NCBI GenBank assembly: GCA_944389065.1
Contig: CALXKZ010000028.1
Span: 1 to 64,000 of the forward strand
Origin: an uncultured Spirochaetaceae bacterium
GTDB taxonomy: Bacteria > Spirochaetota > Spirochaetia > Sphaerochaetales > Sphaerochaetaceae
Reading direction: 5' to 3'
Length of the DNA stretch: 64,000 nt
Shown: one piece after another, positions 1 through 64,000 of the stretch
How positions within the stretch are numbered: the first letter of the stretch is position 1
How the letters are laid out: each line of letters starts with the position of its first letter
Notes under the pieces: generated by a model
What the model was told of the DNA's origin: nothing
Seen by the model: the letters and a program-made list of their open reading frames with translations, nothing else
Databases searched by the model: none
Program-made: the position numbers and the translations under genes

Positions 1-259
1 TTGCTTTGAGTGGAGCTGATCGGGATCGAAACGATTATGGGTATTTTGCACGATTTATAGCTGGTATTCACAATTGGTAGCAGGTTGGGTATCAACTCTG
101 GATACCGTAATAACGAGAAAGCTGAGATAATAGCCAGTAAGGAGTGCAAAGCTTATTATTGCATAAAATGATCGGGAATGATAATTTATAGCAAAAGACA
201 GTAATAGATGGCAAATAATTCATTCTTATAAAAAGAATTATTAGCGTTTTGACATCGTG
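1..259. other. Intergenic sequence, no gene seen
   Basis: AT-rich stretch without a convincing reading frame. Around 212-240 it holds an 8-base inverted repeat (AATAATTC facing GAATTATT). It ends where tRNA-like sequence begins. It may be the decayed end of an integrated element, but nothing here proves that. Confidence 0.4.
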
Positions 260-293
260 GAAGTCGCCAGTTCAATCCTGGCATCGCCCACTA
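260..293 (+). pseudogene. 3' fragment of a tRNA gene (possible attachment site)
   Basis: The segment reads as the T arm (GCCAG, loop TTCAATC, CTGGC) followed by an acceptor 3' strand ATCGCCCA and CTA. A full tRNA would need a TGGGCGAT-like 5' acceptor strand about 75 nt upstream. That strand and the D and anticodon arms are absent. A tRNA 3' end without its 5' half is what remains when an element integrates into a tRNA gene. The isoacceptor cannot be fixed because the anticodon is missing. A native-looking terminator follows directly. Confidence 0.6.
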
Positions 294-332
294 AGGCTTA
301 TTCTATTCCAGATAAGGAGTCGGATGAGCCTT
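293..332 (+). terminator. Intrinsic terminator after the tRNA fragment
   Basis: AAGGCTTATTC pairs with GGATGAGCCTT (11 bp, two G.U pairs), followed by a run of six T. It sits immediately after the tRNA 3' end, so the copied segment seems to include the tRNA terminator. Confidence 0.6.
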
Positions 333-364
333 TTTTCTTTGCCAGGTACCCTTGAAAACAGTGG

Positions 365-386
365 TGGGCACTAAAATGGGCACTAA
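365..386. repeat. Tandem 10-mer TGGGCACTAA x2
   Basis: TGGGCACTAA occurs at 365-374 and 377-386, separated by AA. It lies about 75 bp after a tRNA 3' end that itself contains GCCCACTAA. It could be an integrase core or arm-type site, or a remnant of an integrase C-terminus. No integrase gene is present to support either. Confidence 0.35.
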
Positions 387-505
387 TTGTGAAACCATAA
401 TTGTTTATATTGGTGATTATCTCTTTTTTCTGTAAAATAATGCTATCGGATAATTGAGAGAATCTGGATCTTGAATGGTATAGAAGCAAGGAGCAGGCAA
501 AGCGA

Positions 506-1273
506 ATGTATTCAATGGAAATAGTTGAAGAATGCCGTAGCAGAAAAGAAGCAATCTCAGAGAAACGGCCATTCTCCGATTCTTTTACTCTCAGTCAGAT
601 TAAGGACTTCTACAGAGTTCCGAATGTATGGAGCTCCAATGCTATTGAAGGTAATACCCTTACAGAGGATGAAACTGCAATAATCCTCCGAGATGGTGTT
701 ACTGTAGGGCAGCATACTCTCGGAGAGATGTTTGAAGCTATCGGTGGTGGAAAGGCTTATGATTTCATGTTCACCCTTCTCGGATCAAAGACAATAACTA
801 AAGATGATATCTTCAATTTCCATGAGTTTGTGACATTCGGACAGCCGGAATTGCAGCCAGGAAAGCTCAGAGATGTTGATGTGATTATTACAGGTCTTGA
901 TGAAAGCCTGCCATCATATCAGGAAATTCCTGCATTGTTTGATGAATTTGCAGAATGGCTCTCTGAAAATGAAAGCAAATACGATCCTGTTGTCTTTGCC
1001 AGCGAAGCTCATGCAAGGCTTGTATCGATACATCCATTCAGAGATGGTAATGGAAGAGTATCAAGACTAGTGATGAACACAATCCTTCTTCAGCATTGCT
1101 ATTTGCCAGTCTCTATTCCGCCGGTTTTCAGACATGACTATATTTCTGCCTTGCAGAGTTATCGGCTTGGGAAAGGAAAACTGGACAGCTTCATTGATTT
1201 CATTGCAAAGACAGAATTGCAGACTCAGAAGGATTTCATGAGGCTTCTCAGAATTCCTTTTGATAAGAAATAG
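506..1273 (+). CDS. Fic-domain protein (AMP transferase family)
   Basis: 255 residues. The Fic catalytic motif HPFRDGNGR is intact at residues 176-184, so the protein probably transfers AMP, or less often another phospho-group, to a hydroxyl on a target protein. Residues 44-49 (SNAIEG) match the inhibitory (S/T)xxxE(G/N) motif. Here it lies in the N-terminal half, making this a class II, self-inhibited Fic protein. The start at 506 has AAGGAG 12 nt upstream; an ATG at 515 is an alternative. It converges on and overlaps the XRE gene by 26 bp. The target is unknown. Confidence 0.85.
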   Translation: MYSMEIVEECRSRKEAISEKRPFSDSFTLSQIKDFYRVPNVWSSNAIEGNTLTEDETAIILRDGVTVGQHTLGEMFEAIGGGKAYDFMFTLLGSKTITKDDIFNFHEFVTFGQPELQPGKLRDVDVIITGLDESLPSYQEIPALFDEFAEWLSENESKYDPVVFASEAHARLVSIHPFRDGNGRVSRLVMNTILLQHCYLPVSIPPVFRHDYISALQSYRLGKGKLDSFIDFIAKTELQTQKDFMRLLRIPFDKK

Positions 1274-1523
1274 GGGGGGGTAAAATGTGTAAAATTATTT
1301 CAATCTTATCTGTATTGCTGATAGGCTTCCTGTCATTTTCAAAATCGTTGATTGACTCTGCTGTTGTTCCAAGTATTCCAGCAAGTTCAGCTTGTGTCAT
1401 TCCTTTCAGTTTGCGATAGAATCGGAGAGTTCTGCCAGGAGTATCTTTTGCAGCCTGCTCCTTGTACCAATCCATATCCTCAACATCCATCATGTCATCA
1501 GACTTGGTTTCTTTGTTATCCAT
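1248..1523 (-). CDS. XRE-family helix-turn-helix regulator
   Basis: 91 residues. The helix-turn-helix spans about residues 40-69 (MTQAELAGILGTTAESINDFENDR region), typical of Cro/C1-type DNA-binding proteins and antitoxins. It starts 9 bp after the YhcG-type nuclease gene on the same strand, so the two are likely cotranscribed, and the regulator may control its own operon. The C-terminal tail (ILPPPISYQKEF) runs through an eight-G homopolymer at 1274-1281 and into the Fic gene on the other strand. The natural C-terminus may therefore differ if the homopolymer length is wrong. Confidence 0.75.
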   Translation of the reverse strand: MDNKETKSDDMMDVEDMDWYKEQAAKDTPGRTLRFYRKLKGMTQAELAGILGTTAESINDFENDRKPISNTDKIEIILHILPPPISYQKEF

Positions 1524-1532
1524 CGCTGTGAC

Positions 1533-2570
1533 TTACTCCTTATCCTTCTCTTCCCAATCCTCAATGAAGGATTGAACTTCTTCTTCCAGTGCTTCCTTAT
1601 CAGGGAGATAGAGAACATATTTTGAAGCGAAGATTCTGTTTTCAAGTCCTCCGAGGACATACTCAATCTTCGCTGAGGGCTTATCAGTGCAGAGAATGAT
1701 TCCAATTGGATCATTATCATCAGGATCATTAACCTCAGCCTTATAGTAATTGAGGTACATATTAAGCTGGCCAACAGCAGCAGGCAGGAGCTTTATTGTC
1801 TTCAGCTCGATTATTACATAAGCCCGGAGAATCTTGTTGTAGAAGACCATATCTGCGTAGTAGTGCTCATTGCCGAATGTTATTCTCTGCTGCCTTCCAA
1901 CGAACATGAAGCCTTTGCCAAGCTCCAAGAGGAATTTCTCAATATGATTGATCAAAGCATCCTCAAGATCAGCTTCCATCACTGGCTTGTTCTCAGGAAG
2001 TCCTACAAACTCAAAAACATAAGGGTCTTTGAGAATATCCTCTGGCTTTTCTATTTCCTGTCCTTTTTCTGCAATCCTTTTGACTTCTTCCTTGTTCTCT
2101 TTTCCCCGAGAGAGCAGGAGGCGTTCATAGAGTGATGAATCAAGTTGCCTTTTCAGTTCTCTTACAGACCATTTTGAAGCAATATATTCCTTCTCATAGA
2201 AGTTGCGTTTGTTATTATCAGATATTGTTAGAAGCTCACAGTAATGCGACCAACTCAATTTAACAGACAGTGTCTGTTGATTTGGATAGGCAAGGAATAG
2301 ACGGCGCATGAACTGAAGATTTGAAATAGAAAAGCCATTTCCAAGTTCTGCCTTAAGACGCTTTGATATATGCTTCAGTGTCTGCTCTCCATATTGTGCT
2401 CTTTCCTGATTCTTCTGCTCATCCTCAACAATGAGTCTCCCGATATTCCAGTAAGCTGAAAGCATCTCAGTATTGACGCTACGTACAATGTTTTTACGAG
2501 AGGTGATGATTATCTCCTTGATGCTTTCTATAAGGCTGCTTTCATTCACTGTGATATCGACTTTTTCCAT
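1533..2570 (-). CDS. YhcG-type PD-(D/E)XK nuclease (DUF1016)
   Basis: 345 residues, usual length for the family. The N-terminal DUF1016 helical domain includes LSAYWNIGRLI at about residues 38-48. The C-terminal nuclease fold carries D240, then E255-L-K257, and Q268, the PD-(D/E)XK active-site layout. YhcG-like proteins are scattered accessory genes often found near restriction or toxin-antitoxin loci; their biological substrate is not settled. Here it leads a two-gene operon with an XRE regulator and faces a Fic gene, next to a tRNA fragment, which suggests an island or defence context (inference). Confidence 0.85.
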   Translation of the reverse strand: MEKVDITVNESSLIESIKEIIITSRKNIVRSVNTEMLSAYWNIGRLIVEDEQKNQERAQYGEQTLKHISKRLKAELGNGFSISNLQFMRRLFLAYPNQQTLSVKLSWSHYCELLTISDNNKRNFYEKEYIASKWSVRELKRQLDSSLYERLLLSRGKENKEEVKRIAEKGQEIEKPEDILKDPYVFEFVGLPENKPVMEADLEDALINHIEKFLLELGKGFMFVGRQQRITFGNEHYYADMVFYNKILRAYVIIELKTIKLLPAAVGQLNMYLNYYKAEVNDPDDNDPIGIILCTDKPSAKIEYVLGGLENRIFASKYVLYLPDKEALEEEVQSFIEDWEEKDKE

Positions 2571-2864
2571 CCTGAATCTCCTGCCTATAATTTCACGTGG
2601 TAGCCTACAGACTATGCAAGGAGCACTATTTCAGGAACTATGAAGTGCCCTCTGTAGAGTCGTCCCAAATTACCAAGATATGGTTTCCCATACCTTCCAT
2701 GATTTTCCATGCGTGTCTGTGTGAAATAGGAGAGCGAAACTGCTAAACAGGCATAGCAGGTTCCGATCTGTATGCAAAGAGGCAAGAGATAGGGATTGTA
2801 TTTTATTCAGTAAAGGTGGCAGGATTGCTGATAAATAAGAAAAATACTATGGGAGCAGTGGAGC

Positions 2865-3314
2865 ATGAAGATATATGAAGTTGCAGATCGATCTCCTGAG
2901 CTGATAGAAGCTCTTATCTCAGTATGGGAATCATCTGTAAGGGCTACGCATCTTTTCCTTTCAGGATCTGAGATACTGAATATAAGGAAGTATGTGCCAG
3001 AGGCAGTGAGAGAAGTGGAGCATCTTATCGTTGCCGATGATGAGAGTGGCTCTCCTGTTGCCTTTATGGGTATTGATAACGGTTCGGTTGAGATGCTGTT
3101 CATACAGGCGGAAGAACGTGGGAAGGGTCTTGGCAGACAGCTTATGGAGAAGGGGATCAGGGATTATTCTGTCAACCGTCTTGCAGTAAATGAGCAGAAT
3201 CCTCAGGCAAAAGGATTCTATGAGCATATGGGATTCAGGGTTTACAGACGTACAGAACTGGATGAGCAAGGCAATCCTTATCCTCTTCTCTATATGAAGC
3301 TTTCTGATCTCTGA
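2865..3314 (+). CDS. GNAT-family N-acetyltransferase
   Basis: 149 residues, a single GNAT domain. The acetyl-CoA pyrophosphate loop is seen as ERGKGLGRQLM around residues 84-94. The closing motif NPQAKGFYEHMGF lies near residues 108-120. It transfers an acetyl group from acetyl-CoA to an amine that cannot be named from sequence. A weak GTGGAGC ribosome site precedes the ATG. It is separated from the accessory block upstream by 294 bp in which I see no gene, and is followed by the pyrG promoter. Confidence 0.85.
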   Translation: MKIYEVADRSPELIEALISVWESSVRATHLFLSGSEILNIRKYVPEAVREVEHLIVADDESGSPVAFMGIDNGSVEMLFIQAEERGKGLGRQLMEKGIRDYSVNRLAVNEQNPQAKGFYEHMGFRVYRRTELDEQGNPYPLLYMKLSDL

Positions 3315-3349
3315 TATTGAAAATAGTTTCTTTTTCCATTGCCAATCAG

Positions 3350-3379
3350 TTGAGAAGGGAATCGATAAAGCAATATAAT
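3350..3379 (+). promoter_or_regulatory. pyrG promoter
   Basis: TTGAGA (3350-3355), 18 bp, TATAAT (3374-3379). Expected transcript start is near 3386, four bases before the leader hairpin begins. Confidence 0.65.
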
Positions 3380-3389
3380 GGCAACCAGT

Positions 3390-3435
3390 TGGACAAGGAC
3401 GTCTATCTCTGAAGGGGTAGGTGTCCTTTTTCTTT
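3390..3435 (+). promoter_or_regulatory. pyrG leader attenuator with ANTAR-like hexaloop hairpin
   Basis: Terminator form: 3395-3406 pairs with 3417-3428 (12 bp with three wobbles), followed by TTTTTCTTTTTC. Competing form: TGGAC (3390-3394) pairs with GTCTA (3401-3405), closing the hexaloop AAGGAC (3395-3400). The hexaloop hairpin uses the 5' arm of the terminator, so only one fold can exist. Loop positions 1 (A) and 4 (G) match the ANTAR-target rule. The same hexaloop occurs in the glutamate synthase leader. Confidence 0.6.
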
Positions 3436-3449
3436 TTCTGGAGGTGCGT

Positions 3450-5048
3450 ATGAATCGGAAATACATATTCGTTACAGGTGGTGTTGTATCAGGGCTCGGC
3501 AAGGGCGTAAGTGCTGCCAGCCTAGGACTGCTCTTGAAGCAGAGAGGGCTGAAGGTGGCTGCCCAGAAGCTTGATCCCTATCTCAATGTCGATCCTGGAA
3601 CGATGAGTCCTTATCAGCATGGGGAGGTCTTTGTTACAGAGGATGGAGCTGAGACAGATCTGGATCTGGGACACTATGAGAGGTTCATCGATGAAAACCT
3701 GAACAGAAAATCCAATCTGACAAGCGGCAAGGTATTCTGGAATATCCTGACAAGGGAAAGGAGGGGAGAGTACCTTGGCAGGACTGTCCAGATAATCCCT
3801 CATGTCACGGATGAGATAAAGTCCGCTATATACTCTGTGGGGGAGATGACAGGAGCGGATGTAGTGATTACCGAGATCGGCGGAACGATCGGGGATATCG
3901 AGAGCCAGCCTTTTCTGGAAGCCCTCAGGCAGCTGCGGACTGAGGTCGGGACAGAGAACTCGATGTTCATCCATGTTGTCCTTGTTCCATATCTTGCCTG
4001 CAGCGGGGAATACAAGACCAAGCCAAGCCAGCACTCTGTGCATGAGCTGCAGGGGATGGGAATTATGCCGGACTGCATAATCGCACGCTCGGATAAGACT
4101 CTGGATGATGAGATTCTTACGAAGATCGCGATGTTCTGCAATGTCGGAAGGCGCGCTGTGATAGGCAATGAGAATATGGCTCCGATCTATGCCCTCCCGT
4201 TGCTTCTCCATGAACGTGGGTTCGATGACTATGTCGTATCAAGGCTATCTCTGGAATGCAGAGAGTGTGATCTCAGAGCCTGGAGAGAGGCAGTTGACCG
4301 CATGGCAAAGCCAAAGGATCGCAAGGTCAGAATCGCAATATGCGGCAAATATGTGAAGCTGCATGACGCCTATCTCTCGATCAATGAAGCTCTGTACCAC
4401 GCCGCCAGCAGCAATGAGGCGGAGCTCGAGCTGCTGTTCGTTGATACAGAGGATGTTGAGAAGACCGGACCTGATAAGCTTCTTGCTGATGCTGATGGCA
4501 TACTTGTCCCCGGCGGATTCGGAGCAAGGGGCATTGAAGGAATGATACAATGCGCACGCTATGCACGGGAGCATGATGTCCCATATTTAGGGATATGCCT
4601 TGGAATGCAGATTGCTGTGATTGAGGCTGCTAGATCCCTAGCAGGCCTTGAGAGCGCCAATTCAAGGGAATTCGATCCGGATGGAGATGAATGCGTAATC
4701 GATCTTATGGATGAGCAGCGCAATATCACGTCAAAGGGTGGAACAATGCGTCTCGGGGCATATCCTTGTGAGATACGACGGGGAACACTTCTCCATGGAC
4801 TTTATGGGCAGGGCTCCATTCAGGAGAGGCATAGGCATCGCTATGAGGTATCTCCTGTATTCCGTGATAGAATTGCCAGCGCCCGGATAGTCTTCAGCGG
4901 AATGAGTCCTGATGGAAAGCTGGTTGAGGCAATGGAGAATCCCTCATGCCGCTTCTTTGCAGGTGTCCAGTTCCATCCTGAATTCAAGAGCCGTCCGAAC
5001 AGAGTCCATCCATTATTCGATGGATTCATCAAAGCTGCTTTGCAGTAA
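3450..5048 (+). CDS. pyrG: CTP synthase
   Basis: 532 residues. It makes CTP from UTP, ATP and glutamine in the cytosol. The N-terminal synthase domain opens with the nucleotide loop FVTGGVVSGLGKG. The C-terminal class I glutaminase domain has GICLGMQ with catalytic Cys at about residue 383 and the His/Glu pair in FHPEF near residue 515. I chose the ATG at 3450, which has TGGAGGTG just upstream and gives the conserved N-terminus. The longer frame from 3378 starts before the likely transcript start and runs through the leader terminator. Its leader resembles those of the glutamine genes. Confidence 0.97.
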   Translation: MNRKYIFVTGGVVSGLGKGVSAASLGLLLKQRGLKVAAQKLDPYLNVDPGTMSPYQHGEVFVTEDGAETDLDLGHYERFIDENLNRKSNLTSGKVFWNILTRERRGEYLGRTVQIIPHVTDEIKSAIYSVGEMTGADVVITEIGGTIGDIESQPFLEALRQLRTEVGTENSMFIHVVLVPYLACSGEYKTKPSQHSVHELQGMGIMPDCIIARSDKTLDDEILTKIAMFCNVGRRAVIGNENMAPIYALPLLLHERGFDDYVVSRLSLECRECDLRAWREAVDRMAKPKDRKVRIAICGKYVKLHDAYLSINEALYHAASSNEAELELLFVDTEDVEKTGPDKLLADADGILVPGGFGARGIEGMIQCARYAREHDVPYLGICLGMQIAVIEAARSLAGLESANSREFDPDGDECVIDLMDEQRNITSKGGTMRLGAYPCEIRRGTLLHGLYGQGSIQERHRHRYEVSPVFRDRIASARIVFSGMSPDGKLVEAMENPSCRFFAGVQFHPEFKSRPNRVHPLFDGFIKAALQ

Positions 5049-5052
5049 GATT

Positions 5053-5083
5053 AGGCAGGCCTGTATCATTATACAGCCTGCCT
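5053..5083. terminator. Hairpin terminator between pyrG and asnB
   Basis: AGGCAGG plus CTGTAT pairs with ATACAG plus CCTGCCT around a CATT loop, with one bulged C. It lies between two convergent genes and likely ends both transcripts. The T tract is short on the plus strand and absent on the minus strand. Confidence 0.7.
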
Positions 5084-5088
5084 TTGCT

Positions 5089-6675
5089 TCATTCTCCGCT
5101 TTTGCCATAGTTCGAAAGAACTCTGGCAGAAGGATCGGAGACATTGCATCCTGGCCAGCTGCTGTTAGGCATCCAGAAACCGGGAATCATTCTGTATTGC
5201 CTAGGATAGAAGCTTTCGAATATCTCTCTGTAGAGAAGGGACTCGGGCGTGAATGGCCTGCCGTTTTCCGGATACTTCCTGTATTCTGCTTCCAGATCCC
5301 TGCCTTGGTATTTCTCCTCAGCATATTTCTTAAGATCATCAACCATACTGTGGCCTACAGCATCACTGAAAGCGGCTTTCTCCCTCCAAAGGATATCATC
5401 AGGGAGCCAGCCCCCATTCTCGAAGGCCTTGCGAAGAAGATATTTCCCATGTCCGTAGCGGTTCATCTTCATCTCGGGATCAATTGAGAGAACATAGGAT
5501 GCGAAGTCAAGATCTCCGAAAGGCACCCTTGCCTCAATGCTGTTATCAGCAATGCACCTGTCAGCTCTAAGCACATCGTATGCATAAAGCTCATGGACGC
5601 GTTTCTTGCTCTCCTTCTCGAATTCCTCGGGATTCGGGGCGAAATCCGTGTATTTGTATCCGAAGAGCTCATCGGATACCTCTCCTGTAAGAAGCACCCT
5701 TATATCCGTATGCTCATGTATGTATCTGCAGAGCAGGAACATGCCTATGCTTGCGCGTATGGTTGTTATGTCGTATGTTGCCAGAGCGTTTATGACTTCA
5801 GGAAGGATGTTTATCACATCTTCTTCAGTCATTGTTACGTTCGTATGGATCGAGTCAAGGAATTCTGCTGTCTGCTCTGCATATTTTGAATCTATCGGAT
5901 CCTTGTCCATGCCGATGGAGAACGTGCGGATCGGCTTTCCGAGAGATCTTGAAGCAATGGAACATACAAGAGAGCTGTCCAGCCCCCCTGAGAGGAGGAA
6001 TGCGACAGGTGTGTCGGAATCAAGCCGCTTCTCAACGGCTTTGATAAGCTTGGCTCTGATGTTCTCCGTTATCTCTTCCATTTTTCCATGGGTATACTCC
6101 TTCACTTCAGAGATATCCCTGTAGCAGATGAATTTCCCTCCTTTATAGTAGTGTCCTGGAGGAAATGGGATCACGTCGCTGCAGAATGGAGTGAGAAGGC
6201 ATGCCTCGCTTGCAAAGGCTATCTTACCATCCTTGTCATAGCCATAGAAAAGAGGGCGGATGCCTATAGGATCCCTTGCTGCGATGAACCCTTCTCTTTT
6301 GTCATAGATGACAGTCGCATACTCAGCATCAAGGAGTTCAAACATCCTTTCCCCGTATTTCTCATAGAGATACAGGACTGTCTCACAGTCTGAATCTGAA
6401 TGGAAGATATAACCTTCATTCTCGAGCTGTTTCCGGATATTCCGGAAACCATAGATTTCTCCGTTTGTTATGCTATACATTCCTTTATATTCAAAAGGCT
6501 GCATCCCTCTTTCATCGGTGCCCATTATCGAGAGTCTCTGGAATGCTAGGAACAGATTCCTTTCAGGAGATAATATCCTCTGTGAATCCGGTCCTCTTCT
6601 TACTGTCCGTTCAAGGATCGCCCTGATCTGCGGAAGCCCTATAGCACTTCCACTGTAAGCAAATACTGTGCACAT
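5089..6675 (-). CDS. asnB: Asparagine synthetase B (glutamine-hydrolysing)
   Basis: 528 residues. Class II glutaminase domain with the nucleophile at Cys2, exposed once Met1 is removed. The synthetase domain has the ATP-pyrophosphatase motif SGGLDSS. It converts aspartate, glutamine and ATP to asparagine, glutamate, AMP and PPi. It is the last gene of the glutamate synthase operon, 8 bp after the GXGXG subunit gene, so asparagine production would be coexpressed with glutamate synthesis. Related class II synthetases amidate other substrates, but length and motifs fit AsnB. Confidence 0.88.
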   Translation of the reverse strand: MCTVFAYSGSAIGLPQIRAILERTVRRGPDSQRILSPERNLFLAFQRLSIMGTDERGMQPFEYKGMYSITNGEIYGFRNIRKQLENEGYIFHSDSDCETVLYLYEKYGERMFELLDAEYATVIYDKREGFIAARDPIGIRPLFYGYDKDGKIAFASEACLLTPFCSDVIPFPPGHYYKGGKFICYRDISEVKEYTHGKMEEITENIRAKLIKAVEKRLDSDTPVAFLLSGGLDSSLVCSIASRSLGKPIRTFSIGMDKDPIDSKYAEQTAEFLDSIHTNVTMTEEDVINILPEVINALATYDITTIRASIGMFLLCRYIHEHTDIRVLLTGEVSDELFGYKYTDFAPNPEEFEKESKKRVHELYAYDVLRADRCIADNSIEARVPFGDLDFASYVLSIDPEMKMNRYGHGKYLLRKAFENGGWLPDDILWREKAAFSDAVGHSMVDDLKKYAEEKYQGRDLEAEYRKYPENGRPFTPESLLYREIFESFYPRQYRMIPGFWMPNSSWPGCNVSDPSARVLSNYGKSGE

Positions 6676-6683
6676 AATCCACC

Positions 6684-7400
6684 TCAGACTGCAGCATAGA
6701 GCTGGCTGTATGTTTTTGATTTATCTGCCTCGATGGCGATGAAATCACCTTCAAGACAGCGCTCTTCCGGGATGGAGAACATCGATGCGAAGTCTTTGAT
6801 TATCGGACGGAGCATCTCTTCCTTCTCTTTCTCATCCACATTGCGCTTGATCAGCTTGTCAGAGAGATTCAGAGGTGGTTTGTCCGTTCTTAGATAGATT
6901 GTCCCTGCATACATTCCATTGCCGCAGAAGTATCCTGTGATGTCTCTTTCTTCATCGCCGAGCCCGAGAACTATGATGATACCGCCTGCAAGGTATTCCC
7001 CAAGGAATGATCCAGCCCTTCCTCCTATGACAAGGATGCTTTTCTTGTCTTCATATGCTTTCATATGGACACCTGCTCTGTATCCTGCATCACCGAGCAC
7101 ATAGACACGTCCTCCGCGCATACCATATGCAAGAGCATCTCCAGCAGAGCCTTTTATGGCAAGAAGACCCGCGTTCATCGTATCCGCAGCAGCATCCTGT
7201 GCATTGCCTTCGACATAGATCGAGCCCCCATCAAGATAGGAAGCAAGGGCATTGCCAGGAATACCTTTGACATGGAGTATTCCGCTTTTCATGCCGCATC
7301 CTATATATCTATCACCGAGGCAGCCCGTTATTGTGATCTCCTCATTCTCATGTTTTCTTATCTCTTCAAGTCCGTCTTTTCTGATATCGAATGTCTTCAT
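6684..7400 (-). CDS. Glutamate synthase GXGXG-domain subunit (GltB3-like)
   Basis: 238 residues from the chosen ATG at 7400, which has CAGGAGA 6 nt upstream and lies 1 nt after the stop of the previous gene. An in-frame ATG at 7415 would overlap that gene. The protein is one parallel beta-helix domain of repeated glycine turns (GCGMKSG, YGMRGGRVYVLGDAG, FCGNGMYAGTIYL). This corresponds to the C-terminal domain of bacterial GltB and to FwdC-type proteins. In the split archaeal-type enzyme it is structural, organising the tunnel between the amidotransferase and FMN sites. Confidence 0.88.
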   Translation of the reverse strand: MKTFDIRKDGLEEIRKHENEEITITGCLGDRYIGCGMKSGILHVKGIPGNALASYLDGGSIYVEGNAQDAAADTMNAGLLAIKGSAGDALAYGMRGGRVYVLGDAGYRAGVHMKAYEDKKSILVIGGRAGSFLGEYLAGGIIIVLGLGDEERDITGYFCGNGMYAGTIYLRTDKPPLNLSDKLIKRNVDEKEKEEMLRPIIKDFASMFSIPEERCLEGDFIAIEADKSKTYSQLYAAV

Positions 7401-7401
7401 T

Positions 7402-8886
7402 TCATTCTCCTGCATATCTGATTCCTAGGATTTCCAGTTCCTTTGCGTTCAGGTCGATTCCACAGAGCGCCATCCGGTTGCCTCTGAGAGCTTCAATGCT
7501 GTTGATTCCCATTCCTCCCATGATCTCCTTTATTTCCCTGGTCCATGCATTCACAAGATTGATAAGCCTTTCAGCTCCTTTTTCCGGATCAAGCCTTTTT
7601 GTGAGCTCCGGATCCTGGGTTGCCAGTCCCCATGCGCATTTGCCCGTATGGCAGGATGCACATATATGGCAGCCAAGGGCACAGAGGGCTGCTGTTCCGA
7701 TTGAGACAGCATCCGCTCCAAGCGCAATGGCTTTGACGGCATCAGAAGAGTTCCTTATCCCTCCGGATGCAATGACACTGACTCTGTCCCTTATTCTTTC
7801 TTCCCTGAGCCTTTGATCGACAGCTGCTATTGCCAGCTCAATCGGGATGCCTACATTGTCCCGGATCCTTTTGGGAGCAGCGCCTGTTCCTCCTCTGTAT
7901 CCATCGATTGAGATGATATCTGCTCCGCTTCTGGCAATTCCGGAGGCGATTGGGGCAATATTATGTACAGCAGCGACCTTGACGATCACGGGTTTTCTAT
8001 AGCCGGTAGCTTCTTTTATCGACATGACAAGCTGTGCAAGATCCTCGATGGAGTAGATATCGTGATGCGGAGCGGGGCTTATGGCATCAAGTCCTTCAGG
8101 AACCATTCTTGTCTTCGAGACATCGCCTATGATCTTCCGGCCTGTGAGGTGCCCTCCGATTCCGGGCTTTGCGCCCTGTCCTATCTTTATCTCAATAGCG
8201 GCAGCGGTGTTGAGATATGTCTCATGAACACCGAAGCGTCCTGAAGCTACCTGGACGATTGTATTCTCCTTATATGGATAAAGACTTTCATGGAGGCCTC
8301 CTTCTCCTGTATTCCAGTAAGTACCAAGCCTTTCTGCGGCTGCTGCAAGCGCTTTATGGACATTCAGGCTTATCGCTCCATAGCTCATGGCTGAGAACAT
8401 CACCGGGGTCCTGAGCTCCAGGTGAGGTGGAAGATTGTCTGTGATACATCCATTCATATCCCTTGCTATCTTCTCCGGTCTCTGTCCTAGGAATACAGCA
8501 GTCTCCATAGGCTCCCGCAGCGGATCAATCGATGGATTCGTGACCTGACTGGCATTCAGAAGCATCTTGTCGAAGTAGATCGGAACATTCTTGCCGGAGG
8601 CTCCCATTGATGAAAGAAGCACACCGCCTGTCTCAGACTGCAGAAGAATTTCATTTATGTCATCTTCGGAAAAGACTGTGTTCCTTCTGAACCTGTTCTC
8701 ATCTTCTATGATGGAGATTGCATTTACCGGACAGAAGGATACGCATCTCTGGCAGTCTGTACACTTCTCATGATGGAGGGCAATCACTTTATCTGTATCT
8801 GATGTGATTGCTCCGTATGAGCACTCCCTTACGCACCGCAGGCATGATATGCAGCTGTCATGCTTTTTGATTCTGTACCTGATCAT
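7402..8886 (-). CDS. Glutamate synthase FMN-binding subunit with N-terminal ferredoxin domain (GltB2-like)
   Basis: 494 residues. Two [4Fe-4S] motifs open the protein: CISCLRCVREC at residues 13-23 and CTDCQRCVSFCP at about 42-53. The rest is the FMN-binding TIM barrel of glutamate synthase, including SIDGYRGGTGAAP and the Cys-rich iron-sulphur segment CALGCHICASCHTGKC near residues 400-420. It condenses 2-oxoglutarate with ammonia channelled from the glutaminase partner, giving glutamate. The built-in ferredoxin domain suggests electrons arrive from ferredoxin or a separate NAD(P)H subunit, which is not encoded nearby. It overlaps the glutaminase gene by 4 bp. Confidence 0.92.
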   Translation of the reverse strand: MIRYRIKKHDSCISCLRCVRECSYGAITSDTDKVIALHHEKCTDCQRCVSFCPVNAISIIEDENRFRRNTVFSEDDINEILLQSETGGVLLSSMGASGKNVPIYFDKMLLNASQVTNPSIDPLREPMETAVFLGQRPEKIARDMNGCITDNLPPHLELRTPVMFSAMSYGAISLNVHKALAAAAERLGTYWNTGEGGLHESLYPYKENTIVQVASGRFGVHETYLNTAAAIEIKIGQGAKPGIGGHLTGRKIIGDVSKTRMVPEGLDAISPAPHHDIYSIEDLAQLVMSIKEATGYRKPVIVKVAAVHNIAPIASGIARSGADIISIDGYRGGTGAAPKRIRDNVGIPIELAIAAVDQRLREERIRDRVSVIASGGIRNSSDAVKAIALGADAVSIGTAALCALGCHICASCHTGKCAWGLATQDPELTKRLDPEKGAERLINLVNAWTREIKEIMGGMGINSIEALRGNRMALCGIDLNAKELEILGIRYAGE

Positions 8887-9974
8887 CTTACCTCCTCATT
8901 GAGCGTGACAATCACTGCTTCTCCTCCGCGCGGAGCCCAGATCCTGTCAGGATTCTCTTCAATGACTCTTATCGCAGCTTCTTCAGAACTGAAATAAACG
9001 ATGTTCTCTTTCTCTGCTGCAACAAGGCTTCTGAGCTTTAGCCTGTCATTCAGCGCCATAATTCCACCTCTGAATCCGACAAGTATGGAAAATGGTCCTG
9101 TGATCAGGAAGGATGAGAACATCTTCCTTAGGTAGGAGAGCCTTTGTCTTTCTTCCTCGTTCTTTGCCGCAATTGTTGTCCAGAACGGAGAGGCTATCAC
9201 CTCGGAGCTTTCCTTCAGCGTAAGTCCCTGTTTCCTTGTCAGATAATCCAGTATGTATGTTATGACTTCGGTATCAGTCAGAAGATTGCAGGAGTATCCG
9301 TACATCTCAACAGCTCTGCGATTCGCATCATAGGATGAGATCTCTCCATTGTGGACGACTGTGAGGTCCAGCAGCGAGAACGGATGGGAGCCAGCCCACC
9401 ATCCTGGCGTATTTGTCGGATAGCGTCCGTGTGCAGTCCATGAATAGCCTTCATACTCCTCAATCCGATAGAAATCAGCGACGTCCTCAGGGTATCCTAC
9501 AGCTTTGAATACCCCCATATCCTTGCCGCAGGAGACGACATAGGCGCCATCTATTGAATCATTTATCGTGATTGTGGCCCTGGATGTGTATTCGTCCTCG
9601 TCAAGCTGGCTATCCTGCAGAAGATGCGGAAGCGGGGTGATGAAGTATCGCCATATAAGCGGTGCATCCGATATGCCAGGAGTCTGTCTTACTGGGATCT
9701 TCGAGAGATTTATTATATCGAAGCGCTTATCCAGGAATCTCTCGGTCTCCTCTCTGGAAGTCTGGGAGTCATAGAATATGTGCAGTGCAAAATAATCCTT
9801 GTATTGAGGATAGATGCCGTAAGCTGCGAATCCGCCTCCTAGTCCATTTGATCTGTTGTGCATTACTGCGATGCTTTTCTTTATCGCTTCTCCTGTGATG
9901 CGTTTCCCATCGCGGCAGAATATTCCGCTTATGGCACATCCTGAGCTGATTCTCACTTCGCCTTCTTTCTTCAT
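8883..9974 (-). CDS. Glutamate synthase class II glutaminase subunit (GltB1-like)
   Basis: 363 residues. It hydrolyses glutamine to feed ammonia to the FMN subunit. The start of the family domain is C13-A-I-S-G-I-F, and SNGLGGGFAAYG follows. Class II glutaminases need an N-terminal Cys, so either a 12-residue propeptide is removed before Cys13 or the true start is elsewhere; I see no better start. The region SWTAHGRYPTNTPGWW is the glutamine-binding part. First gene of a four-gene operon; its promoter and a leader terminator lie just upstream. Confidence 0.88.
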   Translation of the reverse strand: MKKEGEVRISSGCAISGIFCRDGKRITGEAIKKSIAVMHNRSNGLGGGFAAYGIYPQYKDYFALHIFYDSQTSREETERFLDKRFDIINLSKIPVRQTPGISDAPLIWRYFITPLPHLLQDSQLDEDEYTSRATITINDSIDGAYVVSCGKDMGVFKAVGYPEDVADFYRIEEYEGYSWTAHGRYPTNTPGWWAGSHPFSLLDLTVVHNGEISSYDANRRAVEMYGYSCNLLTDTEVITYILDYLTRKQGLTLKESSEVIASPFWTTIAAKNEEERQRLSYLRKMFSSFLITGPFSILVGFRGGIMALNDRLKLRSLVAAEKENIVYFSSEEAAIRVIEENPDRIWAPRGGEAVIVTLNEEVR

Positions 9975-9991
9975 TCGGCAACCCCCGGAAA

Positions 9992-10037
9992 TGAAAAAAA
10001 GGACGCACTAAGATCTCTCTTAGAACGTCCTTGTTCC
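9992..10037 (-). promoter_or_regulatory. Glutamate synthase leader attenuator with two ANTAR-like hexaloops
   Basis: Read on the minus strand. Terminator: AAGGACG pairs with CGTCCTT and the apical CTAAG with CTTAG, followed by seven T (arms at plus 9999-10032). Competing hairpin: GGAAC (10037-10033) pairs with GUUCU (10026-10022) around the hexaloop AAGGAC. It consumes the terminator 5' arm. The apical helix can stay folded beside it as UAAG / CUUA with hexaloop AGAGAU (plus 10013-10018). Both loops have A at position 1 and G at position 4. ANTAR targets are known as paired hexaloop hairpins; the near-zero linker here is unusual. Confidence 0.65.
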
Positions 10038-10045
10038 TTGGGGTA

Positions 10046-10075
10046 CTTTTACGACATATGAATAATGCTTGTCAA
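10046..10075 (-). promoter_or_regulatory. Glutamate synthase operon promoter (candidate)
   Basis: Minus strand TTGACA (10075-10070), 18 bp, TAAAAG (10051-10046). The start would be near 10039, just before the leader hairpin. A second candidate upstream is TTGGAT (10115-10110), 17 bp, TATATT (10092-10087). Confidence 0.5.
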
Positions 10076-10128
10076 TTGCCTGAATGAATATACTGCGAAT
10101 AAAAATGCAATCCAATGCATAAAACCAC

Positions 10129-10158
10129 TTGACTATTCCGCTGGAGATTTCCTAATAT
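10129..10158 (+). promoter_or_regulatory. glnA promoter
   Basis: TTGACT (10129-10134), 18 bp, TAATAT (10153-10158). The start is expected near 10165. The 18 bp spacer and the position relative to the leader hairpin match the pyrG and glutamate synthase promoters. Confidence 0.65.
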
Positions 10159-10169
10159 TCAGTCAGGAA

Positions 10170-10213
10170 CAGCAAAGGCGCTGCAGAGTATTATCTGTAG
10201 CGCTTTTTCCGTT
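10170..10213 (+). promoter_or_regulatory. glnA leader attenuator with ANTAR-like hexaloop hairpin
   Basis: Terminator: 10174-10187 pairs with 10194-10207 (core GCGCTGCAGA with TCTGTAGCGC, one G.U), followed by T-rich sequence. Competing hairpin: CAGC (10170-10173) pairs with GCTG (10180-10183) around the hexaloop AAAGGC, with A at position 1 and G at position 4. It uses the terminator 5' arm and would prevent termination. The terminator's own apical loop (GTATTA) does not fit the ANTAR rule. Confidence 0.6.
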
Positions 10214-10226
10214 TTTGGAGGAATTT

Positions 10227-11513
10227 ATGGATATTGAGGATATCAGAGAACTGCTTGCGGAATATGAGATCAAGTTCATAAGGCTTGCCTTCTGTGACAT
10301 CTCCGGGAGACAGAAGAACATCGCGATAATGGCTGATGAGCTTGAGCATGCGGTAAAACATGGTGTTTCATTCGATGCTTCGGCCATAAAGGGATTCCTC
10401 AATATAAACGAATCGGATCTGCTTCTTTTCCCTGACCTTGATACGTTCTCCATCCTTCCTTGGAGACCTGCGGAGAGAGCTGTGGCAAGGTTCTATTGCT
10501 ATATTGCATATCCAGATAGAAGACCATTTGAGGGTGATGGCAGGTATCTGCTTTCCGAGATAGAGAAGAAAAGCGGAAGTGCTGGCTACTCATTCCTTGT
10601 GGGACCAGAGTGCGAGTTCTATCTTTTTGAGACGGACGAGAAAGGATACCCTACGCTTGCTACGCTGGATGATGCGGGATACTTTGACATGGCTCCTCTT
10701 GACAGAGGGGAGAATGTAAGGCGTGAAATATGCTTTGCCCTGGAAAACATGGGACTTAAGCCTGAGAGGAGCCATCATGAGCATGGGCCGGGGCAGAATG
10801 AGATAGATTTCCGCTGTTCCTCTCCGCTGAAGGCAGCTGATGATCTTATGACATTCAAGACTGCTGTTAAAGCGATTGCCCAGCAGCATGGGCTATTTGC
10901 TTCCTTCCTTCCGAAACCTCTTGAGAAAGAGAGTGGGAATGGCCTTCACATCAATCTTTCACTGTATGAGAACAATGAGAATCTTTTTGAGAAAAAGGAT
11001 CCGAAAGCTATGTCTTTCATGTCAGGTATCCTGAGGAGGATGAAGGAGATAACAGCATTTGCAAATCCTCTTGTCTCCTCGTATGAGCGACTGGGGCAGT
11101 TTGAGGCGCCATCAACTGTCTCCTGGAGCCACCAGAACAGGTCCACGCTTATCAGAATACCATATGCCGAGGAGCATGATTGCCGAATGGAGGTCAGAAG
11201 CCCTGATCCTGCTGCCAACCCATACCTCCTTATTTCCCTTCTCCTGTCTGCTGGCTTTGAGGGCATTGCAGATAGGCTTGAAGCAGAACCTGAAGCAGCA
11301 GGTGATGTGCTCTCTTCCCCGCTTCCGGAAAGACTTCCAGCAAGTCTTTCCGAGGCGGTGGGAGAGGCTTCTGGAAGTTCTTTCATTTCCCGTGTGATTC
11401 CCGGAAGAATAGTGAAAGAGTATCTGGAGGATAGGACGATGGAAGCTGATGAGTATGAAAGAAACGGAAACGGCCACAGCTATCTGATCAGTCGGTATTT
11501 CCGGTTTATATAG
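10227..11513 (+). CDS. glnA: Glutamine synthetase type I
   Basis: 428 residues from the ATG at 10227, which has GGAGG upstream. The longer frame from 10065 crosses the promoter and terminator and is rejected. Family features in order: beta-Grasp N-domain, GPECEFYLF metal site, HEHGPGQNEIDF, NGLHINLSL, and RMEVRSPD near the end of the catalytic core. It makes glutamine from glutamate, ammonia and ATP in the cytosol. No adenylylation-tyrosine segment is evident at this length, so control is more likely by transcription or feedback. First gene of an operon with an ANTAR protein and a second glutamine synthetase. Confidence 0.92.
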   Translation: MDIEDIRELLAEYEIKFIRLAFCDISGRQKNIAIMADELEHAVKHGVSFDASAIKGFLNINESDLLLFPDLDTFSILPWRPAERAVARFYCYIAYPDRRPFEGDGRYLLSEIEKKSGSAGYSFLVGPECEFYLFETDEKGYPTLATLDDAGYFDMAPLDRGENVRREICFALENMGLKPERSHHEHGPGQNEIDFRCSSPLKAADDLMTFKTAVKAIAQQHGLFASFLPKPLEKESGNGLHINLSLYENNENLFEKKDPKAMSFMSGILRRMKEITAFANPLVSSYERLGQFEAPSTVSWSHQNRSTLIRIPYAEEHDCRMEVRSPDPAANPYLLISLLLSAGFEGIADRLEAEPEAAGDVLSSPLPERLPASLSEAVGEASGSSFISRVIPGRIVKEYLEDRTMEADEYERNGNGHSYLISRYFRFI

Positions 11514-11521
11514 GGCATCAT

Positions 11522-12073
11522 ATGGAAACGGTACTAGTGGTTGCCAAGCGGCCCAGATACGATGAGATAAGAACTCTGCTTTCTCCTGGCGGTTATGCAT
11601 TCATCAGAGCAGAAAGCGAGAGAGAGGCTCGGATGAAGATCCTTGATATCCAGCTGTCTCTTGTCATCGTCGATGGGCTTCTTCCTGAAGGCACTGCGAA
11701 GGAGGTTTCGGTTTTCTCTTCCTCTCAGGATATTGATACGATCCTTATTGTTCCCGATGGGCTTTTATGGCATATGGCTGGAACGATGAGGAAATATGGT
11801 GTTTATGCAGCGGCGTTCAACCGGGATAGCGTATCATCTGTGCTCGGAGCGATCGGTGTGGCCCGTGAAAAGACAATGAAGGCTGAAGAGAAGAACAGAA
11901 AGCTTCTTGTACGGCTCAGAAACGAGAAGCTGCTGACAGAGGCCAAATGCCTTCTGGCCCTGAAATACGGAATGAGTGAGAACGATGCTCACTGCTATAT
12001 AGAGAAAAAAGCTATGAATTGCAGAGTAAGCCTCTCTGATGCAGCAATGAGTATCGTCAGAGAGTTAGCATAG
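11522..12073 (+). CDS. ANTAR-domain antitermination regulator (NitR/AmiR-like)
   Basis: 183 residues. The N-terminal receiver-like fold keeps an Asp at residue 51 (VIVDGLLP) but lacks the acidic pair normally found after strand 1 (VLVVAKRPRYD), so it looks like a pseudo-receiver. A charged coiled coil follows at about 115-130 and the ANTAR RNA-binding three-helix domain at about 128-183 (LLTEAKCLLALKYG, AMNCRVSLSDAAMSIV). ANTAR proteins bind hexaloop hairpins and block terminators. In clostridia, an ANTAR protein encoded beside glnA has been proposed to regulate glnA and glutamate synthase. No histidine kinase is adjacent, so the input signal is unknown. Confidence 0.9.
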   Translation: METVLVVAKRPRYDEIRTLLSPGGYAFIRAESEREARMKILDIQLSLVIVDGLLPEGTAKEVSVFSSSQDIDTILIVPDGLLWHMAGTMRKYGVYAAAFNRDSVSSVLGAIGVAREKTMKAEEKNRKLLVRLRNEKLLTEAKCLLALKYGMSENDAHCYIEKKAMNCRVSLSDAAMSIVRELA

Positions 12074-12084
12074 GAGGGTTGAAT

Positions 12085-14157
12085 ATGAACGTACCTGAAA
12101 TGTTTGGTTCTATGGTCTTCAATGATTATGTAATGAGAGAAATGCTACCGAAAAAGGTATATCAATCATTGAAGAATACTATGGTTGAAGGTAAAGCCCT
12201 GGATGATGACGTTGCTGATATCGTAGCGGCAGCGATGAAGGAATGGGCTGTCGGAAAGGGTGCGACACACTTTACCCATTGGTTCCAGCCGATGACTGGG
12301 ATAACGGCGGAAAAGCATGACAGCTTCCTTACGGTAGATAAGAACGGGTGTGTGATCATGGACTTCTCCGGGAAGGAGCTGACCAAAGGTGAGCCTGATG
12401 CGTCAAGTTTTCCATCCGGCGGCCTCAGAGCTACCTTCGAGGCACGCGGCTATACCGCATGGGATCCAACAAGCTATGCGTTCATCAAGGATGACACGCT
12501 GTGCATCCCCACTGCTTTCTGTTCCTATACAGGCCAGATCCTGGATAAGAAGACGCCTCTTCTGAGAAGTATGGATGCGATAAGCAGAGAAGCTGTAAGG
12601 ACACTTGCGCTTTTGGGAAAGCATGTAAGAAGGGTCAATGCCACAATAGGTGCGGAGCAGGAGTATTTCCTTATTGATAAGAACGATTATTCCAAGAGGC
12701 TTGACCTCAGATTGACAGGCCGTACTCTGATCGGTGCACCGGCAGCGAAAGGCCAGGAGATGGAAGACCACTATTTTGGTTCAATCCGGCCAAGGGTGAA
12801 GGCTTTCATGGCAGATCTTGATGAGGAACTATGGAAACTAGGCATAACGTCAAAAACGGAGCATAACGAGGTTGCTCCATGCCAGCACGAGATGGCTCCG
12901 ATATTCGACAACGCGAATAAGGCAACAGATTCAAACCAGCTTACGATGGAGATGATGAAGAAGGTCGCGGAAAAACATGGTTTTGCCTGTCTTCTTCATG
13001 AAAAACCTTTTGAAGGCATCAATGGATCAGGCAAGCACAACAACTGGGCGCTGAGCACGGATGAAGGGGAGAATCTCCTTGATCCTGGAAAGACCCCGAA
13101 GGACAATGCCCAGTTCCTCCTTTTTCTGACAGCTGTGATAAAGGCAGTCGATGAGTATCAGGATCTTCTGAGGATAAGCGTTGCAAGCGCAGGAAACGAT
13201 CATCGTCTCGGAGCCAATGAAGCACCTCCTGCGATTGTGTCGATCTTTGTCGGAGATGAGCTTGGTGCTGTTATTGATTCGATAATCGATGGAACACCGT
13301 TTACGGATAGGGCTTCTTCCCATCTTGATATCGGTACAGGTGTCCTTCCTAAGCTTGCCCGTGACAACTCTGACAGGAACAGGACCAGTCCGTTCGCGTT
13401 TACGGGCAACAAGTTCGAGTTCCGCATGCCAGGTTCTTCATTCAACATCGCATGTACGAATGTAATGCTCAACACTGCAGTTGCCGATGCGCTGAAAGCT
13501 TTCTGCGATGAGCTTGAAGGGGCAGATGATTTCAATCCAGCCCTCAAAGCATTGATAAAAAGAGAGCTTGAGAAGCACAGAAGGATTCTCTTCAATGGAA
13601 ACGGCTACAGCAAGGAGTGGGAGGAGGAAGCTGAGCGGCGTGGGCTGTCAAATTATAAAAGGACGCCGGATGCTCTTGTCCATTATTGCGATGAGAAGAA
13701 TGTGGAGCTTTTCAGAAGGCATAAGGTATATACAAAGGAAGAGATGGAATCGAGGCTGGAGATATCCCTTGATGAGTATCAGAAGGCGATACATATCGAA
13801 GCTGCGACAATGATTGAAATGCTCAGACGGCAGATCATGCCTGCATCCCTCAGGTTCTCTTCATCACTTGCCTCGTCAGCAAAGACGAAGGAAAGCATAG
13901 GTATATCCGCTGATGCGGAGAGGGCTCTTTGCATGAAAGTGAGTTCATTGTGCAATGAGCTTATGCTCAGAACTGAGAATCTTGACAGATGTATCTCTGA
14001 AAGTCCGGAAGGTACAGAGGCTGCTGCTTTCTATGCTGCTGATAAGATCATTCCTGCGATGGAGGCTGCCAGAAAAGCCAGCGATAGTCTTGAAGCAATC
14101 TCAGATAAGGAATTCTGGCCTGTCCCAACGTATTCTGAGATCCTTTTCTATGTATGA
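12085..14157 (+). CDS. glnN: Glutamine synthetase type III
   Basis: 690 residues, the large GSIII form. The ATG at 12085 has AGGAGGG 6 nt upstream; a TTG at 12079 is less likely. Seen in order: GSIII N-terminal domain with THFTHWFQPMTG, the metal site GAEQEYFLI, HNEVAPCQHEMAP, the loop GINGSGKHNNWA, NRTSPFAFTGNKFEFR, and a long helical C-terminus. It makes glutamine, like the GSI two genes upstream. Having GSI and GSIII in one operon with the ANTAR protein means antitermination in the glnA leader would raise both. A 14 bp hairpin follows the stop codon. Confidence 0.95.
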   Translation: MNVPEMFGSMVFNDYVMREMLPKKVYQSLKNTMVEGKALDDDVADIVAAAMKEWAVGKGATHFTHWFQPMTGITAEKHDSFLTVDKNGCVIMDFSGKELTKGEPDASSFPSGGLRATFEARGYTAWDPTSYAFIKDDTLCIPTAFCSYTGQILDKKTPLLRSMDAISREAVRTLALLGKHVRRVNATIGAEQEYFLIDKNDYSKRLDLRLTGRTLIGAPAAKGQEMEDHYFGSIRPRVKAFMADLDEELWKLGITSKTEHNEVAPCQHEMAPIFDNANKATDSNQLTMEMMKKVAEKHGFACLLHEKPFEGINGSGKHNNWALSTDEGENLLDPGKTPKDNAQFLLFLTAVIKAVDEYQDLLRISVASAGNDHRLGANEAPPAIVSIFVGDELGAVIDSIIDGTPFTDRASSHLDIGTGVLPKLARDNSDRNRTSPFAFTGNKFEFRMPGSSFNIACTNVMLNTAVADALKAFCDELEGADDFNPALKALIKRELEKHRRILFNGNGYSKEWEEEAERRGLSNYKRTPDALVHYCDEKNVELFRRHKVYTKEEMESRLEISLDEYQKAIHIEAATMIEMLRRQIMPASLRFSSSLASSAKTKESIGISADAERALCMKVSSLCNELMLRTENLDRCISESPEGTEAAAFYAADKIIPAMEAARKASDSLEAISDKEFWPVPTYSEILFYV

Positions 14158-14163
14158 AACCAA

Positions 14164-14198
14164 ATGCTGCAGGCAGATATCGGTTCTGCTTGCAGCAT
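14164..14198. terminator. 14 bp hairpin after GSIII
   Basis: ATGCTGCAGGCAGA (14164-14177) pairs with TCTGCTTGCAGCAT (14185-14198) with one G.U, loop TATCGGT. There is no T tract, so it may act as a Rho-assisted terminator or a 3' stabiliser. Confidence 0.55.
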
Positions 14199-14471
14199 GA
14201 TCCATATCGATGCTTTGATGATGCGGGAGCAAGGCAGATTCCTGCGGCCCAGATCTTATGTTCATGAAAGTATCTATGCCCTATTGTCGAAGTGGGTTCC
14301 TGGTATCGAGGCTGATTATACAGTTCTCCTTTCCTCTTCATCGGACCTTCGCTTGCTTTTCCGTTATCAGGAGAGGCTGGAATAAGTAAAATATGCAGAA
14401 ATCTCTGCCTGTAGCCCTCATATGGAGCGCTTTTCCTCTGTAATGTGCTAGAACTTAATATGGAGAGCGAT
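14199..14471. other. Gap between GSIII and the zinc-ribbon gene
   Basis: About 270 bases with only short open frames on either strand, which lack ribosome sites and recognisable sequence. I see no RNA gene. A promoter for the following gene is expected here, but none is convincing. Confidence 0.5.
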
Positions 14472-14954
14472 ATGCAGTGTCCTGAGTGCGGAAGAGAGAT
14501 TGAAGACAGAAATGCCCACTGTCCTTATTGCGGGGTGGAGATACGGAACAGAAAACGCCGTACATTCCGGTCGCATCTGGTCATTATCGCATCATTGAAT
14601 ATCGCTTTGATACTGATCCTGTTTGCCGCTGTTTTCGCATTCTCCCGCATTGCTGACAGGGAGAATGCAGCTTTGGGAGCTGTGCAGCAGCATATTTACC
14701 GCGGAACGCCGATGGGGGAGATATTCCGTGCTCTTGATGGATGCAGCTGGCATCTCAGCGGAGACAGAATCGTGAGCGTGAGCGGTACACTATCCCAGAA
14801 TGGCTATTCTGCCGATGTGAAGGTCGATTTCGGAGTGGATACCGATGCTGATGTCTATGTACGTGCGCTTTTCGTAAACGGAGCTCTGCAGCCTGTATCG
14901 TCAGTCAGATCGATGCTTGACCGGCTTTATGATATGTCCAGAGTGCAGACTTAG
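14472..14954 (+). CDS. Zinc-ribbon membrane protein of unknown function
   Basis: 160 residues from the ATG at 14472, chosen because GGAGAG lies 6-8 nt upstream; an in-frame ATG at 14460 is possible. A cytoplasmic zinc ribbon (CPECGREI, then CPYCG) occupies residues 3-22. One transmembrane helix follows at about 34-58. The C-terminal 100 residues are predicted extracytoplasmic, with no family I recognise. Such zinc-ribbon, one-helix proteins are common and mostly uncharacterised. No operon partner is close. Confidence 0.7.
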   Translation: MQCPECGREIEDRNAHCPYCGVEIRNRKRRTFRSHLVIIASLNIALILILFAAVFAFSRIADRENAALGAVQQHIYRGTPMGEIFRALDGCSWHLSGDRIVSVSGTLSQNGYSADVKVDFGVDTDADVYVRALFVNGALQPVSSVRSMLDRLYDMSRVQT

Positions 14955-15109
14955 CTGATATCAATCCAGGAATCCGGATATGCTGCAATCCATCACACCG
15001 TTATGGAGGCGGAACTGTCCTAGGGATCGGATATAACTGCTGTTTTGCGTTGTGAATTGATGTCTGTCTATCGCCAGAGAGTGTGCATTCCTGCTAAAAT
15101 ATAGAAGAA

Positions 15110-16264
15110 ATGAAGGGACTCTGCGTCTATATCAAAGCCGGTAAAGGGCACTATATTCCCGCTAAGGCTGTGCATGAGCAGCTTGAGGCGATCGGAATCC
15201 AGTCCGAACTTGTGGATTTCTTCACATACCTTGATATCGAGTGGATGGAGAAGCTTAATCAGGGGATGTGGAGACTGATGCTTAAGATACCTTTTCTGGA
15301 GGAGCATCTCTTCAGATCGCTCGACCGGTCCGGCTGGGGGATAAAGCTTGTCGAGAAGACAATAGATAGGCTCAGACGGCATAAGCTTGCCACTATGATT
15401 TCTGAGTCCCGCCCGGATTTCATATTCGCAACACATCCATATCCAGGGACAGTGCTGTCTACAATGCTGCACGATATGGGAGAGGATATCCCTGTGTATT
15501 TCTATTCCACGGATGTGTTCTCCGCTCCAGCTGTATCAATATGCCCATATCTGAGGAAATTCCTTATACCAACGAAGGAAGGAGTGGAAAGAGTGATATC
15601 GATGGGACAGCCGCCCCAATCGGTGATGCTCTGCCCATTTCCGCTGCAGCAGTCGGTTGCGGGACGGTCCCGCCTGTCAAAGACTGAGGCAAGAAGGAGG
15701 ATTGATCTGAGGGAGGATGTCTTCACTCTGCAGTTGAATCTTGGAGGGGAAGGACTGGGGTCCCTTGATCTTCTTGAAGGCATTCTCCGGGAGGATCTTC
15801 CTGTGCAGGTTGTCATCATCGGCGGAATCAGAAAGGGCATGGAGAGACGTATAAAGAGGCTGACAGAACAGTACAGAGGGCAGAATGCATCTGTAGTAAT
15901 ACGCGGATTCGTGGATAATGTAAGCGATTATCTGGCTGCATCGGATGTCATCGCGGGAAGAGCTGGGATAAATACGATTGTTGAAGCGATATATGCTCAT
16001 CGGCCCTTCCTGATCACTGAGCTTGTGTATATTGTCATTGCATCGGCCGAGTATATAGAGAAGCATGGTGTCGGCTGGGATGCCGCAGGAGATAGGGGAA
16101 AACCGATAATGATAGTCAAAGAGCTGCTGTCCGATCCTTCCAGACTGGATTCGATAGCAGCGGCATTTGATTCAGTTCCCATTGAATATAGTGCTCTTCA
16201 TCTTGCCTCAATGGTTGCAGATGATGCAAAGGCGTATGCAAAGGAGAAAATATGGTGCCTATGA
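15110..16264 (+). CDS. GT28-family glycosyltransferase (MurG / diacylglycerol glucosyltransferase-like)
   Basis: 384 residues. The N-terminal half carries the glycolipid-synthase signature (KAGKGHYIPAKAVHEQL, then DFIFATHPYPG). The C-terminal half has GGEGLGS, IIGG and the donor-site region ASDVIAGRAGINTIVEAI. It probably transfers a sugar from a nucleotide sugar to a membrane lipid such as diacylglycerol at the inner face of the cytoplasmic membrane. Its stop overlaps the start of the DUF3089 gene, so the two are cotranscribed and may act on the same envelope glycolipid (inference). Confidence 0.8.
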   Translation: MKGLCVYIKAGKGHYIPAKAVHEQLEAIGIQSELVDFFTYLDIEWMEKLNQGMWRLMLKIPFLEEHLFRSLDRSGWGIKLVEKTIDRLRRHKLATMISESRPDFIFATHPYPGTVLSTMLHDMGEDIPVYFYSTDVFSAPAVSICPYLRKFLIPTKEGVERVISMGQPPQSVMLCPFPLQQSVAGRSRLSKTEARRRIDLREDVFTLQLNLGGEGLGSLDLLEGILREDLPVQVVIIGGIRKGMERRIKRLTEQYRGQNASVVIRGFVDNVSDYLAASDVIAGRAGINTIVEAIYAHRPFLITELVYIVIASAEYIEKHGVGWDAAGDRGKPIMIVKELLSDPSRLDSIAAAFDSVPIEYSALHLASMVADDAKAYAKEKIWCL

Positions 16265-17244
16265 AGATCAGGCTGTTTGCTGTCCTGTTTCTGATTATTG
16301 TGATTCCCTCTGTGCCTGCTGCTCAGGCGCCTGACTATTCTTCCAGTTCCTCATGGGCTTACTTCGGAGAGAACGCGGAAAGGGATGCGGATCTGTTTCT
16401 GATCTGTCCTACTGTCGATATGGGGAGGGCGGGGAATTCAAATATGAGTCTGGATGATGAGAAGACCAAGGCGTCCTTTGTCGGGGCTCTGAACATGGAA
16501 CGGGGCATCTATGATGATGCAGCAAGACTATATGCTCCCTTCTACAGGCAGATGGCATTCCCTCTCTACGAAGGCACAGAGGAGGCCATGCAGCCATATA
16601 TTGCAATAGCTTATGAAGATATTCGGAGTGCATTCCTATACTATATGGAGAATATCAATGAGGGCAGGCCTCTGATCCTCGCAGGCTTTTCGCAGGGTGC
16701 ACAGCTTGCCATTATGCTTCTCGAGGAGTTCTTCGATGAAGAGGAGTACAGCAGCAGGCTTGTTGCTGCATACTGCATCGGCTGGAGGATTACAGAAGAG
16801 GATCTTGCAGAATATCCTCATTTAAGGATGGCAGAAGGCGAGACAGATACCGGGGTGATAGTCTCTTTCAACACCGAATCTCCTGATACGCAGGACTCGA
16901 TGATTGTCCCGGAAGGAGTCAGGACGATAGGAATCAACCCTCTTAACTGGAGCACCGGGCCGGAGATTGCTGATAAATCCCTGAATCAAGGGGCATGCTT
17001 TACGGATTATTCCGGGAATATAGTCAGGGAGATCAAGGGCCTTACCGGAGCATATCTTGATGAGGAAAGAGGTACGCTCAAAGCTCCTGATGTGAATCCA
17101 GGGGATTACTATAATAAGCTTTTCCCCGATGGCGTCTATCATCTGATGGATTACCAGTTCTTCTACAGGAATCTGCAGGAGAATGTTTCTGCAAGGACCG
17201 CTGCGTGGTTTGATGCCATGGATGCAGACGGCATTGCAGTCTGA
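16252..17244 (+). CDS. DUF3089-family secreted alpha/beta hydrolase
   Basis: 330 residues with a signal peptide (about residues 1-24, cleaved near AAQA). The nucleophile elbow GFSQG places the catalytic Ser at residue 147; Asp and His partners are expected in the C-terminal half. DUF3089 proteins are lipase- or esterase-like. AAGGAG 5 nt upstream of 16252 supports that start; the ATG at 16261 is an alternative. It overlaps the glycosyltransferase gene, which suggests an envelope lipid or glycolipid substrate. Confidence 0.78.
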   Translation: MVPMKIRLFAVLFLIIVIPSVPAAQAPDYSSSSSWAYFGENAERDADLFLICPTVDMGRAGNSNMSLDDEKTKASFVGALNMERGIYDDAARLYAPFYRQMAFPLYEGTEEAMQPYIAIAYEDIRSAFLYYMENINEGRPLILAGFSQGAQLAIMLLEEFFDEEEYSSRLVAAYCIGWRITEEDLAEYPHLRMAEGETDTGVIVSFNTESPDTQDSMIVPEGVRTIGINPLNWSTGPEIADKSLNQGACFTDYSGNIVREIKGLTGAYLDEERGTLKAPDVNPGDYYNKLFPDGVYHLMDYQFFYRNLQENVSARTAAWFDAMDADGIAV

Positions 17245-17270
17245 CAGCTGTACCATCTTGTGATTCTTTC

Positions 17271-17279
17271 TGATATAAT
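17271..17279 (+). promoter_or_regulatory. Extended -10 promoter for the DUF1538-PII pair
   Basis: TG-A-TATAAT at 17271-17279 is an extended -10 element. No good -35 is seen 17 bp upstream (TACCAT). The start would be near 17286, leaving a very short leader. Confidence 0.5.
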
Positions 17280-17299
17280 CATTCAGGCGGAGGATGCAT

Positions 17300-18745
17300 T
17301 TGGATATATTGAAGCAGCTTAAGGATGTGGTCATATCGGTATTGCCAATAGCGGTATTCGCTTCGGTGCTATCGCTCTCTGCTGGCGTGATGGATGGAGA
17401 GGAATTCGTCCGTTTTCTGGTATCCTGCGTGCTTGTGATAGCTGGCCTGACAGTATTCCTTACTGGTACTGATGTAGGTCTTCTGCCAATGGGAACGAGA
17501 ATCGGTACCACTTTAACGAAAAGCCGCTCTCTTCCAGTATTGCTTGGCGTTGCCGTTATCCTGGGCTTCATCATCACCGTACCTGAGCCTGATGTGCAGG
17601 TGCTTGCATCCCAGGTCCATCAGATCAGCCAGGATGTTCCTGTTCCTGTATTCCTATGTTCAATCGCCATAGGAGTCGGTATATTCCTGGCATTGTCGCT
17701 TGCAAGAACAATCCTGTTACTGCCGATGAAGCTCATACTTTTCATCAGCTACCTTGTCTTATTCATCTGTGCATTCTTCTGCGATGGTTTTTTTGTATCT
17801 GTTGCATTTGATTCCGGAGGTGCAACAACAGGTCCTCTCTCTGTTCCATTCATAATGGCTATCGGCATGGGTGTGGCATCTCTGAGAAAGCATTCAGAGG
17901 AATCAGAATTCGGCTATGTCGCGCTTTCTTCGATAGGTCCTGTGCTTGCTGTGCTTATTCTCGGGATGGTTTTCGGAACAGGAGGCAGTATCCCTGATAC
18001 AGCGGAGGCTGCTCCTCAGATTGATATATTCACCCTTCTGGGCGAGAAATTCCAGAGTGTCGGCATGTCGCTCTTTCCTCTCCTGATAGTATGCATCTTC
18101 ATGCAGGTCTTCTTCATAAAGATGCCTCATACTCAGGCAATAAGGGTCTTTGTGGGCATCTTCTATTCATTCATAGGACTGGTTGTTTTCTTTACAGGGG
18201 TCGAATATTCGTTTTCGGATGTTGCCACGGAGCTTGGGATAGCGCTTGCAGGGCGGCCATGGCTCCTTTATTCCTCAGGATTCGTCTTCGGTCTATGCGT
18301 TGTGCTTGCAGAGCCTGCTGTCATAGTCCTTACAGATCAGGTCGAGGAGATAAGCGGAGGGCATATCCGGAAACCTGTAATGCTTGCAACGCTCTGTCTT
18401 GGGGTAGGGCTTGCCGTGGTGCTTGCCTTGATCAGAACTGTATATTCTCTCCCGATCCTGATGTTCCTCGTTCCAGGTTATGTTCTCATCATGATCTCCA
18501 TGGTCTGGACTCCTGGGCTCTTTTCCGCCATTGCCTTTGATTCAGGAGGAGTGGCGACAGGCCCGATGAGCTCGACATTCCTGCTTCCTCTTGCAATAGG
18601 AGCAGCATCGGGATCTGCATCCGCATCCCTTGCATCATCCTTCGGAATGATTGCGATGATCGCAATGATGCCGATACTTCTTATCGAGATTCTTGGAATA
18701 GTTTACAAGGCGCGGCTGAAAAGGGCCGAAGGGGGTGGAAAATGA
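17300..18745 (+). CDS. DUF1538 integral membrane protein (putative transporter)
   Basis: 481 residues from a TTG at 17300, 6 nt after GGAGG; the ATG at 17294 touches that ribosome site. About a dozen hydrophobic segments form two homologous halves. Each half repeats an E-P-x-V-x-V-L-x-x-Q-V-x-x-I-S element (EPDVQVL, EPAVIVL) and an FDSGG(A/V)xTGP element. Such inverted-repeat architecture is typical of secondary transporters. The downstream gene overlaps by 4 bp and encodes a tandem PII-like protein, recalling AmtB-GlnK pairs. The substrate is unknown; a nitrogen compound or a metabolite is a reasonable guess from context. Confidence 0.85.
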   Translation: MDILKQLKDVVISVLPIAVFASVLSLSAGVMDGEEFVRFLVSCVLVIAGLTVFLTGTDVGLLPMGTRIGTTLTKSRSLPVLLGVAVILGFIITVPEPDVQVLASQVHQISQDVPVPVFLCSIAIGVGIFLALSLARTILLLPMKLILFISYLVLFICAFFCDGFFVSVAFDSGGATTGPLSVPFIMAIGMGVASLRKHSEESEFGYVALSSIGPVLAVLILGMVFGTGGSIPDTAEAAPQIDIFTLLGEKFQSVGMSLFPLLIVCIFMQVFFIKMPHTQAIRVFVGIFYSFIGLVVFFTGVEYSFSDVATELGIALAGRPWLLYSSGFVFGLCVVLAEPAVIVLTDQVEEISGGHIRKPVMLATLCLGVGLAVVLALIRTVYSLPILMFLVPGYVLIMISMVWTPGLFSAIAFDSGGVATGPMSSTFLLPLAIGAASGSASASLASSFGMIAMIAMMPILLIEILGIVYKARLKRAEGGGK

Positions 18746-19338
18746 AATGGCAGACGATGATTGCGGTTGTTGGCCGTGGCCAGGGGGATAAAGTCATGGC
18801 AGCTGCCAGGAAAGCAGGAGCGCCAGGAGGAACCATATGCAGTGCACGTGGGACCGCATCCAGCTCTCTTTTAGCCACCCTGGGTCTGGGAGATACAAGA
18901 AAGGATGTCCTTGTGAGTGTTATAAACAGAGGGGATCCTGAAGCCATACTCTCTGCAGTGCATGAGGTGAAGGCGAAGGGCATTGTGATGATGACTGATG
19001 CTCTGGTTGAGAATAGCGAGGAGGATGGAATGGATTACAGCTGGGTTCTTATCGAAGTGATATGCGAGGAAGGCTACGGCGAAGATATAATGGTTGCAGC
19101 CCGTAAGGCAGGCGCAAAGGGTGGTACTGTCATCAATGCTCATGGGACAAGCACCGAAGATGATGTCAGGTTCTTCGGCTATCCGCTTGTTCCGGAAAAG
19201 GAAATCCTGATGATCGTCATGGATCGTGATAAAGCAGATGATGTCATCGAGGCAATAAGCTCATTGGAGATACTGAAGAAGAAAGGCATGGGCATAATCT
19301 TCAGCATTCCTGTAAGATCCTTCATGAATCTTGGATGA
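18742..19338 (+). CDS. Tandem PII-like regulatory protein
   Basis: 198 residues in two PII-like ferredoxin folds. Half 1 carries AAARKAGAPGGT and half 2 (from about residue 100) VAARKAGAKGGT, the PII strand-turn-helix after the ligand loop. Canonical PII proteins are trimers of single domains that sense ATP/ADP and 2-oxoglutarate and gate partners such as AmtB. A fused duplication would alter the symmetry. The ATGA overlap with the DUF1538 gene implies translational coupling and a likely physical partner. No conserved uridylylation Tyr is obvious. Confidence 0.85.
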   Translation: MKWQTMIAVVGRGQGDKVMAAARKAGAPGGTICSARGTASSSLLATLGLGDTRKDVLVSVINRGDPEAILSAVHEVKAKGIVMMTDALVENSEEDGMDYSWVLIEVICEEGYGEDIMVAARKAGAKGGTVINAHGTSTEDDVRFFGYPLVPEKEILMIVMDRDKADDVIEAISSLEILKKKGMGIIFSIPVRSFMNLG

Positions 19339-19341
19339 GAC

Positions 19342-20418
19342 TCATCCGCTCTGGCGGCTGATGAGTTCCCAGGTAAGATTCATTGATCTGATTTCCTTTC
19401 CGCTGAGCATCTGTATCAGGAGTTCTGCTGCGGCGATCCCGCTTCGTGGAGCTTTATGCCCCAGGGATGTTATCGGGACAGATCCTATCTGGCTGTAGAA
19501 GCTGTTATCAAAGCTGACAACCGCTATATCCCCGGGGACTTTCCTGCCGTTTTTCAGCAGAAGCTGTATTGCCGTGTATGCAATCTCATCGTTGTAGCAG
19601 ACAAGCGCCGTCGCATTCCCGAGTCTTTCATCTATGAACCTGCTCAGTCTTGTTTCCCTGCCATGCTCTCCTGAGAGAATGCTCTTTCTGTCTTCTGTAT
19701 CATACCAGCAGAATCTGCTGTCATTTATCCTGATCTGCGAATCTGTCATTGCGGATACGATGCCGTGATAACGCTCTGGCCCTTGTGCATCATCGCTCTT
19801 GAATATCCCAGCTATATCATAGTGCCCTTTATTTATAAGGTACCGGGCAAGCTGGTATCCTCCGCGGAAATTGTCATCGAGGACCGCGGGGAATCCCGGA
19901 AGATTGCTGTATTTCCCATGAAGGAACAGTACAGGGACACCGCGCTTATGCAATTGCATGAACAATGCTGTGTTGGGTGTAGGGTATGAGGTACGTGACC
20001 CTTCTATAAGAACCGCGTCGATCTCCTTTCCAAGTATTTCCGTCAGGATCTCGTTTTCCCGGCCAACGCTGTTCTCAGTAGCGTATACAATGGTTGAATA
20101 GCCGTTGTCGGAGAAGATACGCTGGGCATCATGGAGTATTGAGGGGAAGATATAGTCATCAATGAATGTAGTCACGACAGCGATATGGCTTGAATCCTTC
20201 GTATCCTTCATTAGCTTGATATATGATCCGCTTCCCTGACGCCTCTCGATCACTCCATCATTCTCAAGCTCCTTCAATGCGCTCCTGACCGTCTGCCTGC
20301 TTACTGAATATGCAGAGGCAATCTCCATCTCAGTCGGAAGTTTGTTTCCTCCATTGTCGTAGATCTTCTTGGCATCTCTTATGAGCATGGCAGCAAGCTG
20401 TCTGTATTTTGATGGCAT
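19342..20418 (-). CDS. GntR/LacI hybrid transcriptional regulator (AraR-like)
   Basis: 358 residues from the ATG at 20418, supported by AAGGAG 6-7 nt upstream. The longer frame from a TTG at 20469 would start inside an operator-like sequence. The N-terminal 70 residues are a GntR winged helix (LPTEMEIASAYSVSRQTVRSAL). The rest is a LacI-type periplasmic-binding fold that senses a sugar. This combination is the AraR architecture. It is divergent from a furanose-type importer, with four copies of a likely operator between them, so it probably represses the importer and itself. Confidence 0.88.
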   Translation of the reverse strand: MPSKYRQLAAMLIRDAKKIYDNGGNKLPTEMEIASAYSVSRQTVRSALKELENDGVIERRQGSGSYIKLMKDTKDSSHIAVVTTFIDDYIFPSILHDAQRIFSDNGYSTIVYATENSVGRENEILTEILGKEIDAVLIEGSRTSYPTPNTALFMQLHKRGVPVLFLHGKYSNLPGFPAVLDDNFRGGYQLARYLINKGHYDIAGIFKSDDAQGPERYHGIVSAMTDSQIRINDSRFCWYDTEDRKSILSGEHGRETRLSRFIDERLGNATALVCYNDEIAYTAIQLLLKNGRKVPGDIAVVSFDNSFYSQIGSVPITSLGHKAPRSGIAAAELLIQMLSGKEIRSMNLTWELISRQSG

Positions 20419-20457
20419 ATGTATCTCCTTATCTTTTAGGATATCATCGTTATCTGA

Positions 20458-20471
20458 ATTTGTATTCAATT
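20458..20471. promoter_or_regulatory. AraR-like operator copy 1
   Basis: ATTTGTATTCAATT, near-palindromic, just upstream of the regulator's start codon. Confidence 0.5.
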
Positions 20472-20487
20472 AGTTTGAAAATCAGAT

Positions 20488-20501
20488 ATTTGTATTCAAA
20501 T
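20488..20501. promoter_or_regulatory. AraR-like operator copy 2
   Basis: ATTTGTATTCAAAT, the best copy. It is flanked by ATCAGAT and ATCTGAT, extending the dyad symmetry to about 26 bp (20481-20506). Confidence 0.55.
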
Positions 20502-20565
20502 CTGATAATACCAGTCATATGATTTGACTAATATGGCTGTTTTATTCCTTTAATGCAGCGTTGGA

Positions 20566-20579
20566 ATTGTATTGAAAAT
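20566..20579. promoter_or_regulatory. AraR-like operator copy 3
   Basis: ATTGTATTGAAAAT, a weaker match to the other copies. Confidence 0.4.
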
Positions 20580-20593
20580 ACTATTATGTCTGA

Positions 20594-20607
20594 AGTTGTA
20601 TTCAAAT
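20594..20607. promoter_or_regulatory. AraR-like operator copy 4
   Basis: AGTTGTATTCAAAT, about 110 bp upstream of the binding-protein start codon, well placed to block its promoter. Confidence 0.5.
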
Positions 20608-20719
20608 TTTGAGCTTTTTTGACTTGGATCTGAGAAATTCATTGACAGATGGAAATTCCCATGTTCCAATCATTTTAGATATCGGCAATGCCGATAACAC
20701 AAAAGAGAGGTATAGAATT

Positions 20720-21697
20720 ATGAAAAAGGTTTTGCTTACGCTCCTAGTCCTTATTCTGTCCGTATCAGCTGTTTTCGCACAGGGTGCAGCAGAGGCTTCC
20801 GGTGCAGATGATGGCGGTCTTATCAGAGTTGGTATCATCAACAACGATCCTAACGAATCGGGATACCGCACAGCTAATGATGCTGACCTCAAGAGAGTGT
20901 TCAATGAAGAGAATGGATATGATGCATCCTTCTCCTACAGCCTCAGAAATGATGAGCAGATTGCTGCCGCTCAGCTTTTCATCCAGGATGGAGTTGATTA
21001 CCTCCTTCTTTCAGCAGCAGGAACAGCTGGCTGGGATTCAGTTCTCCAGGATGCATATGATGCTGGTATTTACGTAATCCTTTTCGACCGCACAGTCGAT
21101 GCAGATCCAAGTCTCTATGTTGCAGAAGTTGTTTCCGATACGAATCTCCAGGGGCAGACCGCAGTTGACTGGCTTGCTTCCCAGAATCTTGATGAGTACA
21201 ACATCATCCATATCCAGGGCGTAATGGGCTCTTCAGCACAGATCGGAAGAACAACAGCTCTCGATGAGATGGTTGCAAACAATGATAACTGGAATCTTGT
21301 AACACAGCAGACTGCTGAGTGGAATGCAGAGACTGCGCAGCAGATCACTCAGGCTGTCATCGATTCCGGAGAGCCATTCAACGTAATCTATGCAGAGAAC
21401 GATGATATGGCAAGAGGTGCTGTGGCGGCGCTTGACAGAGCCAACATCTCCCATGGAGTCGATGGCGATGTCATCATCATGGGATTCGACTGCAATAAGT
21501 GGGCTCTTGAGGAACTCCTCGCTGGCAGATGGAACTATGATGGACAGGCTAATCCGTTCCAGGCTGATACAATCGATGGAATCATCAGGAATCTTGAGAA
21601 TGGTGTAGAGCCTGAGAGCAAGACAATCTACCTTGTTGAGCAGGGATTCGACGCCACAACCATTACCCAGGAAGACGTCGATAAGTACGGAATCTGA
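20720..21697 (+). CDS. Periplasmic sugar-binding protein (YtfQ-like)
   Basis: 325 residues. I chose the ATG at 20720, which begins a clear signal peptide (MKKVLLTLL to VFA-Q, followed by GAAEASG). The mature part is an RbsB/XylF-type two-lobe binding fold; RVGIINNDPNESGYRTAN resembles the galactofuranose-binding YtfQ group. It captures a sugar in the periplasm for the ATPase and two permeases that follow. The regulator upstream is AraR-like, so arabinofuranose-type sugars or oligosaccharides are plausible. A hairpin-rich 97 bp gap follows, which could favour higher expression of this subunit. Confidence 0.88.
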   Translation: MKKVLLTLLVLILSVSAVFAQGAAEASGADDGGLIRVGIINNDPNESGYRTANDADLKRVFNEENGYDASFSYSLRNDEQIAAAQLFIQDGVDYLLLSAAGTAGWDSVLQDAYDAGIYVILFDRTVDADPSLYVAEVVSDTNLQGQTAVDWLASQNLDEYNIIHIQGVMGSSAQIGRTTALDEMVANNDNWNLVTQQTAEWNAETAQQITQAVIDSGEPFNVIYAENDDMARGAVAALDRANISHGVDGDVIIMGFDCNKWALEELLAGRWNYDGQANPFQADTIDGIIRNLENGVEPESKTIYLVEQGFDATTITQEDVDKYGI

Positions 21698-21722
21698 TCT
21701 GATCTATCTGAATCATGGGAAT

Positions 21723-21766
21723 GCAAGACACGAAGAGGAGCACCTGTGTGATCCCACGTGCCTTGC
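21723..21766 (+). other. Intergenic mRNA hairpin
   Basis: GCAAG-A-CACG (21723-21732) pairs with CGTG-C-CTTGC (21757-21766), with one mismatch and a structured loop. There is no T tract. It probably stabilises the binding-protein mRNA or partly attenuates the downstream genes. Confidence 0.45.
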
Positions 21767-21794
21767 TGTGTTTCTGGCAAAAGGAAGGTAAGGA

Positions 21795-23303
21795 ATGGAA
21801 AAGAATTCTGTTCTTGAAATGAGAGGAATCTATAAGAGCTTTTATAGTGTAAAGGCACTTCAGAATGTGGATTTCACTCTCCGTGAAGGCGAGATTCATG
21901 CGCTGATGGGTGAAAATGGTGCTGGAAAGTCCACTCTTATAAAGGTTCTTACAGGTGTTTATGCCAAGGATGACGGACAGGTTTTCCTTAAAGGGCACGA
22001 GGGACCGATCAATATCAAGTCCCCGGAGGAGGCTCAGAAGGCTGGTATAAGCACTGTTTATCAGGAGATCACGCTCTGCCCGAATCTCACGGTTGCAGAG
22101 AACATGTATATAGGCCGGAGCAAGGGAGTAATAACAAATTGGCGGAAGATGAATGCTTCGGCAAATAGGATACTTGAATCCCTGGGCATACCGGCAAAGG
22201 CAGAGCAGCAGCTTGGTTCGTGTTCGATTGCCGTACAGCAGATGGTTGCGATTGCCAGGGCCGTGGATATGGAATGCAAGGTTCTCATCCTCGATGAGCC
22301 TACATCCTCTCTTGATGAATCAGAGGTCGCAAAGCTTTTCCGCCTCATGCTGGATCTCAAGTCCCGCGGTGTTGGCATTATCTTTGTCACACACTTTCTG
22401 GATCAGGTATATGAGGTGTGCGACAGGATTACTGTTCTGCGTGATGGACAGCTTGTCGGTGAGTATGCGATTGAGAATCTGCCGCGTGTGGAGCTTGTCT
22501 CAAAGATGCTTGGAAAGGAACTGGATGACCTTTCTGAGATCAAGAGCGGTGATGAAGAGCAGAAGATCAGCAGTGATGTTGTCTATGATGCAGAAGGACT
22601 ATCAAGCATCGCTGCCAGAAGCCCTTTCAATTTCTCTATACATAAAGGAGAGGTGAATGGCTTCACTGGTCTTCTCGGATCTGGCCGCAGCGAATGCGTC
22701 AGAGCAATATTCGGAGCTGATAAGGTAACGGGTGGGACTGAGCATGTCAATGGCAAAGGGGTTCATATCTCAAAACCCCGCGATGCAATGAAGCATGGTA
22801 TCGGATATCTGCCGGAGGACCGTAAGCGTGATGGTATCGTGGGAGATCTCTCCGTGCGTGATAATATCATCCTGGCGCTCCAGGTTCTTGAAGGCTTTTT
22901 CGGGCCAATTTCCAGAGCAAAGGCCGAGAAGTTCGCAGATGAGTATATCAAGCTGCTTGATATCAAGACAGCATCGACTGATACGCCTATAAAGTCCCTT
23001 TCCGGCGGTAATCAGCAGAAGGTCATCCTGGCAAGGTGGCTTCTGACGAATCCTCAGTATCTCATCCTTGATGAACCGACAAGGGGAATCGATATCGGAA
23101 CGAAGATCGAGATACAGAAGCTTGTTCTGAAGCTTGCAGGGGAAGGAAAGAGCGTAACATTCATCTCATCTGAGATCGATGAGATGCTCCGTACATGCTC
23201 CCGTCTTATCGTCATGAGGGATGGAAAGCAGGTAGGAGAGCTTTCAGGAGGAGATCTGACTCAGACCAAGGTTATGAGCACTATTGCAGGAGGTACGAAA
23301 TGA
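21795..23303 (+). CDS. Sugar ABC transporter ATP-binding protein (YtfR-like)
   Basis: 502 residues with two ABC domains, as in all MglA/RbsA/YtfR ATPases. Domain 1 has Walker A GENGAGKST and Walker B LILDEPTSSL. Domain 2 has an altered Walker A (GLLGSGRSE), signature LSGGNQQK and Walker B LILDEPTRG. It powers sugar import at the cytoplasmic face. AAGGAAGG precedes the ATG, and its stop overlaps the first permease start. Confidence 0.92.
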   Translation: MEKNSVLEMRGIYKSFYSVKALQNVDFTLREGEIHALMGENGAGKSTLIKVLTGVYAKDDGQVFLKGHEGPINIKSPEEAQKAGISTVYQEITLCPNLTVAENMYIGRSKGVITNWRKMNASANRILESLGIPAKAEQQLGSCSIAVQQMVAIARAVDMECKVLILDEPTSSLDESEVAKLFRLMLDLKSRGVGIIFVTHFLDQVYEVCDRITVLRDGQLVGEYAIENLPRVELVSKMLGKELDDLSEIKSGDEEQKISSDVVYDAEGLSSIAARSPFNFSIHKGEVNGFTGLLGSGRSECVRAIFGADKVTGGTEHVNGKGVHISKPRDAMKHGIGYLPEDRKRDGIVGDLSVRDNIILALQVLEGFFGPISRAKAEKFADEYIKLLDIKTASTDTPIKSLSGGNQQKVILARWLLTNPQYLILDEPTRGIDIGTKIEIQKLVLKLAGEGKSVTFISSEIDEMLRTCSRLIVMRDGKQVGELSGGDLTQTKVMSTIAGGTK

Positions 23304-24397
23304 CAATGGCTAAAACAGGCGAGGCTGGACTGCAGAAGGCCAAGGGTATTTTCAGTCGTCAGATCTTCATTCCCATCGCGGCGCTTCTTGCTCTGGTTCT
23401 CTTCAATCTTATTACCGATCCGTCATTCTTTGCGATCAATTACTCACTCAACAGCGCTGGGGATCCTGTTTTATCTGGTTATCTGATCACAATACTCGAC
23501 AATGCCTCAGAACTTGCGATCCTTGCAATCGGCATGACGCTGGTGACTGCTGCATCGGGAGGGCAGGATATAAGCGTGGGTGCTGCAATCGCCATAAGCG
23601 GAAGTGTTGTGCTTCGGGTCCTCTGTGGTGATAACCCCCGTCCAGAAGAGATGCAGGCATCGATTCTTACAGCATTCCTTATCAGCTGTGTTGTATCAAT
23701 GCTCTTCGGAGCGTTCAATGGAGCGCTTGTCGCGTATTTCAATATCCAGCCAATGATCGCGACCCTGATTCTCTATACGGCAGGGCGTTCCATTGCTGCA
23801 TGGATCAATAATAACCGTCTACCGATCATCAGCGATCCCTCATTCGGCTACTTCGGATCATTCCTTCCCGGCATTCCGATACCGACACCGATCTTTATCG
23901 CGATAATCTGTATGATCATTATAGCTCTGGTGCTTAAATTCACTACACTGGGACTATATACGCAGGCTGTCGGCATAAATCCGAACTCTGCGAAGCTCAA
24001 TGGAATCAATCCCGCGTTCATCAAGTTCGTCACCTATGTGATCATGGGTCTTTGCGTTGCTGTCGCAGGATTCATAAAGGTCACGCGTTTCTCTACGATC
24101 AACTACTCGGTAGTCGCCCTTGATATAGAGATGGATGCGATTCTTGCTGTAGCTCTTGGAGGAAACGCGCTCTCCGGAGGCAAGTTCAGCATGGCGTCAT
24201 CGATTCTTGGTGCATATGTCATCCAGTTCCTGACTACAACGCTTTTCAAGTTCAACGTCTCTTCAAGCGCTCTTCCTGCATACAAGGCCGTTGTCGTTAT
24301 CATCCTTGTTGTCCTGAGCGCTCCGACTGTGAGGGAGAAGCTTGGCAAGCTCTGGAAGAACATGCAGCATGCAAGACTTGGAAAGGAGGCCGCCTGA
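23300..24397 (+). CDS. Sugar ABC transporter permease 1 (YtfT-like)
   Basis: 365 residues from the ATG at 23300, which overlaps the ATPase stop as ATGA and has GGAGG 6 nt upstream. A further ATG lies at 23306. Eight to ten hydrophobic segments of the RbsC family; the conserved loop AIGMTLVTAASGGQDISVG is recognisable near residue 100. It forms the membrane channel with the second permease. Two different permeases with one ATPase is the YtfT-YjfF arrangement. Confidence 0.9.
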   Translation: MTMAKTGEAGLQKAKGIFSRQIFIPIAALLALVLFNLITDPSFFAINYSLNSAGDPVLSGYLITILDNASELAILAIGMTLVTAASGGQDISVGAAIAISGSVVLRVLCGDNPRPEEMQASILTAFLISCVVSMLFGAFNGALVAYFNIQPMIATLILYTAGRSIAAWINNNRLPIISDPSFGYFGSFLPGIPIPTPIFIAIICMIIIALVLKFTTLGLYTQAVGINPNSAKLNGINPAFIKFVTYVIMGLCVAVAGFIKVTRFSTINYSVVALDIEMDAILAVALGGNALSGGKFSMASSILGAYVIQFLTTTLFKFNVSSSALPAYKAVVVIILVVLSAPTVREKLGKLWKNMQHARLGKEAA

Positions 24398-25434
24398 TGA
24401 AAATAGCAGTTGATAAGAAGAGCAGAAGACTTGCTCCGATGTCAGACACGAACCTTCTCCTTACGATTACCATCGTTGTATTCTTTGCAATGTATCTTGC
24501 AGCTATGCTCTTTATAGGAAGAGGCTTCCTGAGGGTCCAGACCTTCTTCAATATACTCAATGAGAATGCAGCTCTCATAATCCTCTCCTGTGGAATGAGC
24601 ATTGTGATGATAGCAGGTGGAATCGATATATCTGTCGGAAAGCTCACCGCTCTTATATGCATGAGTGCCGCTGTCAATCTTGATTACAATGGTGGAAGCG
24701 TAATGACCGCAGTTCTTCTGTCATTGGCTATCGGACTTGCATTCGGTATTGTGCAGGGAGCTCTTGTAGCCTTCCTCGATATACAGCCATTCATCGTCAC
24801 GCTTGCAGGAATGTTCTTCGCGAAGGGAATGACGACGATTGTCAACTCGACGCAGTTCAATGTCCAGAATGAGGCATTCGTAGCTTTGAAGAATACAAGG
24901 ATCTATATACCGTTCCTTGGCTCCGTCAACAGACGCGGCGTGTTTGTTCCTGCTTATGTTGAGATAGGTGTTGTCATTGCAATCGTTACTGTAATCGTTC
25001 TTTTCATAATGCTCCGCTGGACTAAGCTTGGACGCAGTCTCTATGCAGTGGGTGGAAATCCCCAGAGTGCGAATATGCTTGGCATCAATGTGAAGAAGAC
25101 AAGGTTCCTTTCCCATCTTCTCTGCGGACTCCTTGCTGGAATCGGAGGCTTCGTATACTTCCTTCATGTAGGATCCGGAGCTCCATCCCATGCAACAGGT
25201 GCCGAGATGAATGCAATTGCTTCATCGATCATCGGAGGTACAATGCTTACAGGTGGTGTGGGGAACATAATCGGCACATTCTTCGGAGTGCTGTCGCTGA
25301 GTACCATCAAGAATATTGTTTCGCTGCTTGGCCTTGATGATGCCTGGTGGACGAACATAACTGTCGCTTTGATGATCTGCATATTCCTTGTTGTGCAGTC
25401 GGTGGTCCTGCTGAGGAAGAACAAGCGCAGCTGA
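24397..25434 (+). CDS. Sugar ABC transporter permease 2 (YjfF-like)
   Basis: 345 residues, RbsC-family membrane protein. The loop SCGMSIVMIAGGIDISVGK lies near residues 70-90, and YAVGGNPQSANMLGIN is the cytoplasmic segment that docks with the ATPase. It overlaps the previous permease by 1 bp. Together with permease 1, it should form a heterodimeric channel. Confidence 0.9.
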   Translation: MKIAVDKKSRRLAPMSDTNLLLTITIVVFFAMYLAAMLFIGRGFLRVQTFFNILNENAALIILSCGMSIVMIAGGIDISVGKLTALICMSAAVNLDYNGGSVMTAVLLSLAIGLAFGIVQGALVAFLDIQPFIVTLAGMFFAKGMTTIVNSTQFNVQNEAFVALKNTRIYIPFLGSVNRRGVFVPAYVEIGVVIAIVTVIVLFIMLRWTKLGRSLYAVGGNPQSANMLGINVKKTRFLSHLLCGLLAGIGGFVYFLHVGSGAPSHATGAEMNAIASSIIGGTMLTGGVGNIIGTFFGVLSLSTIKNIVSLLGLDDAWWTNITVALMICIFLVVQSVVLLRKNKRS

Positions 25435-25445
25435 TCTTTATCTAT

Positions 25446-25468
25446 CTCCGGAGGTCTGACCCGCCTCC
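25446..25468 (+). terminator. Hairpin between permease 2 and the MBL gene
   Basis: CCGGAGG (25446-25452) and CCTCCGG (25462-25468) form a perfect 7 bp stem. The T tract is poor, so read-through into the next gene is likely. Confidence 0.45.
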
Positions 25469-25494
25469 GGCTTCACAGTCCTGAAGGAGGCAGA

Positions 25495-26322
25495 ATGCTG
25501 AAGATAACAGCCCTTATGGAAAACAGATCATCTGCCAACAGGGCTCTGGTAAACGAACATGGACTCAGCCTCATCATAGAGAAGAATGGCCATAGAATCC
25601 TTTTCGACTGCGGCCAGAGCCATCATTTTATCGATAATGCCCACAGGCTTGGGATATCATTGTCAGATCTTGATGCTGTTGTATTGAGCCATGGGCATTA
25701 TGATCATGCAGCAGGATTCTGCGATTTAGCAGAATCAGGGGTCAGGGTTCCTGTTCTCTATACCGGAAGGGATTTCTTTGATAGGAAGTATTCAAGAAAA
25801 GGCATGAGGTTTTCAGATCTCTCCCCGGGGTGGAATGAGGATTTTGCTCTTTCCCATTGTGTAAGCCTGAAGACCATTGACAGCTATATGGAGATACTTC
25901 CCGGTGTTGCAGCAGTCTCTGATTTTGAACGCATCCATGAGGAGGAAACGATTCCGGAACGCTTTGTGCGCGAGAGAGCAGGGAAAATCATCCACGATGA
26001 TTTCCATGATGAGATAGTGCTTTGCATCGATACAGATGAAGGTGTTGTCGTTATCACGGGCTGTTCCCATCCGGGTATCATGAACATATTCGACACTGTG
26101 CATGAGCGTCTTGGCCGGAATATTGTCGGGATAATCGGGGGAATGCACCTTTCAGAAGCTGATGAAAAGCGTTCTGAAAGGACCTTCTCCTATCTCCGGG
26201 AATCTGGGGTTGATTTCATAGCGCCATGCCATTGCATTGGAGAACGGGCTGCAGAGCTGGCTTCTGAGGTGTTCGGCGAGAAGTGCGCAGGACTATCTGT
26301 CGGAGAAAGCCTGTTCCTCTGA
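25495..26322 (+). CDS. MBL-fold metallohydrolase
   Basis: 275 residues. The metal motif H66-G-H68-Y-D70-H71 is intact, with later ligands in GCSHPGIMN and the C-terminal PCHC. The sequence resembles the group annotated as dihydropterin-ribofuranosyl-aminobenzene phosphate synthase-like proteins, a label that rarely reflects the true role in bacteria. GAAGGAGG lies upstream of the ATG. It may be read through from the sugar importer operon, so a hydrolytic step on a cyclic or phosphorylated ligand is possible (inference). Confidence 0.82.
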   Translation: MLKITALMENRSSANRALVNEHGLSLIIEKNGHRILFDCGQSHHFIDNAHRLGISLSDLDAVVLSHGHYDHAAGFCDLAESGVRVPVLYTGRDFFDRKYSRKGMRFSDLSPGWNEDFALSHCVSLKTIDSYMEILPGVAAVSDFERIHEEETIPERFVRERAGKIIHDDFHDEIVLCIDTDEGVVVITGCSHPGIMNIFDTVHERLGRNIVGIIGGMHLSEADEKRSERTFSYLRESGVDFIAPCHCIGERAAELASEVFGEKCAGLSVGESLFL

Positions 26323-26324
26323 AT

Positions 26325-27428
26325 CTAGAACATGAATCCTTCGAATACAGGATGCCCTGTATAGTCAGAGGCTTCGGCTTTTCCCTCCAGTACATCAAGT
26401 ACTGAATAGGCCATAGCCTCCTGTTCCACCTCTCCCGGATAAACTGCAATAGGGGCGATGAATGAGCAGCGTTGCTCTATTCCATCTATGATATCCCTGA
26501 ATCTTACAAGACCTCCCGTAAGGATTATCGCATCGACATTTCCTTCAAGCACTGTAGCCATCTCCCCGATAGCCTTGGCAATCTGGTATATCATCGCATT
26601 CCATATAAGAGAGGCTTTCCTGTCACCTTCTTCTACCAGTTTGTGTATCTGATCTGAATTCGAAGTGCCGAAATGGCTTACAAAGCCACCGGAACGGGAA
26701 CAGAGTTCCTCTGTCTTCTTCTCTCCATTTTCCTTGACATACCTTGCCAGCTCAAGAGCGGGAACCGAGCCTATGCGGGTAGGGGTGAATGCGCCCTCTC
26801 CGCCAGCTCCTTCTGTTCCATCGACCATCTTCCCATATCTATGTGCATTGACAGTTATTCCTCCATCTATATGGCATACGATGAAGCGGCATTCATCATA
26901 GCGCTTTCCGAGTTTTCCAGCGTGTATCTTCGCAACCCCTTTCTGGTTCAGCACATGGCTCTGTGCTCTTCTGTATACTCCGCTTATTCCGGTCACTCTT
27001 GCGATATCATCAAGCTCGTCGACATTCGTAGGGTCGACTGTGAACATGGGTTTTCCGTACTCAGTCCCAAGCTGGTATGCCATCATAACACCAAGCTTGG
27101 CAGGATGATCGCTTCCGCCTTTGTCATCGCGGGTGTCTTCATACAGCTTCCTGTCAATACGCATTACGCCTTCTTTCTGGGAGTATGCACAGCCACCGCG
27201 GCCTATGAATACGTCTATTTCATTTATGTCGATTCCATTCTCTCTGAGGAAATCCATGACGACCTTCATCCTCATCGGCAACTGATCCGATACCGTACTG
27301 TATGAGAGAAGTTCGGGAGCATCATGGAATATGCTATCTGTAAAGAGGTTCTTCCTATTATCGAATACGCTGATCTTTGTTGATGTTGATCCGGGGTTGA
27401 TGACAAGCATCCTGAATATTCTGTCCAT
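26325..27428 (-). CDS. buk: Butyrate kinase
   Basis: 367 residues of the acetate/butyrate kinase family: INPGSTSTKI nucleotide loop, GRGGCAYSQKEGVMRID, HIDGGITVNAHRYG and GTEGAGGEGAFTPTR. It interconverts butyryl phosphate and butyrate with ATP, or acts on branched-chain acyl phosphates. Phosphotransbutyrylase is not adjacent, so pathway direction cannot be read from context. The start may be the ATG at 27428 or the Met six codons later. It converges on the MBL gene with only 2 bp between stops. Confidence 0.9.
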   Translation of the reverse strand: MDRIFRMLVINPGSTSTKISVFDNRKNLFTDSIFHDAPELLSYSTVSDQLPMRMKVVMDFLRENGIDINEIDVFIGRGGCAYSQKEGVMRIDRKLYEDTRDDKGGSDHPAKLGVMMAYQLGTEYGKPMFTVDPTNVDELDDIARVTGISGVYRRAQSHVLNQKGVAKIHAGKLGKRYDECRFIVCHIDGGITVNAHRYGKMVDGTEGAGGEGAFTPTRIGSVPALELARYVKENGEKKTEELCSRSGGFVSHFGTSNSDQIHKLVEEGDRKASLIWNAMIYQIAKAIGEMATVLEGNVDAIILTGGLVRFRDIIDGIEQRCSFIAPIAVYPGEVEQEAMAYSVLDVLEGKAEASDYTGHPVFEGFMF

Positions 27429-27488
27429 GCATGTATTCTACTTCATATTCGAAAAACAATGAATTTCAGCAACTGGGCTTTTTTTCTG

Positions 27489-27517
27489 TTGACGCCATCT
27501 TTATCTTCATGTACCGT
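27489..27517 (+). promoter_or_regulatory. Candidate his operon promoter
   Basis: TTGACG (27489-27494), 17 bp, TACCGT (27512-27517). The -10 is poor. If real, transcription would start at or next to the hisL start codon. A promoter further upstream, inside or near buk, is also possible. Confidence 0.3.
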
Positions 27518-27523
27518 CAAAGC

Positions 27524-27568
27524 ATGGAAAGAGCAAAGAGACATCATCATAGCTTATCTGAGTCATGA
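27524..27568 (+). CDS. hisL: Histidine operon leader peptide
   Basis: A 14-codon frame MERAKRHHHSLSES with three consecutive His codons (CAT CAT CAT, 27542-27550) and a TGA stop at 27566-27568. It is followed after 27 nt by the operon's terminator. Ribosome stalling at the His codons when charged tRNA-His is scarce would free the downstream segment to form an antiterminator. No strong ribosome site is visible. The combination of His run, short frame and downstream alternative folds is the classic his attenuator. Confidence 0.8.
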   Translation: MERAKRHHHSLSES

Positions 27569-27570
27569 TA

Positions 27571-27626
27571 GCCATGATGGGTTTCCCTATTGAAGAAGGC
27601 CTCCCATTTGGCGGAGGTCTTTTTAT
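27571..27626 (+). promoter_or_regulatory. his attenuator
   Basis: Terminator (3:4): 27596-27604 pairs with 27613-27621, loop CATTTGGC, followed by TTTTTATTT. Antiterminator (2:3): GCCA and ATGGG in 27571-27581 pair with CCCAT and TGGC in 27603-27612. Pause fold (1:2): the His codons CATCAT pair with ATGATG at 27574-27579. All three mutually exclusive pairings needed for leader-peptide attenuation are present. Confidence 0.75.
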
Positions 27627-27648
27627 TTGCTTATCCAAGGAGGAGCGT

Positions 27649-28509
27649 GTGGACACCAGGCTTAGCATTGCAGTGCAGAAGAACGGAAGGCTTTCGGAAA
27701 AGAGCCTTGAGCTGATCAAGTCTTGCGGCATAGATTTCTATGCTGACAGCCGGGTGCTGAAAGCATCCGCATCGGGATTCCCTCTGGATTTCCTTTTTGT
27801 CCGTGATGATGATATTCCCCAGTATGTTGCTGATGGCGTTGCTGATATCGGAATAGTCGGCAGGAATGAGTATGATGAGTCGGGAGCTGAGCTTTCTGTT
27901 GTACGTGATCTCAAGTTTGCTTCATGCAGGCTTTCGATTGCTGTTCCGAAAGGTTTTCAGTATACAGGCCTTGGCTCACTGGAAGGTAAACGCATAGCAA
28001 CATCATATCCCAGGATCCTTTCACGTGTCCTTAAGGAAAATGGTGTGAATGCAGAGCCGGTTGTCGTTTCAGGATCCGTTGAGATAACAGTGGATATAGG
28101 GATAGCCGATGCTATCGCTGATCTCGTATCTACAGGTACGACTCTTAAGATGAACGGACTGGAAGAGGCTGAGTGCATCTATCGTTCTTCTGCGATTATG
28201 GTTGCATCTCCTGATATGGCTGATGAAAAGAAGGCAGTGCTTTCAAGGCTCCTTGAACGGATTGATGCTGTGATGCTTGCCAGACACAAGAAATACATCC
28301 TTTTCAATCTTCCTTCCGATAAGCTTGAAGAGGCCGCAAGGATCATCGGTGGAATGAAGAGCCCTACAGTGACTCCATTGATGGATGAGGGCTGGGTATC
28401 TGTCCAGTCTGCGGTCGATGAGGATAGATTCTGGGCTGTCTTTGAAGAGCTTAAGGCTCTTGGGGCAGAGGGAATTCTGGTGATGAATATCGAGAAGATG
28501 ACGGAGTAG
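27649..28509 (+). CDS. hisG: ATP phosphoribosyltransferase, long form
   Basis: 286 residues from the GTG at 27649, preceded by AAGGAGG. The open frame from 27565 runs through the attenuator and is rejected. It catalyses the first, committed step of histidine synthesis, joining ATP and PRPP. The length and C-terminal PII-like regulatory domain (about residues 215-286) identify the long, histidine-inhibited form that needs no HisZ. First structural gene of a complete operon. Confidence 0.93.
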   Translation: MDTRLSIAVQKNGRLSEKSLELIKSCGIDFYADSRVLKASASGFPLDFLFVRDDDIPQYVADGVADIGIVGRNEYDESGAELSVVRDLKFASCRLSIAVPKGFQYTGLGSLEGKRIATSYPRILSRVLKENGVNAEPVVVSGSVEITVDIGIADAIADLVSTGTTLKMNGLEEAECIYRSSAIMVASPDMADEKKAVLSRLLERIDAVMLARHKKYILFNLPSDKLEEAARIIGGMKSPTVTPLMDEGWVSVQSAVDEDRFWAVFEELKALGAEGILVMNIEKMTE

Positions 28510-28511
28510 GC

Positions 28512-29792
28512 ATGTATATAAGATTTGAGGATTATGATGAAACGCTTCTGAGACGCCCCTCGGCGGGGAATGCTTCTGTCTCGGAGGCTGTTGAGGCGAT
28601 AATAAACGATGTCAGGACGCGGGGTGATGCGGCACTCTTTGATTATGCAAGACGCTTTGATGGATCGGATCTTGATTCGCTTTTTGTATCTCCTGCAGAG
28701 ATTGAGGAGTCTGAGTCCCTTGTTTCTCCAGCCCTGAAAGCTGCTCTCATCAATGCACGTGATAATATCGAGGCCTTCCATAAAGCAGAGATGCCTGAGG
28801 GAGAGAGCCTGGAGACTGCGCCAGGTGTAAGATGCTGGCGGAGAATCGTTCCGGTTCCCAGAGTCGGATTATATATTCCCGGAGGGACTGCTCCGCTTTT
28901 CTCGACAGTCCTGATGCTTGCAATCCCGGCCCGTATTGCCGGATGCCGCGATATCATGCTTTCCACCCCTGCAAAAAACGGATCTGTCAATCCTGCGATT
29001 CTCTATGCTGCAAAGATATCCGGGGTGGAGAAGATACTGAAAGTCGGAGGCGCCCAGGCCATTGCTGCTTTTGCATATGGTACGGAGAGCATTGAGAAAC
29101 GCGATAAGATATTCGGACCAGGAAACAGTTATGTCACTGAAGCAAAGAGGATTGTATCTGCAGTGACAGCGATAGATATGCCTGCAGGACCGTCGGAAGT
29201 GATGGTGGTCATAGACAGGACATCTGATCCGGCATTCGCTGCAGCAGACCTTCTTTCCCAGGCGGAGCATGGCAAGGATAGCCAGGCAATGCTTGTGATC
29301 CGTGCTGCTGACAGGAAGGAGGCTGAATCCATCCACAGCGCAGTCGAAAATGCAATCGGACAGGAACTGGGGATAATCGGAAGGCATGAATACATGCTTC
29401 CCTCTCTTTCCCATTCCTATGCATTCCCAGCATATTCCGATGAAGAAGCGGCTGCAATCATCAATGAATATGCACCTGAGCATCTGATAATCTCCACAAA
29501 GGATCCGGACATGCTTCTCCCGATGGTTGAGAATGCCGGTTCTGTATTCCTTGGCAGCTATACTCCTGAAGCCGCAGGTGACTATGCTTCCGGTACGAAT
29601 CATACGCTCCCGACATCAGGATGGGCCCGTTCTGTATCAGGTGTTTCGGTGGATTCATTCATAAAGAAGATCACAGTGCAGGAAATAACGAAGGAAGGTC
29701 TTTCAGAGCTTGGCAGAACGATAGAATGCCTTGCGGCCAATGAAGGACTTGATGCTCATGGCTATGCTGTGAAAGTGAGGACTGGAATATGA
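28512..29792 (+). CDS. hisD: Histidinol dehydrogenase
   Basis: 426 residues, usual length. Conserved segments include GLYIPGGTAPLFSTVLM, FGPGNSYVTEAKR, PAGPSEVMV and LLSQAEHG (zinc and catalytic region), plus GTNHTLPTSG near the end. It oxidises histidinol to histidine in two NAD-dependent steps. It starts 2 bp after hisG and overlaps hisC by 4 bp. Confidence 0.96.
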   Translation: MYIRFEDYDETLLRRPSAGNASVSEAVEAIINDVRTRGDAALFDYARRFDGSDLDSLFVSPAEIEESESLVSPALKAALINARDNIEAFHKAEMPEGESLETAPGVRCWRRIVPVPRVGLYIPGGTAPLFSTVLMLAIPARIAGCRDIMLSTPAKNGSVNPAILYAAKISGVEKILKVGGAQAIAAFAYGTESIEKRDKIFGPGNSYVTEAKRIVSAVTAIDMPAGPSEVMVVIDRTSDPAFAAADLLSQAEHGKDSQAMLVIRAADRKEAESIHSAVENAIGQELGIIGRHEYMLPSLSHSYAFPAYSDEEAAAIINEYAPEHLIISTKDPDMLLPMVENAGSVFLGSYTPEAAGDYASGTNHTLPTSGWARSVSGVSVDSFIKKITVQEITKEGLSELGRTIECLAANEGLDAHGYAVKVRTGI

Positions 29793-30832
29793 TTGAAGGA
29801 CTTCTGAATCCATGGATCAGGAATCTTGTTCCGTATAGCTCTGCCCGGAGTGAATTCTCTGGCTCTGCGGAGATCTTCCTTGATGCAAATGAAAGCTGGG
29901 AAGGGGAAAGCCCCGATATAAACCGTTATCCTGATCCTTTCTGCCGTACTCTTAGAAAGGAAATCGAGAGTGTGATGGGCTTCAGGTCAGATATGACTGC
30001 CATAGGGAATGGATCTGATGAGATTATCGATCTTCTCATACGCATGTTCGCCTGTCCGGGAAAGGACTGTATCATGGTTGAACGTCCCACCTATGGTACA
30101 TATTCCGTATTCGCATCCATATCAGGAGTTGACGTGATCGATGTTCCTCTTACCGCATCGCTTGATCTCGATATCGATGCAATGCTGATGGCCATCCGGA
30201 ACAGTAAGCCGAAGATCGTGTTCATATGCTCTCCGAATAACCCTACAGGAAGGGTCTATCCTCTTTCATCGATCCGGAAGATCGCTGACGCGAATCCTGG
30301 AATCACTGTTGTGGATGAAGCGTATGCAGATTTCGCGGATGGATTTCAGTCCGCTGTATCTGCTATAGAGGATAACCCGCGTCTTGTTGTTCTCAGGACT
30401 CTGTCAAAGGCCTTTGGAGCAGCAGGTGCCAGGCTTGGAATCCTCATCTCATGCCCAGAGATCCAGAAGGTTTTCATGAAGGCAAAGCCGCCTTACAATG
30501 TCCCGCTTCCTTCCCAGCAGGCTGGATTGAATGCTGTGAGGAACATAGAGCATGTGAGACGGAGAGTTGCTGAAACCAGAAAGAGACGGAAGGATCTTTC
30601 ATCATTCCTTTCTTCTCTTCCATATACTATCGAAGTCTTCCCGTCTGAGGCGAATTTCGTTCTTTTCCGTGTCCCGGATGCTGAAGCGCTTTATGGTTAT
30701 CTTCTTGGAAAGGGGATAGTGGTGCGCAATAGATCGTCCGAGCCGATGCTGGAGAATACAATCCGCATTACCATAGGTTCCGAGGATGAGATGACTAAGC
30801 TCAAGGAGGCCCTCTGTGAATGGAGCTGCTGA
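29789..30832 (+). CDS. hisC: Histidinol-phosphate aminotransferase
   Basis: 347 residues, class I/II PLP aminotransferase. CSPNNPTGRVY and VVDEAYADF are the cofactor-contacting segments, and the PLP lysine lies in LSKAFGAAGARLG. It converts imidazole-acetol phosphate and glutamate to histidinol phosphate. ATGA overlap with hisD; the last codons overlap the hisB start. Confidence 0.94.
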   Translation: MIEGLLNPWIRNLVPYSSARSEFSGSAEIFLDANESWEGESPDINRYPDPFCRTLRKEIESVMGFRSDMTAIGNGSDEIIDLLIRMFACPGKDCIMVERPTYGTYSVFASISGVDVIDVPLTASLDLDIDAMLMAIRNSKPKIVFICSPNNPTGRVYPLSSIRKIADANPGITVVDEAYADFADGFQSAVSAIEDNPRLVVLRTLSKAFGAAGARLGILISCPEIQKVFMKAKPPYNVPLPSQQAGLNAVRNIEHVRRRVAETRKRRKDLSSFLSSLPYTIEVFPSEANFVLFRVPDAEALYGYLLGKGIVVRNRSSEPMLENTIRITIGSEDEMTKLKEALCEWSC

Positions 30833-31955
30833 AAGAAAGAAGGTGCTTTTCATAGATCGCGATGGTGTTATCGTGAAGGAAACACAGGTCGATTCATTTG
30901 AGAAGATTGAATATATTCCCCATGTATTCGAGGCAATGAGAAGGATATCAGAAAGAGGCGATTACTTATTGGTGATGGTATCGAACCAGGATGGGGTTGG
31001 TACTCCGCTGTTTCCTTATGAGGATTATATAGGGCCGGCGGAGAGGATCTTCGATACGCTTCGGGGAGAGGGGATTGTATTTGATGATATACACATAGAT
31101 TTCTCGCTTCCTGAGGAGAACTCGCCGATGCGTAAGCCCGGGACAGGTATGATCGATAGCTACAGATCCGATGAATACGATATGTCAAAGTCCTTTGTCA
31201 TCGGAGACAGAATCACTGATATGATGCTTGCGAGGAATATGGGATGCCGTGGCTTTCTCCTCAATGATCCAGGTGTGGAGGTTCCTGAGGATCTTGCATC
31301 AACTGTTGTAATGCATACCTCCAGCTGGCTGGATATAGCGGCCTATCTTCTTGATGATAAAAGCCTTGCACATAGAAAAGCAGAGATATCCAGAAAGACT
31401 CTTGAGACAAGTATTGATATATCAATTGATGTTGATGGTACCGGAATCGGAAAGATTATCTCTGGTATTGGTTTTTTTGATCATATGCTGGATCAGGTTG
31501 TAAGACATGCGCGCTTCGATGTCTCAGGAAGAGTGAAAGGCGATCTTGAGGTGGATTATCATCATACAGTTGAGGATACAGCTCTTGCCATGGGCTGCGG
31601 GGTGCTGAGAGCTCTTGGCGATAAGAGGGGCATTGAGCGCTATGGAAGCGAGATCGTGATGATGGATGATACCGTAGCAACTGCTGCCATCGATTTCTCC
31701 GGGCGGCCAGAGTTCATCTTCGATGTGGATTTCTCCCTTCCGATGATCGGGGATTTCCCTTCAGAGCTTGTCAGGCATTTCTTCCGGTCTTTCGCGGCGG
31801 AGGCAAAGTGCAATCTCTATCTCTCCGCAAGAAAGGGGGGAGATAGCCACCATACTGCGGAGGCACTCTTCAAAGCTTTTGCCAGAGCAATGAGGAAAGC
31901 TGTGAAGCGTATTCCTGGAGAGATGCGGGTGCAGAGCACAAAGGGGGTGCTATGA
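30816..31955 (+). CDS. hisB: Bifunctional histidinol-phosphatase / imidazoleglycerol-phosphate dehydratase
   Basis: 379 residues from a GTG with AAGGAGG upstream. The N-terminal HAD phosphatase (about 1-170) has the D14-R-D16-G nucleophile motif and MRKPGTGMI. The C-terminal dehydratase (about 188-379) has FFDHMLDQ, HHTVED and the matching HHTAEALFK metal ligands. The fused form carries out steps 6 and 8 of the pathway. The fusion is typical of enteric bacteria and some other groups, and less common elsewhere. Confidence 0.94.
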   Translation: MNGAAERKKVLFIDRDGVIVKETQVDSFEKIEYIPHVFEAMRRISERGDYLLVMVSNQDGVGTPLFPYEDYIGPAERIFDTLRGEGIVFDDIHIDFSLPEENSPMRKPGTGMIDSYRSDEYDMSKSFVIGDRITDMMLARNMGCRGFLLNDPGVEVPEDLASTVVMHTSSWLDIAAYLLDDKSLAHRKAEISRKTLETSIDISIDVDGTGIGKIISGIGFFDHMLDQVVRHARFDVSGRVKGDLEVDYHHTVEDTALAMGCGVLRALGDKRGIERYGSEIVMMDDTVATAAIDFSGRPEFIFDVDFSLPMIGDFPSELVRHFFRSFAAEAKCNLYLSARKGGDSHHTAEALFKAFARAMRKAVKRIPGEMRVQSTKGVL

Positions 31956-32542
31956 TCGCTGTCATACGCTATAGCGCTGGAAATGTTCTCTCTGTGATGA
32001 ATGCATTGGCCAGGATCGGAAAGGATACGGTCCTTACGGATGATCCAGGGGTCATCTCCCGGGCGGACCATGTGATCTTCCCAGGTGTCGGGGAGGCATC
32101 AAGCGCAATGAAGTATCTTAGAGATCACGGGCTTGATGATGTCATCAGGAATCTTGAACAGCCGTTCCTTGGCATCTGCCTGGGAATGCAGCTCATGTGT
32201 TCTTCTTCCGATGAGGGGAGTGCGGAGTGCCTTGGCATATTCCCTGAGCATGTCTCGCTTTTCCCGCCAGGAAGGGGCTTCAAGATCCCTCATATGGGGT
32301 GGAATACGATAGATAATCTTTCCGGGCCGCTTTTCAGAAATGTCCAATCTGATGAGTATGTCTATTTCGTTCACTCATACTATGTGCCCCTGTCAGAGTA
32401 TGCATCGGCTGTGACGGAGTATGATGGCATTTCCTTCTCGTCGGCTCTCTCAAAGGATAATTTCCATGGCGTACAGTTCCATCCTGAGAAAAGCGGCAAG
32501 ACAGGTGAGAGGATACTTAGAAGCTTTCTGGAGGCAGTATGA
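31952..32542 (+). CDS. hisH: Imidazole glycerol phosphate synthase, glutaminase subunit
   Basis: 196 residues, class I glutaminase: the catalytic Cys in GICLGMQL and the His/Glu pair in FHPEKSG. It releases ammonia from glutamine and passes it to HisF. It overlaps hisB and hisA by 4 bp each. Another glutamine-dependent enzyme in the window. Confidence 0.95.
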   Translation: MIAVIRYSAGNVLSVMNALARIGKDTVLTDDPGVISRADHVIFPGVGEASSAMKYLRDHGLDDVIRNLEQPFLGICLGMQLMCSSSDEGSAECLGIFPEHVSLFPPGRGFKIPHMGWNTIDNLSGPLFRNVQSDEYVYFVHSYYVPLSEYASAVTEYDGISFSSALSKDNFHGVQFHPEKSGKTGERILRSFLEAV

Positions 32543-33264
32543 GGATCATACCAGCTATAGATTTAATGGATGGATGCGTTGTCAGGCTCTCCGAGGGGGA
32601 TTTCTCAACACGCAGGAGCTATAGCTCCGATCCTGTATCGGCTGCGAAGGCTTTCGAGGATGGAGGGCTTTCGCGCCTCCATGTTGTGGATCTCGATGCG
32701 GCCAGAGGCAGGGGAAGCAATATCGATACGCTCAGGCGCATTGCCTCAGCTACATCCCTGTCGATTGATTTCGGTGGCGGTGTGCGTTCCTACGATGATC
32801 TCAGACGGGCTTTCGATGCCGGTGCTGAATATGTGAATGCTGGCTCTGCAGCAGCAAAGGATCCAGATGAGGTCCTGAGGTGGAACAGCCTCTATCCAGG
32901 AAGGATCATACTCTCTGCCGATGTTAGGAACGGGATGGTTGCTGTATCAGGATGGATGGAGGATACGGACAGAAAGATAATCCCATTCATACAGAGCTTC
33001 CTCGAAGGCGGCATAACGATAGCCACTGTCACTGATATATCGAGGGATGGGATGCTGTCCGGGCCTTCATATGAGCTTTACAGAACAATCCTGAAGGCCT
33101 TGCCGGGACTGTCGCTGATAGCTTCGGGCGGCATAGCTGGAGCTTCGGATCTTAAAGGACTTGCTGCAGATGGCCTTTATGGTGCGATTGTAGGGAAGGC
33201 TTACTATGAGGGAAGGATCACGATCGGGGAGATGAGGGAGGCAGAATGCTTGCAAAGAGGATAA
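32539..33264 (+). CDS. hisA: ProFAR isomerase
   Basis: 241 residues, TIM barrel. The two phosphate-binding half-barrel signatures are visible ([12 protein letters not shown] at the start, FGGGVRS, and IASGGI near residue 195). It isomerises the aminoaldose ProFAR to the aminoketose PRFAR. It overlaps hisF by 19 bp. Confidence 0.94.
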
Positions 33265-34007
33265 TACCATGCCTTGATGTCAAGGACGGAAGGACTGTGA
33301 AAGGTGTCAATTTTGTTTCCCTCAGGGACGCGGGATCCGCATTGGAGCTTGCCGCCCTCTATTCTGATAACGGGGCAGATGAGCTTGTGTTCCTCGATAT
33401 AACCGCGACGGTTGAAGGAAGGGGTACGCTGATTTCGCTGGTGCGCGACGTATCCAGGACGATATCCATCCCGTTCACCGTGGGCGGAGGCATACGCTCT
33501 GTAGAGGATGTCGATGCGATACTCGGCGCCGGTGCGGATAAGATCTCCGTCAATTCCGCTGCAATAAGGAACCCAGGGGTCATAGATACACTCTCCGGTC
33601 TTTTTGGAAGCCAGTGCGTAGTTCTTGCTCTCGATGCAAGGGCAAACAGCGCGATGCCTTCAGGCTTCGAGGCAGTGATCGATGGCGGCCGTACTCCCAC
33701 AGGGCTCGATGCGCTTTCCTGGAGCAGGGAGGCTGAGGACAGGGGAGCTGGTGAGGTCCTTCTTACATCAATGGACAAAGATGGAACCAAGGATGGCTTC
33801 GATATTCCGCTGACAAGGCTCCTGAGCACCTCTCTCGGCATCCCTGTGATAGCATCAGGAGGCGCAGGGAGAATGGAGGACTTCAGGGATGTATTCGAGG
33901 AAGGGATGGCGGATGCGGCACTTGCTGCCTCTGTGTTCCATTTTCAGGAAATACCCATTCCAGGTCTCAAGGAATACCTCAGAGGACAGAAAATCGCTAT
34001 ACGGTGA
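33246..34007 (+). CDS. hisF: Imidazole glycerol phosphate synthase, cyclase subunit
   Basis: 253 residues, TIM barrel paralogous to HisA. Catalytic Asp in [13 protein letters not shown] and the second Asp in [22 protein letters not shown] binds phosphate. It uses HisH ammonia to make imidazole glycerol phosphate and AICAR. It starts within the 3' end of hisA. Confidence 0.95.
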
Positions 34008-34019
34008 AAGGAGGTAAAT

Positions 34020-34628
34020 ATGGTTATTGATTTCGATAAGGGCGGCGGGCTTGTTCCTGCCATAGTCCAGGATGCAGTCACCGGCAAGGTACTGATGCTC
34101 GGATACATGAACAGGGAGGCTTACGAGCTGACGGAGAAGACAGGACTCGTGACATTCTTCTCACGCTCCAGGAATAAGCTGTGGACAAAGGGGGAGACGA
34201 GCGGGAATCATCTGAATCTGAGGAGCATTTCAGCAGATTGCGATGGAGATACGCTTCTTGTCAAAGCAATCCCTTCAGGTCCTGTATGCCACACGGGAAG
34301 CGATACATGCTTTGGGGAGATCAATAATCCTCTTGAAGTCTCCTCTGTGGATTTCCTTCCATATCTGGAGAACGTAATACGGGACAGAAAGGACCATCCT
34401 CAGGAGGGATCATATACAAACAGGCTCTTTTCCAAGGGAATCAACAAGATTGCGCAGAAAGTCGGAGAAGAAGCTGTTGAGCTCATCATTGAGTCAAAAG
34501 ACAATGACCGGGATCTCTTTCTGGAGGAATCTGCGGATCTCATGTACCACTATCTTGTATTGCTGGTGGAGAAGGGCTGTTCTCTGTCAGATGTGGCTGA
34601 GGTTCTCAAGACAAGGCATTCAAGGTAA
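34020..34628 (+). CDS. hisIE: Phosphoribosyl-AMP cyclohydrolase / phosphoribosyl-ATP pyrophosphatase
   Basis: 202 residues. The HisI domain (about 1-110) has the metal-binding WTKGETSGNHL and DCDGDTLL with later Cys residues. The HisE domain (about 115-202) has KVGEEAVELIIE, the MazG-like pyrophosphatase helix. It performs steps 2 and 3. Last gene of the operon; the AAAGGAGG ribosome site lies in the 12 bp gap after hisF. Confidence 0.94.
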   Translation: MVIDFDKGGGLVPAIVQDAVTGKVLMLGYMNREAYELTEKTGLVTFFSRSRNKLWTKGETSGNHLNLRSISADCDGDTLLVKAIPSGPVCHTGSDTCFGEINNPLEVSSVDFLPYLENVIRDRKDHPQEGSYTNRLFSKGINKIAQKVGEEAVELIIESKDNDRDLFLEESADLMYHYLVLLVEKGCSLSDVAEVLKTRHSR

Positions 34629-34635
34629 AAGAAAC

Positions 34636-34654
34636 GGGCCTCACAGCGAGGCCC
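34636..34654. terminator. Terminator between hisIE and fba
   Basis: GGGCCTC, loop ACAGC, GAGGCCC: a perfect 7 bp GC-rich stem. The minus strand continues with GTTTCTTTT, so it serves fba best, and probably the his operon too. Confidence 0.75.
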
Positions 34655-34675
34655 ATAATCCAGTCAGACTGTCTT

Positions 34676-35674
34676 TCAGTCAAGAGCATGTCCTGCAGAA
34701 CCAAGAACATCGATATTCTTGTGCATATACATCTTCTTGAGCTCTTCCCTTGCTGGTCCAAGATACTTTCTCGGATCGAATTCAGCAGGCTTCTCTGCCA
34801 GGACCTTCCTGATCATTGCTGTCATTGCCAGACGGCCATCGGAGTCAACATTGATCTTGCAGACTGCTGATGCTGCAGCCTTTCTGAGCTGCTCCTCTGG
34901 GATTCCTACGCTGTCAGCAAGCTTTCCGCCATACTGGTTGATCATCTTCACATATTCCTGAGGCACTGATGATGATCCATGGAGAACGATAGGGAATCCT
35001 GGGATTCTCTTCTCAATCTCCTCGAGAATGTCGAAGCGGAGCGGTGGCGGAACAAGAATGCCCTCTGCATTCCTTGTGCACTGTGCTGCCGTGAACTTGT
35101 ATGCACCGTGGCTTGTTCCGATTGAGATGGCAAGAGAGTCAACGCCTGTGCGCTTTGCAAAATCCTCGACTTCCTCTGGCTTTGTATAGTGTGTCACAGC
35201 TGAAGAGACCTCATCCTCGATTCCTGCGAGAACACCAAGCTCTCCTTCAACAGTAACATCATACTGATGAGCATATTCGACGACCTTCTTTGTAAGAGCG
35301 ATATTCTCTTCATATGGGAAGTGCGATCCATCAATCATCACAGAAGAGAATCCATTGTCGATGCAGGCCTTAGCTGTTTCGAATGAATCGCCGTGATCAA
35401 GATGGAGTGTGATAGGAATTGCGCAGCCAAGCTCTGCCGCATACTCTGTAGCACCACGTGCCATGTTGCGGAGCAGGTTGATGTTGGCATAATCTCTTGC
35501 ACCTTTGGAAACCTGGAGAATAACAGGGCTCTTTGTCTCAACACAAGCCATGATAATAGCCTGGAGCTGCTCCATGTTATTGAAATTATAAGCAGGAATA
35601 GCATAGTGACCTGCCATTGCCTTCTTGAACATATCCCTGGTGTTCACCAGGCCTAGATCTTTATAGCTGACCAT
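34676..35674 (-). CDS. fba: Class II fructose-bisphosphate aldolase
   Basis: 332 residues. Zinc ligands in LHLDHGDSFE, with GFSSVMIDGSHFPYEEN and GTSHGAYKF completing the site; LHGSSSVP binds phosphate. It cleaves fructose 1,6-bisphosphate to DHAP and glyceraldehyde 3-phosphate. Monocistronic, with a strong AAGGAGG ribosome site and its own terminator. Confidence 0.94.
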   Translation of the reverse strand: MVSYKDLGLVNTRDMFKKAMAGHYAIPAYNFNNMEQLQAIIMACVETKSPVILQVSKGARDYANINLLRNMARGATEYAAELGCAIPITLHLDHGDSFETAKACIDNGFSSVMIDGSHFPYEENIALTKKVVEYAHQYDVTVEGELGVLAGIEDEVSSAVTHYTKPEEVEDFAKRTGVDSLAISIGTSHGAYKFTAAQCTRNAEGILVPPPLRFDILEEIEKRIPGFPIVLHGSSSVPQEYVKMINQYGGKLADSVGIPEEQLRKAAASAVCKINVDSDGRLAMTAMIRKVLAEKPAEFDPRKYLGPAREELKKMYMHKNIDVLGSAGHALD

Positions 35675-35840
35675 TCTGATCCGCCTCCTTCTACAATCTT
35701 TGATTCAATATTATCAGAATGGATGGGTTATGTCATTGTCAATCGATATGTTTTTACTGTTTATTTGACACATTACCGGAATTATCCATGAATAATCTGA
35801 TGCTGTTCACAACATCATCGCGATAGGGTATTATCAGGCT

Positions 35841-36509
35841 GTGAAGAAGCGGGTTCTGGCAATTTCTCTGATTATCATGGTTATACTTGGTATAGCCGTT
35901 GCATTCTTCTTTACCAGGCCTGGTGTAGCCATAATAGAGCCGATATATCCTCAGGGCTATGAGATCAATTCTCCTGCATATCTTTCCTTTGGCTATAGAA
36001 GAGTCAGTAATCCGTTATCTGCATCTGCCATCATAGTCCTCCCCGGCGCTGAGCTTCCTGCGGGATTGGATGGAACTGTGATCGGTGGTCCGGGATCGGA
36101 TCTTCCTATCGATGAGACCCGGATGTGGCAGGCGGCATTGTCGGATGGCGTCGAATGCATTCTCTATGAATCCTCGGATATGGTCGCAGCGGAAATAGCC
36201 GATGGGATTATCGCATCGGATGATAATGCCTATAAGGTGGTATATGATGGCCGGATATCCGTAGAGAATATTGAGAAGATTCTCGAGTCGGTCTCAGGCT
36301 GCGATAAGCTTCTGATGCTTACTCCTTCATCATCTATAAGGCTTATCCGCAATGGAAGTATCGATGCTGATGTTGTCATGGATTACAGGGATGCGGCAGC
36401 GATTGAGATGCCGGACGTCGATGAGGCTGTTGCTATAGACTGGACCAGTACCATCGAGTCTGTTCTGTCAGGACACCCTGAGCTTTCTTATGCTCTCATC
36501 ACGCTTTAG
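35841..36509 (+). CDS. Membrane-anchored protein of unknown function
   Basis: 222 residues from a GTG. An N-terminal hydrophobic anchor at about residues 5-24 (LAISLIIMVILGIAVAFFF) is followed by an extracytoplasmic domain. In that domain, short hydrophobic strands alternate with helices (ASAIIVLPGAELP, CDKLLMLTPSSSI, DADVVMDYRDAAA). It is reminiscent of a periplasmic-binding lobe, but I cannot place it in a family. It stands alone and its 3' end overlaps tatD by 42 bp on the other strand. Confidence 0.6.
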   Translation: MKKRVLAISLIIMVILGIAVAFFFTRPGVAIIEPIYPQGYEINSPAYLSFGYRRVSNPLSASAIIVLPGAELPAGLDGTVIGGPGSDLPIDETRMWQAALSDGVECILYESSDMVAAEIADGIIASDDNAYKVVYDGRISVENIEKILESVSGCDKLLMLTPSSSIRLIRNGSIDADVVMDYRDAAAIEMPDVDEAVAIDWTSTIESVLSGHPELSYALITL

Positions 36510-37250
36510 GAATGAGTGAAGATTCCTGAGTACCGCAGCTTTCAGCTCCTCTTTATCCTGATGGCGCAATGATGCGAGGAAATCCAGGGTTATCTCTGTG
36601 TATTCCGGTCTGTTAGGTCTTCCCCTGTATGGAATAGGGGCAAGATATGGTGCATCTGTCTCGATAAGTATCCTGTCATCAGGCACAATCATTGCCGCCT
36701 GCCGTATACCATCATTTCCTTTGTATGTCAGATTCCCAGAGAATGATATGTATAATCCCTTATCAAGAGCAGACCGGGCCATGGATGCATCGGAGGAAAA
36801 GCAGTGCATGACAGCTTCTGCTCTGAAATCCGCTGAAGAAAGCGCTTCGGATATTTCTCTGTCAGCATCCCTGGAGTGTATGATCAGTGGTTTCTTCAGC
36901 TCTGACGCCAGCTCCGCTTCTGCCATGAATAGCTCCATCTGAAGCTCCGGCGTACCGTATTTCCAGTGGTTGTCTATTCCGCATTCGCCGATTGCATCTA
37001 CAGGATACTCCAGGATTTCCCTCCTGATCCTGCTGATTTCATCATCCACTGAAATGAATGATTCTTCATCCAGGACCCAGGGACCAGATCCTGCGGATAT
37101 GAAGATATTCCTGTCCGGAGGAAGCATTGCTGTCATCTTCTCAGCATCCCCGGACTCTGTTGCTACTGCAATGCCTGTAATTTCCACGGGAATATCCGCA
37201 ATACCTCTTCTGGCCATTGCCAGCGGGTGGAAATGGCTATCGATGATCAT
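36468..37250 (-). CDS. tatD: TatD-family metal-dependent hydrolase
   Basis: 260 residues, amidohydrolase-type barrel. Metal ligands appear in SHFHP (H6 and H8), GECGIDN, IIHSRDAD and ETDAPYLAP. TatD proteins are 3'-5' DNA exonucleases or related hydrolases. Third gene of an operon with DUF362 and a GNAT protein, with a 4 bp overlap with the latter. The unrelated operon mates do not clarify the function. Confidence 0.88.
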   Translation of the reverse strand: MIIDSHFHPLAMARRGIADIPVEITGIAVATESGDAEKMTAMLPPDRNIFISAGSGPWVLDEESFISVDDEISRIRREILEYPVDAIGECGIDNHWKYGTPELQMELFMAEAELASELKKPLIIHSRDADREISEALSSADFRAEAVMHCFSSDASMARSALDKGLYISFSGNLTYKGNDGIRQAAMIVPDDRILIETDAPYLAPIPYRGRPNRPEYTEITLDFLASLRHQDKEELKAAVLRNLHSFLKRDESIRKLRVS

Positions 37251-37729
37251 ATCATCTTCTCCATGTAGACAACTGTCTGCAGCTTGCTGAATTTCTCTCC
37301 GCAGTCAGTAAGCTTGCCGCATATCCTGTATCCCATCTTCTGATGGAACTCCATGCTGCCTTCCCCTGGATATGTCACTAGGGCATAGAGATTATGGATT
37401 CCGAGGGCTCTGAGCTGTCTTTCAAGCTCATTGTACAGGGCTCTTCCGGTTCCCTGCCTTGTCTCTTTCCTGTCCAGATATATTGTGACTTCCCTGCTGC
37501 GGTAGTATGCAGGTCTTTCTGAAAGAGGGTGGGCGTATGCATAGCCGATGATCCGGCCATCGCTTTCAGCAACGATATATGGATTGGGCCTGAATGATAT
37601 CATACGCCGCCTGATCTCATCTGCATCAGGCGGTATGATCTCGAATGATATCGCTGTATTCAGGACGTAATATGAGTATATTTCCGCAATACTCTCAGCG
37701 TCCTTTTCAACAGCATTCCTGATTGTCAT
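37247..37729 (-). CDS. GNAT acetyltransferase (phosphinothricin/methionine sulfoximine acetyltransferase-like)
   Basis: 160 residues. The opening MTIRNAVEKDAESIAEIYSYYV and TAISFE, and the acetyl-CoA region ETRQGTGRALYNELE, match the Pat/MddA group. That group acetylates methionine-derived sulfoximines or sulfones and glutamine synthetase inhibitors. The true substrate may be a common amino acid derivative. It overlaps DUF362 by 1 bp and tatD by 4 bp. Confidence 0.82.
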   Translation of the reverse strand: MTIRNAVEKDAESIAEIYSYYVLNTAISFEIIPPDADEIRRRMISFRPNPYIVAESDGRIIGYAYAHPLSERPAYYRSREVTIYLDRKETRQGTGRALYNELERQLRALGIHNLYALVTYPGEGSMEFHQKMGYRICGKLTDCGEKFSKLQTVVYMEKMI

Positions 37730-38814
37730 CAGAGCCGCTCCAGCATTTCAAGAATGTCGCTTGCTGAAGGAGGGCATCCTTTGACTGAGTGCTCAGCACC
37801 GGAACAGCAGATTCCGGATCCTATCTCCATTGTCTTGCCTTTCCAGCCCTGTCCGCATGCGACTTTCCTGTTCCCGAGTTTCCTCATTCCTCCATTCTCT
37901 TCCAGCCGTTTGAGAGCATGTATCAGCGATGCATAGCAGGCAGAGCATGCCATATCAGGGGCGGTGTGGGATGCCAGGCGGGATACAGCTCCGGTAGGCC
38001 TTATGCTTCCGGCTTCCGGTTTGTTCAGCTCTGTTATCTTCGCTTTTCCTATATCCATCGAACCGCGGCCATAGCTTTCTGCAATCGGTATGTACTCAAT
38101 CTCTTCAGGAGAGAAGCCCATAAGCGATGCGCCATAAGCATCCAGGAGAACAGGATCGGTTCCGATCATCATCCTGTCAGTCTCTACAGGGTTCCCGCCT
38201 TCTTCGAAGTCCAGATCTCCCGAGATGCTGTCAATGATATGAAGAGATGGCTTGACAAGCATATTCAGCGCTGCGATCGGCTGCATGAGTCCCCATCTGT
38301 GGAAGTCCCTCTTCGATCTGTCGGAAAGACAGCCCTTCATATTCTTCAGACAGCATGTCATAAGCGTCTGGCAGTGGCCCTTGAGCACTGGAAGATTTAT
38401 CAGGAAGTCTGCAGAGAGCATCGTCTCCGATACATCCATCGAGAGGCCGTCGTATGATAGCTTCCTGAATCTGTCCTTCTTGGTATCCACGAGCTTTATC
38501 CCGTACTTGTCGCGGAGCTTGTAGTATCCGTTGAGCCTGAAGGCATCCTCTGTGTTCGATCCGACCCATGAGCCCTCGGCGACAGTGATATTGCCAAAGC
38601 CATGATCCTGCAGATACTCAATCAGCGCAGAGATTATCCCCATGTGCGTCGTGGCACCGCTTTCAGGCTTTGCCGGGACAACGAGATTCGGCTTGATCAC
38701 AATCGATGCAGCCTTGTCCCCGATCATATTCTCAAGCGGTATTGACTCGATGAGCTTCGTAGTCATTGCCGCAGCATCCTTACCGTAGATTATCCTTATC
38801 TCATTGCTTTCCAT
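37729..38814 (-). CDS. DUF362 domain protein
   Basis: 361 residues. The DUF362 core (about residues 30-260) includes SIVIKPNLV, the fragment VAEGSWVG, and NLPVLKGHCQTLMTC with a following KNMKGC. The C-terminal 90 residues are rich in Cys (ACSACYAS, ICCSGAEHSVKGCPPS). They could bind metal or an iron-sulphur cluster, though no standard ferredoxin spacing is present. Function unknown; DUF362 proteins often accompany ferredoxin domains. First gene of the operon, divergent from the envelope pair. Confidence 0.8.
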   Translation of the reverse strand: MESNEIRIIYGKDAAAMTTKLIESIPLENMIGDKAASIVIKPNLVVPAKPESGATTHMGIISALIEYLQDHGFGNITVAEGSWVGSNTEDAFRLNGYYKLRDKYGIKLVDTKKDRFRKLSYDGLSMDVSETMLSADFLINLPVLKGHCQTLMTCCLKNMKGCLSDRSKRDFHRWGLMQPIAALNMLVKPSLHIIDSISGDLDFEEGGNPVETDRMMIGTDPVLLDAYGASLMGFSPEEIEYIPIAESYGRGSMDIGKAKITELNKPEAGSIRPTGAVSRLASHTAPDMACSACYASLIHALKRLEENGGMRKLGNRKVACGQGWKGKTMEIGSGICCSGAEHSVKGCPPSASDILEMLERL

Positions 38815-38863
38815 ACATGATATCCTATCAATTTATCGGAACAAGTGCTATCGTACATCACAA

Positions 38864-39529
38864 ATGGGGAAGAGAATAATCGCAGTACTGGCAGCATCAA
38901 TGCTATGCTTGCCTGTTTGTGCTGCTGGTTTTGAGATAGAAGGCATGATCGGATACAGAGAGACCACGAGCCTCTCGTTTCCGGCATCATCGTCCATCAA
39001 GATTACATATGACGGTTTTTCATTTTTGTTCAGAGGTCAGGGAATAAGCCAGGTTGAAGGGATCGTCTCATATGATGCGAAGGTGGGAAATACGATTTCC
39101 AATATATTCTCAGCCCATACTTCATATATTCCTCCCGAAGGAGGGTGGAGTGATTTCTCATATGTTTTCTCCCAGCATTTCAGATGGGATTTCTTTTCCC
39201 TCAGGTATGGAGCAGGGATTTCCGCAGGGATGGCATACTCGCCTTATGCTAGTGATGTGACGTGGTCATTCTCACCGGTTCTCGCACTGAGCGGTACTTT
39301 CTTTATGGATCCGGCATCCATAACGCTTTATTTCACGATGCAGGATGAGTGGGAGAGGGACTGGAAAGCCCTGCCAGTCTTCGGGCTCCGCCTATCATGG
39401 GACATAGATGGATCATCAATTATATTTGCCGATGGATATATAAAGTGGGCAGAATATCTTATGGATCCTGTTGCAATGATCTCAGGCTATGGGGTACGGC
39501 TTGGATATATATACAGAGGTGATATATGA
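38864..39529 (+). CDS. Secreted beta-rich envelope protein of unknown function
   Basis: 221 residues from the ATG at 38864; the upstream extension lacks sense. A signal peptide ends near VCAAG. The mature part alternates aromatic and polar residues in amphipathic strands (SITLYFTMQDEW, YGVRLGYIY at the end), as in small outer-membrane barrels. No family recognised. Its end overlaps the phosphoesterase lipoprotein gene by 4 bp, so the two probably work together at the outer membrane (inference). Confidence 0.6.
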   Translation: MGKRIIAVLAASMLCLPVCAAGFEIEGMIGYRETTSLSFPASSSIKITYDGFSFLFRGQGISQVEGIVSYDAKVGNTISNIFSAHTSYIPPEGGWSDFSYVFSQHFRWDFFSLRYGAGISAGMAYSPYASDVTWSFSPVLALSGTFFMDPASITLYFTMQDEWERDWKALPVFGLRLSWDIDGSSIIFADGYIKWAEYLMDPVAMISGYGVRLGYIYRGDI

Positions 39530-40518
39530 GAAAAGCTCTTATCATCTTCTCCGTCCTTCTTGCTTTTTCATGCACTGTTCCCGGTTCCATAACAGAGGGA
39601 ATCGTTTCAAATCCATTCATCAAGGCAATAGATCTCTCAGCTCCAGGTATGCTTGTCACCGGAGTGCAGAATGGAGCCCTTATAGGTCATCCTTATGGTA
39701 CGGAAAGAGATCCGGACCGGCTTCTGTTTCCGTTTGTCACTGATGTCCATACCGATAGAAAGGATTCCGGTGTCACGGAGTTCAAGGATGAGTTCATCGG
39801 TTTCCTGAAGGAAAATGATTTTCCATTCGTCGTCTGTCTTGGGGATCTTTCCGATACAGGGGACTATACTGAGGATGGGACCTGGGAATTCATCAGCAAT
39901 GCAGGAAGGCATGCAAACGGGAATTTCATCTATACCATCGGCAATCATGAACGCCATATCCATGATGCCGGTTTCTGGGATGACTATTCGCGTATTCTTG
40001 TTCCTGAGGGATATTCACCACGTATGGCAAGGTATGAATATGGTCCGTTATCGATATACAAGCTGGATGATTCCACTAGAATTTACGGGAAGGCCCAGCT
40101 TGAGTATCTCGAGGCTGCCCTTGCAGAGGATGACAGTCCTTATAAGATATTCATTGCTCATATAAACAATACAACAGGAGGCTATCCTGATCAGTCGATG
40201 ATCATAACAGGTCTTGCTGATATAGCAGAGCGCAACAGAATATACAGGCTGATGGATCAGTATGGGGTTTCACTGCTGCTTACAGGGCATCACCATAGAG
40301 GCAATATAGCATACAGACTGGGAGAAGGATCCTCGGAATTCAACGCCGCAGCGCTCCATAGACGGGTTACTCCTGTAATTGAACTTGAAAGCATGGGATA
40401 CTGGTATACTGCAGAGATAATCCCTGAAATCAGCACGATAAGGATTACCCCATACTATGCAGAGACCGGAGAGGCCATGGCTAACTTTGATTTTCCTCTT
40501 TCCGGACAGTTGCCTTGA
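39526..40518 (+). CDS. Metallophosphoesterase lipoprotein
   Basis: 330 residues. The lipobox LAFSC places the lipidated Cys at about residue 16. The calcineurin-like core has DVH, GDLSDTG, GNHE and GHHHRGN, giving a two-metal site on the periplasmic or surface side. It likely cleaves a phosphoester of unknown identity. ATGA overlap with the upstream beta-rich secreted protein. Confidence 0.82.
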   Translation: MRKALIIFSVLLAFSCTVPGSITEGIVSNPFIKAIDLSAPGMLVTGVQNGALIGHPYGTERDPDRLLFPFVTDVHTDRKDSGVTEFKDEFIGFLKENDFPFVVCLGDLSDTGDYTEDGTWEFISNAGRHANGNFIYTIGNHERHIHDAGFWDDYSRILVPEGYSPRMARYEYGPLSIYKLDDSTRIYGKAQLEYLEAALAEDDSPYKIFIAHINNTTGGYPDQSMIITGLADIAERNRIYRLMDQYGVSLLLTGHHHRGNIAYRLGEGSSEFNAAALHRRVTPVIELESMGYWYTAEIIPEISTIRITPYYAETGEAMANFDFPLSGQLP

Positions 40519-40560
40519 CAGAATCACGGTATTATATTTCTCTAGCATGAAGGAGAGAGC

Positions 40561-41229
40561 ATGATAAGCGAGCGTCTGATTGGCATCCTTGCGGATTCAT
40601 TCTGGAATATTCTGATTCCAGGTCTTACAATGACGATTCCGCTTACAGTGATCTCATTTGCCATAGCAATGGTGATAGCCGTTCTGACAGCCCTTGTCCA
40701 GTTTGCAGGCATCAGGGGGCTCAGGGAAGCCGCGAGGTTCTATGTATGGGTTGTCAGAGGAACACCGCTTCTGGTCCAGCTTTTCGTAGTATTCTATGGA
40801 TTGCCCAATATCGGAATACTTATCGATCCTTTCCCCGCAGCTGTCATCGTATTCTCAATCAATGAGGGGGCCTATTCCGCTGAGACTATAAGGGCTGCAC
40901 TTGAAGCTGTTCCGAAAGGCCAGATGGAAGCAGGGGAGTGTGTAGGGATGACATATCTGCAGATAATACGGCGCATAGTCCTTCCTCAGGCGCTGCGTAT
41001 AGCATTCCCTCCTCTTTCGAACTCTCTGATAGCAATGGTGAAGGATACTTCGCTTGCGGCCAATATAACTGTTACGGAGATGTTCATGGCAACCCAGCGC
41101 ATAGTGGCAAGAACCTATGAGCCGCTTGCTCTGTATATAGAAGTGGGACTTATCTATCTTCTCTTCTGCACCGTTCTCACCAGACTTCAGCGCATTGGAG
41201 AGAAAAGGCTGGGTTCTTATGGCAGATAA
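40561..41229 (+). CDS. Polar amino acid ABC transporter permease
   Basis: 222 residues, HisM/GlnP family with about five membrane segments. The ATPase-docking EAA-like loop reads EAGECVGMTYLQIIRRIVLPQALR. It forms a homodimeric channel. AAGGAGAG lies upstream, and it overlaps the ATPase gene by 11 bp. Operon order is permease, ATPase, binding lipoprotein. Specificity is unknown. Confidence 0.9.
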   Translation: MISERLIGILADSFWNILIPGLTMTIPLTVISFAIAMVIAVLTALVQFAGIRGLREAARFYVWVVRGTPLLVQLFVVFYGLPNIGILIDPFPAAVIVFSINEGAYSAETIRAALEAVPKGQMEAGECVGMTYLQIIRRIVLPQALRIAFPPLSNSLIAMVKDTSLAANITVTEMFMATQRIVARTYEPLALYIEVGLIYLLFCTVLTRLQRIGEKRLGSYGR

Positions 41230-41971
41230 GCTTCTATCCATCAAGGGACTATCAAAGACATTCGGGAGCGGCAGGATACTGGATGGAATAGATCTTGATG
41301 TCGCGAAAGGTGATGTCATAGCTATTCTCGGCCCCAGCGGTGCCGGAAAGACGACAATGCTCAGATGCATAAGCTTTCTCGAGAGAGCTGATGCCGGCGA
41401 GATGGTATTCGATGGAAGGTCATATGCGCTGGACTGTTCTTCACGGAAGGACATTCTTGAGTTCCGCAGGAAGACCGGGTTCGTTTTCCAGAACTATAAT
41501 CTGTTTTCCAACCGTACAGCGCTTGGCAACATAACAGAAGGCCTCATCATTGCGAGGAAGATGCCTAAGGATCAGGCTGAGGCCAGGGGAATGGAGCTTC
41601 TGGAGAAGGTAGGCTTAAAGGATAAGTACAGAAGCTATCCTTCAGAGCTCTCAGGAGGACAGCAGCAGCGGGTTGCCATTGCAAGGGCCATGGCTTCTGA
41701 TCCGCTGATGATATTCTTCGATGAGCCTACATCCGCGCTCGATCCAGAACTGACAGGAGAGGTCCTGTCTGTCATGAGGCAGCTTGCGGAGGAGGGAATG
41801 ACAATGCTTGTTGTCACCCATGAGCTCGGATTCGCGGAAAGTGTATCTGACCGGGTCATTTTCATGGAGAATGGTATTATCATTGAGGATGCTCCATCGG
41901 GCAAGTTCTTCTCAGAGCCTGAGAAAGCGAGATCGAGGGAGTTTCTTGCGACTTTTATGGAGAGACAGTAA
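41219..41971 (+). CDS. Polar amino acid ABC transporter ATP-binding protein
   Basis: 250 residues from the ATG at 41219. Walker A GPSGAGKTT, signature LSGGQQQR, Walker B MIFFDEPTSALDPE, H-loop VVTHE. GlnQ/HisP family; a homodimer that drives uptake. The binding-protein gene starts immediately after its stop codon. Confidence 0.92.
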   Translation: MADKLLSIKGLSKTFGSGRILDGIDLDVAKGDVIAILGPSGAGKTTMLRCISFLERADAGEMVFDGRSYALDCSSRKDILEFRRKTGFVFQNYNLFSNRTALGNITEGLIIARKMPKDQAEARGMELLEKVGLKDKYRSYPSELSGGQQQRVAIARAMASDPLMIFFDEPTSALDPELTGEVLSVMRQLAEEGMTMLVVTHELGFAESVSDRVIFMENGIIIEDAPSGKFFSEPEKARSREFLATFMERQ

Positions 41972-42769
41972 ATGAGAAAAGCATATGGATATATTCTTGT
42001 TATCCTCCTGATCTTTCTTTCTGTTTCGTGCAGCAGAGAAGGGGATGAGGAGAAAGATCTTCTTGATACGATAAAGGACAAGGGTGAGATAACGATTGCG
42101 ATGGAAGGCACATGGGCTCCATGGACATTCCATGATGAGGATGATGTTCTCACCGGGTATGATACAGAGGTTGGAAAGCTTATCGCAGAGGGCCTTGGTG
42201 TTGAGCCTGTTTTCGTTGAAGGAGAGTGGGATGGCCTTCTTGCCGGTATTGATGCCGGCCGCTATGACATCATGATAAACGGTGTGGATGTGACTTTAGA
42301 GAGAGCTGAGAAGTATGACTTCTCCATTCCTTATGCATATAATCGCACAGCTGTCATAGTCCGTGGAGATGATGACAGGATAACCTGTATGGAGGATCTT
42401 CTGGGAATGCATACTGCCAATACGATCTCAAGCACTTATGCGGAGCTTGCTGAGTCGTATGGTGCTGAGGTTACGGGAGTTGATGATCTTAATCAGACAT
42501 TCGAACTGCTGAAATCAGGCAGAATCGATGCCACTCTCAATGCGGAAGTCACATATTATGATTATATGAAGGCTCATCCTGAGTCAGGTTTCCGCATTGC
42601 TGTGCTTGCCGATGATCCGACAGAGGTTGCCATACCTATGAGAAAGGGCAGTGAGACTGAGACGCTGAGAACTGCGATCAATGGGATTCTGGAGGATATT
42701 TCAGCTTCCGGAAAGCTTTCAGCGCTTTCGCTGGAATTCTTCGGCACCGATATTTCGCAGGGAGAGTGA
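41972..42769 (+). CDS. Amino acid-binding lipoprotein of the ABC transporter
   Basis: 265 residues. Lipobox LSVSC with the lipidated Cys at about residue 20. SBP family 3 features: GEITIAMEGTWAPWTFHDE, GYDTEVGKLIAEGLG, WDGLLAGIDAGRYD, and the amino-acid-contact region. It captures a polar amino acid outside the inner membrane. Its ribosome site (GGAGAG) lies inside the preceding gene, so it is translationally linked. Confidence 0.9.
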   Translation: MRKAYGYILVILLIFLSVSCSREGDEEKDLLDTIKDKGEITIAMEGTWAPWTFHDEDDVLTGYDTEVGKLIAEGLGVEPVFVEGEWDGLLAGIDAGRYDIMINGVDVTLERAEKYDFSIPYAYNRTAVIVRGDDDRITCMEDLLGMHTANTISSTYAELAESYGAEVTGVDDLNQTFELLKSGRIDATLNAEVTYYDYMKAHPESGFRIAVLADDPTEVAIPMRKGSETETLRTAINGILEDISASGKLSALSLEFFGTDISQGE

Positions 42770-42824
42770 TGGAAGCTTTTGCTTTGCATCTCTATCTGGT
42801 AATATATCCAATGGCAGGAATACT

Positions 42825-43586
42825 ATGCTTCGTATCGCAATATGTGATGATCAGGATGAATCTCTGAGGATTCTGGACAGAGCAGTAAGAAGATATTTTG
42901 AAGCTGCTCCGGAAATAGTGCCGGAAATTTCCATTTACGACGGACCGGATAGCTTCATGAATGCTCTCAATACGTCGGCAGGGTGGGACATCGTTCTCCT
43001 GGATGTATGCATGCCAGGCCTTAGCGGAATGGATATTGCCCGCAAGATAAGGCTCCGGCATGACCGGACTGAAATCATATTCATCTCTTTTTCATCGGAA
43101 TATGCTGTTGAGGCATTTGCGCTGAATGCTGTCCATTACGTTCTCAAGCCCTTTTCAGAGGATGATTTCAAAGAGGCAATGGACAGAGCTGTAAAGCCTT
43201 TCACCGGGAATCCCAGACGTTCAGTCATGCTTCAGCTTGAGAATGGAATAGCCCATATTGTGGATATCGATGACATACTCTACATAGAGAGTGTTGCCTA
43301 CCGTCGTGTTGTCCACACTTATTCTGCTATCTATGAGGAGACCAGGAAATCTCTCTCAAAACTCCAGGAAGAGCTTTCCGCGCTTTCTCCGGGGCAGTTC
43401 ATCCAGCCTTATCGCGGCTATATCGTCAATCTCAATGCGATCCGGACAATCGCTATTGATCGTATAATCATGCAGAATAGTGATCCCATTCTGATAAAAA
43501 GAGGGGATTTCAGGCACCTGCGTGATATATTCTTCAAATGGTCTTTCCGGAACAGGGATTTCCCTGGCCAGAATCTGCCGATGTGA
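42825..43586 (+). CDS. LytTR-family response regulator
   Basis: 253 residues from the ATG at 42825. Receiver domain with acidic pair D8-D9, phospho-acceptor D60 (IVLLDVCMPG) and K108 (YVLKPF), so it is a competent receiver. The LytTR DNA-binding domain covers about residues 135-240 (FIQPYRGYIVNLNAI). No sensor kinase is in the window. It lies just after the amino acid ABC operon and may be cotranscribed with it. The 3' end overlaps the methyltransferase gene by 53 bp. Confidence 0.88.
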   Translation: MLRIAICDDQDESLRILDRAVRRYFEAAPEIVPEISIYDGPDSFMNALNTSAGWDIVLLDVCMPGLSGMDIARKIRLRHDRTEIIFISFSSEYAVEAFALNAVHYVLKPFSEDDFKEAMDRAVKPFTGNPRRSVMLQLENGIAHIVDIDDILYIESVAYRRVVHTYSAIYEETRKSLSKLQEELSALSPGQFIQPYRGYIVNLNAIRTIAIDRIIMQNSDPILIKRGDFRHLRDIFFKWSFRNRDFPGQNLPM

Positions 43587-44274
43587 ATTCATAGTGCTTT
43601 CCACTCAGCACTGCCCGTATGATCAGAACCTCGGGATGTTCTTCATCCCGGAAGCAAGTCTCCCTCAACGCATCAGCCATGAAACCATGCTGGAAGAATG
43701 GATATAGCAGATCCTGAAGTGAGCGGTGGTAATACATATGTTCTGCAGGCTGGTCTTCCAGGGCTTTTCCTTTGTAGCTATGACTGGTCATATACCTGTC
43801 TGTGAGCGTCATAAAACAAGGATGCTGGGTTGCAAAGACGAATATCCCGCCTGGTGTAAGCATCCTGCTGAGCGCTTTTGCAAGCGGGGAGAGATTCTCT
43901 ATATCCATAAGTGCCATTGTGGATACCGCCTTGGTGAACTTGTTTTCTCCTAAAGCTGTCATCTCGTATTCATTGGTTGCATCGCATGTGATGAAACGAA
44001 CGTTGCTGTCTTTCCATCTTTCTCTGGCAGCCGATATCATTTTCCCAGAAAAGTCGAAGGCTGTTACCTCTGCTCCTTTTCTGGACAGAAATACGGAAAA
44101 GGCTCCATTGCCGCATGCCACATCGAGAATTGGCTCACCGGCTGTCTTACCCAGAAGCTCCATCACAGCAGGCCGTACTGTTCTTCTGTGGTATTCGTTG
44201 AGATCATCTCCCATTGCATTGTCCCAGAAAGATGCATTTCTATCCCAGGCTGTACGGTCTGAATGATTTTTCAT
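43534..44274 (-). CDS. Class I SAM-dependent methyltransferase
   Basis: 246 residues. Motif I DVACGNGAFSVFL binds SAM, with FDFSGKMI and later ALMDIENL. It methylates an unknown small molecule. It sits alone, convergent with and overlapping the LytTR gene. The C-terminal 15-20 codons lie within that overlap, so its natural end may be slightly different. Confidence 0.8.
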   Translation of the reverse strand: MKNHSDRTAWDRNASFWDNAMGDDLNEYHRRTVRPAVMELLGKTAGEPILDVACGNGAFSVFLSRKGAEVTAFDFSGKMISAARERWKDSNVRFITCDATNEYEMTALGENKFTKAVSTMALMDIENLSPLAKALSRMLTPGGIFVFATQHPCFMTLTDRYMTSHSYKGKALEDQPAEHMYYHRSLQDLLYPFFQHGFMADALRETCFRDEEHPEVLIIRAVLSGKHYEFTSADSGQGNPCSGKTI

Positions 44275-44513
44275 GGATCAGATGATAGCACAGTCTCAAT
44301 AGACTGTATCTGATATACAAATGCATATGAGGATATTCATATGGCAGCAGAATTGCGCTGGAGTTTCGGCTTTTATTATATAATTCTGTTGCAATATGCG
44401 TTAAAACTCAGAAATTATTGCGCAAATTTAATAAATTATATATTTCAAGTTATAAAACTATTGAAATCTTCAATTTTTGTAGTACCATTTGGAAAAGCAA
44501 GGAGGTTCTCTGT

Positions 44514-45689
44514 ATGATTAAAGATACAGATCTTATTGAATTCTGTCAGGAAGCCATAAGAATACCAAGCATGTCCGGCCAGGAAGAGAAGGTCGCGAAG
44601 ATGCTTCAGGCAAAGATGCTGGAATTCGGCTTTGATGAAGCAGAGATCGTTGAGTACGGAAGTGTTCTTGGATGCATCCATGGCAAGCGTAAAGGCCCCC
44701 GTATCCTTATGGATGGCCATATTGATACAGTCGATGTCATCGACAGGGATAAGTGGAGCCATGATCCGTTCTCTGCGGACATCGTTGATGGGAAGATTTA
44801 CGGCAGGGGAACTTCCGATATGAAAGGAAGCGATACGGCGATGATCACAGCCGCTGCAAGGTATGCGGAAGAGACCAATCGTGATTTCGCCGGTGATATA
44901 TACGTTTCCTGCACAGTCCACGAAGAGTGCTTCGAAGGAGTTTCATCGCGTGCGATCTCAAAGCTTGCAAAGCCTGATTTCGTCATCATAGGAGAAGCAA
45001 CTTCCACAACTGTGAAGATCGGACAGCGCGGACGGGCAGAGGTTGTTGTCGAGACAGAGGGCGTAAGCTGCCATTCATCCAATCCCGATAAGGGAAAGAA
45101 TGCAGTCTATCATATGATGACGGTCATTGAGGAAATCAGGAAGATCGTTCCCAATGAGCATCCGATTCTAGGAAAAGGCATTCTCGAGCTTACAGATATA
45201 AAGAGCTTCCCATACCCCGGAGCTTCTGTTGTTCCATCGCTCTGCCGTGCAACATTCGACAGACGTACTCTCGTCGGAGAGGATGAGGCTGTGATTCTCG
45301 GTCAGGTCAATGATGCAATCGCAAGGGCAAAGGCGAAGAATCCTGATATCAAGGCAAGGTGCTATCTTGCAGAGGGCGAGGAGAAATGCTGGACAGGAGA
45401 GACTATCAAGGCGAAGAGGTATTTCCCCGCATGGCTTACTGATGAGAAGAGCGACTTTGTACAGAAGGCACTTAAGGGCCTTAAGGAAGCTGGAATCGAA
45501 GCCCCGATCTCTCACTTCTCATTCTGCACCAATGGAAGCCATTTCGCAGGAGAGGCTGGAATTCCATGCATCGGATACGGTCCATCACTTGAGGAGCTTG
45601 CCCATGTGAGAGATGAATACATCGAGACAGAGCAGCTTATCAAGGCGGCCAAAGGTTTCCAGTGTATACTGAGAGAGCTTACGAAGTAA
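44514..45689 (+). CDS. M20-family amidohydrolase (YgeY-like)
   Basis: 391 residues from the ATG at 44514, preceded by AAGGAGG; the longer frame from 44418 lacks support. Metal ligands in DGHIDTVD, GRGTSDMKG and HEEC, followed by the lid domain (GQRGRAEVVVETEGVSCHSS). The sequence matches the YgeY branch of ArgE/DapE-like hydrolases, which are linked to purine or carbamoyl amino acid catabolism in other bacteria. The upstream region is AT-rich with a TATAAT at 44379-44384 and a TTGCGCAA palindrome at 44418-44425. The next gene is an alanine/glycine symporter, suggesting amino acid release and uptake. Confidence 0.88.
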   Translation: MIKDTDLIEFCQEAIRIPSMSGQEEKVAKMLQAKMLEFGFDEAEIVEYGSVLGCIHGKRKGPRILMDGHIDTVDVIDRDKWSHDPFSADIVDGKIYGRGTSDMKGSDTAMITAAARYAEETNRDFAGDIYVSCTVHEECFEGVSSRAISKLAKPDFVIIGEATSTTVKIGQRGRAEVVVETEGVSCHSSNPDKGKNAVYHMMTVIEEIRKIVPNEHPILGKGILELTDIKSFPYPGASVVPSLCRATFDRRTLVGEDEAVILGQVNDAIARAKAKNPDIKARCYLAEGEEKCWTGETIKAKRYFPAWLTDEKSDFVQKALKGLKEAGIEAPISHFSFCTNGSHFAGEAGIPCIGYGPSLEELAHVRDEYIETEQLIKAAKGFQCILRELTK

Positions 45690-45722
45690 GGAGCGAGATA
45701 GCTTACTAAAAGGGAGAGAAAT

Positions 45723-47135
45723 ATGGAAAGCATACTCAGCGCAATCGCATCATTCCTGTGGGGAGCCCCTGTTCTGATTCTTATCGGAGCTGTAGGTGTC
45801 ATGTTCGCAATCAGGACGAGATTCTTCCAGTTCAGGAATTTCGGCCACATCATGAAGAACACTGCCGGACAGATGTTCAAGAAGGGTGGTGGATCTTCTG
45901 GAAATGAGGGTACGCTCACACCGCTTCAGGCTGTATCGTCAGCTCTTGCTGGCTGTGTTGGAACAGCTAATATCGCTGGTGTTGCCACAGCCATGGTCAT
46001 CGGCGGACCTGGAGCTGTATTCTGGATGTGGGTCATCGCACTTCTTGGAATGCTTACAAAGTGCGTAGAGGTAACTCTTGGTCAGTATTACAGAATCAAA
46101 GGTGAGGACGGAGTCTACTATGGCGGTCCTATGTACTACATTGAGCGTGGTATGGGAAAGCAGTGGAAGCCTCTTGCGATCATCTTCTCCATCACAATCA
46201 TCCTCGGAGGTCTTGGAACTGCGGCATTCGCACAGCCTTATACAATGTCCACTGCAATACATACGACATTCGGAATCCCAACATGGGTTGTCACTGTAGC
46301 AGCTGCAGTCATCTGCGGTGCTGTTCTTATCGGCGGTGTCAAATCAGTCGGAAGCTTCTGTGAGAAGATCACTCCTACGATGTGTCTTATCTATGCAGTC
46401 GGAGCTCTTGGAGTAATCATATTCAATTTCCAGAACATCCCATGGGCAATTTCAAGCATATTCAAGTATGCATTCGCACCGATGCCGGCAGTCGGCGGCC
46501 TTGCAGGCTCTACTATGATGCTTGCTCTCAGACAGGGTGCTGCCAGAGGAACATTCTCAAATGAGGCAGGATGCGGTTCATCGCCGATTACACATGCAAC
46601 AGCTATCACCGATCATCCTTTCAAGGAAGGTCTCTATGGATGCTTTGAGGTATTTGTGGATACGATCGTTGTCTGCTCTCTGACATCGCTTTCGATCCTC
46701 GTTGCTGGCCCTGAGATCTATCAGTCTGGTCTCCAGGCAGAGTCCCTGACAATTGCAGCATTCTCAACAGTATACAAGGGCTTCGGTGGCATCATGGTCA
46801 CAATCCCTCTTGCTCTCTTCGCTTTCTCTACGATGGTAGGATGGGAGATAAACTATGAGTCCGCATTCTTCTATATCTTCCCGAAAGGAAAGAATTCAAA
46901 GGGATTCAAGCTTTTCATAAGGCTTCTCTGGCTCGTTCCTGGATTCCTTGCACTCGGACATACTCCGCAGTTCATCTGGACTATCGTTGATATTGTATCA
47001 GGCTTCTGGTGCATTCCTAACTGTATAGCTCTTCTTGCTCTTTCCGGAGTATTCATGAAGATATACAAGGATTACAACGATAAGTATATCAATAAGACAA
47101 AGCCAGTCTCTGAGCCTCTTGAGATGCCTCAGTGA
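45723..47135 (+). CDS. Alanine or glycine:cation symporter (AGCS family)
   Basis: 470 residues with about ten membrane segments. Family signatures include FQFRNFGHIMKNT, AGCVGTANIAGVATAM and GAARGTFSNEAGCGSSPI. It imports alanine or glycine with Na+ (or H+) across the inner membrane. The ribosome site GGGAGAG is just upstream and it follows the M20 hydrolase by 33 bp, so the two are one operon. Confidence 0.92.
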   Translation: MESILSAIASFLWGAPVLILIGAVGVMFAIRTRFFQFRNFGHIMKNTAGQMFKKGGGSSGNEGTLTPLQAVSSALAGCVGTANIAGVATAMVIGGPGAVFWMWVIALLGMLTKCVEVTLGQYYRIKGEDGVYYGGPMYYIERGMGKQWKPLAIIFSITIILGGLGTAAFAQPYTMSTAIHTTFGIPTWVVTVAAAVICGAVLIGGVKSVGSFCEKITPTMCLIYAVGALGVIIFNFQNIPWAISSIFKYAFAPMPAVGGLAGSTMMLALRQGAARGTFSNEAGCGSSPITHATAITDHPFKEGLYGCFEVFVDTIVVCSLTSLSILVAGPEIYQSGLQAESLTIAAFSTVYKGFGGIMVTIPLALFAFSTMVGWEINYESAFFYIFPKGKNSKGFKLFIRLLWLVPGFLALGHTPQFIWTIVDIVSGFWCIPNCIALLALSGVFMKIYKDYNDKYINKTKPVSEPLEMPQ

Positions 47136-47156
47136 TTCTGTGAAAGTCATTTTCTC

Positions 47157-47182
47157 CGATCCGCCGCAGCTGTGGCGGATCA
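47157..47182 (+). terminator. Terminator after the symporter gene
   Basis: CGATCCGCC region: GATCCGCC (47158-47165) pairs with GGCGGATC (47174-47181), loop GCAGCTGT, followed by ATTTAGTCTTTG. It lies between convergent genes. Confidence 0.7.
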
Positions 47183-47222
47183 TTTAGTCTTTGTCTGATG
47201 CTTTTCTGCAAGGGCTCCGGAA

Positions 47223-48374
47223 TCAGCTATGGATGAGCTGATTTGCTTTGCAGTATTCATTTATCGCCATTATCGCAGCGCCGAAGCTGGACGATTCCGC
47301 ACCGAGTCTTCCCAGCTTGAAATTCTCGAATTTCTTCAGCGGATAATATGCAAAGAACTTGTATTTCTCCAGAACCATATCGTATAGCCCCGGCATCTCA
47401 TCGAATAAAGATCCTCGGAGTATTATGCATTGGGGATTCTGCATGCAGATGATATTCCTGGCAAGGGCGGCAATATAGTTGCTGGTTCTGTCCAGGAGGC
47501 GGACTGCCCACATGCATTCATTTGAGAATGCAGTCCAGATATCTCTAAGAGAGGTGATATCAGGGGCTGTTTTCTGTGCTTCCCGTATGATATTGTCCTC
47601 TGCCAGTACTGTTGACGCACAGCCTCGCATTCCGCATGAGCACATCCTGCCATCGGAATATTCTATTATCGTATGCCCGATCTCTCCGGATACATTCATG
47701 AACCCTCTCTGTATGCAGTTGTATTCCATTGTCGCACTGGCAACGCCTCTGGCGAAGCTGAGGAGGCTTATGAAATTGTAGTTTTCTCCTTTCAGTGCGA
47801 AATACTCCCCCAGAAGATCGCATTTCACATCATTGTCTATATAGATCGGAACATTGAAGATTTTCTCTGCTATTCTTCCAGCTTCGACTTTCTCCCAGCC
47901 GAGAATATCGCAATAATCGATTATCTTCCTCTCCGGATCGATTGTGCCGATGCAGCTTATTCCCAGGGCCTGGAATCGGTAATGAGTCCTGGAAAGCAGG
48001 TTCTCTGCAGCTGTCAGTCTTCCTTTCAGGGATTCACCGGGTGATGAATCAATCCTGGCTGTGTAGAGAAGATTGCCGCCGAAATCGATGATGCTCACAG
48101 CAATATAGATATCAGATATCTCTATTCCAGCGAAATTCATCACATCGTTGTTTACGATAAGCTTGGTTGCTCTGCGGCCTGCATTTTCTGCAGTGATCTC
48201 ATCCGCCTCAACGACAAGATTGTTCTGTATCAGTTTCGATATGATCCTGGTTGTGCTTGCGGGGCTTATACCAAGCTGTCTGCTGATATTTATTCTGGAT
48301 ATATCAGGGGAATGCCTGATCAGATCCAGTATTGTAGATATCTCCTGTGTCAAAACTTTGCTGCATCTATTCAT
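47223..48374 (-). CDS. ROK-family transcriptional repressor
   Basis: 383 residues. The N-terminal winged helix (about 15-60: INISRQLGISPASTTRIISKL) binds DNA. The ROK fold follows, with a degenerate phosphate loop (DFGGN instead of DxGGT), so it is a repressor rather than a kinase. CSCGMRGCAS is the zinc site. It is divergent from the M24-ABC-M81-ADH cluster and probably responds to a sugar or sugar-like ligand that the cluster imports. Two TTTTC-N5-(G/T)AAAA palindromes lie in the shared control region. Confidence 0.88.
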   Translation of the reverse strand: MNRCSKVLTQEISTILDLIRHSPDISRINISRQLGISPASTTRIISKLIQNNLVVEADEITAENAGRRATKLIVNNDVMNFAGIEISDIYIAVSIIDFGGNLLYTARIDSSPGESLKGRLTAAENLLSRTHYRFQALGISCIGTIDPERKIIDYCDILGWEKVEAGRIAEKIFNVPIYIDNDVKCDLLGEYFALKGENYNFISLLSFARGVASATMEYNCIQRGFMNVSGEIGHTIIEYSDGRMCSCGMRGCASTVLAEDNIIREAQKTAPDITSLRDIWTAFSNECMWAVRLLDRTSNYIAALARNIICMQNPQCIILRGSLFDEMPGLYDMVLEKYKFFAYYPLKKFENFKLGRLGAESSSFGAAIMAINEYCKANQLIHS

Positions 48375-48444
48375 ATCTGTTGCGTATTGAGCTTATGATT
48401 TTTTAATTTTTTCTGTTAGTCAACCCCTTTTGGGGCTTTATTTA

Positions 48445-48459
48445 TTTTCTATATGAAAA
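48445..48459. promoter_or_regulatory. Candidate ROK operator 1
   Basis: TTTTCTATATGAAAA, a 15 bp palindrome on the regulator side of the intergenic region. Confidence 0.4.
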
Positions 48460-48546
48460 CAAAGGCTGTGTATACGGGATATTATTAAATATAATTATTT
48501 ATATCTTATAAAAATATATAGAAATATATTAATTTGTAATATTTTG

Positions 48547-48576
48547 TTGACAATACTTAGACAGCAAATCTAGACT
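48547..48576 (+). promoter_or_regulatory. Promoter of the M24-ABC cluster
   Basis: TTGACA (48547-48552), 18 bp, TAGACT (48571-48576) in a very AT-rich region. The start is expected near 48583. Confidence 0.5.
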
Positions 48577-48615
48577 TAAATTAACAGGAAATAATGTAGG
48601 TTGATACCTTCATTG

Positions 48616-48630
48616 TTTTCATATGTAAAA
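48616..48630. promoter_or_regulatory. Candidate ROK operator 2
   Basis: TTTTCATATGTAAAA, similar to the upstream palindrome. It lies just before the ribosome site of the M24-like gene, where a repressor would block transcription. Confidence 0.4.
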
Positions 48631-48647
48631 TTAAAAAGAGAGGATTT

Positions 48648-50036
48648 ATGGAAGTCAGGATTTCTAACTCAGACGCATTCTTCTTCGAGGAAACAAAAGC
48701 AGAAAGAATAGAGTTCGGAGCTCAGGATTATGAGCAGAGACTGGATTTGCTTGTAAGGAAAATCAACGAAGAGAATCTTGATGCTGCCATCATCTATGGC
48801 GACAGGGAGCACTTTGCCAATATTGAGTATTTCTCAAGTTATGATTGCCGTTTCGAGGAAGCTCTTCTCATCGTCGGTAAAGATGGAGGACGGACAATCA
48901 TTGTCGGAAATGAGGGCTGGGGATATAGCTTCCAGATTCCATACAGAATCAATCGGCTCCTGTATCAGAATTTCAGCCTTCAGGGACAGCCCCGCAATAA
49001 AAGCTGCAGCCTTATATCTGTTATGGAAGATGCTGGCCTCAGGTCCGGAATGAAGGTCGGACTGATAGGGTATAAGTACTTCTATGGGGAATATTTTGAT
49101 GACCCAGAGCACACATATGATATCCCTGCTTATATCGTCGATACCATTTCTTCGCTGCTCGGAAGCGATTCGATGAAGAATGTGACAGAGTGGCTTACAG
49201 GATTCGGGGGAATCAGGCTGAAGCTCAGGACTGCCAAGGAGATAGCATGGGCTGAATACAATGCCGTCAAATGCTCCCGCGTCCTTTTGAATATTCTCAA
49301 AGGCCTGAGGGAGGGACTCGGTGAATCTGAGGCTGTAAGGAATGGAGCTTTTGACTTTACTCCTCAGTGTATGTTCGGATTGGCGAATTTCGGACCGGAG
49401 CATGTGGCAATCGGCCTGAGGAGCTCAAATGACAGGAAGCTGAATGTCGGAGAGGTCATCGGAGTATGTTATGGCATACGTGGCAGCTTATGCTCCAGAA
49501 ATGGAGTGGCTGCATATGATGAGGCATCATATTCCGATGAGCTGAGGCCTCATCTTGAGGATTTCTATAAACCTTACTGGTCAGCAGTCGCAACCTGGCT
49601 TGAATCTGTTAAGGAAGGCGCCTTTGCCGGAGAGGTCTATGAAAAGGCAATGAGCATTCTCGGAGATGAGAAATTCCATGTCACTCTTAATCCTGGCCAT
49701 AATATCGGGACAGACGAATGGGTCAATTCACCGTTCTTCCCAGGTTCTGATGTGATACTTGAATCTGGTACTTATCTTCAGAGCGACATGATCGGATCGG
49801 ATTCTGCGCCTGTCATGAGCGCTATCTGCGAGGATACGATCATAATCGCAGGAAAAGAGCTCCGTGACAGCCTGAAGAGAGAATATCCTGATGTCTACTC
49901 AAGGATAATAAGAAGACAGCAGAAACTCAGAGAGCTGGTTGGGATCTCATTCGATGAGAGCGTGCTGCCGCTTTGCAATATCACTGGGGTTTATTTCCCA
50001 TTCATGCTCAATCTTGGAAAGATTTTCACAAAATAA
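48648..50036 (+). CDS. M24-family (creatinase/aminopeptidase fold) protein, probably metal-free
   Basis: 462 residues. The creatinase-like N-domain (about 1-190) precedes a pita-bread C-domain (about 200-440). In active peptidases the C-domain shows two Asp ligands; here that stretch reads GEVIGVCYGIRGSLCSRNGVA, with neither Asp. A His in NPGHNIG is kept, and one Glu is suggested in AICEDTI. It may act like creatinase, which hydrolyses without metal, or be a non-enzymatic relative. AGAGAGG ribosome site. First gene of a cluster with an ABC importer and an M81 hydrolase. Confidence 0.75.
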   Translation: MEVRISNSDAFFFEETKAERIEFGAQDYEQRLDLLVRKINEENLDAAIIYGDREHFANIEYFSSYDCRFEEALLIVGKDGGRTIIVGNEGWGYSFQIPYRINRLLYQNFSLQGQPRNKSCSLISVMEDAGLRSGMKVGLIGYKYFYGEYFDDPEHTYDIPAYIVDTISSLLGSDSMKNVTEWLTGFGGIRLKLRTAKEIAWAEYNAVKCSRVLLNILKGLREGLGESEAVRNGAFDFTPQCMFGLANFGPEHVAIGLRSSNDRKLNVGEVIGVCYGIRGSLCSRNGVAAYDEASYSDELRPHLEDFYKPYWSAVATWLESVKEGAFAGEVYEKAMSILGDEKFHVTLNPGHNIGTDEWVNSPFFPGSDVILESGTYLQSDMIGSDSAPVMSAICEDTIIIAGKELRDSLKREYPDVYSRIIRRQQKLRELVGISFDESVLPLCNITGVYFPFMLNLGKIFTK

Positions 50037-50056
50037 AAAAGAGGAGGACAATCGGA

Positions 50057-51076
50057 ATGAGGAAATTCGTTATTTTTGCTTTGATTGTTTGTATGACGGT
50101 GTCTGGGCTTTTCGCAACAGGCGCAGCCGAGACCGCTGATGATGGAAAGATCCTTATTGGAGTTTCCCTTGCATCCCAGGCTCAGTATCGCTTTAAGTTT
50201 GATCAGGCGATCATGGAGGAGAAAGCAAAGGAACTTGGAGCTGAGATCATTTTCCAGTATGCCGATTACAATGCGACAAAGCAGGCAAATCAGGTGGAGA
50301 ATCTCATCTCTCAGGGAATAGATGTTCTTATTCTGAATGTTGTTTCAGGAAACATGGTTAACCTTGTTAACAATGTCAGGAACCAGGGAATTCCTGTTAT
50401 CACATTCGATAATACAGTTGAAGGGGCATATGTTGATCTGAATGTTGATAGGGATAACGTGAAGGTCGGACGCCTCCAGCTCGAGGCTGCCATTGACTAT
50501 ATGGGTCCTGAAGGCGGTAATGTGGTTCTCGTCAAAGGTGATCCGGGCAGCGCTGTTGCTCAGAGAATCAGCCAGGGATATATGCAGGTCGCAGCAGAGC
50601 ATCCTGAAGTGAATATCGTTGCGGACCAGTTCCATGAAGCATGGTCTCCTGACAAGGCTCTCAAGACAGTTGAGAATGCTTTGAGCGCAAATCATGATGA
50701 TATCCAGGCATTCGTCTGCTCAGCAGACTCCGTTGCCATGGGAATTGTTCCGGCTCTCAGAGCTGCAAAGCTTGATGGCAAGTCCTTCCTCTGCGGAATG
50801 GATGTTGAGGTGTCCGCCGCGAAGCTTATCAATGAAGGTGTCATGAACATGAGTATCTGGACGGATATCGTTTCCGGTGATCAGAGAATGATAGAGCAGG
50901 CAGTGAAGCTTGCCCAGGGAGAGGAGATCGTTCCTGACGAAATCCAGAATATCGGAGGAATAGATGTTCCTGTTCTGCTTGTAGATGTTATTCCTGTCAC
51001 AAAGGATAACCTCCGCCAGTGGTTTGATGAGATTATGCCGAAAGGATGGGCGACAGAAGAAGATATTTTCGGCTGA
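50057..51076 (+). CDS. Periplasmic binding protein of a ribose-type ABC importer
   Basis: 339 residues from the ATG at 50057 (GAGGAGG upstream). Signal peptide MRKFVIFAL to GLFA-TGAAET, the spirochaete-like pattern. RbsB/XylF two-lobe fold: NATKQANQVENLISQGIDVLI is the typical first-lobe segment. The ligand cannot be named. The peptidase-like neighbours hint that it may not be a plain sugar. A strong terminator hairpin directly follows this gene, before the ATPase. Confidence 0.88.
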   Translation: MRKFVIFALIVCMTVSGLFATGAAETADDGKILIGVSLASQAQYRFKFDQAIMEEKAKELGAEIIFQYADYNATKQANQVENLISQGIDVLILNVVSGNMVNLVNNVRNQGIPVITFDNTVEGAYVDLNVDRDNVKVGRLQLEAAIDYMGPEGGNVVLVKGDPGSAVAQRISQGYMQVAAEHPEVNIVADQFHEAWSPDKALKTVENALSANHDDIQAFVCSADSVAMGIVPALRAAKLDGKSFLCGMDVEVSAAKLINEGVMNMSIWTDIVSGDQRMIEQAVKLAQGEEIVPDEIQNIGGIDVPVLLVDVIPVTKDNLRQWFDEIMPKGWATEEDIFG

Positions 51077-51113
51077 TAGACACGATTGCGTATATTCGAT
51101 TGTGAATGGCAGG

Positions 51114-51145
51114 GACCGCCGCTTTGATGCTTGCGGCGGTCTTTT
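51114..51145 (+). terminator. Internal terminator between binding protein and ATPase
   Basis: GACCGCCGC (51114-51122) pairs perfectly with GCGGCGGTC (51133-51141), followed by TTTT. It would terminate part of the transcripts, leaving more binding protein than transporter core. Confidence 0.7.
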
Positions 51146-51162
51146 GCAAGGAGGTTATGGCA

Positions 51163-52689
51163 ATGGCAGATTCTGTCATTAGAATGGAAGGATTGACTAA
51201 AAGATTCCCTGGAGTCCTTGCTGTTGATAATGCGTCTTTATCAATTGATAGGGGAACTGTGCATGCAATAGTCGGCGGCAATGGTGCAGGAAAGTCTACT
51301 CTGATCAAGATGCTGTCGGGCTTTTATCCATATGGGGATTATGAAGGTGAGTTCTTCCTCGAAGGTGAACGATGTGAATTCAAGAATGTTCTAGATGCCG
51401 AGGCAAAGGGAATTGCTATGGTTCCCCAGGATCTGAACATGGTCAACGATATGAGTGTTGCTGATAATCTTTTCATAGCAAAGCAACCGATCAGAAATGG
51501 ATTTATCGATGATTTCAGGCTTTTATCGGAATCACAGAGGATAATTGATGATTTTGGTCTGAATGTCAGTCCGAAAACACGTGTGAAGGATATTGGAATT
51601 GCCCAGAAGCAGCTTATAGTGATCGCCAGGGCAATGCACAATAATGTGAAGGCTATTATCCTGGACGAGCCTACAGCTACTCTTTCAAATGATGAAAGCG
51701 AGCTTCTTTTCAGAAAAGTACGTGAAATGAGGGACAACGGGATAGCTGTGATCTATATTTCCCATCGTCTGGAAGAGGTGGCGGCTCTTTCTGATAAGAT
51801 AACTGTCATGCGCGATGGCTGCATCATAGAAACGGATGATGCGGGCAATATGGATGATCATCGCATCGTTTCTCTTATGGTCGGAAAGGATATTGATGAT
51901 TACTATCCTGCAAAGACCCATAAGCCGGGGAATGTTCTGATGTCCGTCAGGAATATCTCGGTATACAGCAAGAAAAATCCAGAGCAGAAGATAGTTGATG
52001 ATGTCTCTTTTGATCTCAAAGCAGGGGAGATCCTTGCAGTATATGGGCTTGTCGGATCAGGACGTACAGAGATGGTACAAGGTCTGACAGGATCCTGGGA
52101 GGGCAATGTCGAATATAGCTGCAGTATAGAAGGAAAGGAAATAGTAAACAGGAATTCCGCATCCTCACTCGATAACGGCATAGCTCTTCTTCCTGAGGAT
52201 AGGAAGCGTGAGGGCGTTATCGGAATACAGACGATTTCCACTAATATCTCTGCATCCTCGATGTCCCGTTTTTCCAGGTTCGGATTCATAAAAAGCTTCG
52301 AGGAAAGAAAGAATTCCGCAGAGCGTATGAAAGAGCTTTCAGTGAAAGCGAACAATATGGATGTTCTTGTGAATACTCTCAGCGGAGGTAATCAGCAGAA
52401 GGTTATTCTTTCCAGATTGATAACCACCCATAAGAAGATTTTCATTCTGGATGAAGCGACACAAGGAATCGATGTTGAGGCAAAAAGCCAGATCTATTCA
52501 ATTCTGGACAAGCTGGCATCTGAAGGTATCGCTATACTTTTCATTTCCTCTGATATCGCAGAGGTAATGGGAATCGCAGATCGCATCATGGTAATCAGGC
52601 AGGGGAAACTAGTATCCATTCTTGAGAATACTCCGGATCTGGATAAAGAGCGTGTCCTCTGGTTGGCAACAGTTGGAGGAGAAAAATGA
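51163..52689 (+). CDS. Ribose-type ABC transporter ATP-binding protein
   Basis: 508 residues, two ABC domains. Start at 51163, 8 nt after AAGGAGG; the ATG at 51157 is too close to it. Domain 1: Walker A GGNGAGKST, Walker B IILDEPTATL. Domain 2: GLVGSGRTE, signature LSGGNQQK, Walker B FILDEATQG. The second Walker B has Ala where Pro is usual. It energises import with the single permease downstream, with which it overlaps by 4 bp. Confidence 0.9.
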   Translation: MADSVIRMEGLTKRFPGVLAVDNASLSIDRGTVHAIVGGNGAGKSTLIKMLSGFYPYGDYEGEFFLEGERCEFKNVLDAEAKGIAMVPQDLNMVNDMSVADNLFIAKQPIRNGFIDDFRLLSESQRIIDDFGLNVSPKTRVKDIGIAQKQLIVIARAMHNNVKAIILDEPTATLSNDESELLFRKVREMRDNGIAVIYISHRLEEVAALSDKITVMRDGCIIETDDAGNMDDHRIVSLMVGKDIDDYYPAKTHKPGNVLMSVRNISVYSKKNPEQKIVDDVSFDLKAGEILAVYGLVGSGRTEMVQGLTGSWEGNVEYSCSIEGKEIVNRNSASSLDNGIALLPEDRKREGVIGIQTISTNISASSMSRFSRFGFIKSFEERKNSAERMKELSVKANNMDVLVNTLSGGNQQKVILSRLITTHKKIFILDEATQGIDVEAKSQIYSILDKLASEGIAILFISSDIAEVMGIADRIMVIRQGKLVSILENTPDLDKERVLWLATVGGEK

Positions 52690-53861
52690 GAGGGTTAACA
52701 GCAGACAGCACTCAGCTGAAGAAGATATGGAAGACAGTTGCGGTAATTGTCGCTCTGGTCGCAATGGTTATCGTGTTCAATGCAATGACCAACAATGTAT
52801 TCGCATCGATGAGGAATCTGACTTTGCTGATGAAGCAGGGCTCTGTTCTGATGATTGTCTCCTGCGGATTGATGCTCTTGCTTATTGAGAGGAATTTCGA
52901 TCTCAGCGGAGGTGCAGCTGTCTATTTTGTAAGTGTCTTTGTCTCGCAGCTTGTTGTGACATATGGCCTGAATATGTGGATGTCTATCGGCCTTGCGATT
53001 GTCTTTGGCCTTATTCTAGGATGTCTGAATGGCTTTTTCGTCGGATATATAGGAATACCGGCTTTCATCGGTACTCTTGCTTCCCAGCTTATGTTCAAAG
53101 GGCTTGGGTATACCTGGACTGATGCTGCGACAATCGGACCGATTCCATCGGAGTTCGCATGGCTCAGCGAGGGTTATCTCTCACCTATGCAGAGTGCTAT
53201 CATCCTTATCGGAGCAGCAGCTGTAGCCATAATCTATTCCATCCTCGACTACAGGAAGATGGAACTCTGGTATGGCGGTAAGAAGCGCCTGATAACAAGG
53301 TGTCTTCTGATTGTCATCCTGGCTTTGGCCCTGATCTGGGTCTTCACCGGATACTATGGAATCCCGATGTGTGTTTTCTTCGCTGCTGTCATGGTGCTGA
53401 TCACCAGCGTGATTGCGAATAAAACAGTGCTTGGCCGTCAGATTTATATCATAGGTGGCAATCCAGAGGCTGCTGCTGTTTCCGGTATCAGCATAAAGAA
53501 GCGCGTGTTCCAGTCATACCTCTTCATGGGACTTGTATATGGAGTTGCAGGTGTCGTCATCACAGCCCGTCTGGGTGGATCAACGGCCACTACCGGCAAC
53601 CAGCTGGAACTCGATGCTGTTGCTGCCGCCTGTATCGGTGGAACAAGCATGGCTGGAGGTGTCGGAAAGATTTCCGGCGTTGTTGTTGGTGTTCTTATTC
53701 TTTCATGTATTGATAATGTCATGTCTTTGATGAATGTCTCCTCGTATCTGCAGATGTTTGTAAAGGGACTTATTCTGCTTCTTGCAGTCTGCATGGATGT
53801 CTATTCGAACAAAACAAGATTCAAGTTCAGGAAGCCTAAAAAGCAGGAGGTTGCAAAATGA
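52686..53861 (+). CDS. Ribose-type ABC transporter permease
   Basis: 391 residues, RbsC/XylH family, about ten membrane segments. SCGLMLLLIERNFDLSGG replaces the usual GGIDLSVG loop, and IIGGNPEAAAVSGISIKK is the ATPase contact. It is longer than most RbsC proteins because of an insertion near residues 180-235 with two extra hydrophobic segments, as in XylH. A single permease, so a homodimer. It overlaps the M81 gene by 4 bp. Confidence 0.9.
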   Translation: MRGLTADSTQLKKIWKTVAVIVALVAMVIVFNAMTNNVFASMRNLTLLMKQGSVLMIVSCGLMLLLIERNFDLSGGAAVYFVSVFVSQLVVTYGLNMWMSIGLAIVFGLILGCLNGFFVGYIGIPAFIGTLASQLMFKGLGYTWTDAATIGPIPSEFAWLSEGYLSPMQSAIILIGAAAVAIIYSILDYRKMELWYGGKKRLITRCLLIVILALALIWVFTGYYGIPMCVFFAAVMVLITSVIANKTVLGRQIYIIGGNPEAAAVSGISIKKRVFQSYLFMGLVYGVAGVVITARLGGSTATTGNQLELDAVAAACIGGTSMAGGVGKISGVVVGVLILSCIDNVMSLMNVSSYLQMFVKGLILLLAVCMDVYSNKTRFKFRKPKKQEVAK

Positions 53862-55309
53862 AAATAGCAGTTGGTCTGTTTTATCTGGAATGTGATACAT
53901 TCAATTATGATCTTGTGACGGCAGATCAGTTCACTTATGTAGAAGGAAATCAGGTGCTTGATTATATCAATGTCGGTGATTATCTGAGGTCTGAGGGAAT
54001 TGAGATTGTTCCTACCATAATGGCATCAGCTCTTCCCGCAGGACGCCTCAGGAAAGCTGATTTCCTGTTCTTCGAGAACCGGATAATAGATATCCTTGAG
54101 AAGAACAGGGATGTTGATGGGGTATTCCTGCACCTTCATGGCTCAATGGAGGTTGAGGGAATCGGATCGGGAGATCTGCATCTTCTTAAAGCCATCCGCC
54201 ATGTCCTTGGATTTGATATCCCTGTCGGAATTGTCCTTGATGCACATGCGAACAATGACCCAAGTATCGCTGAATATGCGAATATCATCAGAGGGTATCA
54301 TACAATACCGCATATCGATCAGCCTGAAGCTGAGCTGGAAATCGTGAAGGATGTGGTGGAGCTTGCAAGAGAGGGGGAGAATGTGACTCCATGCATCAGC
54401 ATCATCCCTGCAATCGTATCAGGTGAGAAGGGGCTGACATCCACATATCCTCTGAAGGATCTGATGCAGATCGTGAATGAGTATGAGGCAATGGATGAGA
54501 TAATGAGCGCAAGCATCTTCATGGGTGAGCCATGGGGCGATAGTCCTAATTCCCATATGTCTGTTGTTGTCGTACCTTCACGGCAGAAGTATTCCGCATT
54601 TGCGAGAAAAGCATGCAATGACCTATGGAAAAAGGTCTTTGCCCATGTCAGGGACTTTTCATTCGAAGTGCCGGTGCTGAAGCCTGATGAGGTAATAAAG
54701 CAGGCAGTGGACAAGGATGTCAGACCTGTCTTCATATCCGATGCCGGTGATAATACGACAGGCGGAGCTATGGGACATGGAACGGAGATGCTGCGCAGTA
54801 TTCTGGCCTCTGATCTGAAAGGAAAGAAAGTACTTATCACACCTATTCTCGACCCTGTAGCATTTGAAACATGCTATAAGCTCAATGATGGTGATTATGT
54901 TGAGCTTTCTGTCGGTACCGATAGGGATGAGATGTCCAAGGCTGTGAAAATTAAGGGTAGGATAAAGTCCCATGGAGAGCTGCTTGGGTATCTGAACTGT
55001 CTGGACGTCGCGACAGGATACTGTGTCACTCTTGAACTATCAGAGAATATCGATCTGATGCTGTCAGGCATTCCTACATCACTGATAACATACAATCATT
55101 TTGTCAGGGCAAATGTGCGTATGGAGGATTATGACATAATCATACTCAAGCAAGGATATCTGTTCGCCCAGCTCCGGCCGTATGCGAAAGCTGCATTCAT
55201 GGCATTGTCCAAAGGCGCTACATATCTGATGGTTGAGGATCTTGAGTACAAACGTCTTGCACGCCCGATCTATCCATTTGATCCGGTTGTCTTCCCTGAA
55301 AAGGAATGA
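53858..55309 (+). CDS. M81-family metallopeptidase-like hydrolase (MlrC-like)
   Basis: 483 residues, full length for the family. The conserved N-terminal domain has FYLECDTFNY, HLHGSMEVEGIGSGD, DAHANND and the H in GYHTIPHIDQ as candidate zinc ligands; the C-terminal MlrC domain has SDAGDNTTGGAMGHGTEML. The named member, MlrC, degrades linearised microcystin, but most relatives are of unknown substrate and sit with ABC importers, as here. ATGA overlap with the permease implies it acts on the imported compound in the cytosol. Confidence 0.86.
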   Translation: MKIAVGLFYLECDTFNYDLVTADQFTYVEGNQVLDYINVGDYLRSEGIEIVPTIMASALPAGRLRKADFLFFENRIIDILEKNRDVDGVFLHLHGSMEVEGIGSGDLHLLKAIRHVLGFDIPVGIVLDAHANNDPSIAEYANIIRGYHTIPHIDQPEAELEIVKDVVELAREGENVTPCISIIPAIVSGEKGLTSTYPLKDLMQIVNEYEAMDEIMSASIFMGEPWGDSPNSHMSVVVVPSRQKYSAFARKACNDLWKKVFAHVRDFSFEVPVLKPDEVIKQAVDKDVRPVFISDAGDNTTGGAMGHGTEMLRSILASDLKGKKVLITPILDPVAFETCYKLNDGDYVELSVGTDRDEMSKAVKIKGRIKSHGELLGYLNCLDVATGYCVTLELSENIDLMLSGIPTSLITYNHFVRANVRMEDYDIIILKQGYLFAQLRPYAKAAFMALSKGATYLMVEDLEYKRLARPIYPFDPVVFPEKE

Positions 55310-55333
55310 TCCGCTCCATAATCTCTTAACTGG

Positions 55334-55373
55334 AATTGCGGCCTCTGCAGGAAAGCTCAGGCCGCGATTCTTT
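55334..55373 (+). terminator. Terminator after the M81 gene
   Basis: AATTGCGGCCT (55334-55344) pairs with AGGCCGCGATT (55359-55369) with one G.U, followed by CTTTT. It separates the ABC-M81 operon from the alcohol dehydrogenase gene, possibly leaky. Confidence 0.65.
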
Positions 55374-55457
55374 TCCACACCGGACTGATCATCTCCGATT
55401 GCTACTGTTCACTTCTTCTGGATTTCCTATTATCCTTACTATTATCTGGAGGAAATC

Positions 55458-56606
55458 ATGGCAAACAGAATAATGCTCAATGAGACTTCCTATCATGGAA
55501 GCGGAGCTATAAAGGAAATCGCTAATGAGATCAAGGCAAGAGGCTTTGCGAAGGCTTTCGTGTGCTCTGATCCCGATCTCGTGAAGTTCGGTGTGACAAA
55601 GAAGGTTACTGATGTCCTTGATAGTGCATCGATACCGTATACGCTTTATTCGGACATAAAGGCGAACCCTACAATTGAGAATGTCCAGAATGGAGTTAAG
55701 GCTTTCAAGGAGTCCGGAGCTCAGTGCATTGTAGCTATCGGCGGTGGAAGCAGCATGGATACGGCGAAGGCAATCGGCATAATCATCGCCAATCCTGAGT
55801 TCGAGGATGTGAGAAGCCTTGAGGGTACTGCACCTACAAAGAATCCATGCACACCTATCATCGCAGTCCCGACGACAGCAGGAACAGCTGCAGAGGTTAC
55901 AATCAATTACGTGATCACAGATGTTGAAAGAAAGAGGAAATTCGTCTGTGTCGATCCGCATGACATGCCAGTTGTCGCAGTCGTAGACCCTGATATGATG
56001 GCTACAATGCCGAAGGGACTTACAGCTTCAACAGGAATGGACGCTCTGACACATGCTATCGAGGGCTACACGACAAAGGGAGCGTGGGAGATGACGGATA
56101 TGTTCCATCTCAAGGCTATCGAGATCATTTCAAGAAGCCTCCGCGATGCAGTTGCTGGAAAGAGCGAAGGCAGAACGGATATGGCTCTTGGACAGTATAT
56201 AGCTGGAATGGGATTCTCGAACGTTGGCCTCGGTATTGCCCATTCGATGGCTCATACTCTCGGTGCTGTATATGATACACCCCATGGAGTAGCATGTGCG
56301 ATGATGCTTCCTATCGTCATGGAGTACAACGCAGACTCGACAGGGGAGAAGTACAGAGAGATTGCAAAGGCTATGGGTGTCAAGGATGTGGATTCCATGT
56401 CCCAGAGCGAGTATCGCAAAGCCGCAATCGATGCTGTCAGACAGCTTTCTGTCGATGTAGGCATTCCTACTAAGCTTGAGGCTGTCAAGGAAGAGGATCT
56501 TCAGTTCCTTGCAGAGAGCGCTGCTGCAGATGCATGTGCTCCTGGCAATCCGAAGGATGCTTCAGTTGAGGATTTCAAGACTCTTTTCAGAAAGATAATG
56601 AAATAA
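55458..56606 (+). CDS. Iron-containing alcohol dehydrogenase
   Basis: 382 residues, group III ADH. NAD-binding GGGSSMDTAKA at about residues 97-107, and metal ligands in DALTHAIEGY and HSMAHTLGAVYDTPHG. It reduces an aldehyde or oxidises an alcohol in the cytosol; lactaldehyde or butanol-type substrates are typical. TGGAGGAAATC precedes the ATG. It follows the M81 gene by 149 bp with a terminator between, so coregulation is uncertain. Confidence 0.9.
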   Translation: MANRIMLNETSYHGSGAIKEIANEIKARGFAKAFVCSDPDLVKFGVTKKVTDVLDSASIPYTLYSDIKANPTIENVQNGVKAFKESGAQCIVAIGGGSSMDTAKAIGIIIANPEFEDVRSLEGTAPTKNPCTPIIAVPTTAGTAAEVTINYVITDVERKRKFVCVDPHDMPVVAVVDPDMMATMPKGLTASTGMDALTHAIEGYTTKGAWEMTDMFHLKAIEIISRSLRDAVAGKSEGRTDMALGQYIAGMGFSNVGLGIAHSMAHTLGAVYDTPHGVACAMMLPIVMEYNADSTGEKYREIAKAMGVKDVDSMSQSEYRKAAIDAVRQLSVDVGIPTKLEAVKEEDLQFLAESAAADACAPGNPKDASVEDFKTLFRKIMK

Positions 56607-56654
56607 GTAGAATGCGCAGGGTCGAAAGCTCTGCGCTAATATTTTACCATTTGT

Positions 56655-56683
56655 TTGTTATAATAATAACATTATGTTATAAT
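56655..56683 (+). promoter_or_regulatory. dap-lysA operon promoter
   Basis: TTGTTA (56655-56660), 17 bp, TATAAT (56678-56683) in a strongly AT-rich patch. The start is near 56690, 30 nt before the dapB ATG. Confidence 0.6.
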
Positions 56684-56719
56684 ATAGACATAAATGTTAT
56701 ATTCTGCTATATTCTGACC

Positions 56720-57457
56720 ATGAAAATCGCATTGGTCGGATATGGACGTATGGGAAAGATGGTTCACTCGCTTATAAATGAGGCTGGTGAACATGAGGTA
56801 GCACTTATAGTTGATCCACTTGGGAACGTGGGGAAGCTTGAATCATCCATGCTTGCTGGAATCGACGTTGCTGTTGATTTCTCTTCTTCTGAAGCTGTTC
56901 CTGAGAACATCAGGTGCTATGCTGCAGCCGGGTGCCCTGCTGTGATCGGAACCACAGGCTGGGATCATTCCCTGCTGGATGGAGCTGAAGGTGATGTGAG
57001 GATCATCCATTCCGGGAATTTCTCCATAGGGGTTCTGGTTTTTCTTCGCATTGTTTCCGGAGCTTCAAAGCTTATCGATGCATTTGATCAGTATGATGCA
57101 GCTGTTGTGGAGACCCACCACAGCGCCAAAGCCGATCATCCATCAGGAACAGCCTTGATGATAGCATCGAATATAATCGGGAATCTTGGCCGCAAGAAGC
57201 AGATAGGTATAGGATGCCCTGATGGACGGATTGCAGATGATGTTCTTGAGATCTCATCTGTCCGTGTCGGTTCTGCTCCAGGAACTCATACCGTTATTTT
57301 CGACAGTGATGCCGATACGATTGAGCTTAAGCATACTGCAAGATCCAGATCTGGCTTTGCGGCAGGGGCGATAAAGGCGGCAGAGTGGATTATAGGACAG
57401 GAGAATGGCATCTATACAATGGATGATTTCATGGCAGATATTCTAGGAGGGAGATGA
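56720..57457 (+). CDS. dapB: 4-hydroxy-tetrahydrodipicolinate reductase
   Basis: 245 residues from the ATG at 56720; the upstream extension crosses the promoter and is rejected. Nucleotide loop VGYGRMGKMV, substrate site ETHHSAKADHPSGTA with the catalytic His and Lys. It reduces the DapA product using NAD(P)H. No clear ribosome site precedes it. First gene of a lysine/diaminopimelate operon. Confidence 0.92.
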   Translation: MKIALVGYGRMGKMVHSLINEAGEHEVALIVDPLGNVGKLESSMLAGIDVAVDFSSSEAVPENIRCYAAAGCPAVIGTTGWDHSLLDGAEGDVRIIHSGNFSIGVLVFLRIVSGASKLIDAFDQYDAAVVETHHSAKADHPSGTALMIASNIIGNLGRKKQIGIGCPDGRIADDVLEISSVRVGSAPGTHTVIFDSDADTIELKHTARSRSGFAAGAIKAAEWIIGQENGIYTMDDFMADILGGR

Positions 57458-58362
57458 TTATGGAATACAGGGGAGTATATACAGCACTTATAACGCCATT
57501 CATGGAAATCGGCAATGTGGATTACCATGCATTGGAAAGGATTATAGAATTCCAGATAGAGAGCGGAATCGATGGCCTTGTTCCATGCGGAACAACTGGA
57601 GAGAGCCCGACTCTTTCCCATGAAGAGCATGACAGAGTCATCTCAAAGACTGTGCAGTATGCATCTGGACGTGTTCCAGTCATCGCCGGAACTGGATCGA
57701 ATGCAACATCCGAGGCAATACGCCTTTCGCAGCATGCGGAGGATGCAGGAGTGGATGCTGTTCTTCTTGTCAATCCATATTACAACAAGCCGACGCAGAA
57801 AGGTCTCTATCTGCATTTCAAGGCTATTGCATCATCTGTCCATCTTCCATGCATACTATACAATATCAAAGGAAGAACAGGGATAAACCTTGAGACAGAG
57901 ACTTTAAGGAGGCTTGAGGAAGAATGCCCGAATATCGTGGCTGTGAAGGAAGCATCCGGAGATCTGGCGCAGATGGAGGATGTAATCCGGACGAAGAAGG
58001 AGGGCTTCTCGGTCCTTTCCGGTGATGATAACCTTGCGCTTGATCTCATAAGGCGCGGTGGCGATGGCGTTATATCCGTTGCGTCGAACTTGTTCCCGCT
58101 TCAGATGGTAAGAATGGTGCACTCAGCACTCGGTGGGGATTTCGCAGAGGCCGAAAAGCTCAACAGCTGGTTTGCTCCTTTCTTCAAAGCATGCTTCTGT
58201 GAGACGAATCCTATACCTATCAAGACAGCTATGGCCCATCTGGGACTCTGTTCCTCGATTTTCCGGCTCCCGTTATGCGAGATGGAGAGCCAGGAGAAGA
58301 AGAGTGATCTCTTTAGGATAGTAGATGGAATGCAGGCGGATGTGAAGGAGGGCAGAGTCTGA
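57454..58362 (+). CDS. dapA: 4-hydroxy-tetrahydrodipicolinate synthase
   Basis: 302 residues, TIM barrel lyase. GTTGESPTLSHEEH is the pyruvate-binding motif, YYNKPTQKGLY holds the catalytic Tyr, and the Schiff-base Lys lies in VAVKEASGD. It condenses pyruvate with aspartate semialdehyde. It overlaps dapB by 4 bp and dapL by 1 bp. Confidence 0.94.
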   Translation: MIMEYRGVYTALITPFMEIGNVDYHALERIIEFQIESGIDGLVPCGTTGESPTLSHEEHDRVISKTVQYASGRVPVIAGTGSNATSEAIRLSQHAEDAGVDAVLLVNPYYNKPTQKGLYLHFKAIASSVHLPCILYNIKGRTGINLETETLRRLEEECPNIVAVKEASGDLAQMEDVIRTKKEGFSVLSGDDNLALDLIRRGGDGVISVASNLFPLQMVRMVHSALGGDFAEAEKLNSWFAPFFKACFCETNPIPIKTAMAHLGLCSSIFRLPLCEMESQEKKSDLFRIVDGMQADVKEGRV

Positions 58363-59585
58363 TGGCAAGATGCAGTGAATATTTCATGAGATTATCCAGC
58401 GGGTATCTTTTCCCTGAGGTTGCAAGACGCACGAAGGCATGGCAGGAGAGGAATCCTGATCGATCGGTTCTCAGGCTTGGAATCGGAAATACGACAGAGG
58501 CGCTTCCTCCCTCTATCATTGCCGCAATGCACCATAAACTCGATCTTCTTTCAGATAGGGCAACATATACAGGCTATGGAGATGAGCAAGGTGATGTGCC
58601 TCTTAGAGAAGCTATCTGCCGCCGCTATAGTGAGCTTGGTATTGCTATCGGTATGAATGAGGTCTTTGTATCTGATGGCGCCAAAAGCGATGCTGCGAAT
58701 ATCCAGTCAATATTCAGCACTGACAGCATAATCGCAGTTCAGGATCCTTCATATCCTGTATATGTCGATTCGAATGTCGCATCAGGGCATACGGGCTTAT
58801 ACAATGCAGACGCTGCGGGATACAGCGGCATAGTATATATGCCAGCATATGCTGATTCGCATTTCGTTGCATCACCGCCAGAGGAGCATGCTGATCTTAT
58901 ATACCTTTGCTTCCCGAACAACCCTACTGGCGCAGTTGCGACTAAGGAGCAGCTCAGACAGTTTGTGGATTATGCGCTTAGGCACCATTCCGTGATCATA
59001 TTCGATGCAGCATATTCGGATTACATAAGAACGCCTGATATTCCTCATTCCATATATGAAATCGAGGGTGCAGAGCGCTGTGCGATAGAGCTCAATTCAT
59101 TCTCAAAGTATGCTGGATTCACAGGCGTAAGACTTGGTTGGAGCATTGTTCCGGAAGCCCTCGAAGCAGAAGATGCGCCCAGAGGCACTCTCAACAGACT
59201 CTGGAACAGAAGGCAGTGCACATTCTTCAACGGCGCTTCCTGTATCGCACAAGCAGGTGGCATAGCAGCGCTTTCCCCTGAAGGCAGGAAAGAGTGCGAT
59301 GAGCTTGTCAGCTATTATCTTGGAAATGCCCGCATCATCAAGGAAGGGCTTGAGAGAAAGGGGCTTACATGCTTTGGTGGAGTTGATAGCCCCTATGTAT
59401 GGGCAGCCTGCCCTGATAATCTCTCAAGCTGGGAGTTCTTCGATCTTCTTCTTGATAAAGCTTCTGTCGTTGTCACTCCTGGCTCAGGATTCGGATCTGC
59501 AGGAGAGGGCTATGTCCGTGTCTCTGCATACGGCCATAGAGAGGATGTGGTGAAAGCTGTGAAGAGCATCGAGGAGAATATATGA
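58362..59585 (+). CDS. dapL: LL-diaminopimelate aminotransferase
   Basis: 407 residues, class I/II PLP enzyme. LRLGIGNTTEALP, TYTGYGDEQGD and CFPNNPTGAV are DapL features, and the PLP Lys is in NSFSKYAGFTGVRLGW. It converts tetrahydrodipicolinate directly to LL-DAP with glutamate, bypassing the acylated (DapD/C/E) route. This links lysine synthesis to the glutamate supply. It overlaps lysA by 4 bp. Confidence 0.92.
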   Translation: MARCSEYFMRLSSGYLFPEVARRTKAWQERNPDRSVLRLGIGNTTEALPPSIIAAMHHKLDLLSDRATYTGYGDEQGDVPLREAICRRYSELGIAIGMNEVFVSDGAKSDAANIQSIFSTDSIIAVQDPSYPVYVDSNVASGHTGLYNADAAGYSGIVYMPAYADSHFVASPPEEHADLIYLCFPNNPTGAVATKEQLRQFVDYALRHHSVIIFDAAYSDYIRTPDIPHSIYEIEGAERCAIELNSFSKYAGFTGVRLGWSIVPEALEAEDAPRGTLNRLWNRRQCTFFNGASCIAQAGGIAALSPEGRKECDELVSYYLGNARIIKEGLERKGLTCFGGVDSPYVWAACPDNLSSWEFFDLLLDKASVVVTPGSGFGSAGEGYVRVSAYGHREDVVKAVKSIEENI

Positions 59586-60832
59586 GCGTAAAATCATTTC
59601 CGATATCCGATGAGGCCATAAATGCATTTGCTGAGAAGGTGGGAACTCCTTTCCATATCTATGACGAAAGCAGGATCATTGAAACTGCAGAACGGATAAA
59701 GAAGGCATTCTCATGGAATGATGGATTCACCAATTACTTTGCGGTGAAGGCATTGCCCAATGTGAATATCGTGAGAATGCTGGGATCTCTCGGTTTCGGG
59801 GCAGACTGCTCATCGCTTCCTGAGCTTATCATCGCAGAGAAAGCAGGCATAACCGGAGAGCGGATAATGTTCTCTTCCAATGATACTCCGGATGAGGAAT
59901 TCAGAAAGGCATATGAGCTTGGGGCAATCATCAATCTCGATGATATTACGCATATAGATGCCGCCGAGAGAGCAATCGGTGCTTTCCCGGAAATCATTTC
60001 ATTCCGGTATAATCCCGGGCCTGAGCGTACAGGCAATGCAATCATAGGAAATCCGGTAGAAGCGAAATATGGCGTTACACACTCCCAGATTGCTGACTGC
60101 TACAGGCTTGCGGCGGAAAAGGGTGCCAGACGCTTTGTCCTCCATACGATGGTTGCATCAAATGAGCTTGATGGGTCATATATCGTCGAGACTGCAAGAA
60201 TGCTTTTCTCCCTTGTACGTGAGATACGTGAAAAAACGGGAATCATGATTGAGCGCGTCGATCTCGGAGGCGGGGTAGGGATACCATATAGGCCGGAGGA
60301 CAATGAAGTAAGCTTTGAGCAGCTGGGAGCAGAGATACATAAGCTTTATGATGAGATGATCGATTACCCTCTTGCTGTCTCTTTCGAGATGGGCCGTGCT
60401 GTCACGGGACCTTCGGGATATCTTGTATCGCGTGTCCGCCATGTCTGCCATAAATACAAGGATTATGCCGGTCTTGATGCAACGATGGCTGATCTCATGC
60501 GCCCTGCAATGTATGGAGCCTATCATCATATCACAGTGCCTGGAAAAGAGGATCTTCCCCATGATCATATGTATGATGTGACCGGATCGCTTTGTGAGAA
60601 TAATGATAAGTTCGCAATCGACAGAATGCTTCCCGAGCTCAGATGCGGGGATCTTGTGATCATCCATGATACAGGTGCCCACGGACACTCGATGGGGTTC
60701 AATTACAATGGCAAGCTCCGGCATGCTGAATATCTTCTAAGAAAGGATGGGAGCATCGTTAGAATCAGAAGGGCGGAGACTGTTGACGATTATCTCAGGA
60801 CGCAGCTCGATGAGCCAGAGGCAGTGATCTGA
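59582..60832 (+). CDS. lysA: Diaminopimelate decarboxylase
   Basis: 416 residues, alanine-racemase-like barrel. The PLP Lys is at residue 56 (FAVKALPN); DLGGGVGIPY binds phosphate, and GAHGHSMGFNYNG is near the C-terminal active site. It decarboxylates meso-DAP to lysine. The epimerase dapF, aspartokinase and asd are not in the window. Related carboxynorspermidine decarboxylases exist, but operon context supports LysA. Confidence 0.88.
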   Translation: MSVKSFPISDEAINAFAEKVGTPFHIYDESRIIETAERIKKAFSWNDGFTNYFAVKALPNVNIVRMLGSLGFGADCSSLPELIIAEKAGITGERIMFSSNDTPDEEFRKAYELGAIINLDDITHIDAAERAIGAFPEIISFRYNPGPERTGNAIIGNPVEAKYGVTHSQIADCYRLAAEKGARRFVLHTMVASNELDGSYIVETARMLFSLVREIREKTGIMIERVDLGGGVGIPYRPEDNEVSFEQLGAEIHKLYDEMIDYPLAVSFEMGRAVTGPSGYLVSRVRHVCHKYKDYAGLDATMADLMRPAMYGAYHHITVPGKEDLPHDHMYDVTGSLCENNDKFAIDRMLPELRCGDLVIIHDTGAHGHSMGFNYNGKLRHAEYLLRKDGSIVRIRRAETVDDYLRTQLDEPEAVI

Positions 60833-60860
60833 TTTCCATTGCCTGTGGTATCATGATGGC

Positions 60861-61070
60861 ATGGAAAAAAGAGAATATATCTGCCCGAAGTGCGGATGCA
60901 GGAGATTTGAGAGCGATATAATCCAGACTGCAGGTGGCAATTTCGCGAAGGTCTTCGATATACAGAACAAGCGCTTTACGGCAATCTCATGCTGTCAGTG
61001 CGGTTATACCGAGTTCTATAAGGAGCAGTCCTCCGCAGGATGGAATATCATAGATTTTCTTATGAGGTGA
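60861..61070 (+). CDS. Zinc-ribbon protein (DUF2082-like)
   Basis: 69 residues. Two CxxC pairs, CPKCGC near residue 9 and CCQCGY near residue 44, form one zinc ribbon around a short beta hairpin (FAKVFDIQNKRFTAIS). This matches small nucleic-acid-binding zinc ribbons of the DUF2082 type. Function unknown. It is 3 bp before the nitroreductase gene and probably cotranscribed. Confidence 0.8.
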   Translation: MEKREYICPKCGCRRFESDIIQTAGGNFAKVFDIQNKRFTAISCCQCGYTEFYKEQSSAGWNIIDFLMR

Positions 61071-61073
61071 TAT

Positions 61074-61649
61074 ATGATCAGGGATCTTGTTCTGAAGAAC
61101 AGAAGCTACAGGGGCTATGACCGCAGCATAAGGCTGCCGGAAGAGGATCTGATGGAACTCGTTGATCTAGCGAGGCTTTCTCCTTCCAGTATGAACAGGC
61201 AGGCATTGAAATTCCATATCGCATCAGACGAGGATGAGGTTATGGGGATCCAGGCTCTTACAGGATGGGCAAGAAGGCTTCCAGAGCTCAATCTGCCATA
61301 TCCTGGGACCGAGCCTACGTCATTCATTGTCATCTGCATCGATGCTGCGTTAGGAAAAAGGGATGCCTTCCTGCGTGATGTGGGGATATGCGCAGAGGCA
61401 ATGCTTCTGGGTGCTGTTGAAAAAGGCTTTGGAGGGTGCATGCTTGGTACTTTCAGAAAGGGAGAGCTTACAGAGCTTCTGAACCTGCCTGAGAACATAG
61501 AGCCGGAACTTGTTGTCGCTTTCGGCAAGCCAGCAGAGAAGGTTGTGCTTACAGATGTCGGGGATGATGGGGACACAGGCTACTACCGGGATGCAGAAGG
61601 CAGGACCCACTATGTTCCGAAAAGAAGGCTTGAGGATATTCTGATCTGA
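61074..61649 (+). CDS. Nitroreductase-family flavoprotein
   Basis: 191 residues. FMN-binding features: RSYRGYD, LARLSPSSMNRQALKF, and FGKPAEK near residue 155. It would use NAD(P)H and FMN to reduce a quinone, nitro compound or similar acceptor. The physiological substrate cannot be deduced. Short spacing to the zinc-ribbon gene upstream; convergent with the methyltransferase, with 1 bp between stops. Confidence 0.85.
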   Translation: MIRDLVLKNRSYRGYDRSIRLPEEDLMELVDLARLSPSSMNRQALKFHIASDEDEVMGIQALTGWARRLPELNLPYPGTEPTSFIVICIDAALGKRDAFLRDVGICAEAMLLGAVEKGFGGCMLGTFRKGELTELLNLPENIEPELVVAFGKPAEKVVLTDVGDDGDTGYYRDAEGRTHYVPKRRLEDILI

Positions 61650-61650
61650 T

Positions 61651-62409
61651 CTACCCCTTGAGGGCTTTCATCCTAAGCCGCACATAGTCTGAATACCATT
61701 TTCCATCCCTGTATAGACTCTCCCTGAGATTGTCCACAGCTTCCTGGATAATGGTATTCTCTTTTTCTTTGTCCTCTACTATGGAAAACGGAGTCCGGAT
61801 GAACATCCGTATCCAGTCTTCCAGTCCATTATCTCCCTTAAGCTCTGTGGGACGTTCAAATAGAGCAGCATATGTGACTGTCATACCAGCATTTTCCAGC
61901 ATTGCAGCGTATTCACCGATGGTTGGGAAGTAGAATGGCATTCTGTATGCGTACCCATGTTTTCTGAAAACATTGCTGAGAGCACTGTGGATCAGGCTGT
62001 TGTTACCATATCCTCCCATTTCAAAGACAAGCTGGCCTCTTTTCTTAAGAGACCGTGAGACAGATGACAGCATTTTCTCCTGTCTGTCCCTGTCAATCCA
62101 GTGGAATACAGCATTCGAGAATACTATATCGACAGGATCCGGAACGGAGAAGGATACTGCATCGGATTGAATGAAAGAAATATCAGGATAGAGCTCTCTT
62201 GCAATATGGAGCTGCTCTTCAGATGAATCGATCCCGATAACCGAGAGGCCTTTATCCAGAAGGGCTTTCGTAAGAGCTCCATTGCCGCAGCCAAGGTCTA
62301 TTGCGCTTGATGCTCCATTGAAATCGATGAGATCGATCACCCCTTGTCCATACTGATGCACAAAAGAGAAGTCCTTGGTATATTTATCCGCATTCCATTT
62401 GATGTTCAT
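61651..62409 (-). CDS. Class I SAM-dependent methyltransferase (trans-aconitate methyltransferase-like)
   Basis: 252 residues. Motif I DLGCGNGALTKALL, motif II region GIDSSEEQL, and VFSNAVFHWIDRD, a hallmark of the Tam-like group. It methylates a small carboxylate or similar molecule. GGAAGGAAC lies upstream of the ATG. It follows rpiB but a hairpin separates them. Confidence 0.85.
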   Translation of the reverse strand: MNIKWNADKYTKDFSFVHQYGQGVIDLIDFNGASSAIDLGCGNGALTKALLDKGLSVIGIDSSEEQLHIARELYPDISFIQSDAVSFSVPDPVDIVFSNAVFHWIDRDRQEKMLSSVSRSLKKRGQLVFEMGGYGNNSLIHSALSNVFRKHGYAYRMPFYFPTIGEYAAMLENAGMTVTYAALFERPTELKGDNGLEDWIRMFIRTPFSIVEDKEKENTIIQEAVDNLRESLYRDGKWYSDYVRLRMKALKG

Positions 62410-62447
62410 CTGATAGTTCCTTCCGGATCATCACGCTGAATTGATCA

Positions 62448-62466
62448 AGGGGCATCTGATGCCCCT
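62448..62466 (-). terminator. Hairpin after rpiB
   Basis: AGGGGCAT, loop of 3, ATGCCCCT: a perfect 8 bp stem just after the rpiB stop. No T run follows on the minus strand, so termination may be partial. Confidence 0.55.
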
Positions 62467-62473
62467 ATCGTGC

Positions 62474-62917
62474 CTACTTGCCAGAAAGAGCCATCATCTT
62501 ATCTATTCTTCTCTGATGGCGTCCGCCTTCGAATGCGGCATCGATGAATGCATCAAGGATCTTCTCTGGCTCTTCCGCATAATCGACACGCCCACCGAAA
62601 GCTATGAACTGGGGATTGTTGTGCCGTCTTGTCATCTCTGCAGAATAAGCTGTCTGGGGCAGCGCGCATCTGATGCCATCCATCTTATTCGCGGCTATGG
62701 AGATTCCAATGCCGGTTCCGCAGAGAAGAACACCGAAATCATAGCCACCCTTACGGAATTCCTTTACAGCCTCTTCTGCCTTATCAGGATAATCGACGCT
62801 TTCCTCTTTATCTGTTCCTAGATATACAACCTCGATACCTCTTCCTTCAAGGTGCTTCTTAAGCCTTGCTGCCAGCTCAACCGCACCATGATCATTTGCC
62901 ATGACCGCTTTTGACAT
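62474..62917 (-). CDS. rpiB: Ribose-5-phosphate isomerase B
   Basis: 147 residues from the ATG at 62917, 8 nt after AAAGGAG; the TTG at 62923 is too close to it. RpiB/LacAB fold: NDHGAVELA substrate loop, VDYPDKA, and LLCGTGIGISIAANK anion hole and catalytic Cys. It interconverts ribose 5-phosphate and ribulose 5-phosphate; RpiB also accepts allose 6-phosphate. Some relatives act on galactose 6-phosphate. Confidence 0.9.
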   Translation of the reverse strand: MSKAVMANDHGAVELAARLKKHLEGRGIEVVYLGTDKEESVDYPDKAEEAVKEFRKGGYDFGVLLCGTGIGISIAANKMDGIRCALPQTAYSAEMTRRHNNPQFIAFGGRVDYAEEPEKILDAFIDAAFEGGRHQRRIDKMMALSGK

Positions 62918-62954
62918 CTTCAAAACTCCTTTGTCTCATTATATCATTTAAGGC

Positions 62955-64000
62955 ATGGAAATCTACATTACAGGACATCGGAATCCCGATATGGACTCGG
63001 TGTGCTCAGCCTGGGCATACTCCGTTCTCAAGAACAGGCTGGATGATGGAAACGTATATAAGCCGATAATGCTTGGGGCTGCAAACAGCAATACAAAGCA
63101 GTTCTTTGCAGCGAATTCTCTTGAAATGCCGGAGTTCATGCATGATGCAAGACCCAGAGTCGGGGAAGTGAAGAAGTCCCCGACTTATTCAATGGCATCA
63201 TCCGATCCGGTATATCTTCTAATGGATCTCTATTCCCGGATGCGTCCGACAGTCGTTCCTGTGATTGATGATGGGGAATACAAGTGTCTTCTTTCATCCG
63301 ATGACATAAACAATTTCTTTCTCAGGGAGAGCAGCCATGGCGAGAGAATGAGCTATACGCTCTCAGAGGAGAATATAGGAAGAGTAATCAAAGGGACATT
63401 CCTCAAGCATGGGAGCGGAGAGAATGTGAAAGCTCCTTACATGGTCGGAGCGATGGAGTATGGGGTCTTTCTTTCCCGGCTTGATAAATGCCAGACGAAG
63501 CCGGTTCTTATCATCGGGGACAGGAGAAAGCATCTTGAAGCCGCGATATCCCGGTCGCTTCCTGGTATTGTCCTTACAGGAATAGAGCGCCTTGATGAGT
63601 TTGATTTCGATTTCTCATCATTCAGCGGATTCGTATATGTCTCTGCAATGGATACAGCTGAGACGTTGCGTCTGATGCGGCTTTCAACTCCGCTTTCCGA
63701 TATCATGCTGAGGGATGATGTGAAGCTTGATTCCGAGATGCTCTTTGATGATGCGAAGAAGACACTGCAGGAGAGTGAATACAGAGGCTTATCAGTATAT
63801 ACCGATGGAAAATGGTCGGGGTTTGTCACAAGGCGGTGCTTTCTTGATAAACCAAGAAAGAGATTCATACTTGTCGATCACAATGAGATAGAGCAGTCCG
63901 TTCCTGGTATCGAGGAGGGGGAGATCGTTGAGATTCTTGATCATCACAGGCTTGCTGCTCCCCGGATGAGGACTCCGATATACATCTGCTCAGAACCCCT
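62955..64000 (+). CDS. ppaC: Manganese-dependent inorganic pyrophosphatase with CBS-containing insert (partial)
   Basis: Open to the end of the window: 348 codons with no stop. The DHH motif GHRNPDMDSVCSAW opens the protein, and a second metal motif LVDHNE is followed by ILDHHR near codon 320. The roughly 240 residues between them hold CBS-like segments (TVVPVIDD, GLSVYTDG) and a DRTGG-like middle. This fits CBS-regulated family II pyrophosphatases, controlled by adenine nucleotides. The ATG at 62955 is preceded only by a weak TAAGG site. The C-terminal DHHA2 domain must lie beyond the window. Confidence 0.85.
   Translation, partial: MEIYITGHRNPDMDSVCSAWAYSVLKNRLDDGNVYKPIMLGAANSNTKQFFAANSLEMPEFMHDARPRVGEVKKSPTYSMASSDPVYLLMDLYSRMRPTVVPVIDDGEYKCLLSSDDINNFFLRESSHGERMSYTLSEENIGRVIKGTFLKHGSGENVKAPYMVGAMEYGVFLSRLDKCQTKPVLIIGDRRKHLEAAISRSLPGIVLTGIERLDEFDFDFSSFSGFVYVSAMDTAETLRLMRLSTPLSDIMLRDDVKLDSEMLFDDAKKTLQESEYRGLSVYTDGKWSGFVTRRCFLDKPRKRFILVDHNEIEQSVPGIEEGEIVEILDHHRLAAPRMRTPIYICSEP

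Follow-up and report, generated by a model that had tools for sequence, protein, structure and literature searches.

Leaders with a single 5'-terminal hexaloop hairpin as candidate ANTAR antitermination targets in a proposed glutamine regulon of Spirochaetia

Leaders that precede glutamine genes in a spirochaete genome and its relatives, a group of gut spirochaetes, carry promoter-like elements, a hexaloop hairpin and an overlapping intrinsic terminator. These elements are conserved, the two RNA structures covary, and the sites co-occur with ANTAR genes. As judged from the sequences, each leader is very likely a protein-controlled transcription attenuator, in which ANTAR antitermination would act through one hexaloop at the 5' end and control a glutamine regulon. 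According to the proposed mechanism, transcripts, whose starts were deduced from the promoter-like sequences, would begin a few nucleotides before a hairpin of 14-16 nt with a C:G-closed hexaloop A1-A2-N-G4-R-Y. By default, the loop and the 3' arm of this weak hairpin (about -3 kcal/mol) would pair into the terminator (about -20 kcal/mol), and transcription would stop before the gene. The active ANTAR protein (encoded at 11522-12073) would grip the single hexaloop and hold the 5' arm of the terminator, so that polymerase reads through. Activation would be expected when glutamine or ammonium is scarce.

Results

Three hexaloop-terminator leaders in one locus

The window, i.e. the whole stretch of 64,000 nucleotides that was analysed, is contig C28 of a 2.3-Mb draft genome (G000) that is 87% complete and has Candidatus Ornithospirochaeta (Spirochaetia) among its named relatives. 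Gene families were assigned with Pfam. The order is pyrG (plus strand), the gltS cluster of asnB, GXGXG, glutamate synthase and amidotransferase genes (minus strand), and GSI-ANTAR-GSIII (plus strand). Leaders were searched for with a covariance model, R1, built on hexaloop-terminator leaders; it replaced a strict pattern search, which had missed glnA and pyrG. The features are as follows.

3350..3379, plus strand: pyrG promoter, TTGAGA - 18 nt - TATAAT (sequence and promoter scoring)
3390..3405, plus strand: hexaloop hairpin of the pyrG leader, TGGAC[AAGGAC]GTCTA, candidate ANTAR site (model match, E=3e-5)
3395..3431, plus strand: intrinsic terminator of the pyrG leader, overlapping the hexaloop hairpin, -17 kcal/mol
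3450..5048, plus strand: pyrG, CTP synthase, a glutamine amidotransferase (Pfam CTP_synth_N, E=4.8e-123; GATase, 1.4e-40)
5089..6675, minus strand: asnB-like asparagine synthase, last gene of the gltS cluster (Pfam)
6684..7415, minus strand: GXGXG domain protein, part of a split glutamate synthase (Pfam)
7402..8886, minus strand: glutamate synthase FMN/ferredoxin subunit (Pfam Glu_synthase, E=2.4e-140)
8883..9974, minus strand: glutamate synthase amidotransferase subunit (GlxB-like), first gene past the minus-strand leader (Pfam GATase_2)
9994..10032, minus strand: terminator of the gltS leader with GNRA-capped apex, -19 kcal/mol
10022..10037, minus strand: hexaloop hairpin of the gltS leader, GGAAC[AAGGAC]GTTCT (model match, E=6.4e-7)
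10046..10075, minus strand: gltS promoter, TTGACA - 18 nt - TAAAAG, weak -10 (promoter scoring and leader alignment)
10129..10158, plus strand: glnA promoter, TTGACT - 18 nt - TAATAT (promoter scoring and leader alignment)
10170..10183, plus strand: hexaloop hairpin of the glnA leader, CAGC[AAAGGC]GCTG (model match, E=6.4e-5)
10174..10208, plus strand: terminator of the glnA leader, about -21 kcal/mol
10227..11513, plus strand: glutamine synthetase type I (GSI, i.e. glnA), 428 aa, active-site motifs intact (Pfam)
11522..12073, plus strand: ANTAR protein with degenerate receiver-like domain, long helix and ANTAR domain (128-179) (Pfam, profile-PDB, AlphaFold and Foldseek)
12079..14157, plus strand: glutamine synthetase type III (GSIII) (Pfam)

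An earlier, sequence-only reading had proposed that the 5' arm of the terminator can alternatively form a 4-5 bp hexaloop hairpin in the glnA and glutamate synthase leaders, that both loops (AAAGGC and AAGGAC, respectively) have A1 and G4, and that the hairpins begin 8-11 nt past the -10 element. All three points were confirmed. In the glnA leader, a -35 element TTGACT (10129-10134) and a -10 element TAATAT (10153-10158) are followed after 11 nt by the hairpin (10170-10183). The gltS leader on the minus strand has TTGACA (10075-10070), a -10-like TAAAAG (10051-10046) and, after 8 nt, its hairpin (10037-10022). In both, the hexaloop is closed by a C:G pair. The -10 element of gltS is weak, yet CGTAAAA is present in 16/16 aligned leaders of clade A. 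A third hexaloop-terminator leader, absent from the earlier reading, precedes pyrG (3390-3431), and here 10 nt lie between TATAAT and the hairpin. Folding of the hexaloop hairpins yields -3.2 to -3.7 kcal/mol as against -17 to about -21 kcal/mol for the terminators, so the terminator should win unless the hairpin is held. Rfam gave no match at gathering score within the window.

Between the divergent promoters (10080-10130), relatives of clade A share a conserved repeat block, GAATAAAAATGCA-N6-TGNATA and TGNATAT. It resembles a transcription-factor site and was not evident in clade B.

Conservation and covariation of hairpin and terminator

The motif AAAGG alone proves little because terminators often start with A-runs, and the flanking stem therefore served as the control. 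A hexaloop stem of at least 4 bp flanks 129/356 terminators whose 5' arm opens with AANGRY in the fetched DNA, compared with 12/453 that lack G4 and 13/492 that lack A1 (25/945 together); the fetched loci are enriched for targets, and the controls were drawn from the same DNA. Stem lengths at AANGRY terminators are two-peaked, with maxima at 0 and at 4-5 bp. This contrast bears on the idea that the leaders are ordinary attenuators without ANTAR, such as nucleotide-sensing reiterative initiation as in Bacillus pyrG, or that the initially transcribed region is conserved for some other reason. The position of the hairpin at the deduced transcript start and the presence of pyrG among the targets would fit, and terminators that face a U-tract often have A-rich 5' arms. 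We nevertheless regard it as very unlikely, given that a flanking stem goes with A1 and G4, that the same element stands before gltS, GSI, GSIII, asnB and amtB, and that the sites co-occur with ANTAR (see below). Reiterative initiation in particular is disfavored by the 5' ends, which are not single-nucleotide runs.

An unselected alignment was assembled from 22 glnA and 20 gltS leaders taken by gene orthology alone. The hexaloop was kept in 22/22 glnA and 20/20 gltS leaders, and A1, A2, G4 and C6 were invariant throughout. The loss of A1 or G4 among orthologous leaders, on which the earlier reading had staked its claim, was thus not seen. Variation in the loop was limited to position 3 in glnA and to positions 3 and 5 in gltS, the latter in step with the opposite arm of the terminator. 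These orthology-selected leaders likewise kept the 5' arm of the hairpin stem, a part not shared with the terminator.

Covariation upstream of glutamine genes, which the earlier reading had put forward as a check, was found for the hairpin as well as for the terminator. Stem variants include CAGC/GCTG, GAAC/GTTC, GGAC/GTCC, AGAC/GTCT, CAAC/GTTG and TGAC/GTCA, and four of the five hairpin stem pairs show compensatory two-sided changes. The covariation score was 0.636 for the hairpin stem (shuffled: 0.267 +/- 0.030) and 0.566 for the terminator (shuffled: 0.251 +/- 0.015); the rows had been picked by a scan for the loop and a short stem, so pairing is partly by construction and the percentage of paired positions is inflated. 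In 9/45 sequences the terminator places U opposite G4; A would be the better partner there but never occurs (the rows were chosen with G4). Retention of G4 opposite U is what loop recognition would require.

The ANTAR protein

The product of 11522-12073 belongs to the ANTAR family. Its residues 128-179 match PF03861 with E = 2.4e-11 and 43.7 bits (curated cut-off, 27.3), and it is the only ANTAR protein found in its genome. A profile search against the PDB returned Rv1626, AmiR, EutV and NasR, and the AlphaFold model (pLDDT 89) matched Rv1626, RNA-bound EutV (6ww6) and AmiR in Foldseek. Of the EutV loop-contact residues, E160, K149, M172, N173 and R175 are retained, and His takes the place of Tyr164, as in AmiR; the RNA-contact residues R142 and R177 of EutV are not kept.

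The phospho-acceptor pocket of the receiver is not intact in the window protein, in which the acidic pair and the conserved Lys are missing; in the clade C protein the acceptor Asp is Asn. A pocket degenerate in this way suggests that a partner protein, in the manner of AmiC acting on AmiR, is more likely than a kinase to exert control. Beside the ANTAR gene, neither a kinase gene nor an AmiC homologue was seen. That the adjacent GSI might be the partner is a guess; this GSI is an ordinary conserved enzyme with 82-89% identity to near relatives.

Co-occurrence of sites and ANTAR genes

A sample of 198 Spirochaetia genomes was searched for strong sites, defined as R1 matches with E<=1e-3 and the hairpin present. 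ANTAR genes were found in 23 genomes and strong sites in 16, all of them ANTAR-positive. The frequencies, 16/23 with ANTAR versus 0/175 without, differ with p=1.7e-18, phylogeny not being corrected for. Sites span three families (f1, f11 and f24), and seven ANTAR-bearing genomes of the sample have no strong ones. G020 and G021, near-complete members of the genus (95-96%), lack both ANTAR and sites, whereas G070 (78% complete) has sites and yielded no ANTAR gene. Weak R1 matches in ANTAR-less genomes mostly lack the hexaloop stem; G082 has one (L218, E=0.007). The comparative evidence, in which sites and ANTAR genes occur together, supports the earlier proposal that the ANTAR protein controls the leaders.

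Gene neighborhoods were compared as well. GSI-ANTAR adjacency recurs across the class, in f24 as well as in several clades within the genus, and in clade C the GSI-ANTAR operon runs on into pyrG. In f11, ANTAR lies upstream of pyrG with the hexaloop between them. A clade C-type pyrG occurs in two genomes with a clade A ANTAR (G009:C69 and G033:C1, L106) and represents either a second paralogue or assembly contamination.

One hairpin at the predicted 5' end

Strong sigma-70-like promoters were located upstream of 55/104 leaders, against 1.1 expected. The distance from the -10 element to the 4-bp stem had a median of 10 nt (10-90%: 7-13). Transcription usually starts 6-8 nt past the -10 element, which puts the expected transcript start 0-6 nt ahead of the hairpin. 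With promoters that stop about 10 nt short of it, there is no room upstream for a recruitment hairpin. Upstream A1/G4 hairpins were not enriched either: a stem of at least 4 bp was present in 8/104 leaders versus 5.1 +/- 2.2 in shuffled DNA. The suggestion of a much shorter RNA than the two-hairpin targets holds on both counts. Compared with the definition of a dual-hairpin target (Ramesh 2012), the leaders have the A1/G4 hexaloop on a stem of at least 3 bp overlapping a terminator; a second A1/G4 hairpin (P1) within 2-25 nt was not found, the upstream space being taken by the promoter. On this evidence, the leader RNAs appear to resemble ANTAR antiterminators but to lack the two hairpins that define them.

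We consider it unlikely that the leaders are dual-hexaloop ANTAR RNAs after all, with transcripts starting further upstream or with the terminator apex acting as the second hexaloop. A hairpin further upstream would overlap the conserved promoters and is no commoner than in shuffled sequence. The apex of many gltS terminators can be drawn as TAAG[AGAGAT]CTTA with A1 and G4, but G4 is lost in L035 and A1 in L051. Such an apex loop is absent from the glnA leaders and not conserved in the pyrG leaders. AGAGAT was rejected as a second ANTAR loop because the apex varies between GAGA, GTGA and GTAA, i.e. it is a GNRA tetraloop. In the pyrG leaders of f11 (L066, L193 and L197), a second hexaloop, CAGGA[AAGGAT]TCCTG, stands directly after the first hairpin in G045 and G161, but its G4 is lost in G150. 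It is a possible route between one- and two-hairpin targets.

Inspection by eye of G093, from another spirochaete family, revealed a classical dual hexaloop that overlaps a terminator near an ANTAR gene (L182, minus strand near 2938). It reads CTTCAC[AATGGC]GTGAGG and then GTAAGC[AAAGAT]GCTTGT and precedes a BMC/EutS-like protein.

It is probable that ANTAR antitermination in spirochaetes manages with one hexaloop placed right at the 5' terminus of the transcript and, at odds with the present two-step model, with no recruitment hairpin; one protein would thereby run the whole glutamine regulon through a switch of about 40 nt.

Relation to known ANTAR systems

Full EutV association and full induction depend on both hairpins, and deletion of P1 impairs induction (PMC3369931). 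SELEX with NasR yielded two hairpins with a C:G-closed A1/G4 loop, a single hairpin binding about 12-fold more weakly (PMC7496416). One hexaloop may thus be too weak, because the published binding of single hairpins by EutV and NasR is poor (12 uM versus 1 uM; PMC3369931, PMC7496416). With the EutV-RNA structure, one hexaloop became the redefined minimal binding motif, but P1 was proposed as a recruitment hairpin for antitermination, and single sites were expected where the polymerase time limit is absent (PMC8934654). The idea of a single hexaloop is accordingly not new; what appears to be new is a natural regulon built on such antiterminators. If the assignment is correct, about a hundred natural leaders antiterminate with one hexaloop, and the two-step model becomes directly testable.

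EutV/EutW of Enterococcus and Listeria share with the spirochaete system the ANTAR fold (6ww6) and an A1/G4 hexaloop overlapping an intrinsic terminator. However, EutV sites have two hairpins whereas the spirochaete leaders have one at the 5' end, and the spirochaete receiver is degenerate, without a kinase alongside. The nitrate antiterminators NasR/NasT also serve nitrogen genes, and the spirochaete loops match the NasR SELEX consensus exactly in closing pair (C:G), A1 and G4 (PMC7496416), but the nasF leader is a two-hairpin RNA and the sensor domain is different. AmiC-AmiR of the Pseudomonas amidase system likewise combines a pseudo-receiver with ANTAR, has His at the G4-contact position and works without a kinase; in contrast, the ligand-sensing partner of AmiR is known and its target is a dual hairpin. 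In clostridia, the ANTAR gene nitR reportedly adjoins glnA, as in the window, and NitR is said to have been proposed as a glnA antiterminator.

Earlier ANTAR surveys list Firmicutes, Proteobacteria, Actinobacteria and Bacteroidetes, and our literature search found no report of a spirochaete ANTAR. Under the present assignment, Spirochaetia would possess a nitrogen/glutamine regulon, one of a kind that would escape search models built to require two hairpins.

Extent of the proposed regulon

The scan of the whole own genome with R1 was unbiased and gave four matches at E<=10, namely gltS, pyrG, glnA and C29:24718. Matches were present in 43/48 genomes of the genus. Among 104 non-redundant leaders, 96 precede gltS (32), GSI (22), pyrG (14), asnB (12), GSIII (11) or amtB (5); many of these loci had been fetched for nearness to ANTAR or pyrG, and the proportions are not a census. 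The sequence-only reading had named glnA and glutamate synthase as the controlled operons. Both are supported, but the scope was understated: the window holds a third target, pyrG, and relatives add amtB and separate operons of asnB or GSIII. We propose that the regulon (GSI-ANTAR-GSIII, glutamate synthase with asnB, and pyrG) supplies or spends glutamine. One 45-aa query, run without a positive control, gave no match to amtB in the own genome.

The fourth hexaloop-terminator of the genome (C29:24718-24759; L142:2019-2060) has a ribosome site and a frame of 34 codons after it. It lies 300 nt before an operon for a solute-binding-protein ABC transporter and URO-D that seemingly has its own promoter, and is possibly a decoy RNA or a decayed target. 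This location would suit an ANTAR protein that binds hexaloops for another end, i.e. translational control, transcript decay or sequestration of the protein by decoys. Precedents are the decoy RNAs EutX/Rli55 (PMC8934654) and the translational ANTAR sites of mycobacteria (PMC8164766). As an account of the leaders at large we find it most improbable: none of the leaders lacks an overlapping strong terminator with U-tract, the loop lies about 55-65 nt before the start codon in most targets, and the hairpin leaves the ribosome site free. Antitermination remains the preferred reading.

In one relative, an ammonium transporter fused to a P-II domain is encoded behind a hexaloop leader (L174:950-2600).
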